This document shows positions 1 to 64,000 of a stretch of DNA of 64,000 nt, piece by piece. The notes under the pieces were generated by a model, which did no database searches, was not told the origin of the DNA, and saw only the letters and a list, made by a program, of their open reading frames with translations. The stretch spans positions 970,398 to 1,034,397 of the forward strand of contig NZ_FNQT01000001.1 of the NCBI RefSeq assembly GCF_900107665.1. Direction: 5' to 3'. The position numbers and the translations under genes are program-made. The DNA comes from Haloplanus vescus. GTDB taxonomy: Archaea; Halobacteriota; Halobacteria; Halobacteriales; Haloferacaceae. How positions within the stretch are numbered: position 1 is the first letter of the stretch; every line of letters begins with the position of its first letter.

Positions 1-1311
1 GTCGTCGTCGAGACCACGCGACTGGAGGTAGAAGACGTCCTCGTCGCCGATCTTGCCGACGGTCGCCTCGTGAGCCACGTCGACCGTGGACTCGTTGATC
101 TCCATGTACGGCATGGTGTCCGACGTACTCTCGTTGTCGAACATCAGCGCGTCACACTCGACGGAGGTCGAGGAGTTGGACGCACCGTCCGCGATGTGGA
201 CCAGTCCTCTGTAATTGGTGCGGCCGCCGTCTTTGGCGACAGACTTGGACTCGATGGTGGACTTCGTGTCCGGTGCGTTGTGATAGACCTTCGCGCCGGT
301 GTCGATGTCCTGACCCTCGCCAGCGAAGGCGATGGTGATGTGGTTGTCGCTCGCGCCGCGACCCTTGAGAATCGTCGCGGGGTAGAGCATCGTCGCCTTC
401 GACCCCATCGACCCCGAAATCCACTCCATGCGCCCGTCGGATTCGACGAGTGCGCGCTTCGTGTTGAGGTTGTAGGTGTTCTTCGACCAGTTCTGCACGG
501 TGGAGTACTGGACGTGTGCGCCCTCGTCGACGAACACTTCGACGCCGCCGGAGTGGAGGTTGAACGCCGAGTACTTCGGGGCGGAACAGCCCTCGATGTA
601 GTGTACCTCGGAGTTCTCCTCGGCGATGATGAGCGTATGCTCGAACTGGCCCATCCCCTCGGAGTTCATCCGGAAGTAGGCCTGCACGGGCATATCGACG
701 GTGGTGTCCTCGGGGACGTAGACGAACGACCCGCCAGACCAGATGGCACCGTGGAGCGCCGCGAACTTGTTGTCGCTCGGGGGCACGCACTTCGTCATGA
801 AGTGCTCGCGGACGATGTCCTCGTGCTCGCGAAGGGCCTCGTCCATGTTGCAGAAGATGACGCCTTTGTCCTCCCAGCGCTCCTGCATGTTCTGGTAGAC
901 GACTTCCGACTCGTACTGGGCGCCGACGCCCGAGAGGGCGTTCTTCTCGGCTTCCGGAATACCCAGTTTGTCGAAGGTGTCTTTGATGTTGTCGGGAAGG
1001 TCCGTCCAGTCGTCGACGCTCTCGCGCGTCTCGACGTCAGGTCGGATGTACGGAACGATTTCGTCGACGTCGACTTCGGAGAGGTCGGGCTGGCCGGGCC
1101 AGTCCGTCGGCATCGGCATCTCCTGGAACTGTTCCAGCGCCCGAAGCCGCCGCTTCAGCATCCACTCGGGTTCGCCCTTGTCTTCCGAGATGACGCGAAT
1201 CGTCTCCTCGGTGAGGCCCTTCTCGGCCTGGAAGGAAGACCGCTCTTCCTTCTTGAATTCGAAGCGGGCTTCGGTATCTGTCTCTTTGAGGTGATCTTGA
1301 TCTGAACTCAT
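1..1311 (-). CDS. sufB: SufB, Fe-S cluster assembly scaffold (C-terminus outside window)
   Basis: Translated from the start at 1311 the protein begins MSSDQDHLKETDTEARFEFK and carries the SufB/SufD core, including a long beta-helix with segments such as QYSTVQNWSKNTYNLNTKRA and GRTNYRGLVHIADGA. SufB is the scaffold of the cytosolic SufBCD complex, on which Fe-S clusters are built with the SufC ATPase. About 437 codons are present; the family is usually near 476 residues, so only the C-terminal tail is missing at the window edge. It lies 26 bases downstream of sufC on the same strand, which implies one suf transcript. Family assignment is secure. The missing end cannot be judged. Confidence 0.96.
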   Translation of the reverse strand, partial: MSSDQDHLKETDTEARFEFKKEERSSFQAEKGLTEETIRVISEDKGEPEWMLKRRLRALEQFQEMPMPTDWPGQPDLSEVDVDEIVPYIRPDVETRESVDDWTDLPDNIKDTFDKLGIPEAEKNALSGVGAQYESEVVYQNMQERWEDKGVIFCNMDEALREHEDIVREHFMTKCVPPSDNKFAALHGAIWSGGSFVYVPEDTTVDMPVQAYFRMNSEGMGQFEHTLIIAEENSEVHYIEGCSAPKYSAFNLHSGGVEVFVDEGAHVQYSTVQNWSKNTYNLNTKRALVESDGRMEWISGSMGSKATMLYPATILKGRGASDNHITIAFAGEGQDIDTGAKVYHNAPDTKSTIESKSVAKDGGRTNYRGLVHIADGASNSSTSVECDALMFDNESTSDTMPYMEINESTVDVAHEATVGKIGDEDVFYLQSRGLDDD

Positions 1312-1337
1312 AGTATGGTGTTGTGGCTGCAGCCGTA

Positions 1338-2252
1338 TTACGCTGTCTCGTAGGCCTGCTCGCGGACCCAGTCGTACCCTTCGTCCTCGAGCTTCTGAGC
1401 CAGCTCCGCGCCGCCGCTCTCAGCGATCTGGCCGTCGAGCATCACGTGGACGTGATCGGGCTCGACGTAGTCGAGGATGCGCTGATAGTGCGTGATCTGG
1501 AGGACGCCCGTGCCCTGCTGGTCACGGAGCGCGTTGATACCCTCAGAGACGTCCTGCAGGCGGTCGATGTCCAGCCCGGAGTCGATTTCGTCGAGCACCG
1601 CGACGCACGGCTCGAGGATGGCTGCCTGCAGTACCTCGTTTTGCTTCTTCTCGCCGCCGGAGAAGCCGGCGTTGAGGTAGCGCTGTGCGAACTTCTCGTC
1701 CATGTCCAGCAGCTCCATCTTCTCCTTCAACAGCTGCTGGAACTCGGCGACGCCGATTTCACCGTCGTCGGCCTCGCCCTCCATCGGGGAGGTGTCGTAG
1801 CCCGCGTCCTCTTCGTCGGCGTCGGCCTCGTCCTCGTCTTCGAAGAGCTCCTCGCGCTCCTCCGTCTTGGCGTTGAGCGCCTGTCGGAGGAAGTTCGTCA
1901 TCGTAACGCCCTCGATTTCGGCCGGATACTGGAAGCCGAGGAAGATGCCGAGGGCCGCACGCTCGTTCGGTTCGAGGTCGAGCAAGTCCCACTCGCGCTT
2001 CTCGGGGGGTACCTCCTCGTCGATGTCGCTCAGGTCCTCGTCGTCGAGGATGAGCGTAATCTCACCGTCGGTGACCTCGTAGGCCGGATGGCCGGCGATG
2101 ACCTTCGCTGTCGTCGACTTCCCGGAGCCGTTCGGGCCCATGAGGGCGTGAATCTCGCCCGATTTGACCTCCAAGTCGACGCCGCGAAGAATACTCTCGC
2201 CGTCCTCTTCTGCGACTTTGGCGTGAAGATTGTTGATCTGTAGTGTTGCCAT
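1338..2252 (-). CDS. sufC: SufC, Fe-S assembly ATPase
   Basis: A 304-residue ABC-type ATPase starting MATLQINNLHAKVAEEDGES. Visible motifs are Walker A GPNGSGKST, the Q-loop region LGFQYPAEIEGV, signature FSGGEKKQNE, Walker B VAVLDEIDSGLD and the switch HYQRILDY. It is the soluble ATPase that drives conformational change in SufBCD. The family is about 250 residues; the excess is mainly an acidic insertion of about 35 residues before the helical domain (roughly residues 148-183). The start at 2252 was chosen because the family begins MATL; an in-frame upstream ATG would add 11 residues without family support. It is the first gene of the sufC-sufB unit. Confidence 0.96.
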   Translation of the reverse strand: MATLQINNLHAKVAEEDGESILRGVDLEVKSGEIHALMGPNGSGKSTTAKVIAGHPAYEVTDGEITLILDDEDLSDIDEEVPPEKREWDLLDLEPNERAALGIFLGFQYPAEIEGVTMTNFLRQALNAKTEEREELFEDEDEADADEEDAGYDTSPMEGEADDGEIGVAEFQQLLKEKMELLDMDEKFAQRYLNAGFSGGEKKQNEVLQAAILEPCVAVLDEIDSGLDIDRLQDVSEGINALRDQQGTGVLQITHYQRILDYVEPDHVHVMLDGQIAESGGAELAQKLEDEGYDWVREQAYETA

Positions 2253-2283
2253 ATCCCTACTGTGAGACTGGGCTGTAAGACGC

Positions 2284-2301
2284 ATAATGCTTACGCATTA
2301 T
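2284..2301. promoter_or_regulatory. Palindrome upstream of suf operon, candidate operator
   Basis: Seven-base inverted arms ATAATGC / GCATTAT with a 4-base spacer lie 32-49 bases upstream of the sufC start, where an archaeal TATA/BRE or operator would sit. A second imperfect inverted motif (CTATA/TATAG, around 2328-2343) lies further upstream. Operator function is inferred from position and symmetry only. Confidence 0.45.
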
Positions 2302-2356
2302 CCCCCTTCGAGTTTTTCGAGAGAAAACTATATTTCTCTATAGGGAAACTTCTGTT

Positions 2357-2500
2357 TCAGAACTGGCCGAGACCGGTCTGTCGCTGTCCGCTTTTCACTT
2401 CGTCCCACGACAGCCCGAGGGCCTCGATAATGCGCTCGATAGGGCCTTTGAGCGTCTTTTCGAGCATCTTGTCCCAGTCGATTTCGAATGTGTCTGGTTT
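2357..2500 (-). pseudogene. Displaced 3' end of a polB gene
   Basis: Reading the minus strand up to a TGA at 2357-2359 gives the last ~47 codons of a haloarchaeal family B DNA polymerase: KPDTFEIDWDKMLEKTLKGP, then ERIIEALGLSWDEV and the terminal QRQTGLGQF. It aligns residue for residue with the C-terminus of the intact polB at 3373-6126 but has no start and no upstream polymerase sequence. Base use is the G/C-rich type of the host. A 17-base stretch (2454-2470, GTCTTTTCGAGCATCTT) is identical to 3473-3489 in the intact gene. The likely explanation is that this is the original polB tail, displaced when foreign DNA entered the gene. Confidence 0.85.
2454..2470. repeat. 17-bp direct repeat shared with intact polB, possible attachment core
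   Basis: GTCTTTTCGAGCATCTT occurs here and at 3473-3489, in the same reading frame of the two polB tails (encoding KMLEKT). It could be the crossover site that bounds the AT-rich cassette, or simply the best conserved piece of two homologous tails. Flanking bases diverge quickly. Confidence 0.5.
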
Positions 2501-2507
2501 TAGTCGA

Positions 2508-2891
2508 CTAAAAGCGAGTTCTGATAGCATTTAGTAGATCATCTTCATCCCATAGAGCACTACGGATATTGTCGGTGTGAGTCAAACTCGACATGTTAAA
2601 TGTATTCGAGGGATATTCCCATAATTCAATTTCAATTTCCCAAAAATCATTGCTATTTGGAACTGTTCCTTCAGCTCTCGCACTATAATGTCGTTCTGGG
2701 CCCATATTCCGTTCGTTGACTTCAACTACCTCAAGCGGTACCGGGATCAACTGTGGCTCGTCATCCCATGGAAAGCTGAGCGGGAAAACAACCTCAGAAA
2801 TGGAAGAGGGATCAACGTGCCCACTTTGGGTTAGTACACTATATTCGTCATCACTTCTAATGACACCAATCACCCAGTCATCAGGTTCCAT
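2508..2891 (-). CDS. Uncharacterised protein of AT-rich polB-tail cassette
   Basis: A 127-residue acidic protein beginning MEPDDWVIGVIRSDDEYSVL. I recognise no family; it looks like a compact beta-rich soluble protein with no membrane segment or signal peptide. Codon use is clearly AT-richer than the neighbours (many AAT, ATT, TCA, AGA codons), a sign of recent transfer. It is divergently transcribed from the HTH gene at 2976 across an 84-base spacer, with a TATA-like element on the minus strand near 2913-2920 at the spacing of a leaderless start. Its stop falls about 8 bases before the displaced polB tail. Function is unknown; it may belong with the HTH protein as a small two-gene module. 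Confidence 0.75.
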   Translation of the reverse strand: MEPDDWVIGVIRSDDEYSVLTQSGHVDPSSISEVVFPLSFPWDDEPQLIPVPLEVVEVNERNMGPERHYSARAEGTVPNSNDFWEIEIELWEYPSNTFNMSSLTHTDNIRSALWDEDDLLNAIRTRF

Positions 2892-2910
2892 ATTGAATAC
2901 AACCCTGCCG

Positions 2911-2955
2911 TGTTTATAAGCCTGTTCCGGGCATTACACTACTTGATTTATTAAC
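2911..2955. promoter_or_regulatory. Divergent TATA-like elements of the cassette
   Basis: On the minus strand CTTATAAACA (complement of 2911-2920) lies about 25 bases upstream of the 2891 start. On the plus strand GATTTATTAAC (2945-2955) lies about 25 bases upstream of the 2976 start. Both fit haloarchaeal leaderless promoters, so the two cassette genes appear to be expressed from a shared divergent region. Confidence 0.55.
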
Positions 2956-2975
2956 TCCGGCACACAAATACGATA

Positions 2976-3371
2976 ATGATGTCGAGTCTAAGTGATGACA
3001 GATATGCGACACAGAGAGGCCGCTATTTGGCCAAAACTACCGAACTTCGAAAACCCGAGGCAAAAGCAGTCGCATATGCAGAAAAAGGTTTCTCTTCAAA
3101 CGGTATTTCTAAGAAATTGAACGTCTCCGAATCAACCGTCAAGGGATATATGCGGAGAGCTATGGCACTATACGGTTTGGAGATCATGGAAACAAATCTT
3201 CCCAGCGAAGAACCTCCCGACTACGAGAAAGTTAGACCGGAATACTACAACAAATTAAACGACACAGATCGAGAAATATGGATAGAGTATGTGCGAAGGC
3301 ACAGCGATAAGCTCCCACAGGAATGGATGCATGAGATACTAGAATCTGCAGATATGGACGAATCTGCCTAA
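2976..3371 (+). CDS. Helix-turn-helix protein of AT-rich cassette
   Basis: 131 residues. Residues about 22-65 (ELRKPEAKAVAYAEKGFSSN then GISKKLNVSESTVKGYMRRA) form a LuxR/sigma-70 region-4-like helix-turn-helix, a type common in haloarchaeal mobile elements. The rest (EYYNKLNDTDREIWIEYVRR) is helical and unassigned. Starts at 2976 or 2979 (ATGATG) are equally possible. AT-rich codon use matches the divergent gene at 2508 and the polB tail, and differs from the host genes around. The stop is one base from the polB stop, convergent and very tightly packed. Probably a DNA-binding regulator of the cassette; target unknown. Confidence 0.8.
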   Translation: MMSSLSDDRYATQRGRYLAKTTELRKPEAKAVAYAEKGFSSNGISKKLNVSESTVKGYMRRAMALYGLEIMETNLPSEEPPDYEKVRPEYYNKLNDTDREIWIEYVRRHSDKLPQEWMHEILESADMDESA

Positions 3372-3372
3372 T

Positions 3373-6126
3373 TCACATATAATGGCCTAAGCCAGTCTGC
3401 TGCTCTCCGTCAACCAGATGTTCCCACGAAATGCCGAGACTCTCTGTGATTCGGGATATCGGCCCCTCAAGTGTCTTTTCGAGCATCTTCTGATAGTCAA
3501 TTTCGAACGATTCAGGGACTTGATCAGGATATTCAAAACAGATAATATCGGGATTTCGCTTGAATTCGCGATAATCAGCATCTGAAACTATGGATGAATT
3601 CTCCCGCTCAACTATTTCGAAGAATTGGGGAAGAACACGCTCCAAATAGAGGTGTCGCGGTTTCGATCCACGGTCAAAATTCGTATTGAGAACAGCATTT
3701 GCGTATTTCGCCCCACGGATGTGAGCAGAAGGACTATCATATTCATCCAATCGCTGGCCGATACCACCGGGAATGCCGATCCGTTCCGCATCTATTTTCT
3801 GTTCCTGAAATCGGTTGATGATGCCTTCCAAGTACTTTTCAACCTCATCAACAGCATCCTCCTTCACGATCATCTCGATGACCTGTCGCTGGACCTCCTT
3901 CGTTATCGGCGCGATGTCCGAGCGCTTGTACTCGAAGCCCGTGATGTCGATATCGTCGACGTGTTTGCCCTCCTTCCAGACGATGTGGCCCGCGTAGCGT
4001 TTCTTCTTGCCCGCCTGGAAGAACCGCCGGTAGAGCTTCTCGAACTCGATTTGGAAGCGGTGGTCGTGGGCGTTGAGTTCCTCCAACGCGAACTCGTCGT
4101 AGGAGTCGTTGATGGATTCCTCGAGTTCGTAGCCCGTCTCGATGGCACCCGCAATCTGTCGAAGCCCCGACTCGCTCATCTCGGGGTGGGATTCGCGAAC
4201 CTCGTCGGGTACCTCGTCGACAGCCACGTCATCCCCGAGTTCGAGCATGACGCTGTCGGTGTCGCCGTAGGCCACCTCGTAACCCACGTCGTTGGCGGCG
4301 GTCTGGGTGTGTTCGATGACGTCCCGCCCCGTCGCGGTGACGGCGGCGCCCATCTCCCGGTCGTAGAGGCGGAAGCGGTCCCAGCCCAGGACGCCGTAGA
4401 GCGAGTTCATGATGACCTTCACCGCCTGCTGTTCTCGGTCGTACTGCTCGTAGGCCTGACTCCCGGGTTCGTTGTCGTTGCGCTCGGCCTTCTTCTGTTC
4501 GCGCTCTTTCAGCAACTCGTCGACCATCTCCCGGATGACGCCGTCCGGTTCCTTCTGGAAGTGGGTGCCGTTGGGCGCGCGGTAGGTGTCGCCGTCGTAC
4601 GCCTCGGGGTCGACTTTCGTCTCCGGCGACGCGTTGATGGTCACCATGCACATCGGATACAGCGACTTCAGGTCGAGGACGCTCACGTTCTCCTTGATGC
4701 CCGTGATGGGGTCGAACACCGCACCGCCCTCGTAGTCCTCGGCGTCGGCCCGCCCCTTCGAGGGCAGGGCGAAGTTCCCGTGGACCTTGTGCAGGACGTA
4801 CACGTCAACGGCGTCACCGGGCGTCGGGGCGTCCTCCAGTTTACACCCGACGAACGTCCGCACCTCGTCCCAGAAGGAGATGATGTCGCGCTTGCGGTCG
4901 AGTTCGACACAGAGTTCCACGTCGCGGAGGTTGTACTCCAGCAGACGCTGGGGGTCGTCCTCCCACAGGTCGCCGATGTCGCCCGTGTAGCGCTCCTTGC
5001 CCGCGCCGAGTTCCTGTTCGCCGACGGCGTCGAGCCGGTACGATTCAAGTTCAGTGAACTGGGTGCGCTTGTAGGCGTAAAGCAGGTCGAAGACGACGCG
5101 GCCCTTGATAGTCGGGCCACCCCAGTCGCTCCGCCACACCTCACCGATGCGTGAGAGGCGGTTGGGATTCAGGTCGCGGTCCACGTCCGGGCGCTTGCCG
5201 AGCACCTCGAGTCGGTCGATGAAGTAGGGCGCGTCGAAGTCCTCGAAGTTCCACCCCGTGAGCACGTCGGGGTCGGTGTCCTCGATGTAGGTGAGGAAGG
5301 CATCGAGCATGGCGGCCTCGGAGTCGAAGGCGCGGACTTCGGCGTCGACATCGCCTTCGAGTCCCTCGTACGCCGCGAGGTCGTCGGGGGTGACGCCCTC
5401 GCCCTCGGGCGCCTCGTAGAGCCACGTGATGTACTCGTCGCTCCCGGAGTCGTGACTGGTGAGACAGACGATTGGCTCCTCGCCGTCCTCGGGGAAACCG
5501 GAGCGGTCGTCGACTTCGATGTCGAACGTGTTCACGCGGAGGTCTGCCGTCGCCTCGACGGCCTGAATCTCGTCGTGTGGAATCTGAATCGACCCACTCT
5601 CCAGTCGCCGGACGGGGACGCGAACGCCACTCCCAATGTCCTTGTCGATGAGGAGGCGGTTCGGGAAGAGGATGTCCGCCTCGAAGTGGTCGAACTCGTC
5701 GCGAATCTGCCCCACGTCGCGTGGCGTCTGGGTACAGATTTTCGTCAGCTCCTCGCCGCGGATGCTCTCGTAGCCCGTCTCCGTGCGCGTGATTACGTCC
5801 CGGTCGAGGTCGTCGTCGTCGAGACTCGCTGTCGGCGCGTAGAAGTACGGTTCGAACCCGAGAACGCGGACGTGTTCCGCCGTCCCGTCCGGAGTCCGAC
5901 CGAACAGGTGGACGACGGGGTACTCCTCGGAACCCTGCCCTTCGACGGTGTAGTCGACCTGCGTGACCGTGAGGTCGACCGTCCCATCGGGGTCGGGGAA
6001 CTTCAGCTCCGAGGCGTCGATAACCTCACTGACCGCCTGTGACGCGTCGCCCGCGACGGCGACCGCCTCCGCCTCGGGGCGGTCGTCCGCCGCCCCCGAG
6101 AACTGCGAGAGGTCCGCCTGAGTCAT
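3373..6126 (-). CDS. polB: Family B DNA polymerase, with a compositionally foreign C-terminal ~160 residues
   Basis: A 917-residue replicative/repair polymerase. Exonuclease motifs are FDIEVD (~201), NFEDFD (~293) and YNLRD (~398). Polymerase motifs are A DLKSLYP (~485), B KVIMNSLYG (~570) and C YGDTDS (~620). All catalytic acids are present and none of the usual intein sites is interrupted. The start at 6126 (MTQADLSQFSGAADD) is preferred; the reading frame stays open 100 codons upstream, but that part is not polymerase-like. From about base 3860 to the stop (residues ~756-917) codon use switches abruptly to AT-rich, like the adjacent cassette, while upstream it is host-like. The gene therefore looks chimeric, its 3' end replaced by an incoming allele. 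The product should be active. Confidence 0.96.
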   Translation of the reverse strand: MTQADLSQFSGAADDRPEAEAVAVAGDASQAVSEVIDASELKFPDPDGTVDLTVTQVDYTVEGQGSEEYPVVHLFGRTPDGTAEHVRVLGFEPYFYAPTASLDDDDLDRDVITRTETGYESIRGEELTKICTQTPRDVGQIRDEFDHFEADILFPNRLLIDKDIGSGVRVPVRRLESGSIQIPHDEIQAVEATADLRVNTFDIEVDDRSGFPEDGEEPIVCLTSHDSGSDEYITWLYEAPEGEGVTPDDLAAYEGLEGDVDAEVRAFDSEAAMLDAFLTYIEDTDPDVLTGWNFEDFDAPYFIDRLEVLGKRPDVDRDLNPNRLSRIGEVWRSDWGGPTIKGRVVFDLLYAYKRTQFTELESYRLDAVGEQELGAGKERYTGDIGDLWEDDPQRLLEYNLRDVELCVELDRKRDIISFWDEVRTFVGCKLEDAPTPGDAVDVYVLHKVHGNFALPSKGRADAEDYEGGAVFDPITGIKENVSVLDLKSLYPMCMVTINASPETKVDPEAYDGDTYRAPNGTHFQKEPDGVIREMVDELLKEREQKKAERNDNEPGSQAYEQYDREQQAVKVIMNSLYGVLGWDRFRLYDREMGAAVTATGRDVIEHTQTAANDVGYEVAYGDTDSVMLELGDDVAVDEVPDEVRESHPEMSESGLRQIAGAIETGYELEESINDSYDEFALEELNAHDHRFQIEFEKLYRRFFQAGKKKRYAGHIVWKEGKHVDDIDITGFEYKRSDIAPITKEVQRQVIEMIVKEDAVDEVEKYLEGIINRFQEQKIDAERIGIPGGIGQRLDEYDSPSAHIRGAKYANAVLNTNFDRGSKPRHLYLERVLPQFFEIVERENSSIVSDADYREFKRNPDIICFEYPDQVPESFEIDYQKMLEKTLEGPISRITESLGISWEHLVDGEQQTGLGHYM

Positions 6127-6232
6127 GGCGCTTCCTTCGGCGCACCCCGGTAAAAACCCCGCCACTCCGACCGCGAAGCGCTGCCCCGACGGCAAGACAT
6201 ATACCGTGTGACCTACTACCACATTTCTGACG

Positions 6233-6412
6233 ATGTCCGACCACGTCGACGCAAGCCGGTGGGACAGTACGGACGCCGAGCGTCCGGAGCACGACGGTAT
6301 CGACACCGTCGAGGCGTACGAAGTCGAGGACGGGACGGTACTGTACGACGCGGAGAACCCGCTCGCGTGGGTGGAGTCGTCCGCCGCCGTGTCGATTCGC
6401 GACTTGGCGTAG
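6233..6412 (+). CDS. Small acidic conserved haloarchaeal protein
   Basis: 59 residues, MSDHVDASRWDSTDAERPEH at the N-terminus, then EAYEVEDGTVLYDAENPLAW and a short tail. It resembles small haloarchaeal proteins of unknown function in which a single beta-hairpin carries the motif VLYDxENPxAW. No membrane segment. A TATA-like ACATATACC lies near 6197-6205, about 30 bases upstream. It is divergent from polB and shares its intergenic region. Function unknown. Confidence 0.7.
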   Translation: MSDHVDASRWDSTDAERPEHDGIDTVEAYEVEDGTVLYDAENPLAWVESSAAVSIRDLA

Positions 6413-6461
6413 TAGCGGCGCAACACGAATCCTTTTGCCGTCGCGTCGGCTCTCCCCGAGC

Positions 6462-6782
6462 GTGCTCGACCCGTTCGACGAGCCCGACGACACCGACGCG
6501 ACGCCGCAGTTGGGCAACCCCGAACACGACCTGCCCAAGACCCCCTCCGTCGACGTCGACGAGTCGGACGCCGACCCCGAGGTGAAGGAGACGTTCTGGC
6601 GGAGCGTCTTCCTCACGAACGTGGCCATCTTCGCGCTCACCGTCGGGCCGATGGTCGCGTACTTTCGTGGGTGGTGGACCGTCGGCGCCGCCGCTGCCGT
6701 ACTCGGCGCCATCATGCTGTTCCGTGTCTACCAACACTACCGTGCCTTCGAGCGACACCAAGACGACGAACGGAACGCCTAA
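6462..6782 (+). CDS. Small membrane protein, two TM segments
   Basis: 106 residues from a GTG at 6462. An acidic N-terminal half (LDPFDEPDDTDATPQ) is followed by two hydrophobic helices: SVFLTNVAIFALTVGPMVAY and WWTVGAAAAVLGAIMLFRVY. The tail is charged. Haloarchaeal small membrane protein of unknown function. GTG was chosen because protein-like sequence begins there; an ATG 27 bases upstream is the alternative. It lies 25 bases before the next gene and is probably cotranscribed with it. Confidence 0.7.
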   Translation: MLDPFDEPDDTDATPQLGNPEHDLPKTPSVDVDESDADPEVKETFWRSVFLTNVAIFALTVGPMVAYFRGWWTVGAAAAVLGAIMLFRVYQHYRAFERHQDDERNA

Positions 6783-6807
6783 CCGCTCGGCCCGGCTTCG
6801 AGCAGGC

Positions 6808-7236
6808 ATGCGAACCGTCCGCGACGAGGCGGGAGACCGCTACCTGCTCGTGAAACGCTCGTCGGAGTCGAGTCTCGTCCGCGACCCCGACACCGGAGAG
6901 GAGCGCTACCTGCCGAACGCCGACCTCACGGTGGATGACGAGACGGCGGCGCTCGAAACGGCCGCGAGCGCCGTTCCGGCCTCGGTCCGGCGCGTCCTCA
7001 CCGCGGCGCCGAACGACCGGGCGCTCGGTCTCCTCATCGAACTCGCCGACCGCGGCCCGCTGGCCGTGCGAACGCTCATCGATTCCTACGACCTCTGTGA
7101 GAGCGACTTGCACGGCCTGCTCGCGGAGTTTCGAGCCGCAGGGTTGGTCGAAGAAGCGCGCATCGCCGGCGAACGCGGCTACGACGCGACGGCGACGACC
7201 CGCGACGCCGTGACCCATCTGCGGGCCGACGACTAG
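6808..7236 (+). CDS. Winged-helix-like DNA-binding protein next to rad50
   Basis: 142 residues, MRTVRDEAGDRYLLVKRSSE at the start. Residues ~1-45 form a small beta module (LLVKRSSESSLVRDPDTGEE). Residues ~60-140 are a winged-helix fold (DRALGLLIELADRGPLAVRT, LLAEFRAAGLVEEARI, GYDATATTRDAVTHL). It runs convergently into rad50 with a 4-base overlap. Likely a transcriptional regulator; no target is visible. Confidence 0.75.
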   Translation: MRTVRDEAGDRYLLVKRSSESSLVRDPDTGEERYLPNADLTVDDETAALETAASAVPASVRRVLTAAPNDRALGLLIELADRGPLAVRTLIDSYDLCESDLHGLLAEFRAAGLVEEARIAGERGYDATATTRDAVTHLRADD

Positions 7237-9920
7237 TCGTCGGCCTCGGATTCGAGGTCGACCGCGCCGAGTGCGGCCGGGTCCGACCGTGACACCGTCG
7301 ACCGGTTGGTCCGGGAGTCTTTCTCGACGCTGACGAGGTCGTCGGCCGCGCCGACGAGTTCCTCGTCGTGGCTGACGATGACGATTTGGGCGACACCGAG
7401 GTCACGCATCTCCGTGACCAAGTCGACGAGCCGAGAGACGTGCCCCGAGTCGAGGAAGACGGTCGGTTCGTCGAGGATGAGCGGCGGCATGGGCGCCGCG
7501 CCGTCGATGCCCTCGGCCAGCAAGCGATAGATGGCACACCGCAGACTGAGGTTGAACAGGGCACGCTCCCCGCCCGACAGCTGCGTGGGGTCGAGTTCGC
7601 TCCCGTCTTTCTGTACGACCGAGAGCTCGTACTCCCCATTCAGTCGGAGGTGTGCGTACGCGTCGTTGCCGTAGACGAGGTCGAAGGTCTCGTTCAGGAG
7701 CCGTTCGAGCGTCTCGACGTTGCGCTGGCGGAGGTCCGCGCGCAGGTCGCCGTACATGGCCTCCAGTCGCGTCGCCTCGTCGTGGAGGTCGTCGAGTGCC
7801 TCGACACGCTCCGCGAGGGCATCACGCTCGTCGTGCAGCGATTCGAGCGCCTCGATTTCGCTTCGGACACCCCCAATTCGTGTCTGTAGCTCGTCCCGCC
7901 GTTCGGCCAGCGAGTCGAGTTCATCAGCGACATTCGACAGGTACTCGTCGGCCTCGGACTTGTTCGTCCGGGCCGCCTCGATGGCGTCCTCGTCGACCGC
8001 CGCCGCGAGGTCGTCGCGGCGCTCGCGTTTCTCCGACAGGCGCTCGCGGCGTTCGTCGTTCGTCTCCTCGATGCGCTCCGCTCGCTCGCTCAAGCGCTCG
8101 ATGTCGGCTTCGAGGTCGTCGACCTGCGCCAGACGTTTCTCGATGGCGTCGAGGCGTTCGCGCGCCGTCTCGACGGTCGACAGCTCCTCGGTCAACTCGT
8201 CGACGCGTGCCTCACACTCCTCGGCCTCCGCGCGTTTCTTCTCGGCGACCTCGCGGGTTTCGGCCGCCTGCTCGCGGAGCGAGTCCGCCTCGGCGTCGTA
8301 CTCGTCGGCCTCTTCGAGGTTCTCCTCGGCGTCGGCGCGTTTCTCCGCCGCTCGCTCGGCGAGTCGCTCACGCTCGGCGTCGAGTTCGTCCAGTCGGCGC
8401 TCGGCCTCGACGAGGTCGTCGAGCGTCTCGACTCGCTCGTCCAGTTCGGTCACGCGCTCCCGTGCCGCCGACAGTTCGCTCTCTAACTCGGCCACCCGCT
8501 CGCGGTCGTCTTCGGGGTCGGCGTGGGGCGCGCCGTCGACTGGCTGGCCGCACTCGGGGCACTTCCCGGCGTCGAGGAGGGCTTCCGCCTCGGCGACCCG
8601 GTCACGCGCCGACTCCAGTCGCGTCTCCAGTTCGGTCACGCGCTCGCGTGCCTCCGCGCGGCGCTCGCGACAGTCGGCCAAGTGGTCCGCCGCCTCGCCG
8701 CGGTCGACCGGCGCGGCGTCGAGGCGGGCGGTCAGGTCCTCCCGCTCCGAGTCGATTTCCGCGATGCGTTCCTCGCACTCGGTCACGGCGTCCTCGGCCG
8801 CCATCGCCGCCTCGCGGAGGTCCGCAGCCCGCGATTCCGCCTCGTCGGCGCGCTCGGCCAACTCGTCGGCCTTCTCGGCGAGGTTCGTCGCCTGATTCCG
8901 CAGGCCCGTCGCCGACGCCTTCGCGTCGGAACGCTCCTCGCGGAGACGCTCCTCGTGGTCGTCGATGTCGCGACGCCGCGTCTCGATGGCGTCGTCGGTC
9001 GCGGCCTCCAGTCCCGCCGCGTCGAGACGAGTGTCGATGTCGGCCTCCAACTCGGACATCTGGTCGCGCGCGTCACCGATGCGCTCGCGGACCTCCTCGC
9101 GCTCCGACTCGGCCTCGCGAATCGCCTCCTCCAACTCCGCGATGTCCGACTCGACGGCCTCCAAGTCGGCCCGCTTCTGCTCGAACTCCTCGAGCACCGA
9201 CTCCGCCTCCGTTTTCGTCTGCTCGGCTTTCTCGCGCTGGGCCTCGTAATGCTCTATCTGGTCGTCGATCTCGGTCAGCGACGACTCCAACTCGTCGAGC
9301 GTGGCGTAGAGATCCTGCTCCGCTTTCCGTTCGATCTGTGCCTCCACCTTCTGGAGCTCGCCCCGCTTCTCCGAGCGCACGTCCTCGATGCCGAGTCGCG
9401 CCTCGCCCGCCCGGTCGCGGTACTCCTCCAGTCGGCCGAGCTGCAGGAGATCGTCGATGACGTCCTGACGCTGGGCCGGCGAGGCGTTGATGAGTTGGTT
9501 TACCTCGCCCTGCCGGACGTACGCGCAGTTGACGAACGCCTCGGCGTCCATCCGGAGTAGGTCGACGACGAACGCCCGCACATCTCGCGCGCCCTCGACG
9601 GTCACGTCCGGGCCCTCCAGCACGCAGTCGGCGGTGGTCGTCCGCTCGCCCGAGGAACGGAGGCGTCGGTGGACGTGATAGGACGCGCCGGCGTGGGTGA
9701 AGTCGAGGTCGATTTCGGCCTCCGTCTCGCCGTTCGAAATCACGTCGTCCAGTGTCCCTTCGAGGGCCGTCGACCCGTAGAGCGCGAAGAAACACGCCTC
9801 CAAGAGCGACGACTTCCCACTCCCGTTGAGTCCGTGGATGACCGTCACGCCGTCGCGCAGTTCGAGGTCCGCGTCGGCGTAGGGGCGGAAGTTCCGCAGG
9901 CGGATGCGCTCGAACTTCAC
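7233..9920 (-). CDS. rad50: Rad50, DNA double-strand break repair ATPase
   Basis: 895-residue SMC-like ATPase. Walker A GLNGSGKSS (~30-38) in the N-lobe, a long heptad coiled coil on either side, a zinc hook CPECGQPV (~455), ABC signature QLSGGERALFNLSL (~780) and Walker B LILDEPTVFLD (~817) in the C-lobe. With Mre11 it forms the complex that senses, tethers and processes DNA ends. The start overlaps the mre11 stop by 4 bases, so the two are translationally coupled. It is the last gene of a unit that begins with the winged-helix gene at 11678. Length is normal for the archaeal family. Confidence 0.97.
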   Translation of the reverse strand: MKFERIRLRNFRPYADADLELRDGVTVIHGLNGSGKSSLLEACFFALYGSTALEGTLDDVISNGETEAEIDLDFTHAGASYHVHRRLRSSGERTTTADCVLEGPDVTVEGARDVRAFVVDLLRMDAEAFVNCAYVRQGEVNQLINASPAQRQDVIDDLLQLGRLEEYRDRAGEARLGIEDVRSEKRGELQKVEAQIERKAEQDLYATLDELESSLTEIDDQIEHYEAQREKAEQTKTEAESVLEEFEQKRADLEAVESDIAELEEAIREAESEREEVRERIGDARDQMSELEADIDTRLDAAGLEAATDDAIETRRRDIDDHEERLREERSDAKASATGLRNQATNLAEKADELAERADEAESRAADLREAAMAAEDAVTECEERIAEIDSEREDLTARLDAAPVDRGEAADHLADCRERRAEARERVTELETRLESARDRVAEAEALLDAGKCPECGQPVDGAPHADPEDDRERVAELESELSAARERVTELDERVETLDDLVEAERRLDELDAERERLAERAAEKRADAEENLEEADEYDAEADSLREQAAETREVAEKKRAEAEECEARVDELTEELSTVETARERLDAIEKRLAQVDDLEADIERLSERAERIEETNDERRERLSEKRERRDDLAAAVDEDAIEAARTNKSEADEYLSNVADELDSLAERRDELQTRIGGVRSEIEALESLHDERDALAERVEALDDLHDEATRLEAMYGDLRADLRQRNVETLERLLNETFDLVYGNDAYAHLRLNGEYELSVVQKDGSELDPTQLSGGERALFNLSLRCAIYRLLAEGIDGAAPMPPLILDEPTVFLDSGHVSRLVDLVTEMRDLGVAQIVIVSHDEELVGAADDLVSVEKDSRTNRSTVSRSDPAALGAVDLESEADD

Positions 9921-11083
9921 AGGAAGTCCTCCATCGACACCTGGTCTCGGTCGTCGCTCTGCTCGGCGGCCTCACTTTCCTCGTCGAACGCGTCTCTGAC
10001 CGCGGACGCGACGCGGCCCCGGACGTTCGAGTCCGCGACGGCGTCGTCCCGAACCGTCTCGTCGAGGCGGCGACCCAGCGATGAGAGGCCCATCTCGCCG
10101 ACTCGCTCGCGAACGGCGGCGTCCGGGTCGGCGAAGTCCACGTCGGCGACGGGTTCGGCGGCGTCGCCTCCGACCGCGCGGTGGTCGGTGACGCGGGCGA
10201 GCAACGCCCCCTCGTCGAGCGCGGCGTCCTCTATCGCGGCGGGCGTGACCGGGTCGCCGTCGCCCGTAATCGACACCACCGCGACGGCGTCAGCGAGGTC
10301 GTACTCGCGAACGCGGTCGAGGACGCGTTCGACGCCCTCACCCTCCGAGAGTTCGACGTCGATGAACTCGAAGGGGCGCGTGTCGAGCGAGCGGCGGCGG
10401 ATGTCGACGGTCGCGGCATCGAACTCGACGATGTTGTAGCCGCGCGGGTCGCGTTCGTCGGCGCTCGCGCGCTCGGTCGACCCGCAGTACGTGACCCACG
10501 TGCCGTCGACCTCCGCCCGGTCGGGGACGTGGTTGTCGCCGAGCAACACGGCGTCGAAGTCGACGCTCGCGGCGTCGAGCATCGCCTCGGTGTCCCAGTC
10601 TGCGTGTGCGAAGGGCGTGAACAGGCCGTGACCGACGAGCGCCGTCGCCTCGGCGTCGGCCGGCGGCGACTCGAAATCGTACTCGAGGTCGTCACGGCGC
10701 GACTGGGGGACGTGGTCGAGGCCGTAGAAGGCGGTGTCACCGACGAGCGTCGGTTCGGAATCGAGACGCGTCGCCAAGCCGAGGTCGGAGAAGAGGTCGA
10801 GCCACTGGCTGCCGCGGGTCGCCTCGTGGTTGCCGACGATGGCGAGAAAGGGGATGTCGGCAGCGTCGAGACGGCGGAGCGCAGAGAGCACGCCGAGCAG
10901 GTCCGGGAGGTCGGGGCGGCGGTCGTGAAAGAGGTCGCCGGCGTGGACGACGGCGTCGACGTCGTGGTCGATGCTGTCGTCGACGACCGACTCGAAGGCG
11001 TCAAGGAAATCCTGCCGGCGCTCCGGCGAGTGGTACTGTCGGTACCCGACGTGGGTGTCGCCGGTGTGTATCACCCGTGTCAT
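9917..11083 (-). CDS. mre11: Mre11, DNA end-processing nuclease
   Basis: 388-residue calcineurin-like phosphoesterase. The five metal-binding motifs are intact: GDTHVGYRQYH (8-18), HAGDLFHDR (~47-55), VGNHEA (~83-88), GHGLFTPFAHAD (~151-162) and LGDNHVPDR (~181-189). These supply the Asp/His/Asn ligands of the two manganese ions. The C-terminal ~100 residues contain the capping region and the Rad50-binding helices. The gene overlaps rad50 by 4 bases downstream and the small gene at 11080 by 4 bases upstream, a typical tight operon. Confidence 0.97.
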   Translation of the reverse strand: MTRVIHTGDTHVGYRQYHSPERRQDFLDAFESVVDDSIDHDVDAVVHAGDLFHDRRPDLPDLLGVLSALRRLDAADIPFLAIVGNHEATRGSQWLDLFSDLGLATRLDSEPTLVGDTAFYGLDHVPQSRRDDLEYDFESPPADAEATALVGHGLFTPFAHADWDTEAMLDAASVDFDAVLLGDNHVPDRAEVDGTWVTYCGSTERASADERDPRGYNIVEFDAATVDIRRRSLDTRPFEFIDVELSEGEGVERVLDRVREYDLADAVAVVSITGDGDPVTPAAIEDAALDEGALLARVTDHRAVGGDAAEPVADVDFADPDAAVRERVGEMGLSSLGRRLDETVRDDAVADSNVRGRVASAVRDAFDEESEAAEQSDDRDQVSMEDFL

Positions 11084-11391
11084 CGTCCCGACCGTAGCGT
11101 GTCACCACCCAAAACCGTTCCGTGACCGGGGCGAAAGTGGTCACGGGCCGCGCGTCGACAGCGTGCGAGTGGTTCGAGCGCTTGCCGTCCCCGGCGTGCG
11201 AGAGCGTCGTCACCGCGACGCTCCGCCGTCTCGATAGCGCGGCGCAGTCGGGCGAGGCCGTCGTCGTCGACGAACGCCGCGGCGTCGCGAACGTCGTCGA
11301 GAGCGGCGGTGGCCTCGGCAACGGCGTCGCTGGGGTCGGTCGCGTCGGGCGTCGCGAGGGCGTGGAGCGCGGAGCGAACGTCGTCGGACAC
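11080..11391 (-). CDS. Small helical protein encoded in the mre11-rad50 operon
   Basis: 103 residues, MSDDVRSALHALATPDATDP, then Ala-rich helices (DAVAEATAALDDVRDAAAFV, LARLRRAIETAERRGDDALA) and a basic tail. No known domain is recognised. The stop overlaps the Mre11 start by 4 bases (ATGA), strong evidence for translation and coupling. It may be a haloarchaeal accessory of the Mre11-Rad50 complex, but that rests only on position. The Ala/Arg-rich composition is compatible with a helical-bundle adaptor. Confidence 0.7.
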   Translation of the reverse strand: MSDDVRSALHALATPDATDPSDAVAEATAALDDVRDAAAFVDDDGLARLRRAIETAERRGDDALARRGRQALEPLARCRRAARDHFRPGHGTVLGGDTLRSGR

Positions 11392-11417
11392 GTCACGGGG
11401 AGGCCGCCCGACCGGCC

Positions 11418-11678
11418 TTAAATCTTCAGCGAGTAGAGGCGCTTGCGCGCGTCGGAGAAGGAGAACCGAGATTCGACCACGTCTTCCTCTTCCAGTCGCG
11501 TGAGGGCGTAGCGAACGGTCCGCGGGGGCAGGAGCGTCTCCTCGGCCAACTGGCTCTGGCTGAGCGTGTCGTTGTAGTCGAGCACCTTCGCGACGAGTTT
11601 CGCACTCGGAGGCAGGTCACGCACGTCTGCCCATCGGTCCGACGCCTCGTCACGCGAGAGCGTTTCGGTCGTACTCAT
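11418..11678 (-). CDS. Winged-helix transcriptional regulator (MarR-like)
   Basis: 86 residues: MSTTETLSRDEASDRWADVR, then a winged helix PPSAKLVAKVLDYNDTLSQS, RTVRYALTRLEEEDVVESRF and a short C-terminal strand. The start at 11678 is preceded by a GGAG Shine-Dalgarno-like motif. It heads the operon containing the small gene at 11391, mre11 and rad50, and is divergent from pan across 138 bases, so it could control either unit. A 12-base perfect palindrome in the spacer is a candidate site. Confidence 0.85.
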   Translation of the reverse strand: MSTTETLSRDEASDRWADVRDLPPSAKLVAKVLDYNDTLSQSQLAEETLLPPRTVRYALTRLEEEDVVESRFSFSDARKRLYSLKI

Positions 11679-11718
11679 CTTGTCTCCTAGTGAGGCATAC
11701 AGCATAATAATATTTGTT

Positions 11719-11730
11719 ATCAAATTTGAT
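11719..11730. promoter_or_regulatory. Perfect 12-bp palindrome ATCAAATTTGAT, candidate operator
   Basis: Self-complementary ATCAAATTTGAT sits in the AT-rich spacer between the divergent winged-helix gene and pan, just upstream of a TATA-like AATATTATTATG for the minus-strand unit. The position suits autoregulation by the adjacent regulator; no direct evidence. Confidence 0.45.
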
Positions 11731-11816
11731 GTTTTGCAGTTATACTTCGCCGGTGAGAGACGGCGAACACCACGTTCACCCGAAGCCTCTTATGAATCAG
11801 CGCCTTAAAGCAAGCA

Positions 11817-13031
11817 ATGACTGATACTGTGGACGATGTCGACCTCCCCTACGACGAGGAGGCGGCGTCGCAGCAGGAAAAAATCGAAGCCCTCCGCGAG
11901 CGTCTCGACGTGCTCGAGGGCCAGAACGACGAGATGCGCGACGAACTGCTGGACGCGAACGCCGAGAACAACAAGTACCAGCAGAAACTCGAGCGACTCA
12001 CGCATGAGAACAAGAAGCTCAAGCAGTCGCCGCTGTTCGTCGCGACGGTCCAGGAGCTCACGGACGAAGGGGTCGTCATCAAGCAACACGGGAACAACCA
12101 GGAAGCCCTGACCGAGGTCACCGATGAGATGCGGGAGGACCTCGAACCCGACGCTCGCGTCGCCGTCAACAACTCGCTGTCGGTGGTCCAACGCCTCGAC
12201 AAGGAGACGGACGTGCGGGCCCGCGTGATGCAGGTCGACCACAGTCCGGACGTGACCTACGAGGACATCGGCGGCCTCGAAGCGCAGATGCAGGAAGTCC
12301 GCGAGACGGTCGAGATGCCGCTCGACCGCCCGGAGATGTTCCAAGAGGTCGGCATCGACCCGCCGTCGGGCGTCCTGCTCCACGGCCCGCCGGGGACGGG
12401 GAAGACGATGCTCGCCAAGGCGGTGGCCAACCAGACCGACGCCACCTTCATCAAGATGGCCGGCTCCGAGCTCGTCCACAAGTTCATCGGCGAGGGGGCG
12501 AAACTCGTCCGCGACCTCTTCGAGGTGGCTCGCGAGAACGAACCCGCGGTCCTGTTCATTGACGAAATCGACGCCATCGCCTCGAAGCGGACGGACTCGA
12601 AGACGTCCGGCGACGCCGAGGTCCAGCGGACGATGATGCAGCTGCTCTCCGAGATGGACGGCTTCGAGGAGCGCGGCGACGTCCGTATCATCGCGGCGAC
12701 GAACCGCTTCGACATGCTCGACTCGGCCATCCTGCGCCCCGGCCGATTCGACCGTCTCATCGAGGTACCCAAGCCCGACCACGCGGGGCGTGAGATCATC
12801 TTCAAGATCCACACCCGCAACATGAACGTCGACGACGACGTTGACTTCGAAGAGCTGGCGGAGATGGCCGACGACGCCTCCGGTGCCGACATCAAGGCCA
12901 TCTGCACCGAAGCGGGGATGTTCGCCATCCGCGACGAGCGCACCGAAATCTACATGCAGGACTTCGTGGACGCGTGGGAGAAGATCACCACCGAGACGGA
13001 CACCGACACCGCCTCCCGGGCGTTCGCGTAA
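11817..13031 (+). CDS. pan: Proteasome-activating nucleotidase PAN
   Basis: 404-residue AAA+ ATPase that unfolds substrates and feeds them into the 20S proteasome. N-terminal coiled coil (~15-70, EKIEALRERLDVLEGQNDEM), OB domain (~75-140), Walker A GPPGTGKT (190-197), substrate pore loop KFIGEG (~222-227), Walker B LFIDEID (~246-252), and the second region of homology ATNRFDMLDSAILRPGRFDR. The C-terminus ends Ala-Phe-Ala, where the usual docking motif is hydrophobic-Tyr-any. The ATG lies about 25 bases after a TATA-like CTTATGAA, indicating a leaderless message. It is divergent from the winged-helix/mre11 unit. Confidence 0.97.
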   Translation: MTDTVDDVDLPYDEEAASQQEKIEALRERLDVLEGQNDEMRDELLDANAENNKYQQKLERLTHENKKLKQSPLFVATVQELTDEGVVIKQHGNNQEALTEVTDEMREDLEPDARVAVNNSLSVVQRLDKETDVRARVMQVDHSPDVTYEDIGGLEAQMQEVRETVEMPLDRPEMFQEVGIDPPSGVLLHGPPGTGKTMLAKAVANQTDATFIKMAGSELVHKFIGEGAKLVRDLFEVARENEPAVLFIDEIDAIASKRTDSKTSGDAEVQRTMMQLLSEMDGFEERGDVRIIAATNRFDMLDSAILRPGRFDRLIEVPKPDHAGREIIFKIHTRNMNVDDDVDFEELAEMADDASGADIKAICTEAGMFAIRDERTEIYMQDFVDAWEKITTETDTDTASRAFA

Positions 13032-13060
13032 GTCCACCTTCGACGTCTAATTTTAGCGGC

Positions 13061-13183
13061 CTACGAGAGCAGCGACGGACCGAGAAACAGCAGAACGAAG
13101 AGCGCGCCGAGGGCGACGAGGTACGCGAGACCCGTCGCCGCCGCGGTACGCCACGTGGGCTGAGAGACTGACACGACCGGCAC
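13061..13183 (-). CDS. 40-residue single-span membrane microprotein
   Basis: From a GTG at 13183 the frame encodes VPVVSVSQPTWRTAAATGLA then YLVALGALFVLLFLGPSLLS and a stop. The second half is one clean transmembrane helix ending at the C-terminus, preceded by a Trp-Arg interface. A GAGGTG ribosome-binding-like motif lies 5 bases before the GTG. It is too short for routine gene finding, and resembles the many short membrane peptides of haloarchaea. Function unknown. Confidence 0.55.
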   Translation of the reverse strand: MPVVSVSQPTWRTAAATGLAYLVALGALFVLLFLGPSLLS

Positions 13184-13266
13184 GTCACACCTCGCCCTGA
13201 TAACGGTATCCATCCGAACCGGTCGCGTGACGCGACGCTTTTGCCGCGGCGGCGGATACGTAGCGT

Positions 13267-13698
13267 ATGACCATTCGCAGCGACGTGGCGCCGAGTACGC
13301 TCCCGGTCGAGTTACTCGAGGCGGGGGTACAGGTCGAATATCTCGACGGGCGGACGACGCTGTATCGCGGCGCCCCCCAGAAAGTCGAGGAGACGCTCAC
13401 CACCGGCCCGGGCAAGGAAGTTCACGTCCTCGTCACGGACCCCGAGGGGACCGAGGGCGTGATGATGTACGTCAACGACCGCAAGACCCACGACGACATT
13501 CTGGAGTCGACGGGCGTGGGCCGAATCGTCCTCGACAGCGGGGAGGCGGAGGAAGTCTTCCCGGGCGTGACCGTCGCCACGCCCGACGGGATGCGGTGTC
13601 GCGTCGACGCCGACCTGTCGGTCGCCCGCGGGCGCGTGTTCGTCTTCGTCGAGGACGACTGGGGCGAGCAGTCCTACGAACTGGTCGACGAGAAGTAG
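13267..13698 (+). CDS. Conserved haloarchaeal protein (DUF5796-like)
   Basis: 143 residues, MTIRSDVAPSTLPVELLEAG, a beta-rich soluble protein containing LLEAGVQVEYLDGRTTLYRG and GMRCRVDADLSVARGRVFVF. I associate it with the haloarchaeal family DUF5796, from memory only. No catalytic motif is evident. Convergent with a small zinc-finger gene six bases beyond its stop. Confidence 0.8.
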   Translation: MTIRSDVAPSTLPVELLEAGVQVEYLDGRTTLYRGAPQKVEETLTTGPGKEVHVLVTDPEGTEGVMMYVNDRKTHDDILESTGVGRIVLDSGEAEEVFPGVTVATPDGMRCRVDADLSVARGRVFVFVEDDWGEQSYELVDEK

Positions 13699-13704
13699 CG
13701 ACGC

Positions 13705-13845
13705 TTACTGGAGATACGACGGGTCGGCGCTGTCGTCGTCACAGTGCTCTTCGTGCTGGCTCGCGTCGTCGCGGTCGTCGAACAGCATGCCACAGGTCTC
13801 GCACTCGTACCACGTCATGCCGTCTCGCTCAGTCGTGGTCACCAT
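13705..13845 (-). CDS. Small zinc-finger protein (C2H2-like)
   Basis: 46 residues. The motif is W-Y-E-C-E-T-C-G-M-L-F with ligands C15 and C18, then H31 with H34 or C35 as candidate later ligands, the rest being acidic (CDDDSADPSYLQ at the end). This is the pattern of the very short haloarchaeal zinc-finger proteins. The start at 13845 begins MVTTERDGMTWYECE; an internal Met at residue 10 is the alternative. Metal binding is inferred from the cysteines and histidines; role unknown. Confidence 0.75.
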   Translation of the reverse strand: MVTTTERDGMTWYECETCGMLFDDRDDASQHEEHCDDDSADPSYLQ

Positions 13846-13914
13846 GTCTGTACGTCCACGAGCAGAGGGTAAAAGAGTATCCCGGCGACGAACCAGAGCC
13901 GTCGGCGCCGTTTC

Positions 13915-14259
13915 TCAGCCGTCGGCGATGGGCGAGACGTCCGCGACGGTGACGGCCATGCCGAAGATGTACAACCCGAGTCCGGTCATCCCGACGGGGA
14001 CGGAGACCTGTAGCAACGTCGACCCCGCGAAGGCGCCGACGCCGCCCCCGAGGGCCCCGAGCGTCCGCGACGACGACCTAGACCGACTCGATAGGTGAGC
14101 CCAGTCGTCCCAGTGAGCGAGGACGAGTGCGGTGGTGGCACTGTAGACGATGGCGACGGCGGTCACTGGAAGAGCGTGGGCGCCAGAGACGCGGGCCGCG
14201 AGGGCGGCGAGTCCGATACCGACGAGGAGGGCGACGGGGTAGCGGGTGAGGCGACGCAT
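13915..14259 (-). CDS. Integral membrane protein, about 3-4 TM segments
   Basis: 114 residues with hydrophobic segments YPVALLVGIGLAALAARVSG, PVTAVAIVYSATTALVLAHW, TLGALGGGVGAFAGSTLLQV and VGMTGLGLYIFGMAVTVADV, separated by a short Ser/Arg-rich loop. Haloarchaeal membrane protein of unknown function. It lies 45 bases downstream of purA on the same strand and may be cotranscribed. Confidence 0.75.
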   Translation of the reverse strand: MRRLTRYPVALLVGIGLAALAARVSGAHALPVTAVAIVYSATTALVLAHWDDWAHLSSRSRSSSRTLGALGGGVGAFAGSTLLQVSVPVGMTGLGLYIFGMAVTVADVSPIADG

Positions 14260-14304
14260 GCGCTCCGGTTCGGCGGCCAGCGTAAAAGCGTGGTCCGTCG
14301 CGAG

Positions 14305-15636
14305 CTATCCGTCGCGCTCGAACGGGTCGGCGAGTTCGATGGTTTCGGCGCGGTCGGGACCGACGCCGACGGCGTAGATTGGGGCGTCGACTTCGTCGCT
14401 CAGGTAGTCGAGATACGTCTGCGCGGCGTCCGGGAGGGCGTCGTACCCGTCGTCGGCGACGGCGGCCCAGTCGACCTCCGGCCACGGCTCGAACTCCTTG
14501 AGAATCGGGTCGCACTCGGCCCAGCGCTCGGTCGTCGCGGGCATCGTCTCCAGTCGCTCGCCGTCGAGTTCGTAGGCGTCGCCCACCTTCACCTCGTCCA
14601 GACCGGCGAGCACGTCGACGTGGTTGACGGCGATACCGGTGAAGCCGCTGACGCGGGCCGCGTGTCGGAGCATCGGCACGTCGAGCCACCCGATGCGGCG
14701 CGGGCGGCCGGTGACAGTGCCGAACTCGCCACCCTTCTCGCGGATGTAGTCGGCGAGGTCCTCGTCGTCGCCGTCGAGTTCCGTCGGGAGCGGGCCGGTC
14801 CCCACCCGGGAGAGGTAGGCCTTCACGATGCCAACGACTTCGCCGCGGCCGACGACGGTCGGGCCGACGCCGGTCCCCGTGGACGCGCCGCCAGCGGTCG
14901 GGTTCGAGGAGGTGACGTAGGGGTAGATGCCGTGGTCGATGTCGATGGAGGTGCCCTGCGCGCCCTCGAACAGGAGGTTCGCCCCGTCGTCGAGTTCGGT
15001 GCCGAGGAAATCGCCCGCGTTCACAGTCATGTCCTCCGCGTCGAGGCGACGGCCCACCTCTGCGAACTCCTCGTGGAGCGCGTCAACGTCGAACTCTTCG
15101 CCTGCTTCCAGACCGAAGACGTCCTCGACGACCGCGCGCTTCTGCGGGACGACGTATTCGAGTCGGTCGCGCAGGACCTCGGGGTCGAGGAGGTCACCGA
15201 CGCGGATGCCGCGCCGACCGACCTTGTCCTCGTAGGTGGGGCCGATGCCGCGACCCGTCGTCCCGGCTTCGAGGTCGTCGTCGCTCTTCGCTTCCTCCTC
15301 GATACCGTCGAGGACGCGGTGGTACGGCATGATGACGTGGGCGCGACGCGCGACGCGTACGTCGGGGTCGAGACCCCGTTCGCGGAGCGTGTCGAGTTCG
15401 TCGAACAACGTGCGCGGGTTGACGACACAGCCGTTGCCGAGGACACCGACCTTGCCTCTGACGGCGCCGCTGGGTACGAGCGACAGCTTGTACTCCTCGC
15501 CCCCTTCGACGACGGTGTGGCCGGCGTTGTCCCCGCCCTGATATCGGACCACGATGTCGGCGTTCCCACCCCACAGGTCGACGAGGGCACCCTTGCCCTC
15601 GTCGCCGAGCTGGGACCCGACGATGGTGACAGTCAT
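14305..15636 (-). CDS. purA: Adenylosuccinate synthetase
   Basis: 443 residues. Converts IMP, aspartate and GTP to adenylosuccinate, the first committed step to AMP. GTP-binding loop GSQLGDEGKG (~7-16), IMP-binding DNAGHTVV (~35-42), switch GTTGRGIGPTYEDK, FEGAQGTSIDIDHGIYPYVT and VTGRPRRIGWLD are all present, so it is intact. Start at 15636 (MTVTIVGSQLG); an ATG eight codons upstream has no family support. The family is about 430 residues, so length is normal. Confidence 0.97.
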   Translation of the reverse strand: MTVTIVGSQLGDEGKGALVDLWGGNADIVVRYQGGDNAGHTVVEGGEEYKLSLVPSGAVRGKVGVLGNGCVVNPRTLFDELDTLRERGLDPDVRVARRAHVIMPYHRVLDGIEEEAKSDDDLEAGTTGRGIGPTYEDKVGRRGIRVGDLLDPEVLRDRLEYVVPQKRAVVEDVFGLEAGEEFDVDALHEEFAEVGRRLDAEDMTVNAGDFLGTELDDGANLLFEGAQGTSIDIDHGIYPYVTSSNPTAGGASTGTGVGPTVVGRGEVVGIVKAYLSRVGTGPLPTELDGDDEDLADYIREKGGEFGTVTGRPRRIGWLDVPMLRHAARVSGFTGIAVNHVDVLAGLDEVKVGDAYELDGERLETMPATTERWAECDPILKEFEPWPEVDWAAVADDGYDALPDAAQTYLDYLSDEVDAPIYAVGVGPDRAETIELADPFERDG

Positions 15637-15876
15637 ATCCGACCGCCCATTTCGTCCCACTCGCTAAACCGATTACGATACCGTCACGCGCACGACACAG
15701 AGTGCCCGAGTCCGTTCGCGGCCCAAAACCCCAGCGTAACGGGCCATGAACCCAGTCTAACCCGCCGCGACCCGAAGCGTTAACTACTCTCACCCCCGCA
15801 TTTCTAATACATCGGTCCCTCTCCGCGGCGCTGCACAGCAACTTTTAAAACCCGCAAAGACAAGTTAACAAGTGTC

Positions 15877-16182
15877 ATGATAGACAGGCTCGAGAAAGAA
15901 GTCGACATGCTCGAACGACACCTCCAGGTGTTGAAGATGGTCATCGGTAACGAACCCATCGGCATCGTGAAGATGTCCAACGAGACGGGATACCCGCATC
16001 ACAAGGTGCGGTACTCGCTTCGCGTCCTCGAAGAGGAGAACCTCATCGAACCGTCGAGTCAGGGCGCAATCACCACGGAAGACACGGCAGACTTCGTCGA
16101 CGAACTCGACGAGAAAATCGACTCCATCGTCGAGAAACTCGATTCGATGAAGATCGAAGAGACGTCCAAAATCGAGAGTTAG
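15877..16182 (+). CDS. Winged-helix transcriptional regulator
   Basis: 101 residues. An N-terminal helix MIDRLEKEVDMLERHLQVLK leads into a winged helix (PIGIVKMSNETGYPHHKVRY, SLRVLEEENLIEPS), followed by a C-terminal coiled coil (DFVDELDEKIDSIVEKLDSM) that suggests dimerisation. A TATA-like CTTTTAAAA (~15842-15850) precedes the ATG by about 27 bases, a leaderless promoter. Overlaps convergently by 4 bases with the large gene at 16179. A conserved haloarchaeal regulator; target unknown. Confidence 0.85.
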   Translation: MIDRLEKEVDMLERHLQVLKMVIGNEPIGIVKMSNETGYPHHKVRYSLRVLEEENLIEPSSQGAITTEDTADFVDELDEKIDSIVEKLDSMKIEETSKIES

Positions 16183-18164
16183 AGTTCCGGAACTGTCAGG
16201 AAGAAGTCCCCGTCTCGTGCCTCGACGAGACAGAGGTGGAAGCCGGTTTTCCGCGACCGTTTGACGTAGCTTCTGCGCGAACTTCGACTGAACAGTCCAC
16301 CACGCGTGGCGTCGACGGCGGCCTCCATCGCGTCGGCCTCGAAGAAACTCGTCGTCACCGCGAAGGCCGCCGCGAACGACGGCAAAGCATCACTCACTGG
16401 CTTCGCGTTCTCGACCAGCGACTGTATCGGTGACGCCCGCGTGGGGTCGCGTGAGTCGTCGAAGGCGGCGACGAACACCGAATTTCCCATCTTGTCCCGG
16501 AACACGACATCGAACGTCTCGGTCGGCGCCGCCTCGGATTCTTCCGCGTCGTCGGGCGTCACGTCGACGGTGCCGTGGAAGTCGATTCGGTCCACGTCCT
16601 CGATGGCGTCGTAGAGTTTCGTCAGTTCGGTGCGGGCGTCGGCGCGCCGAATCTCGGACGCCAGCGACAGCAAGAGCCACTGCGTAAAGCGGTGCTCCGG
16701 CGTCGCTCGGAGGAACGTCTCGAAGGGCTGGTCGTCGACGTGGGCGCTCTCCGTCTCGAACTCCGTGTGGTAGTCGAGGCGGAGGTTCTGTCGGAGGTCG
16801 TCCGGTGCGAGCGACCCCGAGACGGCGTCTTCGAGCGTCCCGTCGGCCCGGTCCTCGTAGCGGACGAAGAGATTGGTGCCGGCGAGCGCCTCCGCTGAGT
16901 CGAGCGTCCGGGCCGGTTCCTCGTCGGTTTCCAGGCGCTCGATTTCCGCCTCCAGTTCGGTGACTCGGGCCTGCAGGCGGTCGACCTCCGCGCGCAACTC
17001 GTCGCGCTCCCCCGCGAGACGGTCGCGCTCCGCTTCGAGGTCCGCCTTCGCGTCGCGGGCGGCGTCAAGTTCGTCGCGGAGGCGTTGGAGCTCTGCGTCG
17101 TCGGCCGTCTCGGTGACTGTCTCCTCGGTCTCGGTGGTTTCCGCCTCTGTTTCGGCGTCCGCGGCGTCAGCCTCGTCGGTCGCCGACTCGTCACTCGTCT
17201 CGCTCGCGCCGAAGGCGACATCTGGTGTCGGCTCGGTATCGACCGTTTCGGCTTCGCCCTCGTCAGTCTCAACCGATTCCACGCTCGCGTCGTCCGTCAT
17301 GTCGTCGACGGACGCGTCGGCATCGACCGCCTCGTCTTCGGCCGACTCGTCCTCGGTCGGCGCCGACTCGGCTTCGACGCCGCTCATCGCACCGAGCGCC
17401 TCGAATTCGGACGCCGTATCGCTCTGGGCGTCGGCAGTGGACGGCGCGTCCTCGCTTGACGACTCTGCGGGCTGGTCCTCGCTCGACGATTCGGGCGTCT
17501 CGTCTTCGGCCGTCTCGGACACGGCCGACGACGCGACCGTCACGTCCTCGTCGTCGCTCGGGTCGTCGGAGTCGTCCGCCGAGGCGGCGACGGCGCCACC
17601 CACGGGTTCGGTGGCGTCGTCCGGTCGCTCGGGGAGGTCGACCACCTCGATGGAGGCGTCGACGACGCTGTAGATGCCGACTTCGTCCGCGGCGAGGTCG
17701 AACGCCTCGTCGCCCGTGACCAGCCGACGGCTGTTGCCGACGTACGCGACGGGGAGCGAGCGCTCGCCGTAGTAGACGACGTAGTAATCGCCGGAGAGGA
17801 CGTTCTCAGAGAGTTCGACGTAGCCGACGAAACTGCCCGCAGAGAGCGTGTCGTGGATGTCCGTGAGGGGCGTGTCGTTGGAGTAGTACTGCCCCCGGAC
17901 CTCGGTGTCGCCGGCCTGCATGGCGTAGAGTAGCGGGAGCGACACGTCGGGGGCGACGTAGGCCGTCAGCGACGCGTCCTCGAAGTCGTGCACGTCGCCG
18001 TCGAACACGCCGACGAAGCGACCGTTGAGGACGAACGCCCACGTCGCGTCGTCGGTGACGGCGCCGGAGAACTCGCCGTCAGCCAGCTCGTACAGCCCGC
18101 CGACACCGTCCCCGACGGAACGGGTCTCCCACTCCGTCACGACATCGAGAATCTCGGCGTCCAT
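16179..18164 (-). CDS. Large acidic coiled-coil protein, haloarchaeal, function unknown
   Basis: 661 residues in four parts. A beta-rich N-terminal domain (~1-170) starts MDAEILDVVTEWETRSVGDG and contains VLNGRFVGVFDGDVHDFEDA. A very acidic Ser/Glu/Asp/Ala linker follows (~180-340). An SMC-like coiled coil (~340-410) contains ELDAARDAKADLEAERDRLA. A C-terminal globular domain (~420-661) includes FDVVFRDKMGNSVFVAAFDD and ends GFHLCLVEARDGDFFLTVPE. The linker is disordered by composition. I know no function; a haloarchaeal DUF7527-like assignment is possible but unverified. The C-terminal alpha/beta pattern could be nuclease-like, a weak guess. Confidence 0.85.
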   Translation of the reverse strand: MDAEILDVVTEWETRSVGDGVGGLYELADGEFSGAVTDDATWAFVLNGRFVGVFDGDVHDFEDASLTAYVAPDVSLPLLYAMQAGDTEVRGQYYSNDTPLTDIHDTLSAGSFVGYVELSENVLSGDYYVVYYGERSLPVAYVGNSRRLVTGDEAFDLAADEVGIYSVVDASIEVVDLPERPDDATEPVGGAVAASADDSDDPSDDEDVTVASSAVSETAEDETPESSSEDQPAESSSEDAPSTADAQSDTASEFEALGAMSGVEAESAPTEDESAEDEAVDADASVDDMTDDASVESVETDEGEAETVDTEPTPDVAFGASETSDESATDEADAADAETEAETTETEETVTETADDAELQRLRDELDAARDAKADLEAERDRLAGERDELRAEVDRLQARVTELEAEIERLETDEEPARTLDSAEALAGTNLFVRYEDRADGTLEDAVSGSLAPDDLRQNLRLDYHTEFETESAHVDDQPFETFLRATPEHRFTQWLLLSLASEIRRADARTELTKLYDAIEDVDRIDFHGTVDVTPDDAEESEAAPTETFDVVFRDKMGNSVFVAAFDDSRDPTRASPIQSLVENAKPVSDALPSFAAAFAVTTSFFEADAMEAAVDATRGGLFSRSSRRSYVKRSRKTGFHLCLVEARDGDFFLTVPEL

Positions 18165-18247
18165 TGGTGCGATATGTACGAAAGCGAGCCATATACTTTC
18201 CGGCGGCGACGGGATGGCCGCCTTCCGGTTCGGGTGTGCGACAGCGG

Positions 18248-18481
18248 TCAGTCGGAGTCCGACTCCTCGAACGTCAGCGACACCCGTCGGCGCTCGCCGT
18301 CGACGTACTTGTAGCGCTCGTCGGGGTCTTCGCCCTCGGCGCGCTCGTGGGACCCGTCACAGAACGGGTACGATTCACTCAGTCCGCAGAGACAGATGGC
18401 AATATCGCCCTTCTCGTCGTCGATGTCGTCGGGCGTGATTATCTTCGGCCCGGTTTCCGTGTGCGTGACTTCGCGTGCCAT
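18248..18481 (-). CDS. CDGSH-type iron-sulfur protein
   Basis: 77 residues with the complete ligand pattern CLCGLSESYPFCDGSH (~30-45): three cysteines and one histidine that bind a labile [2Fe-2S] cluster as in mitoNEET. The flanks are acidic, as expected of a cytosolic halophile protein; no membrane anchor. Likely an electron-transfer or cluster-carrier protein; partner unknown. Confidence 0.92.
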   Translation of the reverse strand: MAREVTHTETGPKIITPDDIDDEKGDIAICLCGLSESYPFCDGSHERAEGEDPDERYKYVDGERRRVSLTFEESDSD

Positions 18482-18519
18482 ACCACGGCGTCGGCGCGGA
18501 GCCTCTTACGTGCTGGGTC

Positions 18520-18598
18520 AGCGTGAATATCGTGAGTCAGTACCGGCCCGGTGCCGCCCGAGTCGGTAACGGGCCGGTGAACAGTCACGATGAACGCT
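18520..18598. repeat. Nested two-stem inverted repeat in intergenic DNA
   Basis: An outer imperfect stem pairs 18520-18535 with 18585-18598 (ATCGTGA/TCACGAT and AGCGT/ACGCT). Inside it is a perfect 8-bp stem CCGGCCCG / CGGGCCGG (18543-18550 with 18570-18577) around a 19-base loop. It fills the gap between the CDGSH start and the end of the 18600 gene. It could be a terminator structure, a small RNA or a relic of a mobile palindrome. Confidence 0.5.
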
Positions 18599-18599
18599 A

Positions 18600-18827
18600 T
18601 CAGTGCTTGTGGGTGAAGAGGAGGGGGCTGTCGTCGTGGACGGTGACGCAGATGTCGAGCGGTTCTATCTGTTCCAGACTCGTCGCCTGATTCTTGCACA
18701 CCACGAGGTCGTCGAACGGCTCTTCACAGACCGGACACGCGACGGAGACGGTGTTCTGGTAGAGCTTGATCTCGTCGTTCTCTTCGCGGGGCGTCAGCGA
18801 CGACACGAGTTGTTCGAGGTCGTCCAT
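18600..18827 (-). CDS. Small protein with two CxxC-like cysteines
   Basis: 75 residues, MDDLEQLVSSLTPREENDEI, then VSVACPVCEEPFDDLVVC and a His-terminated tail (LLFTHKH). CPVC plus a later Cys and His residues suggests a half zinc finger. Resembles haloarchaeal proteins annotated as DUF7385-like. No membrane segment. Its start is 70 bases downstream of the end of coxC and it may be read from the coxC transcript. Confidence 0.75.
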   Translation of the reverse strand: MDDLEQLVSSLTPREENDEIKLYQNTVSVACPVCEEPFDDLVVCKNQATSLEQIEPLDICVTVHDDSPLLFTHKH

Positions 18828-18896
18828 ACCACTCTCTGTCGGGTGAGCCCATATAAATCCACGGCGAGAGTCGCCGTGAGACGGGACGTTCCGTCG

Positions 18897-19748
18897 TCAG
18901 GCGCCGAGTTCGGCGCCCGCGTAGAGGACGACGACGAGGAAAATCCAGACCACGTCGACGAAGTGCCAGTACATCGAGACGGTGCTGACCGAGACGTGAC
19001 GGTCGGCGGAGTACTGACCCGCGAGGGCCCGGACGGTGACGATAGCGAGGAGCGCACCCCCGAGCGAGACGTGGAGCCCGTGGAGGCCGGTCAGCCCGAA
19101 GAAGGCCGACCCGAAGAAGCCAGTCTCGAAGGTGAAGTTCGAGTGGACGATGAACTCGTAGTACTCGTAAATCTGCCCCCCGATGAACACCACACCGAGG
19201 AGGAGCGTCGCGAGCAGTCCGATGACGAACTTCCGGTTGTCGTTGTTCCGGATGGCGACGTGTGCCCAGTGCAGCGTCAGACTGGACGCCACCAAGAGCG
19301 CGGTGTTGATGAGGACGAGCGAGCCCAGCAGGTGTGGGAGTTCGCCCGGCGGCCACGTGCCGGCCCGGATGAAGAAGTAGTAGGCGAACACGGCGCCGAA
19401 CGTCGCGAGTTCGGACCCGAGGAAGGAGATCATCCCCCAGCGGAGCGCCTTCGCGCTCGTCTCGTTGCTACCGCGCGACCAGAATTCGACGACGAACGCG
19501 TGGTAGAGCCATCCGTAGAGGCCGAAGAGGAACGACCCGACGCTCGCCGCCCCGAGGAGGGGCGCGAACAGCGGATTGATAGTCGATTCCTCGCCGCCCG
19601 CGACGATGTACAGCGCGGCGGCGATGTAGATGCCACCGGCACCCAGCGCCGTGATGAACGGCCACCAACTTGCCTCGCCGAACCCCCGCGGCCAGTCCTC
19701 GACCGCCGGGAGGTGATGCTCGTGCTCGTCACCGTGATCTGTACTCAT
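18897..19748 (-). CDS. coxC: Cytochrome c oxidase subunit III-like protein
   Basis: 283 residues, seven predicted membrane spans. Typical CoxIII segments are YGWLYHAFVVEFWSRGSNET, RWGMISFLGSELATFGAVFA, FFGLTGLHGLHVSLGGALLA and MYWHFVDVVWIFLVVVLYAG, including the conserved Glu and His residues of subunit III. It stabilises the haem-copper oxidase in the cytoplasmic membrane. The start at 19748 (MSTDHGDEHEHH) gives a His-rich N-terminus. The other oxidase subunits are not in the window. Divergent from the membrane gene at 19847. Confidence 0.94.
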   Translation of the reverse strand: MSTDHGDEHEHHLPAVEDWPRGFGEASWWPFITALGAGGIYIAAALYIVAGGEESTINPLFAPLLGAASVGSFLFGLYGWLYHAFVVEFWSRGSNETSAKALRWGMISFLGSELATFGAVFAYYFFIRAGTWPPGELPHLLGSLVLINTALLVASSLTLHWAHVAIRNNDNRKFVIGLLATLLLGVVFIGGQIYEYYEFIVHSNFTFETGFFGSAFFGLTGLHGLHVSLGGALLAIVTVRALAGQYSADRHVSVSTVSMYWHFVDVVWIFLVVVLYAGAELGA

Positions 19749-19846
19749 ACCCCCCCGTTGCGATTCAACTACCAAAAATCCTCCCAACCGTCGCGACGAA
19801 TCGCTTCCGGAAACTACTCCACCGGGTCGGTCCAACGTCTGCGACG

Positions 19847-21235
19847 ATGGTCACGACGCGCTGGCGTCGACGGCGTCGGGTCGTGCTCGCCACCCTCCTC
19901 TGGTTGGTGACCGGAACCGGCGTTGCCACCGCTCACAGCGGCGGCCTCGGCGGGTCGGCACGAGACCCCATCGCCGTTCCGACGTGGCTCTTCCTGCTCA
20001 CCGGGGGCGGCGTCGTCGGCGTCTCCTTCCTCCTCGCCAGTTTCGTCACCGACCGCAACCTCGTCGACGCCATTCACGACTGGGGGCGACCGCTCCCTAC
20101 ACCCGGCCGACTCGTCCGCCTCGTCGCCCGCGTCGGCGCCCTCGCCCTCTTCGTCGCCGTCCTCGTCACGGGCTATCTCGGCCCGTCGACCGGCGTCCGT
20201 AGCCTCACCGTCCTCGTCGTCTGGGTGGGCTGGTGGGGCGGCTACGTTGCCTCGACGTACCTCCTCGGGAACACGTGGTCGACGCTCAATCCCGTTCGGA
20301 TGCTCGTCGACCCACTGCCGTCGCTGGAGCGTGCCTACCCCGACCGACTCGGCGCGTGGCCGAGCGTCGCCGGCCTCCTCCTCCTCGTCTGGGTCGAGGT
20401 GACGACGCCGCTCGCGGACGACCCGCGACTGCTCGCGACGGTGCTCGTGGCATACACGCTCGTCACGGTCGGCGGCGCCGTCGTCTTCGGCCCGGACCAG
20501 TGGTTCGACCGCGTCGACCCGATTTCGCGTGCGCTCAGACTCTACGGCCGCCTCGCGCCTCTCCACGTCGCTGACGGCCGACTCCGCCTCCGACTGCCGG
20601 GAGCCGACCTGCCCGATACGGTCCTCGACGGCCGCGACGACGTGGCGTTCGTCGTGACGATTCTCTTTGTCACGACCTACGACGGCTTCGTCGCTACCGG
20701 CCCGTGGGCCGGAGTCGCGCGCACCGTCGTCGGCGCGGGCGTCCCCTCGACTGCGCTCTATCTGGGCGCCTATCTCGTCGGCGCCGCGCTGTTCTATCTG
20801 GCCTATCGCGCGTCGGCCCGTCTCGGTCGCCACCGCGCCGACACGTACCTCACGACGACGTATCTCGCGCGGCGGTTCGCGCCCGCGCTCCTCCCTATCG
20901 CCGCCGGCTACCACCTCGCGCACAACCTCGGCACGGTGCTGACGTTGGGGCCGACGCTCGCCGCCGTCGCCACCGCGCCCCTGTCGCCGCCGGCGTCGCC
21001 GCCGCAACTCGCCGGGTTGCCAGCGTGGTTCGGCGGCCTCGAACTCGCCTGCGTCCTCGTCGGCCACCTCGTGGCCGTCTGGGTCGCGCACGCCACCGCG
21101 TACGACGTCTTCCCCTCGCGCTTGCAGGCGGTGCGGAGTCAGTACGGCGTCACCGCCGTCATGGTCGTCTACACCATGCTCAGCCTCTGGATAGTCGCCG
21201 AACCGTACGTCGCACCTCCCTTCATCGCAACATGA
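19847..21235 (+). CDS. Polytopic membrane protein next to coxC
   Basis: 462 residues with an N-terminal signal-like segment (RVVLATLLWLVTGTGVATAH) and about ten hydrophobic spans, for example TWLFLLTGGGVVGVSFLLAS, LTVLVVWVGWWGGYVASTYL and SQYGVTAVMVVYTMLSLWIV. Several histidines lie within spans (GYHLAHN; GHLVAVWVAHATAYD), as seen in haem or copper handling proteins. No family is firmly recognised. Its stop overlaps the 21232 start by 4 bases. Position suggests a role in oxidase assembly or respiration, but that is inference. Confidence 0.8.
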   Translation: MVTTRWRRRRRVVLATLLWLVTGTGVATAHSGGLGGSARDPIAVPTWLFLLTGGGVVGVSFLLASFVTDRNLVDAIHDWGRPLPTPGRLVRLVARVGALALFVAVLVTGYLGPSTGVRSLTVLVVWVGWWGGYVASTYLLGNTWSTLNPVRMLVDPLPSLERAYPDRLGAWPSVAGLLLLVWVEVTTPLADDPRLLATVLVAYTLVTVGGAVVFGPDQWFDRVDPISRALRLYGRLAPLHVADGRLRLRLPGADLPDTVLDGRDDVAFVVTILFVTTYDGFVATGPWAGVARTVVGAGVPSTALYLGAYLVGAALFYLAYRASARLGRHRADTYLTTTYLARRFAPALLPIAAGYHLAHNLGTVLTLGPTLAAVATAPLSPPASPPQLAGLPAWFGGLELACVLVGHLVAVWVAHATAYDVFPSRLQAVRSQYGVTAVMVVYTMLSLWIVAEPYVAPPFIAT

Positions 21236-21501
21236 TAGACCCCGACCACGACACCGAGGTTCCGTCCGACGCGACGGCGCACGTCTGCGACCGGTGCGGT
21301 CGTCCCTTCACTCGCGAGTCATACCTCGCGCTCCATCGGGGACTGACGCATCGAGAAACGCTGTCGGCCGCCGAGCGCGAAGCGTTCGAATCGGCACGCG
21401 AAGAAGAAGTGGCCGACCTGCGTCGGTTCCGACTCTTGGCGCTCGCGGGGGTCGTCGGTCTCTACTTCGCCTTCCTGATGACGTACGCAGTCGTGACCTA
21501 A
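21232..21501 (+). CDS. C2H2 zinc finger fused to one TM helix
   Basis: 89 residues. C2H2 finger CDRCGRPFTRESYLALHRGL followed by TH gives C-x2-C-x12-H-x4-H. Then comes an acidic helix (EREAFESAREEEVADLRRF) and a single C-terminal membrane span LLALAGVVGLYFAFLMTYAV. A membrane-tethered zinc finger, coupled by a 4-base overlap to the polytopic protein upstream, which is probably its partner. Convergent with the squalene-synthase gene by 4 bases. Confidence 0.85.
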   Translation: MIDPDHDTEVPSDATAHVCDRCGRPFTRESYLALHRGLTHRETLSAAEREAFESAREEEVADLRRFRLLALAGVVGLYFAFLMTYAVVT

Positions 21502-22571
21502 TCCGCCTGCCCGCTCGTGCGGTGATAGGGCTGGCCGGCGATGTCCTCCCGGAGGCTGGCCAGCGAGTCCGACGGGGCGCCCGTCATCTCCGTGACGACG
21601 GCGAACACCTCTTGGCGCGAAATCTTCACGCCGGTCGACGAGAGGGCGTCTTCCGGACGTTCGAGGAGTTCGCGAAGCGTCCCGACGGCGAGCAGGAAGG
21701 GAATCGCCCACGCGGCGACGGTGTTGCCGTCCGTGGTGGGCACCGCTTCGAGGTACGTCTGGGCGTCGTCGAGAAACGAGCGGGCGTGGGTGGCGGTCCG
21801 GCGGACCACCGCGGCCGCGCCAGCGGTGTGTTCGGGGGCGAGTACCTCGTCTTGGGGGACGCCCTCGGCAGCCAGCCACTCGGCGGGGAGGTAGACGTTG
21901 TCCTCCTCGGTGTAGTCGTCGTAGACGTCCTTGGCGACGTTGACCAGTTGCAAGAGGAGTCCGAACTCCTCGGCGGTGTCGTAGAGGCGGGCGCGGCGGT
22001 CGCTGTTCAGGTCGCCACGCGCCAGCAGGTTGGTGACCAGGTTCCCGACGGTGCCGGCGGCGTAGTAGCAGTACTCCTCCAGTTCCTCGCGGGACTGGAT
22101 GCGGAGTCCACCCTCGTCGGCGTAGCGCTCGACGAACATCGCCATCCCCTGTACGAGTTCGCGCGCCGGCGGTGTCACGGCCTCGCACACGTCGTCGGGG
22201 AGTCCGCGGAAGGTGCCGACGATCCGCGGGGTACTCGCGACGACCTCCCAGTCGTCGGTTCGGTCCTCGGGGGCGGGGAGCCACTCGTCGACGGACGCGC
22301 GGAACGTCTCGGCGTCGGTGTCGTCGTCGGGGTCCAGCACGCGGTCGTACTCGCGCAGGAGGCGCGCCTGTTCGGCCGGCGGGATGTGGTCTGCGTCCTC
22401 GACGGTGTCTGGCACGCGACAGAGGAGGTAGCCGATACAGATGTACGACGCCATCGGTTCGTCGAGCACGTCGACGGTCAACGCGAACGTTCGAGAGACG
22501 CCCTGCACCGCCTCGTGACACCACTCGAGGTCGGCTTGGTCACCGGGAGGTCTGGCTGCGTGTCGAGACAT
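21498..22571 (-). CDS. Squalene/phytoene synthase family, squalene synthase favoured
   Basis: 357 residues. Condenses two prenyl diphosphates head-to-head. The first Asp-rich motif is LLCRVPDTVEDADH and the second is NVAKDVYDDYTEEDN. The DTVED form is that of squalene synthases, whereas phytoene synthases usually have DxxxD variants. SRTFALTVDVL near the N-terminus also fits. Start at 22571 (MSRHAARPPGDQAD). Squalene would supply the polar-lipid membrane of a halophile. Assignment as phytoene synthase cannot be fully excluded. Confidence 0.88.
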   Translation of the reverse strand: MSRHAARPPGDQADLEWCHEAVQGVSRTFALTVDVLDEPMASYICIGYLLCRVPDTVEDADHIPPAEQARLLREYDRVLDPDDDTDAETFRASVDEWLPAPEDRTDDWEVVASTPRIVGTFRGLPDDVCEAVTPPARELVQGMAMFVERYADEGGLRIQSREELEEYCYYAAGTVGNLVTNLLARGDLNSDRRARLYDTAEEFGLLLQLVNVAKDVYDDYTEEDNVYLPAEWLAAEGVPQDEVLAPEHTAGAAAVVRRTATHARSFLDDAQTYLEAVPTTDGNTVAAWAIPFLLAVGTLRELLERPEDALSSTGVKISRQEVFAVVTEMTGAPSDSLASLREDIAGQPYHRTSGQAD

Positions 22572-22657
22572 TCGGAGCGATTGCGCGTTACGACCGCGGG
22601 GATAAAAAGGCTCGTGGGCGGTTTCGGCGGCACACTCGTCCGAGAGCCGCAAGTGGT

Positions 22658-23974
22658 ATGTCCTCGGCGGTGCGTCGACTCGGTATGTTTGCCTGGCTCC
22701 GACGGACCCTGTCGACGACGCGGCGACTCGTCGTGGTGGCCGTCGTCGCGGTACTCGTACTCGGCGGCCTCGCCTTCTTCGTCTTCAGTCAGCCCTCGGT
22801 CACCGCCGTCAACAACCAGTTCGGCAACGTCACCGACGAGACGACCGCCATCGAGAGCGAGCTTACCGTGCAGAACCCCAATCCCGTCGGCGCCCAACTC
22901 GGCGGCATCACCGTCGACTACGCCATCGACATGAACGGCATTCGGATGGCGAACGGGACGAAAGACGGCGTCTCGATTCCGAAAGGGGAGTCGACCGTCC
23001 CCATGACGACCCAGCTGTCGAACGAGCGCATCCCGCCGTGGTGGGTGAGCCACATCCGCAACGACGAACGGACGACACTCGCGGTCAACGCCGACGTGCA
23101 CTCCTCGACGCTCGGCGCCTCCTTCGGCGCCCCGAAGGTGACGCGTGAGATAAACACGGACATCATCTCTGCGTTCAACTCGACGGAGAATCGCCCAGTC
23201 GGCGAATCGCCGAGCGGTGGCCCCATCCTCGTGATTCGGGAGACCAGCGCCCAGTGGGGGACCGTCGACACCGAGGCCACCCGCATCGACATGCGCTTTG
23301 TCGTCCACAACCCCAACTCCTACCCCGTCCCCATCTCCGAACTCAGTTACCGGGCGGAGATGAACGGCATCGAGATGGGGAACGGCGCCACCGAGGACAA
23401 GGGCGTGATTCCGCCGGGCGAAACCCGGACCATCGAAGCGACGACCACGCTCAACAACGGCCGAATCGACGAGTGGTGGGTGAGCCACCTCCAGAACGAG
23501 CAGACGACCGACCTCCGCATCGACTTCGCGGCCCGCGTCGAACTGCCGACCGGAACCGTCGAGATTCCGCTCGACCCCATCACCTACACCCGAACCATCG
23601 AGACGGACATCTTCGGGAACAAGGCCGACGACGCCGCGAACGAGTCGGCGACGAACAGCACCGCGACGCCGACGCCGAGTGGTGACGACGGGTCGTCGGG
23701 CGAGTCGACGCCGACCGACGACGGCCTCCTCGACGACGGCACCGCGACGCCGACGCCCACCGACGACGAACAGACGGAGACGGCGACCCCGACGCCCACA
23801 CCCACCGACGACGGCCTCCTCGACGACGGTACCGCGACGCCGACACCCACCGACGACGAACAGACGGAGACGGCGACCCCGACGCCCACGCCCACCGACG
23901 ACGGCCTCCTCTCGGTCGGCGCGCGGCCGGTCGCTCCGTGTCTCGGCAGTCAGCAGCGACTCTCGGTGGCGTAG
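22658..23974 (+). CDS. LEA14-like (WHy domain) membrane-anchored protein with repeat tail
   Basis: 438 residues. An N-terminal anchor helix (LVVVAVVAVLVLGGLAFFVF) is followed by two LEA type-2/WHy beta-sandwich domains (~60-170 and ~180-320), recognisable by paired motifs NPNPVGAQLGGITVDYAIDM / NPNSYPVPISELSYRAEMNG and by WWVSHIRNDE / WWVSHLQNEQ. The tail is a Thr/Pro/Asp-rich stalk with a 30-residue tandem repeat. An alternative start is 22685. Likely an exported stress or surface protein; the last repeat breaks into an unrelated C-terminus (SVGARPVAPCLGSQ), possibly after a frameshift. Confidence 0.85.
   Translation: MSSAVRRLGMFAWLRRTLSTTRRLVVVAVVAVLVLGGLAFFVFSQPSVTAVNNQFGNVTDETTAIESELTVQNPNPVGAQLGGITVDYAIDMNGIRMANGTKDGVSIPKGESTVPMTTQLSNERIPPWWVSHIRNDERTTLAVNADVHSSTLGASFGAPKVTREINTDIISAFNSTENRPVGESPSGGPILVIRETSAQWGTVDTEATRIDMRFVVHNPNSYPVPISELSYRAEMNGIEMGNGATEDKGVIPPGETRTIEATTTLNNGRIDEWWVSHLQNEQTTDLRIDFAARVELPTGTVEIPLDPITYTRTIETDIFGNKADDAANESATNSTATPTPSGDDGSSGESTPTDDGLLDDGTATPTPTDDEQTETATPTPTPTDDGLLDDGTATPTPTDDEQTETATPTPTPTDDGLLSVGARPVAPCLGSQQRLSVA
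23714..23912 (+). repeat. 90-bp tandem repeat inside the LEA14-like gene
   Basis: Two nearly identical 90-base units begin at 23714 and 23804, and a third begins at 23894 but diverges after about 19 bases. Each encodes DDGLLDDGTATPTPTDDEQT followed by ETATPTPTPT. Silent differences (GGC/GGT, CCG/ACA) between units show the copies are not brand new. Copy number is likely to vary between strains. Confidence 0.9.
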
Positions 23975-24013
23975 GCAAGCAAAAGCGGATAGTCGAGAAG
24001 TCTTCTCAGCGCG

Positions 24014-25045
24014 TCACTCGATGGTGACGTGTTCGGACTCTTCGTTGAGCGCGAGGTTGGCCGCGATTTCGGCGTTTCGCATGGCGTACTGTGCGGTCTG
24101 CTGGAGGCTGACCAGCACCTCGCGAGTGCGGAGGAGTTCGACTTTCGGCATGTCAGGCAGACTCCGGATGAGCTCCATCTCGCGGTCGGTGATGTCCTCG
24201 TACATCCGTCCGACGGCGATGGCCTTGTCGTAGTCGCGTTCGACGACAGCCTCGACGGCGGTGGCGGTGATTTCGTCCACTTGGTCGGTGAACTCGCGGA
24301 TGCGACGCATCGTCGACCCGTCGACGTCAAGCGTGTTGTCCGTGGCGTCGAGAGCGATGTTGCCGATGTCCTCGGCGTTGTCCGCGGTCAGTTCGAGGTT
24401 CTTCGCCACCGAGCGGTAGCCGATGAGCGGGAAGCCGGATTCGAGGCCGACCGCTCGCGCGAGGTTCGGGTTCTGGTACGCCATGAAGATGAGGCGAAGC
24501 AGGAGGACGAAAATCTTGTTCGCCTGTCGCTCCCGGTTCAGCGCCCGTTCGGCCAGGTCGGCGTTGCCGTGCGCGATGGCCTTGATGGACTCGCCGCGCA
24601 TCGTACTCCCCGTGTTCTCGAGGCGTTCGAGGAGGTTGTCGAGCGTGAAGTCCTCCGGGTCGACCGAACACCGGATGGCGATTCGCTCAGGCGTCTCCTC
24701 GATGACACCGAGGCCCATCAGCTGCGTCTCGGCGCGGTAGACGGCGTTGATGTGTTCGCTGTCGAGTGCGCCCTCCGACTTCTGGATGTGGATGACGCGT
24801 CGCCCGAGGACGTACTGGGCGACGATGGCGCGTTCGAGCGCTCGTGCGTCGAGGTTGTCGGCGTGAATGGTCGCCGTCGACCCCTCGGTACTCGCCGACT
24901 CCGGCAGCACCGTAATCGTCCCCTTGCCGCCCATCCGCAGCGACACCTCGTCCCCCTTCTCGACGTTGTTCTCTTTGGCCCACTCCGCCGGAAGTGTCAT
25001 GGCGAGCGTCGAGGGTCCTAACCGCTGAACCTTCCGTGTTTCCAT
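24014..25045 (-). CDS. AbrB-PhoU phosphate uptake regulator
   Basis: 343 residues: an N-terminal AbrB/SpoVT swapped-hairpin DNA-binding domain (METRKVQRLGPSTLAMTLPA, EWAKENNVEKGDEVSLRMGG) joined to a C-terminal PhoU domain of helical bundles (NADLAERALNRERQANKIFV, DQVDEITATAVEAVVERDYD). This archaeal architecture regulates phosphate transport genes. Start at 25045 chosen; another ATG 12 codons upstream gives an implausible extension. No transporter genes lie in the window. Confidence 0.92.
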   Translation of the reverse strand: METRKVQRLGPSTLAMTLPAEWAKENNVEKGDEVSLRMGGKGTITVLPESASTEGSTATIHADNLDARALERAIVAQYVLGRRVIHIQKSEGALDSEHINAVYRAETQLMGLGVIEETPERIAIRCSVDPEDFTLDNLLERLENTGSTMRGESIKAIAHGNADLAERALNRERQANKIFVLLLRLIFMAYQNPNLARAVGLESGFPLIGYRSVAKNLELTADNAEDIGNIALDATDNTLDVDGSTMRRIREFTDQVDEITATAVEAVVERDYDKAIAVGRMYEDITDREMELIRSLPDMPKVELLRTREVLVSLQQTAQYAMRNAEIAANLALNEESEHVTIE

Positions 25046-25123
25046 ACCATATGTATCTACTCCAGAGACCTTAATCTTCACTATGCACCATTATACCTCA
25101 TGAATGATGTTGAAGTGATGCGA

Positions 25124-26182
25124 TTAGCGCACCTCCATCAGTCGCGACTCGAAGCGACCGACTCGAACGCGGGTCCAGCCACGGAGCTCCGCGTCGAGTT
25201 CCGGGTCGTCGGTGTCGACGCGAAGCGTCCCGATATCGTCGAGTTTCGCCCGCGAGGCGACCACTGCCACGTCACAGCGTCGAATCACGTCGGGTGAGAG
25301 CTGGGGGTTCCCCCGCCCGAAGACGAACCCCTGTCCGCCGATGGGCGAGACGACGACGACGTTTCGCTCACCGAGGGCGTCGAGAATCTCGGATTCGGTC
25401 GCGTCCCGAACCAGCACCTCGCCGTCGCGCCACACGTCGACGCCGAGGGGTGACCCCTCGAATCCGAGTGCGTCCTTTATCTCACCGACCGTACTCCCCG
25501 GGCCGAGGACGTAGGTGACGCCCGCTTCTGCCTCCGCGACGAACCCCGCGGCCATCGCTTCGACGTTCCCGCTCCCCGTCTGCTTCGACGACTGCACGTT
25601 CTCTCCGACGGGGACGCGTGCAACGGCGCGGAGTTCGGGGTCGACCGATCCCTCGCGATAGGCGTCCTCGTCGATGTCGAGGACCTCCCGGCGTTCGGTC
25701 CGCTCGAAGGTGGCGAGTACGTCGGCCGCGTCCTCCGGCGAGACGGCGAACACGGAGGAGTACACCTTCACGCCGCCGGGAATCCCGAGCATCGGCACGT
25801 CGGAATCGGACAGCGCTTCGGCCACGTCCGCGGCGGTGCCGTCGCCGCCGACGAAACAGAGCAGGTCGACCCCAGCCTCCAGAAGCGCCGCGACGGCCTC
25901 GCGGGTGTCCGCCGCTGTCGTCTCGGACCCCGACGGCCCGCCGGGAACCTCGGGGTCGAAGCCCGCGTCGCGGGCCAGGTCGGCGCCCATCGGCGCCCCC
26001 CACGTCACCAGCGTCACGTCCGGCAGGCGCTCGCTGATGGCGTCGAGTGCGCGGCGTGCTCGGTCCGGTGACCGCGGCTCCGCGCCGCGGGCGCGCGCCT
26101 CCTCGACCTTGTCGTCTGTCCCTTTCAGGCCGACGCGCCCGCCCATGCCGGCAATGGGATTGACCACGAACCCGAGTCGCAT
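25124..26182 (-). CDS. ATP-NAD kinase family protein (AcoX-like)
   Basis: 352 residues. The kinase loop is LLCFVGGDGTAADVAEALSD with the GGDGT motif, and NPIAGMGGRVGLKGTD lies at the N-terminus. A second lobe contains TGSGNVEAMAAGFVAEAEAG. It belongs to the NAD-kinase/diacylglycerol-kinase-like fold family PF20143, many members of which are unassigned; NAD kinase itself is usually shorter (~280). Substrate not determined. Start at 26182. Confidence 0.88.
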   Translation of the reverse strand: MRLGFVVNPIAGMGGRVGLKGTDDKVEEARARGAEPRSPDRARRALDAISERLPDVTLVTWGAPMGADLARDAGFDPEVPGGPSGSETTAADTREAVAALLEAGVDLLCFVGGDGTAADVAEALSDSDVPMLGIPGGVKVYSSVFAVSPEDAADVLATFERTERREVLDIDEDAYREGSVDPELRAVARVPVGENVQSSKQTGSGNVEAMAAGFVAEAEAGVTYVLGPGSTVGEIKDALGFEGSPLGVDVWRDGEVLVRDATESEILDALGERNVVVVSPIGGQGFVFGRGNPQLSPDVIRRCDVAVVASRAKLDDIGTLRVDTDDPELDAELRGWTRVRVGRFESRLMEVR

Positions 26183-26263
26183 TGTCGGGTCTATGGGAGC
26201 GAGGGCAAAAGGGCCGCGGCTCACAACACTCACTATTAAGCGACTGCCGGCGGAAGGGCCGCT

Positions 26264-26374
26264 ATGTTCCTCCTTCAGGCTGGGGAACCGCTCCCCATCG
26301 GCGTGACGGCCGCGGCCGTGTTGCTCGTCAGCCTCCTTGTCACCGGGCTCTGGCTCCGATATCTGACGCGCTAG
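26264..26374 (+). CDS. 36-residue membrane microprotein
   Basis: Frame reads MFLLQAGEPLPIGVTAAAVL then LVSLLVTGLWLRYLTR and stop. Residues ~13-31 form one transmembrane helix with a basic C-terminal end. A TATA-like CTATTAAG near 26232 lies about 30 bases upstream, so it has a promoter of its own. The stop overlaps the cinA-like stop on the other strand. Resembles known short haloarchaeal membrane peptides; function unknown. Confidence 0.6.
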   Translation: MFLLQAGEPLPIGVTAAAVLLVSLLVTGLWLRYLTR

Positions 26375-27051
26375 TCGACGCGCTCGCGAAGCCACGCCGC
26401 CGCCGCGGCCGCCGTCTCCGCGTCCGCCGCCGTCACCTTCAACCGCACGTCGTCCCCGGGGTAGCTGCCGACGGTCACGTCGAACTCCTCGCGGACAGCG
26501 TCGAGACGGTCGAGGAGGGCGCTCTCCGGTTCGCTCGTCCGCACCGTTTCGACGTGGCGGCGCTCGCCTTCGAACTCCGACGCCACCGACTCGAACATCG
26601 CCTTCATCTCGCTCGGGACGCCCGGAAGCACGTAGACGCCGTCGATTACGGCGCCCGGCGCGACGCCCTCCGGGTTCGGAATGTGTTGTGCCCCGTCCGG
26701 GAGATGCGTCGTCCCCTCCGTCCGGTCCGCGGCGGCGTAGTCAGTGTGGTCGTCGAGCCACGCCGCCGCGTCCGCGTTCGGGACCACGTCGCGCCCGAAC
26801 GCCGCCGCGACGCCGTCCATCGTCACGTCGTCGTGTGTCGGCCCGACACCGCCGGTGACGATGACCGCGTCGTACTCCGCGCGGTACTCGTTGACTACGC
26901 GGGCGATATCGGCGATTCGATCCGGAACGGTCGTGACGCGCTCGACCGAGACGCCGCGCTCGTCGAGGCGGTCACACAGCCACGAGGCGTTCGTGTTGAC
27001 CGTATCGCCAGAGAGCAGTTCGTCGCCGACGGTGACGACCGCGACTCGCAT
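26371..27051 (-). CDS. CinA-like / molybdopterin-binding domain protein
   Basis: 226 residues. The MoaB/CinA fold is marked by VVTVGDELLSGDTVNTNASW, VIVTGGVGPTHDDVTMDGVA and GAVIDGVYVLPGVPSEMKAM. It corresponds to the N-terminal COG1058 domain without the nicotinamide amidase domain found in bacterial CinA. COG1058 proteins have been linked to ADP-ribose and NMN repair chemistry. Start at 27051 (MRVAVVTVGDE). Confidence 0.9.
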   Translation of the reverse strand: MRVAVVTVGDELLSGDTVNTNASWLCDRLDERGVSVERVTTVPDRIADIARVVNEYRAEYDAVIVTGGVGPTHDDVTMDGVAAAFGRDVVPNADAAAWLDDHTDYAAADRTEGTTHLPDGAQHIPNPEGVAPGAVIDGVYVLPGVPSEMKAMFESVASEFEGERRHVETVRTSEPESALLDRLDAVREEFDVTVGSYPGDDVRLKVTAADAETAAAAAAWLRERVD

Positions 27052-27134
27052 ACGCAGCGGTAGGCGGTCGGGATTGAAAACGACCGCGGCCGACGACCGA
27101 GCGTCGTCGGCCGCCGTCACGGCGACCCGCCGTG

Positions 27135-27923
27135 TCAGCCCATTCCGGGCGGCGGGTCGTCGCCGAACTCGTCGTCCTCGGTGTCGACGTCGAGGCCGAG
27201 TGCCTCGCGTTGCCGGCGAAGCGCCTCGATGCGACGCTTGTAGTAGAAGGCGCCGGCGAGGCCGACCACCACGAGCACCGCCGCGGCGCCACCGAAGAGC
27301 GTCAGGTCTCGCTGCAGGTAGAACTGCACCGAGACGGCGTCGGCCTCGACGTTCTCCCACTCGATGACCCGCTGCGACCCGTCGGCGGTCACCTCGTAGC
27401 CACTCGGGTCGACCGTGCCGAACGGGAACACCTCGACCCGGCGGTTCGGCGGCAAGACGACTTCGTACGACCCGTTGACGAACGTCGGGAGCGAGAAGCG
27501 CTTGGGCGTGCTCGACGAGGTGAAGGCGAGTTGGCCGCCGTCGGTCCCGTTCGGCATCGACACCGCTACGCGTGACCGCGAGCGGTCGATGTCGCCGCCG
27601 CGCTCGCGGAGTTCCGTCCCCGTGATAACCGTCCCGTTGGGGTACCGGTACCGGACCGCCGAGACGGGGATGGCGTTGCGCCCGCCGAAGCCGTCACGCC
27701 GGAACAGCTCCATCGACTCGCCCTCGACACGGTAGACGGCCTGGAAGCGGGCGTTCTCCGTGATGGTGATGTGGGCGTTCACGGCGTTGTCCCACACGTA
27801 GGGCGACGGCGGGTCCTCGTCCAGTTGCTCGTCAGAGATGGGTTGGGAACCGAGCAGGCCCGCACACCCGGCGGTGAGCGCCAACGCCGCGAGCGCCAGC
27901 GGAATCAGATACCGACGGTTCAT
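27135..27923 (-). CDS. Haloarchaeal lipoprotein (DUF5803-like)
   Basis: 262 residues. The signal peptide LIPLALAALALTAGCAGLLG has a lipobox (LTAGC, Cys20), an extracellular beta-rich domain (~25-205) with repeated VxVSxP segments and PNGT sites follows, then a membrane span LFGGAAAVLVVVGLAGAFYY and a charged cytoplasmic tail. Bound both by a lipid and a C-terminal helix, it is a cell-surface protein. Resembles haloarchaeal DUF5803 proteins (from memory). Three bases downstream of the DUF2110 gene on the same strand. Confidence 0.85.
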   Translation of the reverse strand: MNRRYLIPLALAALALTAGCAGLLGSQPISDEQLDEDPPSPYVWDNAVNAHITITENARFQAVYRVEGESMELFRRDGFGGRNAIPVSAVRYRYPNGTVITGTELRERGGDIDRSRSRVAVSMPNGTDGGQLAFTSSSTPKRFSLPTFVNGSYEVVLPPNRRVEVFPFGTVDPSGYEVTADGSQRVIEWENVEADAVSVQFYLQRDLTLFGGAAAVLVVVGLAGAFYYKRRIEALRRQREALGLDVDTEDDEFGDDPPPGMG

Positions 27924-27926
27924 CGA

Positions 27927-28595
27927 TCAGGGGATGACACATTTGAGCTCCGCCGGCAGGTACTCGCCGACGCTGGCGAGCAGTCCCGGCGGGTCGGTGC
28001 CGGGCGTACAGACGACGCTCTGTTCGAGCAGACCGAGTCGCTCGACGGTGACCACGTCGCGGGCGTGTCCCGCGCGGTTCAGCGTCGCGCGCACCTCGCC
28101 ACGCGTGGCGCTGTTGACGTTCAGGCGGCCGTTCTCGCCACGGGTCCAGTCGTAGAGGCGGTCACGCTCCGCGTCAGCGAGTCGCGGCGGGTCGCCCGCC
28201 ACGAACCGGAGCGGGAGATGTTGGACGAGGCCGAAGCGGTCCCGAATCTGGGACGGCGACCCCCGGCCGAGCCCCAACTGGTCGCTGGGGATGCGGACTC
28301 GCTCGCCCGCATCGAGGACGATGCCGTCCTCGTCCCACGATTCGAGCGTTCCGACGTACGTCTCGCCGTCCTCGAAGCCGGTGCCGATTTCGCCCCACTC
28401 CTCGCGGAGCGCGTTCCGGGCCACCACTTCGTCGTCGCCCTCGACAGTCACCGACACGAAGTCGTCGTGGCGGACGCCGATGGTCCACGTCACGTCCAAG
28501 TCGCCGATGGCGTTGTCGACGAGTGATTCCATGCCGTCGAGTGCGCGTTTGCGTGCCGAGCCGTCCACGTAACACTTGGTTGCGAGAACGACCAT
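27927..28595 (-). CDS. DUF2110 family protein
   Basis: 222 residues, MVVLATKCYVDGSARKRALD, with an S1/KOW-like strand segment ETYVGTLESWDEDGIVLDAG and then GERVRIPSDQLGLG, and a C-terminal part with VNSATRGEVRATLNRAGHAR. DUF2110 is archaeal and of unknown biochemical role. Its ATG overlaps the tfe stop (TGATG), so it is translationally coupled to transcription factor E, suggesting a link to transcription or translation. Confidence 0.9.
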   Translation of the reverse strand: MVVLATKCYVDGSARKRALDGMESLVDNAIGDLDVTWTIGVRHDDFVSVTVEGDDEVVARNALREEWGEIGTGFEDGETYVGTLESWDEDGIVLDAGERVRIPSDQLGLGRGSPSQIRDRFGLVQHLPLRFVAGDPPRLADAERDRLYDWTRGENGRLNVNSATRGEVRATLNRAGHARDVVTVERLGLLEQSVVCTPGTDPPGLLASVGEYLPAELKCVIP

Positions 28596-29119
28596 CAGCG
28601 GGTGACTTCCACGTTAAGCTCGTTTCGGAGCTCCTCGATGCGGCGTTCGGTCGCCTCTATCATGTCGTCGTTGTCCATGGGTTCGAGCGGCGCGCCCGTC
28701 TCCGGACACTGGAAGTCGAACTCCATCGCCTCGCTGAACTCGAAGCGGATGCCCGCGGGTTCCGAGAGGTAGAACTCGTGGGTCCGTTCGTACTCCAGTC
28801 GCTCCTCCAACGCGTCGAGCAGGCGGTACATCTCCTCTTCGAGGTTCTCCGGAATGTTCTCGTACTCGAAGGTCCACAGATACGTGAGCCACCCAGAGTC
28901 CTCGTCGCGGACGCGGCGGTAGCTGGCGAGGTCGTTCTCGTAGAGGATGAACAGGGCTCGGCGAACGTCGTTGAGTTCGAGTCCGAGTTCCTCGGCGAGT
29001 TCCTCGTCCGTCACCTCCCCGTCCGGCGGCGCGGCGGCGACCGGCATCCCCGTCGGCCCGACGAGCTCGTGGAGGTACTTCTGGATCACCGGATCGCTCA
29101 GCAGCTCCTCAAAAGCCAT
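28595..29119 (-). CDS. tfe: Transcription factor E (TFE alpha)
   Basis: 174 residues. TFE helps promoter opening by archaeal RNA polymerase. The N-terminal winged helix (~1-90) contains VTDEELAEELGLELNDVRRA and LFILYENDLASYRRVRDEDS; a coiled coil follows (IPENLEEEMYRLLDALEERL); then comes the region equivalent to the zinc ribbon (EPAGIRFEFSEAMEFDFQCP). Only one cysteine of the usual four is present (in FQCPETG), so zinc binding there is unlikely. First gene of the tfe-DUF2110-lipoprotein run. Confidence 0.95.
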   Translation of the reverse strand: MAFEELLSDPVIQKYLHELVGPTGMPVAAAPPDGEVTDEELAEELGLELNDVRRALFILYENDLASYRRVRDEDSGWLTYLWTFEYENIPENLEEEMYRLLDALEERLEYERTHEFYLSEPAGIRFEFSEAMEFDFQCPETGAPLEPMDNDDMIEATERRIEELRNELNVEVTR

Positions 29120-29188
29120 TGTGTTCCGTTCGGAGCGGTGGCGATTTAAACGCCACGGTGCGGTCGCCGAGCCAGCGGCGCCAACAGT

Positions 29189-29770
29189 TCAGGCGTGCTC
29201 CGGTTCGTCCTCTCGGTCGTCGTCCGCCTCCGTCGTCCGCCCCCGTTCGAGTTCGGCGTCGATGTCGTCCTCGATGTCGGCCATCGAGGTGACCGTGAGG
29301 ACGTTGCCGCCGCCGGGGTCGACGACCAGGATTTCGGTCCCGACGGGGATTTCGCCGTCCATCGAGCGCGCGGCGTAGTTCGGGTCGAAGCCACCGCGGT
29401 CGAGCTTGACCGACCCCTGCTGGGACGTGACGCGTTCGGTCACGTGTCCGGTCCGCCCCCGAAGCGAATCCGAGTCAGTCGTCTGTCCACTCCCGCTGTC
29501 ACCGTAGAGGTCGAACCGTCGATAGCCGACCAGCGCCAGCACGCCGAACACGAGCACGAGCGCCGCGAGGACGAGCGGACCGGCCACCGGGCCGAGCAAG
29601 AGGCCGACGATACCCGCCCCGAGCAACGCCACGCCGAGGACGGCGAAGTGAGCGCCCGGCGCCATCGCCTCCGCTATCGAGAGGCCCAACCCGGCGACGA
29701 CCAACAGTAGCGGGAGCATCTCCGGCCCGAGTTCGACCCCGGACTGGAGCGCGACCGTGGGTGTGACCAT
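29189..29770 (-). CDS. NfeD family membrane protein
   Basis: 193 residues. Membrane segments MLPLLLVVAGLGLSIAEAMA, GAHFAVLGVALLGAGIVGLL and GPLVLAALVLVFGVLALVGY, then a C-terminal OB-fold NfeD domain with LRGRTGHVTERVTSQQGSVK and VPVGTEILVVDPGGGNVLTV-like strands. NfeD proteins usually partner an SPFH/stomatin protein; no such gene lies next to it here. Confidence 0.9.
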   Translation of the reverse strand: MVTPTVALQSGVELGPEMLPLLLVVAGLGLSIAEAMAPGAHFAVLGVALLGAGIVGLLLGPVAGPLVLAALVLVFGVLALVGYRRFDLYGDSGSGQTTDSDSLRGRTGHVTERVTSQQGSVKLDRGGFDPNYAARSMDGEIPVGTEILVVDPGGGNVLTVTSMADIEDDIDAELERGRTTEADDDREDEPEHA

Positions 29771-29809
29771 ACCGACCGTTTGGCCTGCGGGCGCTTATAC
29801 TACCGGCCG

Positions 29810-30004
29810 TTAGAGCCCACCGAGTGCGGCGGCGAAGATACCGACCGAGAGCGCCACGCCGAGCAAGACGAACACGACGTTCTCCAGTTCCGGCGATTCG
29901 GGTTCGATTGCCGCGGGGTCGTCGGCGTCCTCACCGACCTCGTCGAGGGCGAACCGCCACGGCGACTCGTCGTCGTCGCGGTCGTCATCCGAAAGCGCGC
30001 TCAT
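29810..30004 (-). CDS. Small acidic single-span membrane protein
   Basis: 64 residues, MSALSDDDRDDDESPWRFAL at the start, a cytosolic acidic part, then a C-terminal hydrophobic span VVFVLLGVALSVGIFAAALG. Similar small tail-anchored proteins are common in haloarchaea, where they carry DUF numbers (DUF7312-like from memory). Function unknown. Start at 30004, seven codons inside a longer open frame. Confidence 0.75.
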   Translation of the reverse strand: MSALSDDDRDDDESPWRFALDEVGEDADDPAAIEPESPELENVVFVLLGVALSVGIFAAALGGL

Positions 30005-30050
30005 ACAGGTGCTATCGGGCGCCAAGTGAAAGGGATACCGACCGCGGCTG

Positions 30051-31805
30051 CTATCGCGGCCGTTCGCGCGGGGTCACGTCGCCCTCGTAGACGACGCCGC
30101 GGTCGGCGTGGAGCGTGACCGTCGTGCCGTCGGCCACCTCGTCCGGCAGGGGCGCCCCGCTTATCATCGGAATGCCCTGCTCGCGGGCGACGAGCGCCGC
30201 GTAACTCGTCATGCCCGGCCGGGCGTCGACGATGCCGCCGATGCGCCCCGTGTCGCCCTCGAACTCGCCATCGAACGTCGCCGGGAGCGCGACGATGGCG
30301 CCCGCGGGGGCGTCCGAGAGGTCACCGTCGGAACACCGGAACACCGGCCCGGCGGCGCGCCCGCGGGCGACGCTTCGCCCCGTCGCCACCGTCTCCGAGG
30401 CGACGTGGACTTTCAGCGTGTTGGTGGTGTTCGTCCCTTCCAGTTCGGTCATCATCCCCGAGAGGACGACCACGGTGTCGCCGCTCTCGGCGACGCCGGC
30501 CTCGATAGCAGCGTCGACGGCGGCGTCGACCATCCCCTCGATGTCCTCGCGGTAGGCGGCGTACTGGGCGTCGATACCCCACGAGAGCGCGAGTTGACGG
30601 CGCACGCGGTCCTGTGGCGTCGTCGCCACGATGGGGACGCCCGGGCGGAACTTCGCCGTCGTCCGCGCGGTGTAGCCCGACTCCGAGACGGCGACGATGG
30701 CCGCGGCGCCGAGGTCACGCGCCAGATACCGGGCCGCCCGCGCCAGCGCCTCCGTCTGTGACTCGGCCGCGGCCTGCGGGACGCGGTCCTCGCGCGTCTC
30801 GACGTACTCGTCGCTTCGCTCCACTTCGCGTACGATGCGGTCCATCGTCTCGACGACGCGAACGGGGTGGTCGCCGATGGCCGTCTCACCCGAGAGCATC
30901 ACCGCGTCCGTCCCGTCGAGGACGGCGTTAGCCACGTCCGACGCCTCCGCGCGCGTCGGGCGCCGGGAGTGGACCATCGAGTCCAGCATCTCCGTCGCCG
31001 TGATGACGGGCACGCCCGCGTCCTGGGCGCTGTGAATGATCTGCTTTTGCACCATCGGGACGTGTTCCAGCGGACACTCCACGCCGAGGTCACCGCGCGC
31101 GACCATCACGCCGTAGGACGCCTCTACGATGTCGTCGATGTGGTCGACGGCGCCCGCTCGCTCTATCTTCGAGATGACGGGGATGTCGCCGCCCGCGCTC
31201 TCGATGGCGTCGGTGACCGCATACACGTCGTCGGCGTCGCGGACGAAACTCGCCGCGACGAAGTCCGCGTCCTCCTCGACGGCCACCTCGATGTCGCGGC
31301 GGTCGCTCTCGGTCACCACTTCGAGGTCGAGGTCGACGCCGGGGACGTTCACTCCCTTTCGACTCCCCAACTCCCCGCCAGAGACGATGTGTGCGGTGAC
31401 GGCGTCGCTGTCGACCGACTCCACCTCCGTCTCGATGCGCCCGTCGTCGAGGAGGATACGGTCGCCGGGTTCAACCTCCGTCAGGGCGTAGGAGAGGCCG
31501 ACCTTCTCCGGCGTCGCAGTGTCGCCCTCGACGAACCGAACGGTCGCGTCGCTCGGCAGGTCGATCGGCTCGTCGAGTTCGGCGGTTCGAATCTCCGGCC
31601 CCTGCAGGTCGAGCATCGACGCGAGGGGGTCGTCGATGGCGGTGTCTACCTCGTGGATTCGCTGGATGAGTTCCGCGCGGTCCTCGTGGGTGCCGTGACT
31701 CGCGTTGAGGCGGGCGACCGCCATCCCGGCGTCCGCGAGTTCGCGGATGGTCTGCCGGTCGTCGGAGGCGGGGCCCAAGGTACAGACTATCTTGGCTCGG
31801 CGCAT
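30051..31805 (-). CDS. pyk: Pyruvate kinase with C-terminal mobile domain
   Basis: 584 residues. Core enzyme: MRRAKIVCTLGPASDDRQTI, LNASHGTHEDRAE, GPEIRTAEL, the substrate/metal loop VISKIERAGAVDHID, MVARGDLGVECPLEHVPMVQ and ITATEMLDSMVHSRRPTRAE. It makes ATP and pyruvate from PEP. About 120 extra residues at the C-terminus form a PEP-utiliser mobile (swivelling) domain with RPGMTSYAALVAREQGIPMI. The position of the catalytic His in true PEP-utilisers (TSHAA) is Tyr here, so this domain is structural or regulatory rather than phospho-carrying. Confidence 0.96.
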   Translation of the reverse strand: MRRAKIVCTLGPASDDRQTIRELADAGMAVARLNASHGTHEDRAELIQRIHEVDTAIDDPLASMLDLQGPEIRTAELDEPIDLPSDATVRFVEGDTATPEKVGLSYALTEVEPGDRILLDDGRIETEVESVDSDAVTAHIVSGGELGSRKGVNVPGVDLDLEVVTESDRRDIEVAVEEDADFVAASFVRDADDVYAVTDAIESAGGDIPVISKIERAGAVDHIDDIVEASYGVMVARGDLGVECPLEHVPMVQKQIIHSAQDAGVPVITATEMLDSMVHSRRPTRAEASDVANAVLDGTDAVMLSGETAIGDHPVRVVETMDRIVREVERSDEYVETREDRVPQAAAESQTEALARAARYLARDLGAAAIVAVSESGYTARTTAKFRPGVPIVATTPQDRVRRQLALSWGIDAQYAAYREDIEGMVDAAVDAAIEAGVAESGDTVVVLSGMMTELEGTNTTNTLKVHVASETVATGRSVARGRAAGPVFRCSDGDLSDAPAGAIVALPATFDGEFEGDTGRIGGIVDARPGMTSYAALVAREQGIPMISGAPLPDEVADGTTVTLHADRGVVYEGDVTPRERPR

Positions 31806-31842
31806 ACCCGCCCTTCACCGGGACGGAGGAAAAAGGCGGTTG

Positions 31843-33903
31843 CTACTGCACTCGTTCGCCCGGCACCGCGTCGCCGACCGTCGTCAGCAGGTCGGCCTCG
31901 TCGCCCGCCGCGAGGATCATCCCGTTCGACTCGACGCCGAACAGTTCCGCCTTCTCCAAGTTCGCGAGGACGATGACGCGCGTCCCCGGCAGATCCGAGA
32001 GGTCGTGGAGCTGCTTGATGCCCGCGACGATTTGGCGCTCCTCGACGCCGATGTCGACGACGAGGCGCGCGAGTTTGTCCGCGCCCTCGATGCCCTCGGC
32101 CTCCAGAATCTCGCCGACGCGGATGTCGAGATCCTCGAACGTGTCGAAGTCGATGCGGTCGGATTCGATGGGGTCGAAGTCGGTCATGTCGGTGGTGTCG
32201 TCGTCTTCGTCGTCGTCGTCGCTCGCTGCTGCCACTCGCTCTTCCAGCTTCGCGTTCAGTTCCTCGACGCGCTCTTCCGGAATCTTCTCGTACAGTTCGG
32301 TCGGCTCCGGCAGGTCGGCCGCCGGCGGTTCGAGCGCGGCGTCGATTTCGGCGTCGTGGACCGAGCCCTCGCCGCCGACCTGCGACCACAGGTCCTCGCA
32401 GGTGCCGGGCGCGACGGGGGCGAAGAGGACGGCGACGGCCTTCGCAATCTGGACGCAGTCGCGAATCACCTGCGCCGCACGCTCGGGGTCGTCGTCCACG
32501 AGGTTCCACGGTTCGTTGCGCTGGATGTACTCGTTGCCGAAGCCAGCGAGGGCGACGGCCGCGTCGCCTGCCTCGCGCACCGAGTAGTCGTTGACGGCGG
32601 CGGCGAAGTCGTCTATCGCCGTCTCGATGCGCTCCCGGACCTCCTCGGAGAGGTCGGCGTCGGGCGCCCCGCCGAACTCGCGATGCGCGAAGAGGAGCGC
32701 GCGGTACGCGAAGTTGCCGACGGTGCCGACGAGTTCGTTGTTGACGCGCTCGCGGAACCGTTCCCACGAGAAGTCCACGTCCTGCTGGAACCCGCCGTTG
32801 GTGGCGAGATAGTACCGCAGGAGGTCGGGGTGGAAGCCCTCGTCGAGATACTCGTCGGCCCACACCGCACGATTTCGCGACGTGGAGAAGCCCTTGCCGT
32901 TGAGCGTGATGAACCCGCTCGCCATCACCGCACGGGGTTCGGTGTAGTCGACGCCGTGGAGCATCGCCGGCCAGAACACCGTGTGGTGCTGGATGATGTC
33001 GCGACCGATGACGTGGACGATGTCGCCGCTCTGCTGCCACGCGTCCGCCCAGTCGAAGGTGTCCGGGCCGACGCGCTCGGAGTACTGCTTCGTCGAGGAG
33101 ACGTACTCGATGGGGGCGTCCACCCAGACGTAGAGCACGAGGTCGTCCGCGCCCTCGCCCTCGGGATAGTCGATACCCCAGTCCATGTCGCGCGTGATAC
33201 ACCAGTCGCGGAGTTCGCCCTCGATCCACTCTCGGGGTTGGTTGCGGGCGTTGGGCGTCCCCTCCAGTCGGTCGAGGAAGTCGGAGAGATACTCTTGGAA
33301 CTCCGAGACGCGGAAGAACTTGTGGGTCTGCTCGCGGTACTCCGCGGGATTACCCGTGATGGTGCTCTCGGGGTCCTCGATTTCGCCGGGTTCGAGGTGG
33401 CGACCACACCCCTCGTCACACTCGTCGCCGCGGGCGCGTTCGCCGCAGTAGGGGCAGGTGCCCTCGACGTAGCGGTCCGGGAGCGACTGCTCTTCCTCGG
33501 GGTCGTAGGCCACCATAATCTCCTTCTCGTAGACGTGGCCCTCCTCTTCCAGCGTGCGGACGATGTCGGTCGTCAGTTCGACGTTCGTCTCGTCGTGGGT
33601 GTGGCCGTAGTTGTCGAACTCGACGCCGAACTTCGGGAACGTCGACTTGTAGGTCTCGTGCCACTCGAGGGCGAACTCCTCGGGGGAGACGCCCTCCTGT
33701 TCGGCGTTGACTGCGACCGGCGTCCCGTGCATGTCCGACCCGGAGACGAAGGCCGTCTCCTGACCGAGCGTTCGGAGCGCGCGGGCGTACACGTCGCCGC
33801 CGACGTACGTTCGCAGGTGGCCGATGTGGAGGTCGCCGTTGGCGTAGGGCAACCCGCACGTCACCACCGCCGGCTGGTCCGTGGGGAACTCCTCGTGGCT
33901 CAT
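31843..33903 (-). CDS. metG: Methionyl-tRNA synthetase with fused tRNA-binding domain
   Basis: 686 residues, class I synthetase. HIGH-type motif DLHIGHL (~20), a zinc knuckle pair CPYCGERARGDECDEGCGRH (~145-165), KMSKS-type loop KGFSTSR (~335) and a helical anticodon domain. The C-terminal ~110 residues are an EMAPII/Trbp-type OB domain (DIRVGEILEAEGIEGADKLA; RVIVLANLEKAELFGVESNG). An acidic linker (SDDDDEDDDTTD) joins the two. Charges tRNA-Met in the cytoplasm. The KMSKS is degenerate but keeps the Lys, Ser and Arg. Confidence 0.96.
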   Translation of the reverse strand: MSHEEFPTDQPAVVTCGLPYANGDLHIGHLRTYVGGDVYARALRTLGQETAFVSGSDMHGTPVAVNAEQEGVSPEEFALEWHETYKSTFPKFGVEFDNYGHTHDETNVELTTDIVRTLEEEGHVYEKEIMVAYDPEEEQSLPDRYVEGTCPYCGERARGDECDEGCGRHLEPGEIEDPESTITGNPAEYREQTHKFFRVSEFQEYLSDFLDRLEGTPNARNQPREWIEGELRDWCITRDMDWGIDYPEGEGADDLVLYVWVDAPIEYVSSTKQYSERVGPDTFDWADAWQQSGDIVHVIGRDIIQHHTVFWPAMLHGVDYTEPRAVMASGFITLNGKGFSTSRNRAVWADEYLDEGFHPDLLRYYLATNGGFQQDVDFSWERFRERVNNELVGTVGNFAYRALLFAHREFGGAPDADLSEEVRERIETAIDDFAAAVNDYSVREAGDAAVALAGFGNEYIQRNEPWNLVDDDPERAAQVIRDCVQIAKAVAVLFAPVAPGTCEDLWSQVGGEGSVHDAEIDAALEPPAADLPEPTELYEKIPEERVEELNAKLEERVAAASDDDDEDDDTTDMTDFDPIESDRIDFDTFEDLDIRVGEILEAEGIEGADKLARLVVDIGVEERQIVAGIKQLHDLSDLPGTRVIVLANLEKAELFGVESNGMILAAGDEADLLTTVGDAVPGERVQ

Positions 33904-33986
33904 ACGTACTCACTGGAGGATGCGACCCTAAAGCCCGCCGATTCCGGCGGGACCGTCGCACCGAGAGGGCGCGGACGGGCGACGGG

Positions 33987-34754
33987 TCAGGCCGTCGGCG
34001 TCGCCGCGATGGCGACGTAGGGCTCGTCGGAGAACCCGGGGCGCTCGACGGTCGCCACGCGCTCGACCGACAGTCCGGCGTCGCCCAGACATCGCCGCCA
34101 GTACGCCTCGTGATCGCTCACGCCCTCCGGCGTAATCGGGAGTTCGAGCAGGCCAACCGTTCCGTCCTCGGCACACACCCGCCGGAGTTCGTCGAAGAGG
34201 GCATCCCGGCGCGTCTCGGGCACGTCGTGGGCGACCCGGCAGGCGGTGACGACGTCGAAGGCGTCGTCCGAAAAGGGGAGCCGAGAGGCGTCGCCCGCGG
34301 CGGGGGAGACGTCGATTCCAGCGCGGGCGCCGTTCCGCCGCGCCAACTGCGGCCCGTTACCGAGGATGACGCGGTCGTCGAACACGTCGAGGCCGACGAC
34401 GTGGGTCGACGACGGCAGGTGGGGTGCGAGACCCACCAGCGACCGCCCGGAGCCACAGCCCACGTCGAGCGCGCGGTCCACGTCCCCGAGTGGGAGAAGC
34501 GACGCGAGCGCGTCGTATTTCGGGCGGTCGAGCGCCCACGGCACGGGCGATAGGAGTCGCCGAGCCGTCGTCCCGGCGCGGACGAGCGCTGTGACGCCGA
34601 CGAGCGCGGCGAGCAGTCGTCGCAGTCGCCCGCCGCGTCGCCCGACGACGACCGCCGCACCGAACAGCGAGAGCGAGGCGCCGATTCGTCGCAGTCGCTC
34701 GCGCCAGTGATAGACGCCGAAGAAGTACGTCGGGCGCCGGTCGAACGGATTCAT
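33987..34754 (-). CDS. Membrane-anchored SAM-dependent methyltransferase
   Basis: 255 residues. A hydrophobic/basic N-terminal region (~25-70, ASLSLFGAAVVVGRRGGRLR, LLAALVGVTALVRAG) could insert in the membrane. The Rossmann domain has motif I DVGCGSGRSLVGLAPH, motif II VVGLDVFDD, AGDASRLPFSDDAFDVVTAC and a UbiE/Methyltransf_11 ending with VERPGFSDEPYVAIAATP. Substrate unknown; a lipid or quinone is plausible given the membrane segment. Confidence 0.88.
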   Translation of the reverse strand: MNPFDRRPTYFFGVYHWRERLRRIGASLSLFGAAVVVGRRGGRLRRLLAALVGVTALVRAGTTARRLLSPVPWALDRPKYDALASLLPLGDVDRALDVGCGSGRSLVGLAPHLPSSTHVVGLDVFDDRVILGNGPQLARRNGARAGIDVSPAAGDASRLPFSDDAFDVVTACRVAHDVPETRRDALFDELRRVCAEDGTVGLLELPITPEGVSDHEAYWRRCLGDAGLSVERVATVERPGFSDEPYVAIAATPTA

Positions 34755-34792
34755 GCCGTTGGCGTCGGCGCCCGAGCGTATGTAGATACCGC

Positions 34793-35545
34793 CTACGCCA
34801 ACTCGCCCGAGCGAATCGCTCGCTCGGCGTCCGCGAGGGCCGCCTCGGCGTCGAAGTCGGCGACGATACGTTCGAGCGTCTCGCGGTCCGCGTCCGCCAA
34901 CTCGCGAGCGTGGTCGGTGACGTTCGGAATCGCCCGCAGGATGTTGTCGACGATGGGCACGTCAGCGACTTGCGCCGACCGTGAGAGCGGGTTCAGGTCG
35001 ACGACGAGTTCCACCTTCCCCATATCGGCGAGCGCCGCCGCCCGGTCGCCGTCCTCCAAGGGGACGAGCACCACGTCAGCGTCGGCGATGCCGTCGGCGT
35101 CCACCGTCGCGCGGTCGTGCGAGAGGCCGGGGATGCGCGCGTCGGCCGCCAGTCCCTTCACCTCGCTCGCACCGTGTTCGCGGAGGTGGTCGGCGATGGC
35201 CTGCATCCGCTCGTCGGTCCGGTTGAACAGGTTCACCTCCAAGTCGGCGCCGACGGCATCCGCGAGGGCGACGAGTTCGTCCGGAACCAGCGCCGCGGCG
35301 TTGCCGTTGACGGAGATGACGGGGTGGCGCGCGAGCAACAGGTGGGCGGCGGCGGCGCGGGCCGCGTCGTCCGCCGACGGGAGCGTCCGCTCGCCGAGCA
35401 GGTAGTCGAACGCTTCCCCTCGGCCCTCGGCGATGAGGCCCTGCTTGCTGGTGATGCCGGCGTCGACGCCGGCCTCGATGCGGTGGCGCGTCACCAGCGA
35501 GTCGTGACGGGGGTGATCCGCCGGAACGTCGTCGCCCTCGACCAT
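34793..35545 (-). CDS. 4-phosphopantoate--beta-alanine ligase
   Basis: 250 residues of the archaeal phosphopantothenate synthetase family (DUF137). Markers are VEGDDVPADHPRHDSLVTRH, KQGLIAEGRGEAFDYLLGER, VNGNAAALVPDELVALA and NPLSRSAQVADVPIVDNILR. It joins 4-phosphopantoate and beta-alanine using ATP, the second step of the archaeal variant of CoA synthesis. It lies 51 bases downstream of pantoate kinase on the same strand, which catalyses the preceding step, so the two form an operon. Confidence 0.94.
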   Translation of the reverse strand: MVEGDDVPADHPRHDSLVTRHRIEAGVDAGITSKQGLIAEGRGEAFDYLLGERTLPSADDAARAAAAHLLLARHPVISVNGNAAALVPDELVALADAVGADLEVNLFNRTDERMQAIADHLREHGASEVKGLAADARIPGLSHDRATVDADGIADADVVLVPLEDGDRAAALADMGKVELVVDLNPLSRSAQVADVPIVDNILRAIPNVTDHARELADADRETLERIVADFDAEAALADAERAIRSGELA

Positions 35546-35596
35546 GCTACGCCGGAGGCGTGGGCGGAGTAAAAACGCCGCGATGAGCGACTCGAA

Positions 35597-36457
35597 TCAG
35601 TCGGCGAGGTGAGCGCCCGCGGCGCAGGTCCGGCACGCGCTGGCGTCGTAGCCAGCGTCGCTGAGGCCGCGGTCCAGCGCGAACACCGTCTCGCCCAGCA
35701 TCACCATCGACGCCTCGCCGCCCGCGGCGGTGACGGCCTCGACCGTCTCGTGAACGCGGTCAGTCCGCAGGCCGACGCGCCGGGAGAACTGCCGCGACGC
35801 CGCGACCAGCTCCGACAGGGTCGGCCGCTCGCGGAGCGAGTCGAGGGCTGCGTCGCCCGCCTCGACGAGCGGTGCGGTGTCGCCGGCGAGCACGTCCGCC
35901 GTCGAGAGGTCGCCGAAAGAAATGTACTCGATTCGGCGCGTGGTCGCCACGCCGTCGAGACGGCCGTGACCGGGCGCGCCGGGTGCGAGTCGAATCGGGA
36001 CGCCGCCCCGAGCCTGCGCCACCACGTCGCCGAGACCCGTGCCGGCCTCCACTTCCGCCCGGTGGGCGAGGGTCACGAGGTCGTTGGCCGAGCGCTCGCA
36101 GTCGAAGCGAGCGTTGGCCGCCAGTGCCGTCCCCAACGCCATCGCGCCCGAGACGCCGAACCCGGTCCCGAGTGGGAGGTCGCTCTCCGCGACGACGCGG
36201 GCGCGGTCGGCCACGCCCAACCCCTCCAGCACTGTCTCGACCGGCGGCATCGAGAGCGAGTCGCCGTCGAGGGTGAGCGTCGGGTCGGCGCTCGACTCGG
36301 CGGCCCGGACCGTCACCCGGACGCCGTCGGTGAGCGTCACGCCGGCGCCGCGGGACCCGGCGCGTTCGGGGTCGTCGTCGGGGCACGGACTGAAGAATCC
36401 GGTGACGTGACCGGGGACGAACGCCGTCGGGGGGTCGGCCGGCGACTCCTCGCGCAT
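35597..36457 (-). CDS. Pantoate kinase
   Basis: 286 residues, archaeal GHMP-kinase superfamily. The N-terminus has TAFVPGHVTGFFSPCPDDDP, the phosphate-binding motif is ESDLPLGTGFGVSGAMALGT (PxxxGxGxSGA type), and a C-terminal segment GGEASMVMLGETVFALDRGL matches GHMP motif 3. It phosphorylates pantoate to 4-phosphopantoate, the first archaeal-specific step to CoA. Catalytic assignment is supported by the adjacent phosphopantothenate synthetase. Confidence 0.93.
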   Translation of the reverse strand: MREESPADPPTAFVPGHVTGFFSPCPDDDPERAGSRGAGVTLTDGVRVTVRAAESSADPTLTLDGDSLSMPPVETVLEGLGVADRARVVAESDLPLGTGFGVSGAMALGTALAANARFDCERSANDLVTLAHRAEVEAGTGLGDVVAQARGGVPIRLAPGAPGHGRLDGVATTRRIEYISFGDLSTADVLAGDTAPLVEAGDAALDSLRERPTLSELVAASRQFSRRVGLRTDRVHETVEAVTAAGGEASMVMLGETVFALDRGLSDAGYDASACRTCAAGAHLAD

Positions 36458-36541
36458 GTTCCGACGAGGGGTCGGGAGTCGTTAAGCCCTGTCGGAACGC
36501 GCCGCCCATGATTCATAACCGATGCCGCCGACAGGTGGCGT

Positions 36542-37117
36542 ATGTCGACCGCCACGGGCTTCTCGACTATCGACCTCTCGGGGACGGAGTACACCGTCGA
36601 ACAGTCGCTCGTCCGCAACAAGTACGCCGCGTACGACGAACACGGGGACCTCGTCCTCCGCGCCAAGCAGAAACTGTTCAAGCTGAAAGAGGAGTTTCCC
36701 TTCGTCGACGCCGACGGCAACGAGGTGTTCACCGTCAAGGCCGGCGGGATTCTCGACGTGGCGGGCAGCTACGCCATCTTCGACGCCCAGACGGGCGAAC
36801 GCGTCGCCATCCTCGACAACGACTTCTCGGTCTTTCAGGACATGTGGACCATCCGAGACGGGCAGACGGAGGCGGCCCTCGCGAAGATTACGTCACGGGG
36901 CGCGCTCGTCACACTCGCGCGCAACCTCCTTCCCATCGGCGAGCTCATCCCGCACAAGTACGAGATAACCGACACGCAGGGCGCACACGTCGGGTCGATA
37001 AGCGGCCAGTTGTCGCTGCGGGATAAGTACGCAATCACCATCGACGACGCGAGCACGGTCCCCAAAGACGCCGTCGTCGCCGCGGCGATGGTCATCGACG
37101 CGATTCAGGGGAACTAG
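36542..37117 (+). CDS. LOR/scramblase-like family protein (YxjI-type)
   Basis: 191 residues with the LURP-one-related beta-barrel plus central helix: YTVEQSLVRNKYAAYDEHGD, LVLRAKQKLFKLKEEFPFVD, YAIFDAQTGERVAILDNDFS, and the C-terminal hydrophobic helix VVAAAMVIDAIQGN. The family is soluble, related in fold to phospholipid scramblases and Tubby, with no firm biochemical role. Divergent from pantoate kinase. Confidence 0.88.
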   Translation: MSTATGFSTIDLSGTEYTVEQSLVRNKYAAYDEHGDLVLRAKQKLFKLKEEFPFVDADGNEVFTVKAGGILDVAGSYAIFDAQTGERVAILDNDFSVFQDMWTIRDGQTEAALAKITSRGALVTLARNLLPIGELIPHKYEITDTQGAHVGSISGQLSLRDKYAITIDDASTVPKDAVVAAAMVIDAIQGN

Positions 37118-37122
37118 ACCGT

Positions 37123-37240
37123 CGTCTACGGACTCATACTGTTAGCTGTAACTGATTCAAGAAATTCGGCACCCGAAGGTGCCGAATTTCTGTATTGACT
37201 TACAGCGGACAGTATCAGACGCTGACGGTCACGTGGGAAC
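37123..37240. repeat. Second copy of the 37-bp aspS 3' end, split by a small element
   Basis: Bases 37123-37136 plus 37218-37240 together reproduce, without mismatch, the 37 bases at 37285-37321 (last 10 codons and stop of aspS plus five bases beyond). The copy is interrupted by the 78-base element at 37137-37214 and one TCA flank. Outside the 37 bases the two copies have no similarity. Only 44 bases separate copy from original. The pattern resembles attL/attR left by an integrative element at the aspS 3' end. Confidence 0.8.
37137..37214. mobile_element. 78-bp MITE-like palindromic element with TCA direct flanks
   Basis: Ends are TACTGTTAGCTGTAA and (inverted) TACTGTCCGCTGTAA, 13 of 15 bases identical. 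The interior holds a perfect 13-bp hairpin (37161-37173 with 37178-37190, loop CGAA). TCA is directly repeated on either side (37134-37136, 37215-37217), and removing the element plus one TCA restores an exact copy of the aspS 3' end, so it behaves as an insertion with a 3-bp target duplication. No coding capacity. Confidence 0.8.
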
Positions 37241-37287
37241 GCGGTCGTTCGACCACTCCCTGCACCCACGTTCCCGAACGCCTTCGT

Positions 37288-38589
37288 CTACGGACTCAGA
37301 CGCTGACGGTCACGTGGGAACAGCACCGCTTCGCGGATGTTGTCTAGGTCGAGCATCGTCATCACGAGACGCTCGACGCCGTAGGCCCATCCCGCGTGGG
37401 GCGGCATCCCGTACTTGAACATCCGGGTGTAGTAGTCGAACTGCGACGGGTCAAGACCCTGCTGTTCGAAGCCCGCGACGAGTTCGTCGTGGCGGTGTTC
37501 GCGCTGGCCGCCCGAGACGAGCTCCATCCGCGGGTGCATCAGGTCGAAGCCCTTCGACAGCTGCGGGTCGTCGTCGTAGTCCTGGATGTAGAACGGCTTG
37601 ATTTCGGAGGGCCAGTCGGTGATGAAGTAGTGCCCGCCCACGTCGTCGCCGAGGGCCTTCTCGGCCTCGGTCGGCAGGTCGTCGCCCCAGACCAACTGCT
37701 CGTCAAGTTCGCCCGTGGCGTTGATGCGCTCGATGGCCTCCTCATAGGTGAGACGGGGGAAGTCGTCCTCCGGCGCCGAGAAGTCGTCGTAGCCGAGGAG
37801 TTCGAGCTCCTCCTGACAGTTCTCGGCGACGCCCTCGTAGGCGGCCTTGAGCGTCCCCTCACACACGTCCATCGCCTCGTGGTGGTCGACGAAGGCCGAC
37901 TCGAAGTCGATCATCGTCGCCTCGTTGAGGTGGCGGGGCGTGTTGTGCTCCTCCGCGCGGAAGATGGGGCCGATTTCGAAGACGCGTTCCAGTCCGCTGC
38001 CGACCATCAGCTGCTTGAACAGCTGCGGCGACTGGTTCATGAACGCCTCCTGCCCGAAGTAGGTTATCGGGAACAGTTCCGTGCCGCCCTCCGTCCCCGT
38101 GGCGACGATTTTCGGCGTGTTGATCTCCGTGCTCCCGACCGAGCGGAAGTAGTCACGGACGGAGCGCAGAATCTCGCTCCGAATCTCGAAGATGGCCTTC
38201 ACTTCGGGCTTGCGGAGGTCGAGCGTCCGGTTGTTGAGTCGGGTCGGGAGTTCGGCGTCGACCTTCCCCGAGGGGTCGAGGGGGAGTTCGGGGTCGGCCT
38301 CGGCAAGCACCTCGACCGAGTCCGGGACGAGTTCGAGGCCCGTCGGCGCGCGCGGTTCCTCCTCGACGGCGCCGGTGACCGCGACGACGCTCTCGCGGTG
38401 GACGCCCAGGCCCGTGTCGACGAGGTCGTCGTCCATCTCGTCTTTCTCGAACTTGACCTGTAGCTTGCCAGTCTTGTCTCGGAGGATGAGGAAGGCGATA
38501 CCGCCGAGGTCACGAATCTCGTGGACCCAGCCGGCAACCGTGGCCGTCTCGCCGGCGTCGACGTCGGCCGCGTGAGTTCGGTTGTCCAT
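37288..38589 (-). CDS. aspS: Aspartyl-tRNA synthetase, probably non-discriminating (Asp/Asn)
   Basis: 433-residue archaeal-type class IIb synthetase. N-terminal OB anticodon domain ([20 protein letters not shown]), then catalytic motifs: motif 2 [20 protein letters not shown] and motif 3 [20 protein letters not shown], with the typical C-terminal [10 protein letters not shown]. In archaea lacking AsnRS this enzyme also charges tRNA-Asn with Asp, later amidated by GatCAB. No AsnRS gene is in the window but gatB is at 44154. The 3' end has an extra copy downstream. Confidence 0.96.
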
Positions 38590-38637
38590 ACGCCTCGTAT
38601 CGGACCCCGCGCCTTAAACGCGACCGTTTCCGCTCGG

Positions 38638-38790
38638 TCAGACCCGGTATTCGTCCAGTACGCCGTCGTCGAGGCTGATTCCCAAGCCAGGCTCCTCGGG
38701 AAGTGCGATTCGACCGTCGTCCAGCGTCGGCGGCGTCTCGAACAGCGCCTCGGACACCGGGAAGTCGGTGGGGTCGAACTCTATCCACTC
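38638..38790 (-). pseudogene. C-terminal remnant of an enolase-superfamily (MR/MLE) enzyme
   Basis: The minus strand encodes CEWIEFDPTDFPVSEALFET, then PPTLDDGRIALPEEPGLGIS and LDDGVLDEYRV before a stop at 38638. The motif DGRIxLPxxPGLGI is the characteristic C-terminus of mandelate racemase/muconate lactonising enzymes such as sugar-acid dehydratases. No catalytic barrel is present upstream: about 50 codons survive, and the DNA before them is the promoter region of the gene at 38865. A decayed leftover after deletion or rearrangement. Confidence 0.75.
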
Positions 38791-38829
38791 GCAGGCCGGC
38801 GACGACGAAAATCCCGATGTCGGCGAGGG

Positions 38830-38836
38830 TTTATAT
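38830..38836 (+). promoter_or_regulatory. TATA box TTTATAT for a leaderless GTG gene
   Basis: TTTATAT lies about 30 bases upstream of the GTG at 38865, placing the transcription start near the start codon. This spacing supports the GTG as the true start of the downstream membrane gene. Confidence 0.65.
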
Positions 38837-38864
38837 CCAATCCCGCGGCCACCCCAGCGCAGAC

Positions 38865-39635
38865 GTGACACCTGCTATCGACACGTTGGCACGATGGCCG
38901 CTCGACACCGAGGATTGGCCACGGACCGTCCTCGTCGGCGCACTGCTCGTTGCGACGCTCCCGTTCGTCGTTCCCGGCGTCCTGCTCGCAGGGTATGCCG
39001 TCCGCGTCCTGCGAGTGGACGTCGGCGACGACCCACTGCCACGGTTCACTGATATCCGGGCGCTGGCCGAGACGGGCGTTCGGGCCACGGGAATCGTCGC
39101 GGCGTACCACCTCCCGGCGGTGGCACTCGTCGCCATCGGCACACGCGGCGCGGCGTCCGCGTCGGTGTTCCTCCAGTGGGAGACACTCGTCCGCTTCGGG
39201 CCGAGTGCAGTCGGTCGACTCCCCGGTCTCGCCGCACTCGCTGGCGCCGTCGGCGTCGGGCTTCTCGGCGCGGCGTTACTCCCGCTCTGTGGATACGTCT
39301 CGACCGTCGCAGTGACTGCGTACGCCGACACCGACACCCTTGCCGACGCGTTCGCCCTCGGACGGATTCGCCGCCGGGTGTTCTCGGCCGCCACGCTCCG
39401 GGCGTGGCTCCTCGCGTCGCTGGCCGTACTCGGTTCTGGTGTCGGTGCGTTCCTCGTCGCCACCGCCGCGACACCGATACCGGGCGTCGGGCGTATCGCC
39501 ACCGCTGCCGTCCGCTTCTACGGTCTCGTCGTCGGACTCGCTGTCTGGACCGTCACACGGCCCACGAGGGAGTGCGACGGGGCGAGCGCGAGCGATATGG
39601 AAGTCGGAGAGAACGCGGCAACGCCGTCGACCTGA
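38865..39635 (+). CDS. DUF4013-like integral membrane protein
   Basis: 256 residues with about six hydrophobic spans, for example VLVGALLVATLPFVVPGVLL, ATGIVAAYHLPAVALVAIGT, LAGAVGVGLLGAALLPLCGY and AWLLASLAVLGSGVGAFLVA. The N-terminal GYAVRVLRVDVGDDPLPRF pattern is that of haloarchaeal DUF4013 membrane proteins. GTG start at 38865 is supported by TATA spacing; no upstream ATG gives a plausible extension. Abuts the GGGP synthase stop exactly. Confidence 0.82.
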   Translation: MTPAIDTLARWPLDTEDWPRTVLVGALLVATLPFVVPGVLLAGYAVRVLRVDVGDDPLPRFTDIRALAETGVRATGIVAAYHLPAVALVAIGTRGAASASVFLQWETLVRFGPSAVGRLPGLAALAGAVGVGLLGAALLPLCGYVSTVAVTAYADTDTLADAFALGRIRRRVFSAATLRAWLLASLAVLGSGVGAFLVATAATPIPGVGRIATAAVRFYGLVVGLAVWTVTRPTRECDGASASDMEVGENAATPST

Positions 39636-40343
39636 TCACTCGTGGGCGTCCTTGACGCCCTCGACCGTCTCGCGGACCGCGTCACACCCCTCGTCGTGGA
39701 GGAGGTCACCGACGACCACCACGTCGGCGTGTTCGCCCATCTGGTGGGCGGTGTCGTAGTCGTGGACGCCGCCGCCGTAGAACAGCGTCGCGTCGTCGAG
39801 GGCGTCGGCGGCGGCCTGCACCGTCTCGGTGTCGCCGAGCGTCCCCGAATACTCGATGTAGACGATGTCCTGCCCGAACAGTTTCTCGGCGACGGCGGCG
39901 TACGCCGCCACGTCGTCCGGAGACTGGTCGCAGTCGGCGTCGGTGTACTCCGCGACCGACGAGTCGGGATTGAGGACGATGTAAGCCTCGGTGTGGGTTC
40001 GACTCCAGTCGAGGCCGTTCTCGATGCGGACCCACTCCTTGTGCGCGCCCGTCACCCAGAAACTGTCGCCGGCGTTGAACACCGTCGGAATCAGATAGCC
40101 GTCGAGGGCGTCGTCGTCGATGACGACCGCCGGGTTCGACGGTTCCTGATACAGGGGGACGCCGTACTTGCCACAGGCGTCGACGACCGTCTCCATCTTC
40201 TCTGTGGTCATACCCGTCGTCCCGCCGATTTCGATGGCGTCGGTTCCGGTTGCACAGACGTCCTCGAAGGTCTCCCCCTCCACGAGGTCCTTGTCGGGGT
40301 CCACCTTCAGGACGTGGTCCCACTCGTCCCACGGCGTACTCAT
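39636..40343 (-). CDS. Geranylgeranylglyceryl phosphate synthase
   Basis: 235-residue TIM barrel of the PcrB/GGGPS family. [14 protein letters not shown] at the N-terminus, [59 protein letters not shown] and a phosphate-binding [11 protein letters not shown]. It attaches geranylgeranyl diphosphate to glycerol-1-phosphate, the first ether-bond step of archaeal membrane lipids. Length and motifs are normal. Confidence 0.94.
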
Positions 40344-40404
40344 AGCGACAGTCTACTCCACGGAACTATTAAAAAGGGTCCGACTCGGCGTCGATGGAGG
40401 ACCG

Positions 40405-42918
40405 TCAGTCGGCGTCGGCCTGCCAGTTCCGCACCGTATCGGGGCCGACGCCGTCGATTTGGTCCGCCAGCGTGTCGGGTTCCGCGTCCTTCAGGCTGGC
40501 CACGTCGTCGACGCCCGCGTCTTTCAGTTTCTCGGCCGTCTTCTCGCCGATGCCGTCGACGGTTTCGAGTTCGTCGCCCGCTTGCCGGGCCTGATACTCG
40601 CGGTAGTTACAGATGGGACAGCCCAGTTCCCACGGCTCTCGGTCCGCGTCCTCGTAGGTGATGCGGATGCCCGGCAGGTCGTGTTCCTCGCACGTCTCGT
40701 CGGTGAGTTCGGCCTCGCCCCGACGGGGCATGGGCAGGGAGTACTCGCAGTCGGGGTAGCGCGTACAGCCCACGAGTCGGCCACCCGAACGGAGGCGCTT
40801 GATGGCGAGTTCGCCACCCTCCTCGTCGCCGCACTCGGGACACGGACCGACGACGAGGTCGGGTTCCTCGTCGGCCGCCTCCGCCGCACAGAGCGGACAG
40901 CCGTGGACGAACGTCTTGCGCCCGGCGAGCATCTTCACGTCGCTGAGGCCGTGGTCGGGGCACGTCTCGTCGAGGAGGATGGGCTTGCCCGTCGAGGGGA
41001 GCGGGAGCGTGTACTCGCAGTCGGGGTAGCCGTCACAGCCGACGAAGTAGGAACCGTTCCGACTCCGTCGGATGACGAGGTCCTCGTCGCATTCGGGACA
41101 CGGGCCGACGGTCTTGTCGGCTTTCAGCGACTTGCGAAGGTGGTCGCCGAGCGCCTCTCGTGACTCCATCAGCCCATCGAAGACGCGTTCAAGCATCTCG
41201 CGGGACTCGTCGGTGACCTCGTCGAGGGTCGCCTCGCCGCGGGCGATGGCCTCCATATCTTCCTCCAACTGGGCAGTCATCTCCTCGCTGACGATGCGGT
41301 CGGCGAACTCCTCGGACGCCTCGACGACGCCGCGGGCGAGACGCGTCGGCCGCGGCGGGTCACCCTCGATGTACCCGCGGTCGTACAGCTTCTGAATCAC
41401 GTCGTGCCGGGTCGCCTTCGTCCCGATACCCATCTTCTCCATCGTCTCGATGAGGCGGGACTGGCCGTACCGCCGCGGTGGCTGGGTCTGCTTGGCCGCC
41501 ATCTGGGCGTCGGCTAGTGCGAGCGTCTCGCCCTCCGTCACGTCGGGGACGTAGTTCTCGCTCGTCGAGCGGTAGGGGTAGACCGCGTGGTAGCCGGGGT
41601 TGACCAGGCGCTTGCCGTTTGCCTTCAGCGACGGGTCCATCGCATCGTCGACGGTCGCCACCACGCGCAGGTGCTCCCACGTCGCCGCGTCGGCGACGGT
41701 GGCGAGGAAGCGCCGGACGACGAGTTCGTACACCTCCCACTCGTCCTCCGAGAGGTCCGAGGGCGAGGGGAGTTCGTCGGTCGGGTGAATCGGCGGGTGG
41801 TCGGTCGTCTCCTCGTCGCCAGCGGTCGGTTCGATGTCGTCGGCGTCGAGGAGGGAGGCGGCGTCGTCGCCGAAGCGCGGCCCCGAGGAGAGCGCGTCGA
41901 GCAGGTCTCGCGGCTCCAAGTCGTCGGGATAGACCGTGTTGTCCGTGCGCGGGTACGTGATGTAGCCCGCCGTGTAGAGGTCCTCCGCGATGCTCATCGC
42001 CCGCTGGGCGGAGTAGCCGATGCCGCTCGCGGCGCGGATGAACTGCGTGGTGTTGAACGGCGCCGGCGGGTCGTCGGTCCGGGTGCGACGGCGCACCTCG
42101 TCGACCGTCGCCGCCTCGGCCGCCGCGAGAACGTCGTGGACCGCGTCGGCGCGGTCCTCGTCCCAGACGCGTTCGGCCTCGGTGTCGTCCTCGTCGAGGT
42201 AGAAGTACTGGGCCTCGAACGTCTCGTCCGCTTTGGTCAGGTCGGCGAACAGCTCCCAGTAGTCCTCGGGGTCGAAGGCGTCGATTTCGCGCTCGCGGTC
42301 GACGATGAGCTTCAGCGTCGGCCCCTGCACCCGCCCGACGGAGATGAAGTCGTCGCCGAGCTGTCGGGCGGAGAGGGAGAGAAATCGCGTGAGTGACGCG
42401 CCCCACATCAGGTCGACGATTTGGCGCGCCTCGCCCGCCGCCGCGAGGTCGAAGTCCAAGTCGTCCGGGTCGGCGAAAGCCTCCGTCACTTCGCGGTCGG
42501 TAATCGAGGAGAAGCGCACCCGGTCGACGGGTGCCTCGTCGTTCACGTCGCGGACGAGTTCGTACGCCTCCTTCCCGATGAGTTCGCCCTCGCGGTCGTA
42601 GTCGGTGGCGATGACGATTCGCGAGGCGTTGCGGGCGAGGCGACGAAGCGCCGCGACGATGTTCTCCTGTGTCGGGCGCTTCTCCACCTCGGCGCTGATG
42701 AGTTCGACTGGCTCCACGTCGCGCCAGTCGTCGTACTCCGGCGGGAAATCGACGCCCACGACGTGGCCGGACAGGCCGATACAGCGCTTGCCACCCCACT
42801 TGTAGACGTTGACCCCGTTGACCCGGTCGGCGTCCGCGCTCCCGTCGCTCAGGATGTCTGCGATGCGGCGGGCCGCGTTGTCTTTCTCCGTGATAATCAG
42901 TTCGGGGCCCCGTTTCAT
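40405..42918 (-). CDS. topA: DNA topoisomerase I (type IA)
   Basis: 837 residues. TOPRIM domain with LIITEKDNAARRIADIL, SGHVVGVDFP and ATDYDREGELIG. The catalytic tyrosine lies in YITYPRTDNTVYP, and a regulatory VGRVQGPTLKLIVDRERE segment precedes it. The C-terminal region has several topoisomerase zinc ribbons (CPECDEDLVIRRSRNGSYFV; CPECGDEEGGELAIKRLRSG) and a final helix-hairpin-helix domain (VDGIGEKTAEKLKDAGVDDV). Relaxes negative supercoils. Start at 42918 (MKRGPELIITEK). Confidence 0.97.
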   Translation of the reverse strand: MKRGPELIITEKDNAARRIADILSDGSADADRVNGVNVYKWGGKRCIGLSGHVVGVDFPPEYDDWRDVEPVELISAEVEKRPTQENIVAALRRLARNASRIVIATDYDREGELIGKEAYELVRDVNDEAPVDRVRFSSITDREVTEAFADPDDLDFDLAAAGEARQIVDLMWGASLTRFLSLSARQLGDDFISVGRVQGPTLKLIVDREREIDAFDPEDYWELFADLTKADETFEAQYFYLDEDDTEAERVWDEDRADAVHDVLAAAEAATVDEVRRRTRTDDPPAPFNTTQFIRAASGIGYSAQRAMSIAEDLYTAGYITYPRTDNTVYPDDLEPRDLLDALSSGPRFGDDAASLLDADDIEPTAGDEETTDHPPIHPTDELPSPSDLSEDEWEVYELVVRRFLATVADAATWEHLRVVATVDDAMDPSLKANGKRLVNPGYHAVYPYRSTSENYVPDVTEGETLALADAQMAAKQTQPPRRYGQSRLIETMEKMGIGTKATRHDVIQKLYDRGYIEGDPPRPTRLARGVVEASEEFADRIVSEEMTAQLEEDMEAIARGEATLDEVTDESREMLERVFDGLMESREALGDHLRKSLKADKTVGPCPECDEDLVIRRSRNGSYFVGCDGYPDCEYTLPLPSTGKPILLDETCPDHGLSDVKMLAGRKTFVHGCPLCAAEAADEEPDLVVGPCPECGDEEGGELAIKRLRSGGRLVGCTRYPDCEYSLPMPRRGEAELTDETCEEHDLPGIRITYEDADREPWELGCPICNYREYQARQAGDELETVDGIGEKTAEKLKDAGVDDVASLKDAEPDTLADQIDGVGPDTVRNWQADAD

Positions 42919-43061
42919 CGCCCAGTCGTACGCCGACCAGCCGCCTAAACCTTTCGTGGCCCTAATCGCCAGACGTGGCCGTTGTGAACGGGTGACATGC
43001 GGTCCCGGCACGGTCTGCGGAAACGGCGTCGCTTATACGGCAGGACCCGTTCCACGCACGT

Positions 43062-43700
43062 ATGTCGTCAGGCATCCACGTCCAACTCGAACTCCGCGGC
43101 GTGGCCGACTGTCCTGCGGCGTCGCTGAGCGAGGAAGTCACGCTCGACTCGGTGACCGTCGACCGACACGGGAGCGCGGAGGCGACGAACGTCGTCGGCG
43201 AGGTGACCGTCGACCACGACGGCGACGCACCCACCATCGACGACGCCGAAGCGGTGTTCGAAGACGGGTCGCAGTCGGTGTACCGCTACGCCCATGAACA
43301 GGACTGCCCGTGTTCGCGGGTCCCGGAACAGGGCTGTCCGGTTCGCGACGTGCGCACGGATGGCGGCCGCCTCTGTCTCACCTTCGTCGCGCCGGACCTC
43401 GACACCCTCCGCGCTATCGTGACCGACCTCCAGTCCTGCTGTGCGGACGTGACGGTCCAGCGGTTGGTTCGCTCCGGCGCCACCGACGGCGACCAGTCGC
43501 TCCTCGTCGCCGACCGCAACGCGTTCACCGACCGCCAGTACGAGGTGCTGAAGACGGCCCACCAGATGGGCTACTTCGACTCGCCGAAGGAGGCCAACTC
43601 CCGGACTGTCGCCGAGGAACTCGGCGTCTCCGTCTCCACGTTCGTCGAACACCTGTCGGTCGCACAGACCAAACTTTTCGACCAACTTATCTCCAGCTGA
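43062..43700 (+). CDS. HTH-10 (bacterio-opsin activator-like) regulator with Cys-rich sensor
   Basis: 212 residues. The C-terminal HTH-10 domain (~150-205) has FTDRQYEVLKTAHQMGYFDS, PKEANSRTVAEELGVSVSTF and EHLSVAQTKLFDQL. The N-terminal half is a ligand-like domain with clustered cysteines CPCSRVPEQGCPVRDV (~83-98) and two more in LQSCCADV. The cysteines suggest a redox, metal or NO sensor. A TATA-like CTTATACG lies about 25-30 bases upstream (leaderless). It is followed by the truncated haemoglobin gene, a possible target. Confidence 0.88.
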   Translation: MSSGIHVQLELRGVADCPAASLSEEVTLDSVTVDRHGSAEATNVVGEVTVDHDGDAPTIDDAEAVFEDGSQSVYRYAHEQDCPCSRVPEQGCPVRDVRTDGGRLCLTFVAPDLDTLRAIVTDLQSCCADVTVQRLVRSGATDGDQSLLVADRNAFTDRQYEVLKTAHQMGYFDSPKEANSRTVAEELGVSVSTFVEHLSVAQTKLFDQLISS

Positions 43701-43724
43701 GGCGCTTGTTGTCATTTCCCATAT

Positions 43725-43736
43725 ACTTAAATAAAC
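43725..43736 (+). promoter_or_regulatory. TATA element ACTTAAATAAAC upstream of truncated haemoglobin
   Basis: An AT-rich TATA/BRE-like element between the HTH-10 gene and the haemoglobin gene, about 60 bases before the ATG at 43794. It shows that the haemoglobin has its own promoter with a short leader. Confidence 0.55.
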
Positions 43737-43793
43737 CCGAACAGGCTAGAGAAAGGGTGTATCCGACCGCGGCGTCGACAGAGGGGTGACGCA

Positions 43794-44153
43794 ATGTCGC
43801 AGACCATCTACAACGAAATCGGTGGCCGAGACGCAGTCGAAGCAGTCGTCGACGACTTCTACGACAAGGTTCTCAACGACGAACAGCTGATTCCCTACTT
43901 CGAAGACACGGACACGGCCGAACTCCGCGCCCACCAGATACAGTTCATCAGCGCCGTCACGGGCGGCCCCGTCGAGTACACGGGCGACGACATGCGCGCG
44001 GCCCACGACCACCTCGACATCGCAGAGGAAGACTTCGACCTCGTGGGGAAATACCTCACGCAGGCCCTCGAAGAGAACGGCGTCCCCGAGGACAACGTCG
44101 AGGCGATCATGGCCGAAGTCGTCGGCCTCAAAGCGCCGGTTCTCGGCCAGTAA
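43794..44153 (+). CDS. Group I truncated haemoglobin
   Basis: 119 residues with the 2-on-2 globin pattern: YNEIGGRDAVEAVVDDFYDK, LIPYFEDTDTAELRAHQIQF, FISAVTGGPVEYTGDDMRAA and HDHLDIAEEDFDLVGKYLTQ. The proximal haem histidine is most likely the HDHLDI one. Group I members bind O2 and detoxify NO. Lies directly after a Cys-rich regulator and abuts gatB. Confidence 0.93.
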   Translation: MSQTIYNEIGGRDAVEAVVDDFYDKVLNDEQLIPYFEDTDTAELRAHQIQFISAVTGGPVEYTGDDMRAAHDHLDIAEEDFDLVGKYLTQALEENGVPEDNVEAIMAEVVGLKAPVLGQ

Positions 44154-45644
44154 CTACGCTTCGAGTCGCTCGCGAAGCAGTCCGTTGACGGTTCCGGGGT
44201 CAGCGCTCCCGCCCGTCTTACTCATCACCTGTCCGACGAGGAAGTTGAGCGCACCGCCCTCACCGGCGTGGTAATCTTCCACCGCGTCGGGATTCTCGTC
44301 GATGGCTTCCTCAACGGCGGCGACGACCGCCTCGTCGCCCGCCTTACCGAGGTCCTCGCGGTCGACCACCGCGTCGGGGTCGAGGCCCTCGTCGAGCATC
44401 GTGCGCAAGACGACCTCACGAGCGTTCTTTTCCGTGATTTCGTCGGCGGCGACGAGCTCGATGAGGCGGGCGAACTCGTCCAGTCGGTCCTCGACGTCCG
44501 CAATCCCCATGTCGCGGTAGTTGAGTTCGCCGAGGAGGTCGTCAGCCACCCACGTCGCCGCGAGGTCGGCGTCGAAGCGGTCGGCCACGTCCTCGAAGAA
44601 ATCGGCCACCGACTTGGTGGAGGTGAGTTTCGACGCCGCCTCCGCGTCAAGGGCGTACTCCTCGCGGAAGCGTTCGCGGCGCGCGTCCGGGAGTTCGGGG
44701 ATGGAAATCTGCTCTTTCCAGTCGGAAACTCGAAGCGGCGGGAGATCGGCCTCGCGGAAGTAGCGGTAGTCCTTCTCCTCCTCTTTCGAGCGCATCGAGA
44801 CGGTGATGCCGCGGCTCTCGTCCCAGTGGCGCGTCTCCTGTTCTACCTCACGGCCCCGCTTGACGGCGTTTTTCTGCCGCGTCACCTCGTAGGCGAGTGC
44901 CTGCTCCGCGCCCTTGTGGCTCGAGATGTTCTTCACCTCGGTCCGGTTGGCGTCGGCGAGGACGTCCTCGTCGACGTCGCCGTCCTCGCCCACCTCGTCG
45001 GCGGGGACGAGCGAGATATTGGCGTCGATGCGGAGACTGCCGTCGCGGGAGGCATCGAAGACACCGAGGTATTCGAGGACCTCCTCCAGTTTGGCGAGGA
45101 AGGCACGCACCTCGCCCGGCCCGCGGAAGTCCGGTTCGGTGACGATTTCCATCAGCGGCGTCCCCGCGCGGTTGTAGTTGACCAGCGAGTAGTCGGCCGT
45201 CTCGATGTTGCCGCCCTCGTGTTGGAGGCTTCCCGGGTCCTCTTCGAGGTGGGCGCGGCCGATGCCGATTTCGCGGCGCTCGCCCTCGACGCTCACTTCG
45301 AGACTGCCGTCGGAACAGATCGGCGCGTCGTACTGCGTAATCTGGAAGTTCTTCGGGAGGTCGGGGTAGTAGTAGTTCTTGCGGTGGAACCGAGTCTCCT
45401 CGGCCACGTCGGCGTCGATAGCCTTCCCAATCTTCACCGCGGACTCGACCGCCGCCTCGTTGAGGACAGGGAGGGCACCGGGCAAGCCCAGACAGACGGG
45501 GCAGGTCCGGGTGTTCGGCTCCTCGTCGTCCGCCGCCTCGATCGAACAGCCACAGAAGATCTTCGTGTCGGTCTCGAGCTGGACGTGAACCTCCAGCCCG
45601 ATGACGACCGCCAAATCTCGTTGCTGGAGCGCCTGCGCAGTCAT
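44154..45644 (-). CDS. gatB: Asp/Glu-tRNA(Asn/Gln) amidotransferase subunit B
   Basis: 496 residues. The GatB cradle starts VVIGLEVHVQLETDTKIFCG, with CPVCLGLPGALPVLNEAAVE and the zinc cysteines, RKNYYYPDLPKNFQITQYDA, and a C-terminal YqeY domain ending MSKTGGSADPGTVNGLLRER. It activates Asp-tRNA(Asn) (or Glu-tRNA) for amidation by GatA. In haloarchaea GatCAB is used for Asn-tRNA synthesis, consistent with the archaeal AspRS in this window. GatA and GatC are not in the window. Confidence 0.96.
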   Translation of the reverse strand: MTAQALQQRDLAVVIGLEVHVQLETDTKIFCGCSIEAADDEEPNTRTCPVCLGLPGALPVLNEAAVESAVKIGKAIDADVAEETRFHRKNYYYPDLPKNFQITQYDAPICSDGSLEVSVEGERREIGIGRAHLEEDPGSLQHEGGNIETADYSLVNYNRAGTPLMEIVTEPDFRGPGEVRAFLAKLEEVLEYLGVFDASRDGSLRIDANISLVPADEVGEDGDVDEDVLADANRTEVKNISSHKGAEQALAYEVTRQKNAVKRGREVEQETRHWDESRGITVSMRSKEEEKDYRYFREADLPPLRVSDWKEQISIPELPDARRERFREEYALDAEAASKLTSTKSVADFFEDVADRFDADLAATWVADDLLGELNYRDMGIADVEDRLDEFARLIELVAADEITEKNAREVVLRTMLDEGLDPDAVVDREDLGKAGDEAVVAAVEEAIDENPDAVEDYHAGEGGALNFLVGQVMSKTGGSADPGTVNGLLRERLEA

Positions 45645-45675
45645 TGCGCGGGCTTACACCGCCGGTGGCTAAAGG

Positions 45676-46710
45676 CTAACGGGACTCGTCCCCGTCCGCC
45701 TGCCACGACACCTGCTCCACTTGGTCGGTCTCACGGAGGATGAACGGCCCGATAGAGAGCGTGTGTTTCGTCACCGTCGCGATTCGTAGGACGTAGGCTA
45801 TCAAGACCAGAAACGGGAGCAGCGACACCGTGGCCGCGACGGCGACGATGGGCACGACGGCGGCGTAACGAGTCGGGTCGAAGAACGCGACCATGCAGAC
45901 GGCGACGAGAAGCGCCGGGAGCGCGGCGGCGAGGATGGCCCGCGAGAGGTCGATGAGTTCCCACTGGAAGTAGAGCGTCTTGACGTGTTCTCGCGCGGGC
46001 CCGAACAGTTCGAGCGTGTCGAGCAGGTCGTCGAGCACCTCGTTCGCGTCCGACGAGAGGGCGTACCGCTCACGGATACGCCGCGCCGCGAATATCTTCC
46101 ACGAGTAGTTGAAATCGAGCGCCGCCGACACTACCGTGAACTTGCCGAACTGTGCGCCGTCGAGGTCAGTGGCGACGCGGTCGGCGTTCTCGCTCAGGCT
46201 CTCGGTGAGGTCGCGGACAGCCGCGTAGCCGTCCTCAGTCTCGTCGACGGCATCCTGGAGTTGCCGCGCTCGCTCGCCAGACACCTGCACGAGCGCTCGA
46301 AGGAACTGCGAGGGGCGTGCGGGACTGACGGGGGTTCCCAGACGGTCGGCGACGTCTGCCCGGAACGACAGCGCACCGGTCATCCGCTCGCGCTGGTCGC
46401 CGACGGCACCGAGTTCCTGCGAGAGGACGAGCTGATTGAGAGTCAAGACCAGCGTCACGCCGGTGATGGTAGCGGTGAGCAGCCCCTGAAACAGCGTATC
46501 GACCGAGTCACTCTGCTGGAGCGTCGCGGCCGCCGCGGGGAGGGCCATTCCAATCCCGAGGAGTGCGAGGCCGACGACCACGACCAGTCCCGCGACGACG
46601 AGTCGCCTATCGGCTTCGAGGAGGAGCCAGAGTTTCGCCCGACTGCCCGCGGCGCGGGTCCGCAACTGGTCACTGGGGCTAGCTCCTCCGTCCCCGGAAT
46701 CGTCGGCCAT
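45676..46710 (-). CDS. Membrane protein with four TM segments
   Basis: 344 residues. Spans are LVVAGLVVVVGLALLGIGMA, TITGVTLVLTLNQLVLSQEL (partly amphipathic), AILAAALPALLVAVCMVAFF and VPIVAVAATVSLLPFLVLIA. A large central helical region lies between spans 2 and 3 and contains YSWKIFAARRIRERYALSSD. Looks like a haloarchaeal family of unknown function; possibly a channel-like or signalling membrane protein. Start at 46710. Confidence 0.78.
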   Translation of the reverse strand: MADDSGDGGASPSDQLRTRAAGSRAKLWLLLEADRRLVVAGLVVVVGLALLGIGMALPAAAATLQQSDSVDTLFQGLLTATITGVTLVLTLNQLVLSQELGAVGDQRERMTGALSFRADVADRLGTPVSPARPSQFLRALVQVSGERARQLQDAVDETEDGYAAVRDLTESLSENADRVATDLDGAQFGKFTVVSAALDFNYSWKIFAARRIRERYALSSDANEVLDDLLDTLELFGPAREHVKTLYFQWELIDLSRAILAAALPALLVAVCMVAFFDPTRYAAVVPIVAVAATVSLLPFLVLIAYVLRIATVTKHTLSIGPFILRETDQVEQVSWQADGDESR

Positions 46711-46795
46711 GCCCGAGACGACAGCCGCCAGCGTCAAAAGCGGCGGGCACGGGATTAGGCCGAGCGCTATTATCGGTCCCGGCCGAAGCGGGGCT

Positions 46796-47425
46796 ATGGA
46801 CGAGCGGGCCATCTCTCCCATCGTCGGCGTCGCCCTCATGGTGGTCATCACGCTCCTACTGGCGTCGATGTTCGCCGTCAGCGCTCTCAATCTCGCCGAC
46901 TTCGGGACGGAGCGAGAGGCGGTGGCAGACCTGACCGACAAAAATGAGGGCGCCGACGCGGGCGGCACCGAGTCGCACGCGGGCGAACTCATCTGGCCGG
47001 TCGACGACGGGTCGGGGGCGACCACCACACACGTCGTCAACTACACCATCGCCTCGGACTCGGACACCGCGGGCAACTCCCTGAACTCGGTCACGATAGA
47101 ATACGCGGACGGGTCCGTGGACGTGAGCGACGTGGACGAACGCTCCGACGTTACGTTGGTCGGTATCGACGGCGACCGCGACGGAAGCGTCGAGGACGAC
47201 GCGACGAGCGACGTGGAGTGCTGTCCGCCCGGCGACGGCGTCATCGTCGCCGACGGCGGGAACACCCTCCGCATCGAGCTGACGGGGAACTACAATCTGG
47301 CGGCCGGCGACGCCCTCAGAGTCAAATACACGGCGGTGACGAATCCGAGCGCCGGCAACCACAGCGCCACCGTCACCGTCAACGGCGAAGTCGACGACAC
47401 GGGCACGGTCGAGGTGGAGAGCTGA
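46796..47425 (+). CDS. Archaeal type IV pilin
   Basis: 209 residues. The N-terminus RAISPIVGVALMVVITLLLA is the archaeal prepilin motif, cleaved by prepilin peptidase before the hydrophobic helix (~8-28) that packs the pilus core. The body is beta-rich with Asn-X-Thr/Ser sites (NYTIAS, NHSATV), and contains an adjacent cysteine pair DVECCPPGDG. Probably surface exported and assembled as a minor pilin. No assembly ATPase is present nearby. Confidence 0.9.
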   Translation: MDERAISPIVGVALMVVITLLLASMFAVSALNLADFGTEREAVADLTDKNEGADAGGTESHAGELIWPVDDGSGATTTHVVNYTIASDSDTAGNSLNSVTIEYADGSVDVSDVDERSDVTLVGIDGDRDGSVEDDATSDVECCPPGDGVIVADGGNTLRIELTGNYNLAAGDALRVKYTAVTNPSAGNHSATVTVNGEVDDTGTVEVES

Positions 47426-47486
47426 CGGCGGTCAGTGCCGTAACGCGAATCCTCTTCCGGGCGCACGCCGAACGCCCGACGACTCC

Positions 47487-48665
47487 ATGGGTGCGCGAGC
47501 GTCGTCCGGGTGGTGGCAGACGCCGGAGAACGCCCTCTGGGTGCTCGTCGCGTCCGGCACGCTGACCGTGATGGCCGGGGCGATTCTCGGCCCCGTCGTC
47601 AACCAAATCGGGACGAGTCTGGGCGTCTCGCAGTCGCTCGCCGGCCTCGTCATCACGACACACGGCCTCTTCATCGTCCTCACCAGCCCCGTCGCCGGGC
47701 GACTCATCGACCGCTACGGCCCCCGTCGGCCGTACGTCCTCGGCCTCGCCCTCTACGGCGTCGCCGGCGGCGCGGGCTTGGTCGTCGAGTCGTTTCCGGC
47801 ACTCCTCGTCACGCGCGCGCTCCTCGGCGTCGCCGTCGCGTTCGTCTACACGTCGATTACGGTCCTCATCTACTCGCTCTACGAGTCCGAGCGCAAGGAC
47901 CGCGTGATGGGGCTTCGGGGGAGCGCCAACAGCTTCGGTGCCGCGCTGTGGCCGCTGGTCGGCGGGGCCCTGGGTACACTCTCGTGGCACGGCCCGTTCG
48001 GCGTTTACCTCCTCGCGCTCCCGTTGGGCATCGTCGCCGCGGTGACGGTGCCGGATCCGGCGCGTTCGCCGCGGGAGAGCAACGAGGGCGACATCGCCGC
48101 CCTGCGCCGCACGCTCCGAACGCACCCACTCCTTGCACTCGTCTACGCGCTCTACTTCGCGACGAACCTGTTACTCTACGCCATCGTCGTCTACTATCCC
48201 CGGGCGCTGGCGACGGTGGGAGTCGACTCGTCGCTCTCTATCAGCCTCTATCTGGCTGCGATGGGCGCCGCTGGCGGCGTCAGCGCGTACTACTACGACC
48301 GAATCCGACGCCGGGTCGACTACCGACAGCTCGTCCTCGCGGCGTGTGCGCTGTGGACCGTCGGCTTCGCCGTCGCGGCGACGGCACCGACGCGAACCGT
48401 CGCCGTCGCCCCCGTCGTCCTGTTCGGACTCGGGCAGGGACTCGTCTTTCCGACCGTCCTCCTCTGGGTCGAGGAACTGGTGCCCGCGGACCGACAGGGG
48501 CAGTTCAGTTCGTACGTCGCCATCGTCGGCTACGTCGGCCAGTTCCTCGCGCCCGTGGCGTTCGGCCCCGTTGCGGGCGCGTTCGGCGTCCACGCCGTCT
48601 TCGCCACCGCTGCGCTCGGCGCGGGCATCGCCCTCGTCTCCCTCGCGTGGCGAACGTTGTCCTGA
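47487..48665 (+). CDS. MFS transporter
   Basis: 392 residues, 12 predicted spans. MFS signature loop AGRLIDRYGPRRPYVLGLAL between spans 2 and 3, and a symmetric half with YDRIRRRVDYRQLVLAACAL. Other spans include ASGTLTVMAGAILGPVVNQI and GLRGSANSFGAALWPLVGGA. Substrate cannot be deduced; an efflux pump is possible. It is 61 bases downstream of the pilin gene on the same strand. Confidence 0.9.
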   Translation: MGARASSGWWQTPENALWVLVASGTLTVMAGAILGPVVNQIGTSLGVSQSLAGLVITTHGLFIVLTSPVAGRLIDRYGPRRPYVLGLALYGVAGGAGLVVESFPALLVTRALLGVAVAFVYTSITVLIYSLYESERKDRVMGLRGSANSFGAALWPLVGGALGTLSWHGPFGVYLLALPLGIVAAVTVPDPARSPRESNEGDIAALRRTLRTHPLLALVYALYFATNLLLYAIVVYYPRALATVGVDSSLSISLYLAAMGAAGGVSAYYYDRIRRRVDYRQLVLAACALWTVGFAVAATAPTRTVAVAPVVLFGLGQGLVFPTVLLWVEELVPADRQGQFSSYVAIVGYVGQFLAPVAFGPVAGAFGVHAVFATAALGAGIALVSLAWRTLS

Positions 48666-48819
48666 CGGGACACGCCGCGAGCGACGGATCTCCAGTCGAA
48701 GCCATCGGGACGTCTATATAGAGGACCGTTCTCGCGGGGACCACCACCGGCAGTTCGGTCGGTCACGTACCCCACATAGCAGGCACTAAACGTCTTCACG
48801 CCCGAGTCGTCGATGGGTC

Positions 48820-49044
48820 ATGTCGAACACCTCCACGCCCGACGACGCCCCGGCCAGTTCCGACGTGAACGTCGACATCGACGATGGAGGCGACCCCCGC
48901 TGCCTCCACTCCGTCGTCGTCACGTACGAGGGAACGCCGGACCGACAGACGCTCTACCCGTCCGACGCGGGCGAAACCGAGCGACTCACCCATTGGTTGA
49001 CCGCCGACGCCGACGCCTTCCGCCACCTCGACGAGATGCGCTAA
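48820..49044 (+). CDS. Small haloarchaeal protein
   Basis: 74 residues, MSNTSTPDDAPASSDVNVDI, then LHSVVVTYEGTPDRQTLYPS and TERLTHWLTADADAFRHLDE. Acidic, soluble, with no known domain (DUF7511-like by memory). Its stop overlaps the dehydrogenase stop convergently by 4 bases. A TATA-like palindrome TCTATATAGA about 100 bases upstream is too far for a leaderless start. Confidence 0.75.
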   Translation: MSNTSTPDDAPASSDVNVDIDDGGDPRCLHSVVVTYEGTPDRQTLYPSDAGETERLTHWLTADADAFRHLDEMR

Positions 49045-49982
49045 TCTTCGAGCGCCCGCCGAACCGCCGCCACTCGTTCGTTCCGCGTCCGAATCACGTC
49101 CTCGGGAGCGACGTCGTACTCGTGAAATCCGGCACCGTCGGCGACGCCGCCCCGCCCGGCGTCGAGGCGGTCCGCGAACAGCGACCCGGGCGCGTCCGCG
49201 TCGCTCAGGTGCGGGTAGAGGTCCGCCGCGATGGTCTCGAACAGGTCCAGCCCCGCGAGGTCCGCCGTCTCGAAGGGGCCGATGGCCGCGGTGCGGAGCG
49301 CGTAGCCGTCCCTGACCGCTCGCTCCACGTCTTCGAGCGAGGCCACGCCCTCCTGCACGAGATGCGTACACTCTCGGAGGACGGCGAACTGGATGCGATT
49401 CCAGACGAAGCCGGGCACGTCTCGCTCGACCCGAATCGGGTCGCGGTCGACCGCCTCGACGAACGCCGCCGTCCGCGCCACCGTCTCGTCGCTCGTCTCC
49501 GCGCCCCGAACCACCTCGACCGTCGGCATGAGGTAGGGCGGATTCCACCAGTGACAGCCGATGACGCGGTCCGCGGCGTCTGGCACCGTCGCCGCGATGT
49601 CCGTAATCGGAATCCCGGACGTGTTGCTCGCGAGGACGGCATTCTCGGGCGCGGCATCGACGAGCGTCTGGAACACGTCGGCCTTCACGTCCAACGACTC
49701 GGAGACGGATTCGACGACGAACTCGGCGCCCGCGACTGCGGCCGCGGTATCGAGCGTGTCGTCGATGCGAGCGCGAATGGCGTCGGGGTCGGTGTCCAGC
49801 CAGCCGTTCGCGTCGAGGAAGTCGAGGGCGTCGTCGACGCCGGCGCGGGCGTCGGCGAGGTTCGACTCGCGGTGGTCGACGAGCGTCACGCCCGCGCCGT
49901 GGCGCGCGAACTGGAGGGCGAGTCCGTGCCCCATCGTCCCGGCGCCGACGACGGCGACGGCGGTCGGTGTCTCGGTCGTCAT
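49041..49982 (-). CDS. 3-hydroxyacyl-CoA dehydrogenase
   Basis: 313 residues. The NAD-binding fold starts VAVVGAGTMGHGLALQFARH (GxGxxG), followed by the catalytic region SNTSGIPITDIAA, IGCHWWNPPYLMPTVEVVRG (the His of the dehydrogenase dyad) and a C-terminal helical domain with VPGFVWNRIQFAVLRECTHL. It oxidises 3-hydroxyacyl-CoA to 3-ketoacyl-CoA in the cytoplasm. Single-domain type, without the hydratase fusion. Confidence 0.92.
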   Translation of the reverse strand: MTTETPTAVAVVGAGTMGHGLALQFARHGAGVTLVDHRESNLADARAGVDDALDFLDANGWLDTDPDAIRARIDDTLDTAAAVAGAEFVVESVSESLDVKADVFQTLVDAAPENAVLASNTSGIPITDIAATVPDAADRVIGCHWWNPPYLMPTVEVVRGAETSDETVARTAAFVEAVDRDPIRVERDVPGFVWNRIQFAVLRECTHLVQEGVASLEDVERAVRDGYALRTAAIGPFETADLAGLDLFETIAADLYPHLSDADAPGSLFADRLDAGRGGVADGAGFHEYDVAPEDVIRTRNERVAAVRRALED

Positions 49983-50081
49983 CGGCCACAGCGTCGTCGG
50001 TCGGGTGCTTAAACGCCGCGACGGCCGCGTGGGCATTGCCACCTCCGGTAGGCACAACACTCCGGCGGCGCACGGACGGGT

Positions 50082-50489
50082 ATGAGCGACGACTTCGAGT
50101 ACGAGACGGAGCTGCAGGTCCGCTTCGCCGACATCGACGCGATGGGCCACGTCAACAACGCCACCTACGCCACCTACCTCGAACAGGCGCGGGTCGACTA
50201 CTACGCCGACGTACTCGGTGTGGGGCTGGACGACATCGACACCGTCCTCGTGAACCTCCAAATCGACTACCGACACGAGATTACGCTCGACGACGAGACG
50301 GTGACGGTGGCGATGGGCGTTACCTCGATTGGCGAATCGAGCGTCACCGTCGACTACGAGGTTCGGGCGGGCGACCACGTGGCCGCGACGGCGGAGACGA
50401 CGCAAGTGTACGTCGACCCCGACGAGGGGGCGTCCCGACCGCTCCCGGAGACGTGGGTCGAGAAGATGGAAGCGCGGCGCGACGAGTGA
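50082..50489 (+). CDS. Acyl-CoA thioesterase (4HBT hot-dog family)
   Basis: 135 residues. The hot-dog signature is VRFADIDAMGHVNNATYATY LEQAR in order, with the catalytic Asp before GHVNN, then DTVLVNLQIDYRHEITLDDE. It hydrolyses acyl-CoA thioesters; the exact substrate is unknown. Divergent from the 3-hydroxyacyl-CoA dehydrogenase, consistent with acyl-CoA metabolism. Confidence 0.92.
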   Translation: MSDDFEYETELQVRFADIDAMGHVNNATYATYLEQARVDYYADVLGVGLDDIDTVLVNLQIDYRHEITLDDETVTVAMGVTSIGESSVTVDYEVRAGDHVAATAETTQVYVDPDEGASRPLPETWVEKMEARRDE

Positions 50490-50565
50490 GACGGATTACT
50501 GTACCTGTTTCCGGAGATTCGTCGGCGTCTCGGCGACTGGTCAGTAACGGCTCACAGTAAGAGAA

Positions 50566-52623
50566 CTACTCCTCTTCGTCGCGGAGTTCGAGCTCCGCCA
50601 CGAGGTCGTAGGGGTCCATGCCCTGCCGGATGCGGTCGAGCATCGCGAAGGCGTCGTCGGGCGAGAGGAAGTGCCGCGTCACCGCGCGGCCGAGCGGCGT
50701 CGGTTCGAGGCCGTCGATGAAGTCCCACTCGAGGAGTTTGCCGATGGCCTGTGTCGTCGGCACGTCCCCGAGCATCCGGTCGTTGAGGCGCTTGGCTGAC
50801 TTGCCCGCGACGGTGATGTTAGCGAGTGTCTCCTCCGCCGCCGCCGAGAGGTCGTAGATGGTGCGGACGTCTTCCATCTCGCCTTTCAGCAGCTTGAACG
50901 CCACCTCGTCCTCGGTCATCTCCATGCTGTTGTGGTAGGCGGTGTCGGGTTCGACCAGCAGGTAGACGGTCCCTTGGTCGTGGTAGTCGGGGCGACCCGC
51001 GCGGCCGAGCATCTGTTCGAACTCTTGGACCGAGAGCCACTCGATGCCCATCGCGAGCGTGTCGAAGATGACCTGCGAGGCGGGGAAGTCGACGCCGGCC
51101 GCGAGGGCGGCGGTGGTGACGACGGCCGCGAGGTCCTGATCCCCGAACTGGCGCTCGACGCGCTTGCGCCGGCCGTAGTCCAATCCGGCGTGGTAGGGCG
51201 CGGAGTCGTACTCCAGTTTCCGCGAGATTTCGTGACAGCGCCGCCGGGAGTTGGTGAAGATGATGGTCTGGCCCCGGTACCCCTTCGAGGACTTGCTGTC
51301 GAACTCCCGGCGGACGAGGCGGTTCTCGATGCGGGTCTTCTTCTGGGCGTCCGCGAACGTGAGGTGGCGCTCGATGGGGATGGGGCGCTCCTCGAACTCG
51401 ATGAGGGTCGCGCGCAGGCGCTTGGCTAACCACTCGGGATTGCCAACCGTCGCGGAGAGGTAGACCCACTGAGCGCCGTCGTAGCCGCTGGACTGCCCCG
51501 CCCGGCGCTCGCAGTAGTGTTTGAGCCGGGATATCATCCCGTCGAGGCGGTGGCCGCGTTCGCCCTCCTTGAGGGTGTGCACCTCGTCGATGACGACGGT
51601 CCCCACGTCGCCGAGGTCCTTGCCCGTCCGGAGCGCGTGGTCGATGCCCTCGTAAGTGCCGACGACGACATCGGCGGAGGGGTCGAAGCGGGCCCCGCTG
51701 TCGCTGACGCGACTCCCGCCGACGCGGATGGTCACGTCGACGAGGTCACCGTACCGCTCCTCGAAGTTCTCCTGTTTCTGGTTGGCCAGCGCGACCAGCG
51801 GAACGAGAAAGAGGAGTTTGCCCTTCCCCTTCAGCGCGCGGTCGATACCGGCGAGTTCGCCCACGAGCGTCTTCCCCGTCGCCGTCGCACTCACGACGAG
51901 TTGGTCGTCGCCATCGAGCAGTCCGTTCCGGACTGAGAGGCTCTGGACGGGAAGGAGCGAGTCGAAGCGGTCGGTGAGCTGTCGTTTCAGCTTCGGATGC
52001 AGGTCGAGGCTGTCGGTCGGCACCGGGTCCACGTCCTCGACGGTCGCCCCGATTTCGTCGAACTTCGTCAGGTCGGGGTCGAGTTCCCCCTGCAGGAGGT
52101 TGGTGATGCGGTCGAGGTCCTGCACCTCCAACAGGAGGTCTTCGAGACGGTCCTCGGCGGCGCCGGTCAACCCGCCGGCGTACGCGAGTTCCGTGTCGAG
52201 TTCGCGCTTCGCACAATCGGGGCAGATGTAGTCGCGATCGGACTTGATGGCGGTGTCCTCCGTGATGGGTGAGTAGCGTCCCTCGGAGGCACAGTAGCGA
52301 CAGGTGCGGACGGTGAGGGCGTCGAGTTGGTAGCCGTCGAGCATCGATTGCAGGCGCTCGCGGCCGTCGGGAGAGGTCTGCTGGGAGATGCGGATGCGCT
52401 CGGCGCGACGCGCGAGTTCGACGAACTGACTCGGGTCGCGTGGCTCCTCGCTGGACCCGCGCTGGACCCGAAAGCGGGCGGGGCGCGGGCCGGCGTCCGT
52501 CTCCTTCAGTTCGAGGACGGCCGTGAACACTCGCTCGCCGTCGCGAACGACGGTTGCGAGGAAGTCGTCGTCGTCGCGTTCGTGGAGGAAGAGCGTCTCG
52601 ACGCGTCCGACCTGCCGTGACAC
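50566..52623 (-). CDS. Ski2-like DEAD/DEAH-box helicase
   Basis: 685 residues from a GTG at 52623. An N-terminal ~215-residue region contains two zinc-like CxxC pairs (CRYCASEGRYSP; ICPDCAKRELDTE). Helicase core: SATATGKTLVGELAG (motif I), LFLVPLVALANQKQ, VGTYEGIDHALR, VIDEVH (motif II), YLSATVGN (III), IIFTNSRRRCHEISRKLEY (IV), and VEFEQMLGRAGRP-type motif VI. The C-terminus is a short winged helix. Probably an RNA or DNA repair helicase of a haloarchaeal subfamily. The TATA-like GAAATACT about 27 bases upstream supports GTG. Confidence 0.9.
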   Translation of the reverse strand: MSRQVGRVETLFLHERDDDDFLATVVRDGERVFTAVLELKETDAGPRPARFRVQRGSSEEPRDPSQFVELARRAERIRISQQTSPDGRERLQSMLDGYQLDALTVRTCRYCASEGRYSPITEDTAIKSDRDYICPDCAKRELDTELAYAGGLTGAAEDRLEDLLLEVQDLDRITNLLQGELDPDLTKFDEIGATVEDVDPVPTDSLDLHPKLKRQLTDRFDSLLPVQSLSVRNGLLDGDDQLVVSATATGKTLVGELAGIDRALKGKGKLLFLVPLVALANQKQENFEERYGDLVDVTIRVGGSRVSDSGARFDPSADVVVGTYEGIDHALRTGKDLGDVGTVVIDEVHTLKEGERGHRLDGMISRLKHYCERRAGQSSGYDGAQWVYLSATVGNPEWLAKRLRATLIEFEERPIPIERHLTFADAQKKTRIENRLVRREFDSKSSKGYRGQTIIFTNSRRRCHEISRKLEYDSAPYHAGLDYGRRKRVERQFGDQDLAAVVTTAALAAGVDFPASQVIFDTLAMGIEWLSVQEFEQMLGRAGRPDYHDQGTVYLLVEPDTAYHNSMEMTEDEVAFKLLKGEMEDVRTIYDLSAAAEETLANITVAGKSAKRLNDRMLGDVPTTQAIGKLLEWDFIDGLEPTPLGRAVTRHFLSPDDAFAMLDRIRQGMDPYDLVAELELRDEEE

Positions 52624-52671
52624 GATTCCGAGTACGGGAACCGAGTATTTCAGCCGTTCGACTCCGGGTCA

Positions 52672-52705
52672 TACTGTCGGCCGTATTGACTTACAGCCAA
52701 CAGTA
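52672..52705. mobile_element. 34-bp minimal copy of the MITE-like palindrome
   Basis: Ends TACTGTCGGCCGTA and (inverted) TACTGTTGGCTGTAA share 12 of 14 bases; between them is only TTGAC. Directly repeated TCA flanks it (52669-52671, 52706-52708). It matches the two ends of the 78-bp element at 37137-37214 with the internal hairpin deleted. The right TCA is the stop codon (TGA) of the cupin gene, so it sits exactly at the gene end, upstream of the helicase. Confidence 0.7.
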
Positions 52706-53083
52706 TCAGTCGGCGAGTTCGATGGTGTCGTCGCCGTTGGGGACGGCACAGATGAACGCCCCTTGCTGGTCGCTCTCGTTTCGATACCAGTGGACGACGC
52801 CCGCGGGGATGAGTAGGGAGTCGCCCGCGGAGACGACGTGTTCCTCGTCGTCGACGCCGACGACGTACTCCCCTTCCAGTACGTACTGCTGGTGTTCGAC
52901 CGCGTTGGTGTGTTTCGGCACCTCGGCGCCGGGGTCGAGGGTGAACCGCCGCATCGCGAACGTCGGCGCGCCGTCGGATTCGTCGAGCAACACGCCCTTC
53001 GACAACCCGTCGGCGGCGTCGACGGGTGCGTACTCGATTTGGTCGGCGGATTTGACGACCGGCGTCGGTGACTGCTCGCTCAT
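52706..53083 (-). CDS. Cupin domain protein
   Basis: 125 residues, conserved beta-barrel: FTLDPGAEVPKHTNAVEHQQ and YVLEGEYVVGVDDEE are cupin motif 1 and VSAGDSLLIPAGVVHWYRNE is motif 2. Candidate metal ligands are His, His, Glu-like and His in these motifs. Function unknown; a small enzyme or sensor. Its stop is embedded in the repeat element at 52672-52705. Confidence 0.88.
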   Translation of the reverse strand: MSEQSPTPVVKSADQIEYAPVDAADGLSKGVLLDESDGAPTFAMRRFTLDPGAEVPKHTNAVEHQQYVLEGEYVVGVDDEEHVVSAGDSLLIPAGVVHWYRNESDQQGAFICAVPNGDDTIELAD

Positions 53084-53150
53084 GCGACCCGGTAGGCGGG
53101 CCGCCGACTAAGCGTTTGGCGTCGCGGGAAACAGTCGGGGACGACCGCGC

Positions 53151-53837
53151 TCAGCCGTCGGTGTGGTACCGAGTGTTGGCCTCGGAGATGATGCTCTGGG
53201 CGGCTTGGCTGTCGTCGAAGCCGTCGACGACGATGTTGCCGTCGGGTTCGAGGTTCTTGTAGGTCCGGAAGAACTCCGCAATCTCGTCACGGGTGTGCTG
53301 GGGGAGGTCGTCGACCTCGGAGACGTGGTCCCAGCGCGGGTCGTCGGCGGGGACGCCGATGATCTTGTCGTCGTTCTCGCCCGCGTCGGTCATGCGGACC
53401 ACGGCGACCGGCCGCACGTCGAGGACACACCCGGGGAACAGCGACGATTCGAGCATGACGAGTACGTCGAGGGGGTCGCCGTCGCCCATGGCCGTCTGGG
53501 GGATGAACCCGTAGTCACCGGGGTAGCGGACCTCGCTGTGGAGCATGCGGTCGAGGATGATGCGATGCGGGTCCGCCCGGTATTCGTACTTCTCGCGGCT
53601 GTTCATCTGTGCGACCGAAACCGCGGTGATTCGCTCGGGGAAGTCGTCGCTCTGGTCGAGATCAGTGATGTAGTTCATGGGGTCTCCGTTCGTCGCGTCG
53701 ATTTGTGCTGTACGCTGCGCGTCGGAGTCCGCCGCGGACACCTGCCCGGAAACCGCGAGACCGGCAACCGAACCGGCTCCGAGCAGGAACGACCGACGCG
53801 ACGCCGACGGTGGCAGTTCGTCCATATCGTCGAACAT
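53151..53837 (-). CDS. Inorganic pyrophosphatase with Tat signal peptide (exported)
   Basis: 228 residues. The C-terminal ~170 residues are a family I soluble pyrophosphatase: REKYEYRADPHRIILDRMLH, YPGDYGFIPQT, GDGDPLDVLVMLESSLFPGC, the metal-binding GENDDKI and a YKNLEP loop. All usual catalytic acids, Lys and Tyr appear present. Unlike normal cytosolic enzymes, the N-terminus is a twin-arginine signal SASRRSFLLGAGSVAGLAVS with AADSDAQ after a likely cleavage site, so it should fold first and be exported. A TATA element (53871-53877) about 35-40 bases upstream supports start 53837; MDELPP at 53825 is the alternative. Confidence 0.92.
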   Translation of the reverse strand: MFDDMDELPPSASRRSFLLGAGSVAGLAVSGQVSAADSDAQRTAQIDATNGDPMNYITDLDQSDDFPERITAVSVAQMNSREKYEYRADPHRIILDRMLHSEVRYPGDYGFIPQTAMGDGDPLDVLVMLESSLFPGCVLDVRPVAVVRMTDAGENDDKIIGVPADDPRWDHVSEVDDLPQHTRDEIAEFFRTYKNLEPDGNIVVDGFDDSQAAQSIISEANTRYHTDG

Positions 53838-53870
53838 CGAGCGAATCGGGTGACGCTGGCCGATTGAACG

Positions 53871-53877
53871 TTTATAT
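53871..53877 (-). promoter_or_regulatory. TATA box ATATAAA of pyrophosphatase gene
   Basis: On the minus strand ATATAAA lies about 35 bases upstream of the 53837 ATG, implying a very short leader. It lies in the 147-base divergent spacer shared with the site-2 protease gene, which has its own TATA-like AAAGTTAAG near 53956-53964. Confidence 0.6.
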
Positions 53878-53984
53878 GATTGAAATGTAACCGTCACAGC
53901 GTTCGTGTGTGAACAAGAGTCGTACTGTGCCGTCGCCCGACATTAGGCTCACAAAGTTAAGTCGGCGCCGACACTAGGTTCGGT

Positions 53985-55175
53985 ATGCGCGGCATCCGCA
54001 TCGGAAGTGCGTTCGGCATTCCGATCAAACTCGACCTCACGTTCTTGCTCGTCCTCCCGCTATTCGCGTGGCTCATCGGGTCGGACGTTGCAAATCTCGT
54101 CACCGTTCTCAACCGGACGTTCAGCGTGTCGATGCCGGTCGATACGCTCACGGCCGGGTCGACGCCGTGGATTCTGGGTGCCGCGGCGGCAATCGGGCTG
54201 TTCGTCTGCGTCCTCATCCACGAGTTCGGCCACTCGCTGGTCGCGATGCAGTACGGCTACGAAATCGACTCCATCACCCTCTGGCTGTTCGGCGGTGTCG
54301 CGCAGTTCGCCGAGATGCCCGAGGACTGGAAACAGGAATTCACCATCGCCGTCGCCGGCCCCCTCGTCAGCGTCGGCCTCGGCATCCTCTCCTACGTCGG
54401 CTTTCTCGCTCTCGGCGGCGGGAGCGTCCCGACGGTGCAGTTCGTCCTCGCCTACCTCGCGATGACGAACGTCGTCCTCGCGGTGTTCAACATGCTCCCG
54501 GGCTTCCCGATGGACGGGGGGCGCGTCCTCCGAGCGTTGCTGGCGCGTCGGCGACCGCACGCCCGCGCGACACAGATTGCCGCCGAGGTGGGGAAGGTGT
54601 TCGCCGTCCTCCTCGCCATCGTCGGCCTCTTCGCCAACCTGTTCCTAGTTGCGCTCGCCTTCTTCATCTACATCGGTGCCTCGGGCGAGGCCCAGCAGAC
54701 GGTGCTGAAAGCGGCGTTCCAGGACGTCACCGTCGGCGACGTCATGACGCCCGCCGCGGACCTGAAGACGGTCACCGCCGACACGTCGCTCGCGGAACTG
54801 ACCGACCGGATGTTCCGCGAACGCCACACCGGCTACCCCGTCCTTCGACAGGGGAATCTCGCCGGGATGGTGACCCTCGACGACACCCGAGAGGTGCGCG
54901 AAGTCGAGCGCGACGCCTACCGCGTCGAGGACGTGATGGAGACGGAGCTGGTGACGATTTCGCCGGACGCGGACGCGATGGACGCCATTTCCCTGATGCA
55001 AAAGGAGAGCGTCGGCCGCCTCCCGGTCGTCGACGAGTCGGGGGCCCTCGTCGGCCTCATCTCGCGCTCCGACTTGGTGACGGCGTTCAACATCATCCAG
55101 ACGCGGGGCCCCGAAGCGAGCGTGGACACCGGACTCGACCGGCTCTCAGCCGACCCAGACCTCGTTCGGCGGTAA
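53985..55175 (+). CDS. Site-2 protease (M50) with two CBS domains
   Basis: 396 residues. Membrane metalloprotease core: ILIHEFGHSLVAM-like motif (VCVLIHEFGHSLVAMQYGYE, H79/E80/H83) and the second ligand in NMLPGFPMDGGR (Asp ~177), across about six spans. Residues ~255-380 form a CBS pair (VGDVMTPAADLKTV; VEDVMETELVTISP; VGRLPVVDESGALVGLISRS) that may bind adenine nucleotides and gate activity. Likely intramembrane signalling protease. Leaderless start. The next gene encodes a sensor kinase. Confidence 0.93.
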   Translation: MRGIRIGSAFGIPIKLDLTFLLVLPLFAWLIGSDVANLVTVLNRTFSVSMPVDTLTAGSTPWILGAAAAIGLFVCVLIHEFGHSLVAMQYGYEIDSITLWLFGGVAQFAEMPEDWKQEFTIAVAGPLVSVGLGILSYVGFLALGGGSVPTVQFVLAYLAMTNVVLAVFNMLPGFPMDGGRVLRALLARRRPHARATQIAAEVGKVFAVLLAIVGLFANLFLVALAFFIYIGASGEAQQTVLKAAFQDVTVGDVMTPAADLKTVTADTSLAELTDRMFRERHTGYPVLRQGNLAGMVTLDDTREVREVERDAYRVEDVMETELVTISPDADAMDAISLMQKESVGRLPVVDESGALVGLISRSDLVTAFNIIQTRGPEASVDTGLDRLSADPDLVRR

Positions 55176-55243
55176 GCGGCCGCGAGCGCCCCGGAACCGG
55201 CCCTGTCCAAGGGTTCTTCTACCAGCCGCGACTCAGATGGCGT

Positions 55244-57892
55244 ATGCGTATCGACGACCCGGCTGAAGTGCCAGACGTCTCTCGGAGCCGGGAGCCGGTC
55301 ACCGTCCTACACGTCGACGACAATCCGGATTTCCTCGACCTCTCGTCGACGTTTCTCGAACGCGTGAACGACTCGCTCACCGTCGAGACGGCGACGACCA
55401 TCGAGGCGGCGCTCGACCGACTGGAAGGCGGCGACGTGGATTGTGTCGTCAGCGACTACGACATGCCCGACCGGAACGGGCTCGAATTCCTCCGACTCGT
55501 CCGCGACCGGTACGGCGACCTGCCCTTCGTCCTCTTCACCGGCAAGGGGAGCGAAGAGATAGCGAGCGAAGCCATCTCCGCGGGCGTTACCGACTACCTC
55601 CAGAAAGGACCGGGCACGGACCAGTACGCGGTCCTCGCCAATCGCGTTGCGAACGCCGTCCGGAAACACGACGCCGAGCGCATGGTCACCCGCGCGTACC
55701 AGGCGATGGACACCGCCCGCGAGGGTATCGCCCTCCTCGACGAGGACGGCGAGTTTCAGTACGTCAACCAGGCGTACACGGCAATCACCGGCTACGACCG
55801 GGACGAACTGGTCGGCAAACACTGGGAGCTGCTCTACCCCGAGGGGCATGTGGGACACGTTTACGAGGAGATTCTGCCCGCCGTTCCCCGAGACGGCAGG
55901 TGGACCGGGCGGACGGTGTACGAGCGCAAAGACGGCGAGCAGTTGGTGACGGACCACGCGCTCGCGTACGCCGACGACGGGACGCTCATCTGCCTGGTCA
56001 GGCAGGCCACGGCCGAAGATGCGAGACACTCGGGTGGACTCGGCCAGCAGCCGTTCTGGACGGCCGTCGACGACATAGACGCGTACGCCGTCGTGACCGT
56101 CGGCGAAGAGGGGCACGTCACGGGCTGGAACGACGGCGCCGAACGGCTCTTCGGCTACACCGAACGAGAGATACTCGGCACCGACGTCGCCGAGCTCTAC
56201 ACCGACGAGGAGCGGTCGGCGGCGTTGCGCGCGACGGCGCGTGAACGGGGGACGGCGGCGGACGACAGCTACCGCGTCGGCGAGGACGGCGAGCAGTTCC
56301 GGGCTCACACCGTCGTCTCGGCTGTCGGGGACGGCCGGGGCTTCGTCGAACTCGTCCGGGGCGGCGTCCTCGATACGGCTACGCCCACGGAGAGTCACGT
56401 CCTCGAAGACGCCCTCGACTCCCTCGAAGACGTGTTCTACGTCCTCGATGAGGACGGAGCGCTCGTCTACGTGAACGAGCCGCGGGGCGGGGAGCTCACG
56501 CGGGCGAACCTCGATTCGCTGGACCCGGCGTCGCTGTTCCATCCCGACGACCGGGAACAGATCGAGGCCGGCATCCAGCACGCACTCGATACGGGCCACG
56601 ACACGCGCGAACTCCGGTTCCAAGACGGTGACGAGTACTGCACCCACGAGTTCCGGACTTGGACCCTCGACGGCGCCGACGACGAGTCACGGCACGTCGT
56701 CGGCATCGGACGCGACGTGTCGGAGCGCAAGGACCGCGAGCTGGCGCTGAACGACCTCCATCAGACGACACAGGACCTGATGCGCGCGGACTCGACGGAC
56801 GAAATCGCGGCGATTACCGTCGACGCACTCTCGGACATCCTGACGCTCACGCAGGCCGCCGTCCACCAACGAATCGAGGGGGAATCGGCGCTCGAACCCA
56901 TCGCGTGGACCAGCAACATCGAGGACGTGCTCGGCACACCGCCGACGCTCGGGACCGATAGCCTCGCGTGGAAGGCGTACGAGCGCGGCGAGTTCGAGCA
57001 GTACGACGACCTCCAGCGAGCCGAGACGCTGCACAACGAATCGACGGTCTTCCGGAGCGAACTCATCGTCCCGCTGGGCGACCACGGGGTCGTCCTCGTC
57101 GCGTCGACGGACGCGAGCGCGTTCGACGCGAACGACCGCCAACTGGCCCAGCTGCTCTGCGAGAACGTCACCGCCGCCATCGAACGCGTCGAGCGCGAGG
57201 CGATGCTCCGCCAGCGTGAATCCGAACTCCAGCGGGAGAACGAACGCCTCGACGAGTTCGCCAGCCTCGTCAGCCACGACCTCAGAAACCCGCTGAGCGT
57301 CGCCGACGGCCACCTCGAACTCGCGAGCGAGGAGTGCGACACGTCCCACATCGAGACCGCACGACGAGCGATAGACCGTATGGGGACGTTGATAGACGAC
57401 GTGCTGACGCTCGCTCGCGAAGGCGAGTCTGTCGACACCGCGGAGTCGGTCGCTCTCTCGACGGTCGCCTCACAGAGCTGGGAGAACGTCGGCACCGGCG
57501 ACGCCGAGTACCGCCTCGCCGACGACGTGACGGTCGTCGCCGACCAGAGTCGACTCTCACAGGTGTTCGAGAACCTCTTTCGGAACGCCGTGGAACACGG
57601 CTCCACCGACGGTCAGCCCGCCGATGGCGACCACCTCACCATCACCGTCGGCGCCATCCGAGACGGAGACGGCGACCCCCGCGGATTCTACGTCGAAGAC
57701 GACGGAGTCGGGATTCCGGCCAACATCCGCGACCGGGTGTTCGAAGCCGGCTACTCGACGGACGACGCGGGGACCGGCTTCGGTCTTCGCATCGTCCGAG
57801 ACATCGTCGAAGCCCACGGCTGGCAGATTGCGTGTACCGCCAGCGAGGCGGGCGGCGCCCGGTTCGAAATCACGGGCGTCGACGCCCAGTAA
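55244..57892 (+). CDS. Multi-sensor hybrid histidine kinase (REC-PAS-PAS-PAS-GAF-HisKA-HATPase)
   Basis: 882 residues, soluble. REC domain ~19-140 with DD25-26 and the phospho-Asp in VVSDYDMPDRNGL (D71). PAS 1 ~150-265 (EGIALLDEDGEFQYVNQAYT), PAS 2 ~280-390, PAS 3 ~400-510 (DVFYVLDEDGALVYVNEP). GAF-like ~520-640 (VDALSDILTLTQAAVHQRIE). HisKA phospho-His in LVSHDLRNPLS (~679). HATPase N box LFRNAVEHG, G1 EDDGVGIP and G2 GTGFGLRI. No transmembrane span, so it senses cytoplasmic or redox/light signals. The reading frame is open far upstream, but real homology starts at 55244. Confidence 0.92.
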   Translation: MRIDDPAEVPDVSRSREPVTVLHVDDNPDFLDLSSTFLERVNDSLTVETATTIEAALDRLEGGDVDCVVSDYDMPDRNGLEFLRLVRDRYGDLPFVLFTGKGSEEIASEAISAGVTDYLQKGPGTDQYAVLANRVANAVRKHDAERMVTRAYQAMDTAREGIALLDEDGEFQYVNQAYTAITGYDRDELVGKHWELLYPEGHVGHVYEEILPAVPRDGRWTGRTVYERKDGEQLVTDHALAYADDGTLICLVRQATAEDARHSGGLGQQPFWTAVDDIDAYAVVTVGEEGHVTGWNDGAERLFGYTEREILGTDVAELYTDEERSAALRATARERGTAADDSYRVGEDGEQFRAHTVVSAVGDGRGFVELVRGGVLDTATPTESHVLEDALDSLEDVFYVLDEDGALVYVNEPRGGELTRANLDSLDPASLFHPDDREQIEAGIQHALDTGHDTRELRFQDGDEYCTHEFRTWTLDGADDESRHVVGIGRDVSERKDRELALNDLHQTTQDLMRADSTDEIAAITVDALSDILTLTQAAVHQRIEGESALEPIAWTSNIEDVLGTPPTLGTDSLAWKAYERGEFEQYDDLQRAETLHNESTVFRSELIVPLGDHGVVLVASTDASAFDANDRQLAQLLCENVTAAIERVEREAMLRQRESELQRENERLDEFASLVSHDLRNPLSVADGHLELASEECDTSHIETARRAIDRMGTLIDDVLTLAREGESVDTAESVALSTVASQSWENVGTGDAEYRLADDVTVVADQSRLSQVFENLFRNAVEHGSTDGQPADGDHLTITVGAIRDGDGDPRGFYVEDDGVGIPANIRDRVFEAGYSTDDAGTGFGLRIVRDIVEAHGWQIACTASEAGGARFEITGVDAQ

Positions 57893-57898
57893 TTCCGG

Positions 57899-59005
57899 TC
57901 AGAAGTCGTCGAGGCGTCGCTGGTCCGGAGCGATGCCCGCGTCGGTGTCCACGCTCTCGCCGCCGAGGAGTCGCGGCAGCGCCGTGTGGGCGAACGTGAT
58001 GCCGAGCGCGAGGACGATTGGCGCGAAAAACAGGCCGTAGAAGCCGAACACGACCGGACCGAAGATGTACGCCAGCATCAGGAGGCCGACGTGGGTTCGC
58101 TCGCCGCTGAGATAGGGCCGGAGGACGATGTCCGGAATCGTGTCGACGACGACGACGGCGACGAACAGGAAGGCGACGAGATAGCCGAGCAGCGAGTAGT
58201 CGCCGCTGATGGCGAGGGGAGCAGCCATCGCCGCGGTAATTGGGAGGTAGACGATTTTCATCCCGACGACGGGGACGAGGCTCGCGACGCCGGTCAGGAC
58301 GCCCGCGAGGGCGGGGTACGGGACTTCGACGGCCGCGGGCACGAGGGCGTTGTATCCTTTGAACGCGCCGACGCCGATGAGTGCGATGGCGATGACGTTC
58401 AGGAGGTTGCCGAAGAGGATGGCTTCGAGTTCGTCGTCCGCGGCCTCCAGATACTCGCGGACGACGGCGTCATCGTCGAAGCGGAGGAGCCAGTCGTGGA
58501 ACCGCCAGCCGTCGATGAGGAGGTAGTAGGTGACGACGACGACGATGAAGAGGTTGAGGAAGAAGCCCGTGATGGCGCTGGTCAACACCGCCGCGTTCTC
58601 GACGAGGAAATCGAGGATGGCGTCGAACCGCCCGGCGCGATACGCCTCAACGATGCCCTCGAAGGAGAGCTCCGGGAGTTCGTCGACCCCCTGAAGCCAC
58701 GGCACGTTCGTCGCCGCCGTCTCGAGGACGGGATACGTCTCGAGGAAGGTCTGTGTCTCCGTCACCACCAACACGAGCGTGTAACTGAGCAAGAGGAGCA
58801 AGGGGATGGCGAGGAGTGATAACACCGTCACCGCCCGGACGCGAGCCGGGAGCTTGAGGCGTCCGAGCGCCTTGTAGAACCGACGCGTCGAGTAGTAGAG
58901 GAAGATAGCGACGGTGAGGGCGGCGATGAACCGATACGCGATATAGCCAGTGACCAAGGCGACGACCAATCCGAAGAGGGCGACGACCGCACGGCGTTCG
59001 TCCAT
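57899..59005 (-). CDS. AI-2E family transporter
   Basis: 368 residues, about eight spans: LFGLVVALVTGYIAYRFIAA, VLSLLAIPLLLLLSYTLVLV, TGFFLNLFIVVVVTYYLLID, GNLLNVIAIALIGVGAFKGY, LVPVVGMKIVYLPITAAMAA, and VVVVDTIPDIVLRPYLSGER characteristic of the YdiK/AI-2E permease family. Substrate in archaea unknown; some members are Na+/H+ antiporters. Ends close to the kinase, convergent. Confidence 0.92.
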   Translation of the reverse strand: MDERRAVVALFGLVVALVTGYIAYRFIAALTVAIFLYYSTRRFYKALGRLKLPARVRAVTVLSLLAIPLLLLLSYTLVLVVTETQTFLETYPVLETAATNVPWLQGVDELPELSFEGIVEAYRAGRFDAILDFLVENAAVLTSAITGFFLNLFIVVVVTYYLLIDGWRFHDWLLRFDDDAVVREYLEAADDELEAILFGNLLNVIAIALIGVGAFKGYNALVPAAVEVPYPALAGVLTGVASLVPVVGMKIVYLPITAAMAAPLAISGDYSLLGYLVAFLFVAVVVVDTIPDIVLRPYLSGERTHVGLLMLAYIFGPVVFGFYGLFFAPIVLALGITFAHTALPRLLGGESVDTDAGIAPDQRRLDDF

Positions 59006-59092
59006 TGCGGGCGAGTGTGCTCGCGGCAGGGTGAAAAAACCGGGTGTGGAAACGCCAAGCGTGCGACGGTGAGGAGGTGTTACGAAAGGAGG

Positions 59093-59115
59093 GTCCAGGT
59101 GCGAGAATCGAACCC
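59093..59115 (-). repeat. Partial duplicate of the tRNA-His 3' end
   Basis: Twenty-two of 23 bases match 59196-59218, the T-arm plus acceptor 3' strand of tRNA-His. It lies 103 bases downstream of the gene in the tRNA orientation and is not part of a complete tRNA. It looks like the second attachment half-site of an element that once used tRNA-His. The intervening DNA includes the 7-bp inverted repeat GCGAGAC/GTCTCGC. Confidence 0.75.
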
Positions 59116-59195
59116 GATTGCGAGACTCGCTAGCGCTCGTCTCGCGTGGTTCGATTTCGCCTTCCGGCGTTCTTCGTCACTTCGTTCCGCAGAAA

Positions 59196-59268
59196 GTCCG
59201 GGTGCGAGAATCGAACCCGCGTCTCAGCCTCCACAAGGCTGAAGGATAACCACTACCCTAACCCGGAC
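59196..59268 (-). tRNA. tRNA-His (anticodon GTG)
   Basis: 73-nt cloverleaf on the minus strand: 5' GTCCGGGT pairs with 3' ACCCGGAC, anticodon arm CAGCC-TTGTGGA-GGCTG with anticodon GTG, and T-loop TTCGAAT. The 8-bp acceptor includes an encoded G-1 paired with C73, the histidine identity pair, so post-transcriptional G addition is not needed. No intron and no CCA encoded. Supported by the duplicated 3' end nearby. Confidence 0.96.
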
Positions 59269-59277
59269 ACATCCTAC

Positions 59278-59297
59278 GATACTTGGCTGTAAGTCAA
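59278..59297. repeat. Solo end of the MITE-like palindrome beside tRNA-His
   Basis: GATACTTGGCTGTAAGTCAA matches the right end of the elements at 37214 and 52705 (inverted) except for a 2-base gap. It lies immediately upstream of tRNA-His, where its promoter should be. Only one end is visible. Confidence 0.55.
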
Positions 59298-59383
59298 GTA
59301 GGTTACGACTCAGAGTCGGCGTGTGTCGCCGCCCCACGGCGAAGCCGAGGCGCTTTAGTTCGGCCGCAGTCTACACACCACCA

Positions 59384-59839
59384 GTGGCTATCACCGACAA
59401 AGTCTATCTGAAGAACCACCGGCAGATCGTCTCTCAGTTAGACACGTCCATCCCCAAGGGCGCGTTCAAGGGAGCGACGATGGAGGTGCTCTACAGCGGC
59501 GACGGCCTCTCCAAACTCGACGACGCCACCCGCGACCGACTGCTGGATTTCGCGACCGACTTCCTCGACTGTGAGGACCCCGACGACCTCTACACCGGCT
59601 ACCCCGAACGGCAGTTCATCCGCTATCTCTTGGAACTGCGGGCGGAGGGCCTCGGCCCGGACGCCATCGTCGACGTGATGACCGACGACTACATGCTGTA
59701 CGCCTACCCCGGCGACGTGCTCTCCTTCCTCGACCAGGCGGTGCGACGGCTGGAAGCGGTCGAATCGCTGGCAGCTGTGGAGGGTGACACAGAAATGGAA
59801 CAGCGGGCGGCCGAAGCGCGGCGCGCGCTGTCAGCCTAG
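59384..59839 (+). CDS. Conserved haloarchaeal protein, function unknown
   Basis: 151 residues from GTG at 59384: VAITDKVYLKNHRQIVSQLD, then PKGAFKGATMEVLYSGDGLS and ELRAEGLGPDAIVDVMTDDY, ending in a helix. All-helical and acidic; no catalytic motif. GTG is preferred because protein-like conservation begins there; an in-frame GTG 21 codons upstream gives a basic non-acidic extension atypical of the organism. Overlaps the RHH gene convergently by 9 bases. Confidence 0.78.
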   Translation: MAITDKVYLKNHRQIVSQLDTSIPKGAFKGATMEVLYSGDGLSKLDDATRDRLLDFATDFLDCEDPDDLYTGYPERQFIRYLLELRAEGLGPDAIVDVMTDDYMLYAYPGDVLSFLDQAVRRLEAVESLAAVEGDTEMEQRAAEARRALSA

Positions 59840-60229
59840 GTGATACGGTTCGTCGCGTTCGCCGTCCAAGTCCTCGAGGTGGATGACCTCCTCGTCCTGT
59901 TCGAGCTGCTCGCGGAGCTGGTCGACGTAGCGTTTGTGCTCGTCGAGCTGTTCCCGCAGGTGTTCGGCTTCGAGTTCGAGGCGTTCGTGCTCGCGGACGA
60001 AACTCTTCGGTACTTCGACTGTGGGCGGGAAACTGGGCTCGTCGTCCGACTCCGCGGGGAGTTCGTGTTCGGGGACGACTTCGACTTGGCCGTCGTGGGC
60101 AACGAGCATATCGACGTAGTCACGGAACACCGCCGAGAGCGAGATGTCACGCTCCTCGGCGATTTCGCGCAGCGTCTCGAACGCGTCCTCGTTGACGCGG
60201 AAGGAGACGGTCTTGTTCTTGTTGCCCAT
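59831..60229 (-). CDS. Ribbon-helix-helix DNA-binding protein with coiled coil
   Basis: 132 residues. N-terminal RHH: NKTVSFRVNEDAFETLREIA and EERDISLSAVFRDYVDMLVA. A C-terminal coiled coil (REHERLELEAEHLREQLDEH, KRYVDQLREQLEQDEEVIHL) follows a flexible linker. It probably binds DNA as an RHH dimer with coiled-coil oligomerisation. Start at 60229 (MGNKNKTVSFRV), about 10 codons inside a longer frame. Confidence 0.88.
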   Translation of the reverse strand: MGNKNKTVSFRVNEDAFETLREIAEERDISLSAVFRDYVDMLVAHDGQVEVVPEHELPAESDDEPSFPPTVEVPKSFVREHERLELEAEHLREQLDEHKRYVDQLREQLEQDEEVIHLEDLDGERDEPYHLG

Positions 60230-60288
60230 GGGTGATGGGGAAATGGAACCTCGATTCACTTAACGGTTCGTCAGACGACCGGCCACGA

Positions 60289-60900
60289 CTACTCGGCGGG
60301 GGCGTCGAGCGTCGTGTCGGCGTCTAACTCGTCCGTTTCGTCGAGGCCTTCGAGCGCCGAGAGTGCCGTCTGTCGGTAGTCGTCGACCGACAGGTCGTAC
60401 TCCTCGCGGGCCATGCGGGCGTACTCGTTGCCCTCGTCCTCGAAGGCGGTGACGCGTTCGAGGGTTCGCTGGGCCGTCTCGACCACCCAGCGGTCGCGGG
60501 TAGCGGCGTCGACGGCCGTGATGGACTCGGGGCGGACCGAGACGTTGACCGAGCCGTCATCAGTTTCGTAGGTTCGGGGTTTGCCGACGACGGCGACGTA
60601 GGCCGGGGGTTCGAGGTCCCGGAGCGCCGACGCGGCGTCTGGTTGGTACTGCCCGGCGTAGACGAAAAACGTCCCCGTCGGGTCGACGATGCGGCCGCGC
60701 CAGTACTCGTCGCCCTCGCCCACGTCCTCTTTCTCGGTGAGGGTGCCGACGAGGAACACGCGGTTTGCTCGCTCCCCCGTGGGGAGGAGGAGGTAGACGG
60801 GTGCGCGTTCGTCGTCGGACTCTTTGAACGTGTGACTGGCGTCGTTGAACTCGCGGGCGAAGACGCGACGCGCGACTTCGCGGGTGGGTGCCTGGCTCAT
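60289..60900 (-). CDS. rpap3: RPA-associated protein Rpap3
   Basis: 203 residues of the COG3390 family: TREVARRVFAREFNDASHTF, then an OB-like centre RVFLVGTLTEKEDVGEGDEY, RIVDPTGTFFVYAGQYQPDA and a C-terminal helical part. In haloarchaea these proteins accompany RPA and help in DNA repair after damage. Start 60900 follows the rpa3 stop by one base, so the two are cotranscribed. Confidence 0.92.
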   Translation of the reverse strand: MSQAPTREVARRVFAREFNDASHTFKESDDERAPVYLLLPTGERANRVFLVGTLTEKEDVGEGDEYWRGRIVDPTGTFFVYAGQYQPDAASALRDLEPPAYVAVVGKPRTYETDDGSVNVSVRPESITAVDAATRDRWVVETAQRTLERVTAFEDEGNEYARMAREEYDLSVDDYRQTALSALEGLDETDELDADTTLDAPAE

Positions 60901-60901
60901 G

Positions 60902-61831
60902 TTAGATCGACCTCGCTTCGATGAGGGCCGCTTCGGCGTCGACTGGGTCGGAGAGCTGTTCGAACTCGTCGACCAGCACGTACCGGCCGAACTGCGGGCC
61001 GCTCACTCGGTAGTATCGACCGAGCGTCCCCGACTGCATCTCGTCGGCGACGACGGTCGTATCGAGCGCGTCCATCGCCATGTCCTTCGCCTCCTCCAGC
61101 GACATGCCGGTGAGGGCTTCGGTCTGCTCGCGGTCGAAGATGACCTCGTGCACCGACTCGCCGTCGTCGAGGACGGCCTTGATTCGGAGGTCGAACTCGC
61201 CCTCGACGCTCCCGTGTTCGGAACACCGACCGTTCTGGAGGACGCGCGTGCAGTCGTCTTCGGGGCAGCGCTTGATGAGGCCGCTCCCGCTCTGGATGTC
61301 CACCAGCGCGCCTTCGACGGTTTCGGCGTCGTCGCCGACCTCTATCTCCTCGTCGACTTCGGTAATGGTCGTCGTCCGGTTGAGCTTCACCGAGAAGTTG
61401 CCCTGATACTCGTCGGTAACGAGGTTTTCGAGGCGGTACACCGTCCCCTCCTCCAGTTCGGGGAGGTCCGAACTCTCGAACGCGACGAACTTGGTCGTGC
61501 CCGACTCGTCGCCGAGGAGACCCACCTGCGCGACGGAGTCGCTGCGGGCCTCCCAGAGCTCGACGACTTTCGCGGTCACGTCGAGCCACTGCTCGTCCTG
61601 TTCGATTTCGGCGAGGCCGACGGAGGCGTTGCCGCCGCCGCCGAGCGCTTCGCGCTCCAAGCCAGCCTCGTCGAGGTAACTGTTCACGACGCTACGGCGC
61701 GCCTCGTCCACCGGAACCCGGTACTCGTTGACGAGGTTGTCGAGGCGCTCTTCAACCTCGTCGACCGTCAGGTCCAGATGGTCGGAAAACTGCTCGACGA
61801 TATCCTCTGCGTGGGTATCTAAATCTGTCAT
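60902..61831 (-). CDS. rpa3: Replication protein A, RPA3-type single-stranded DNA-binding protein
   Basis: 309 residues. Helical N-terminal part (DIVEQFSDHLDLTVDEVEER), an OB fold with EQDEQWLDVTAKVVELWEAR, a second OB fold, and a zinc-finger OB domain with CPEDDCTRVLQNGRCSEHG (Cys/His ligands). It binds single-stranded DNA in replication and repair. Length ~310 matches the RPA3 class rather than the longer RPA1. TATA-like ATATAAAAAC near 61890 upstream, with an untranslated leader. Confidence 0.93.
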   Translation of the reverse strand: MTDLDTHAEDIVEQFSDHLDLTVDEVEERLDNLVNEYRVPVDEARRSVVNSYLDEAGLEREALGGGGNASVGLAEIEQDEQWLDVTAKVVELWEARSDSVAQVGLLGDESGTTKFVAFESSDLPELEEGTVYRLENLVTDEYQGNFSVKLNRTTTITEVDEEIEVGDDAETVEGALVDIQSGSGLIKRCPEDDCTRVLQNGRCSEHGSVEGEFDLRIKAVLDDGESVHEVIFDREQTEALTGMSLEEAKDMAMDALDTTVVADEMQSGTLGRYYRVSGPQFGRYVLVDEFEQLSDPVDAEAALIEARSI

Positions 61832-62001
61832 GGTCTCAATCGCCTCCGTGTTGTTCTCGTGGGGAGGCACACGACGGTTGGTGCGCAACGATATAAAAAC
61901 TTCCGCGACCGGGGTGGAAGTGAAATCGCGGGCTTGCGGCGGGAACGGGCCCCGAGGCCGCGGGCCGACGAACCTTTGGCCCTGCCGAGCGGAGGGGAGG
62001 T

Positions 62002-62274
62002 ATGGACGACCGACTGGAACAGTTCGTGCGGACGACGTTCCGGACGGCCGGCCGGCGCTACGCCGAGGCGCGGCGCGCGTATCGAACCGGCGAGGCGAGC
62101 GCCGACTTGCCACGGGACGACGAGGGGAAGGTCCGCATCGTCTGTCGCCGCGAGGCCGAGCGTCGCGCTGTCGCTCTCGACGACGCCGGGCGCCCGGAGT
62201 GTTTTGAGGGCGGCCATCCCGACTGCGAGGGCTGTCTCGAAGACGTCCGCGAGGGCGTCGTCGAGACGTGGTAG
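62002..62274 (+). CDS. Small conserved haloarchaeal protein with Cys-rich tail
   Basis: 90 residues, MDDRLEQFVRTTFRTAGRRY, then VRIVCRREAERRAVALDDAG and RPECFEGGHPDCEGCLEDVR. The C-terminal CxxxxxxxCxxC with a preceding Cys and His suggests zinc binding. A strong purine-rich GGAGGGGAGG lies immediately before the ATG. Resembles DUF7091-type proteins (from memory). Function unknown. Confidence 0.8.
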   Translation: MDDRLEQFVRTTFRTAGRRYAEARRAYRTGEASADLPRDDEGKVRIVCRREAERRAVALDDAGRPECFEGGHPDCEGCLEDVREGVVETW

Positions 62275-62311
62275 CCGGGGCGTTTTTGCCCGGGCGTCGC
62301 CCACTCGGCGC

Positions 62312-63319
62312 ATGGACCGACCGCTCGTCGCAGTCGTACTCGCGGGCGGCGTCGGCTCACGTCTCTACCCCGCGAGTCGCCGCCACCGCCCGAAGCAGTT
62401 GCTCTCACTCGGCGGGACCGAGACCTTACTCGAACGCACCGTGGACCGGGTCGACTTCGCCGACGAGGTGGTCGTCTCGACCCGTCCCGACTTCGCCGAC
62501 GCCGTCCGGGACGCCGTGCCCGAGGCGACTGTCCTCGTCGAACCCGCGGGCAAGGACACCGGTCCGGCGCTGGCGTACGCCACCCACTACGCGGCCGACA
62601 CCGTCGACGACCCCGTGGTTCTCGCCCTGCCGAGCGACCACCACGTCGTCGGCGAGTTCGAAGCGGCCGCGCGCCGCGGCGCCCGCGTCGCGAGCGACAC
62701 CGACGCCCTCGTCACCTTCGGCGTCGAACCCACGCGCCCCGACACGGGGTACGGATACATCGAACCCGGAGCGAACCACGGCGACTACGCCGAGGTAACG
62801 ACCTTTCACGAGAAGCCGGACGCCGAGACGGCGAAACGGTACGTCGAGGCGGGCCACTACTGGAACGCTGGCATCTTCGCGTGGACGCCGACGGCATTCC
62901 GGCGCGCGGCGCGGGACACGCCGCTCGGGCCTATGCTCCAGACGCTCGACGCCGGGGACCCAGACGCCGCCTTCGACGCCGTCGACCCCGTGAGCGTCGA
63001 CCACGCGGTGTTCGAACGCGCCGACGACGTGGTGACCGTGCCGCTGGGCGTCGAGTGGGACGACATCGGGACGTGGGACGCCCTCCGACGCCTCCTCCCG
63101 GCTGACGAGGACGGCACGGTCGTCGCGGGCGACGCCGAGGTGACGAGTCTCGACGCACACGACAACGTGGTGGCGGGGGACGGCGTCCACGTGTCGCTGG
63201 TTGGCGTCGACGGACTCGCAGTCGTCGCGTGGGACGACCGGGTGCTGGTGGTCCCGACCGAGGACGCACAGCGAGTGAAAGAGCTGGTGACGGAACTGGA
63301 GCGTCGCGGCGAGGCTTAG
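62312..63319 (+). CDS. Mannose-1-phosphate guanylyltransferase-type nucleotidyltransferase
   Basis: 335 residues. Nucleotidyltransferase: VAVVLAGGVGSRLYPASRRH and RPKQLLSLGGTETLLERTVD (GGxGSRLxP...K), VLVEPAGKDTGPALAYATHY, VLALPSDHHVV and the sugar loop YGYIEPG...FHEKPD, WNAGIFAWT and GVEWDDIGTWDAL. It makes GDP-mannose or a related NDP-sugar for glycans. Substrate is inferred; the EPxxKDTxP pattern favours mannose-1-phosphate. Overlaps tfx stop convergently. Confidence 0.9.
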   Translation: MDRPLVAVVLAGGVGSRLYPASRRHRPKQLLSLGGTETLLERTVDRVDFADEVVVSTRPDFADAVRDAVPEATVLVEPAGKDTGPALAYATHYAADTVDDPVVLALPSDHHVVGEFEAAARRGARVASDTDALVTFGVEPTRPDTGYGYIEPGANHGDYAEVTTFHEKPDAETAKRYVEAGHYWNAGIFAWTPTAFRRAARDTPLGPMLQTLDAGDPDAAFDAVDPVSVDHAVFERADDVVTVPLGVEWDDIGTWDALRRLLPADEDGTVVAGDAEVTSLDAHDNVVAGDGVHVSLVGVDGLAVVAWDDRVLVVPTEDAQRVKELVTELERRGEA

Positions 63320-63801
63320 TCGGCGCCGGCCCGATTCTCTTGGGACTGGCGGACGCGGACGGTGCCGTCGGTGGTCACGCCGACGAGAAGCGGCGCCTGA
63401 ATCTCGCGCCCCTGCACCGCGTCACCGGCCTCGTCGCTGACGAGTTTCATCAGGTCGGGGGCGGTGTGGTTCACCTTGACGCCAGCGGAGTCACAGGCGT
63501 CGTAGACGAGTTTCGGGACGTTGTAGAGGTCGGTGTCCTGGTCGACTTCGACCCGAACCGGCGCCGTCAGCGCTTCGGCGAAGGCGACGGTTTCGCGGGC
63601 TTTCGCCACGTTGTCTCGGGCGCTCGATTCGATGCTCGAAACGTTCGCGCGCGACGTGCCGAGAATGTCGGCGATGGTCGACTGGCGAACGTCTCGCTCG
63701 CGCAGGGCGAGCACTTCGGCCTGCCGACGCGTCAGGACGCTCTTCTCGGGGTCGAAACCGGCGCGTTCGAGCAGTGCCTGCGCGTCCGGGTCGTCTTCCA
63801 T
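63316..63801 (-). CDS. Tfx family DNA-binding protein
   Basis: 161 residues. N-terminal HTH (LTRRQAEVLALRERDVRQST and IADILGTSRANVSSIESSAR) of the Tfx type, then a C-terminal domain with TDLYNVPKLVYDACDSAGVK and LLVGVTTDGTVRVRQSQEN. Tfx proteins are archaeal regulators first linked to methanogen molybdenum formylmethanofuran dehydrogenase; targets in halophiles are unclear. Start at 63801. Confidence 0.9.
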   Translation of the reverse strand: MEDDPDAQALLERAGFDPEKSVLTRRQAEVLALRERDVRQSTIADILGTSRANVSSIESSARDNVAKARETVAFAEALTAPVRVEVDQDTDLYNVPKLVYDACDSAGVKVNHTAPDLMKLVSDEAGDAVQGREIQAPLLVGVTTDGTVRVRQSQENRAGAD

Positions 63802-63871
63802 ACATCGGACTACGCTCCCGCTACCTAAAAACTCCACTTCGTTCGCGTCGAACTGTCCACGTTCGTAGGGG

Positions 63872-64000
63872 CTATCCGCCCCAGAAGTTGTCGCGACTGC
63901 CCAGCTGCTCGGGACGGCCCGAGTCGTCGCTGGAGTCCGACTCGTCTGCCGTCGCGTCCGCGTCTTCGTCCTCACCCTCGCTTTCCTCGTCCTCCATGGG
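63872..64000 (-). CDS. C-terminal part of an acidic protein (continues outside window)
   Basis: Minus-strand frame open to the window edge, ending DESDSSDDSGRPEQLGSRDN and FWGG before a TAG at 63872. Strongly acidic low-complexity tail; family not identifiable. An in-frame ATG at 63997 could be a start of a 41-residue protein, but the tail composition suggests the end of a longer one. Fragment only. Confidence 0.5.
   Translation of the reverse strand, partial: PMEDEESEGEDEDADATADESDSSDDSGRPEQLGSRDNFWGG

Follow-up and report, generated by a model that had tools for sequence, protein, structure and literature searches.

Gene order and borders between polB and sufC

The window, a stretch of 64,000 nucleotides, is haloarchaeal chromosomal DNA with a GC content of 66 % across its length. 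Its left end, in plus-strand coordinates, carries sufB and sufC, both encoded on the minus strand; next come the feature described here and polB, the gene of the replicative family-B polymerase (minus strand). Two small genes and a second polB end lie between sufC and the stop codon of the full-length polB at 3373-3375. The HTH gene (2976 to 3371, plus strand, 131 amino acids) is convergent to polB, and orfA (2508 to 2891, minus strand, 127 amino acids) is divergent from the HTH gene. The 84-bp intergenic region of the divergent pair (2892 to 2975) presumably contains the promoters of both genes. Behind orfA, about 1 kb from the polB stop, lies a displaced 3' end of host-type polB (2357 to 2497, minus strand, 43-47 codons), which runs from FEIDWDKMLEKT to ...GLGQF and the stop codon, the last residues being QRQTGLGQF. 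It is included in a 57-amino-acid open frame (2357 to 2530, minus strand) that overlaps the end of orfA; this frame is probably incidental, since the second copy of the arrangement described below has no counterpart of its start codon.

In all 11 same-genus genomes the polB-sufC junction aligns colinearly and without a break with the displaced tail, the adjoining intergenic DNA and the start of sufC, at a nucleotide identity of 80-84 %. The preliminary description had recognised a host-like polB tail in this place, and on its sequence the stretch 2357 to 2497 is the original tail of the host gene. In the relatives polB ends in the host-type tail immediately before sufC, which is the empty site expected for unoccupied strains. 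A duplicated tail in relatives lacking the two small genes was not found. Parts of an upstream second polymerase were not present elsewhere in the genome, and the reading of the displaced tail as a piece of a divergent second polymerase gene was rejected. The tail differs from those of the genus mates by 9-16 silent and 0-4 replacement codon differences; as these differences are almost entirely silent, the insertions themselves look young.

The full-length polB is not uniform. In a codon-by-codon comparison with the genus mates, nucleotide identity to the genus consensus was 95.8 % up to position ~3868 and 57.9 % beyond. The change-point lies 164 codons before the stop, within an interval of about 5 nt, and is supported by a gain in lnL of 73, whereas 500 shuffles gave no more than 9.2; the same analysis of polB from control relatives yielded no such point. 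At this break the GC content drops from 65 % to 46 %. The entire foreign block, composed of the polB 3' end, the HTH gene and orfA, therewith extends from ~2498 to ~3868 (~1.37 kb, 1,371 bp) and has 44 % GC compared with 65 % in the polB core; host homology resumes at 2497/2488. Its polB segment (3373 to 3868, minus strand, 164 codons and the stop codon) is in frame with the host core and comprises, by homology, the C-terminal thumb region and a PIP-like end, QTGLGHYM. The host part (3869 to 6126, minus strand, the start codon being an estimate) holds the 5' region including the catalytic YGDTDS motif. As the positions from 3490 to ~3868 are already foreign, the polB gene that had appeared intact is a hybrid of a host core and a foreign end.

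A foreign part of 164 codons faces a remnant of 43-47 codons, hence about 121 host codons that lay between the two breaks were lost. They are absent from the genome, in which only two matches to the polB tail exist. The event is a substitution and not a mere insertion, and simple excision cannot restore polB or the empty site.

An exact 17-bp stretch occurs twice, at 2454 to 2470 in the displaced tail and at 3473 to 3489 inside the foreign polB segment, and had been regarded as the boundary of a cassette of about 1 kb. The repetition itself is correct. Both copies encode KMLEKT, and the foreign DNA begins ~380 bp further inside polB than the second copy, at ~3868, so that a length of 1 kb is too short for the block. 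In 57 cassette-free haloarchaeal polB genes the 17-mer was present exactly in 7 and with one mismatch in 21 (28 of 57 within one base). Being this common in genes without the cassette, the repeat marks no recombination core; as att core or boundary it was rejected in favour of a conserved coding sequence.

The polB gene of the window (3373-6426) looks intein-free, with an open frame of 1,079 amino acids. Frames of 1,341-2,622 amino acids in ten of the eleven other same-genus genomes suggest inteins, and the eleventh, a draft genome, has a frame of 1,126 amino acids.

A second copy in another family

Among 391 genomes sampled from the class, the HTH gene and orfA occurred together in only one other genome, G194, which belongs to another family. 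Here too, polB and sufC flank the pair, and order and orientation match those in the window. The G194 block has 1,354 bp, a GC content of 46 % and a divergent spacer of 104 bp. The change-point in its polB is situated 145 codons before the stop, where the identity to its genus mates falls from 92.8 % to 66.1 %, and a host-type polB remnant of 33 codons follows orfA. Thus, in both genomes a foreign three-part unit, consisting of a polB 3' end of ~145-164 codons, a convergent HTH gene and a divergent orfA, took the place of the host polB end, of which a remnant stayed behind before sufC. With the same unit at the same locus in a genome of another family, it looks like a rare travelling module and not like a one-off accident.

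The HTH gene was absent from all genus mates, 11 of 11 for the window and 17 of 17 for G194. Searches of the window's whole family, the family of G194 and two more families revealed no further copy of the module at polB. A displaced tail beside polB was confined to the window and G194 when those of the 391 class genomes with more than one polB-tail match were re-listed, a procedure that could miss very short remnants; the other multiple matches were other polB genes or fragments. Two frames of 132-140 amino acids on small contigs (G081:C4:45093-45350 and G337:C6:11773-12033) match the middle of the polB tail and are possibly fragments of plasmid polymerases.

The borders of the two copies are not the same. 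The left borders are 19 codons apart with non-overlapping intervals, and the right borders differ by ~11 codons; the latter difference carries less weight, because a remnant without use may erode. Both left borders are at or just behind the most conserved stretch of polB, and the right borders fall into the conserved tail.

Between the window and G194 the amino acid identity is 59 % for the foreign polB tail, 64 % for the HTH protein and 49 % for OrfA. The foreign tails were sisters in the tree (UFBoot 89, SH-aLRT 87), which is limited by the shortness of the tail (164 residues) and its long branch; with the protein alone, a grouping of the window tail with its own genus was not rejected by the AU test (p-AU 0.29). 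For the foreign origin of the polB end we rely on the nucleotide change-point and on base composition. In all three parts the third codon positions are saturated (34-37 % identical), with the first and second positions conserved (57-80 %). The simplest reading of this pattern is that tail, HTH gene and orfA travelled and diverged together under purifying selection.

The two cassette genes and the search for a source

The HTH protein has a helix-turn-helix of the LuxR type (Pfam GerE, 7e-6, better than the curated cut-off). Its predicted model is all-helical and confident (pLDDT 90), and a structure search with it returned only partial LuxR/MarR-like matches (best E 0.02). By sequence it groups with HTH proteins of haloarchaeal plasmids (36-52 % identity), one of them adjoining ParA. 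Its probable role is the regulation of the divergent orfA. The HTH domain is also found as the N-terminal part of a protein of ~300 amino acids that is encoded by the first gene on haloarchaeal plasmids or contigs of 6-7 kb, such as plasmid I of Haloquadratum walsbyi (L100, 7,045 bp) and the contigs C2 and C4 of G016 (about 6 kb). For OrfA a beta-rich model was predicted (pLDDT 86). The protein had no match in family profile searches, and fold searches against PDB and viral models gave nothing significant (best Foldseek E 0.08, best VIA-align Z 5.3).

The preliminary description had noted no integrase, and this was borne out: the HTH gene and orfA are the only genes between polB and the remnant in the window and in G194, and neither locus has a recombinase there. 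Family searches recognised no homing nuclease domain in the HTH protein or OrfA, and the PADLOC defence models gave no match at E<=0.1 for either. As regards casposons, the foreign block contains neither Cas1 nor a complete polymerase gene. Distant homologues of both genes have other neighbours. A homologue of orfA sits directly after a tyrosine recombinase (L051), homologues of the HTH gene are found near tyrosine recombinases (L099/L056 and L055) and next to ParA (L053), and distant orfA homologues occur near restriction or candidate-defence genes, namely an HNH type-IV-like nuclease (L051) and PDC-M57B (L052). The first of these islands (L051, G141:C2:380000-391000, 3924-8553) comprises the orfA homologue, the tyrosine recombinase, the HNH type-IV-like nuclease and a GIY-YIG protein; the second (L052, in G313, 5163-7431) has its distant orfA homologue near PDC-M57B. 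Common to both is a protein of ~200 amino acids (L051:6948-7595 and L052:6829-7431), alike by eye and lacking a Pfam match.

Phage, plasmid and viral collections contained no donor, free form or transfer intermediate. The HTH protein had no match in phages, and peptide-pattern scans, a method that overlooks divergent relatives, found it neither in IMG/VR nor in GTDB 220 contigs; four plasmid records matched, the best with 48 % identity, and no polB end was seen beside the plasmid HTH proteins. For orfA no match was obtained in phages, plasmids or IMG/VR, the latter again by a peptide-pattern scan that misses divergent relatives. The polB tails of viruses and plasmids are much less closely related (25-47 %). 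In GTDB contigs a scan for polB tails retrieved 56 loci, mostly of methanogens apart from six related to Halobacteria, and these six on inspection had no cassette and no second polB tail. A larger element with a tyrosine recombinase integrated in polB, which had been suggested as a search target, did not turn up.

Probable origin and spread of the polB-end module

With a probability of roughly 0.55, we consider the block an old, selectively maintained and horizontally moving polB-end module that was last spread by homologous recombination. The host would tolerate the module since the polB segment that it brings makes the essential gene complete again. In the last transfers, incoming DNA with the module already in place may have been exchanged by homologous recombination or gene conversion; the left crossover would lie in or just after a highly conserved part of polB (FEYKRSDIAPITK..VQ..VIEMIV), and that on the right in or next to the polB tail. 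Crossovers within conserved polB stretches would lead to module borders that differ between genomes, and the observed borders fit such a homologous exchange. Gene conversion in Haloferax is efficient, works between distant species and has kilobase tracts (PMC8223754). It counts against this explanation that only two occupied genomes are known, that no donor, free form or transfer intermediate turned up in the phage, plasmid and viral collections, that recombination at the right border requires a hypothetical donor in which a polB tail already followed orfA, and that the tree of the tail is weak. An intein-induced break as trigger is speculation, and the YGDTDS intein site lies apart from the borders. 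The first entry could have occurred with an integrase-borne plasmid element.

Phage 21 in the icd gene of E. coli shows the same layout as prophage e14, a substitute 3' end and a remnant. The foreign e14 DNA likewise provides a central gene with a new 3' end and leaves a short remnant, the 163-bp icd' (PMC6379469). The preliminary description had proposed an element of this kind at the 3' end of polB. Its proposal stands insofar as foreign DNA supplies the new end and displaces the old one; integration at a 17-bp core is not supported, as the borders differ in G194 and host sequence was lost. The e14 element has 15 kb and matching attL and attR, and its excision restores icd. The polB module differs by its length of 1.37 kb, the lack of a recombinase and of matching borders, and the loss of ~121 host codons. 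An in-frame substitute 3' end is provided and, in the window as in G194, the original end is displaced to the far border, but three defining features, an identical att core, an own recombinase and an excision that restores the empty site, are missing; for this reason we do not class the module as a 3'-end element, although it acts like one by providing a gene end.

A true site-specific integrative element of the e14/icd kind would have been inserted by an integrase and supplied the new 3' end, and a later loss would have removed the integrase genes together with some of the displaced tail; alternatively, it would be a small satellite that used an integrase in trans. Such an origin is possible, as distant homologues of both cassette genes occur near tyrosine recombinases, and the ParA neighbour and the overall layout (PMC6379469) point in the same direction. 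Archaeal elements are also known to use the 3'-distal parts of protein genes (PMC6563490). We nevertheless regard this explanation as unlikely. No core is common to both borders, the 17-bp repeat being conserved coding sequence, and the displaced host tail falls short of the foreign one by 121 codons. With a fixed attachment site the borders should be identical, and those of the window and G194 differ; moreover, two copies that contain just these two genes do not look like the outcome of independent decay.

Other archaeal elements, among them thaumarchaeal proviruses, integrative and conjugative elements (ICEs) and the casposons in ef-2, resemble the module in the use of the 3' end of a housekeeping gene (PMC6563490). 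Those elements encode an integrase or Cas1 and show short att sites or target duplications, and no integration at the polB 3' end was reported in the literature searched. Haloarchaeal polB inteins invade the same gene, and inteins spread by gene conversion in haloarchaea (PMC3024317). Inteins are in frame, are spliced out and encode a homing endonuclease, whereas the polB module replaces the gene end and has no recognisable nuclease.

A selfish or defensive polymerase allele seems improbable to us. In this case replication, be it the cell's own or that of a virus, would be acted on by OrfA, the HTH protein or both, the divergent polB end would be the insensitive target, and the parts would have to move jointly. 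Such an allele would account for three parts that stay joined across families and are all under purifying selection, and two distant orfA homologues are near restriction or candidate-defence genes. Physical linkage, however, suffices for co-travel, as any unit landing in this place must bring a polB end; no defence model matches the HTH protein or OrfA, and the link of OrfA to PolB is hypothetical. Slightly more doubtful still is the specific version in which the two proteins would act against replication with the ordinary polB end, the divergent end would confer resistance, and the allele would spread by gene conversion without an own recombinase. That nothing mobile is involved, and that the block arose by rearrangement at the locus, represents a divergent second polymerase gene or is an artefact of assembly or contamination, is very improbable despite an assembly of 10 contigs with 3.7 % estimated contamination: the arrangement recurs in G194, an independent genome from a different family, the remnant follows the genus locus colinearly, the block is embedded in a contig of 1.4 Mb and reads in frame with polB, and there is no upstream second polymerase.

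Elements that take over the end of an essential gene are known, normally with an integrase and a clean, reversible join. Here, a recombinase-less unit of 1.4 kb irreversibly swaps the C-terminal part of the replicative polymerase in two distant haloarchaea. If the module spreads by homologous recombination alone, small genes would have an uncomplicated means of travelling with an essential gene, and the function of a polymerase with swapped ends would become directly testable.
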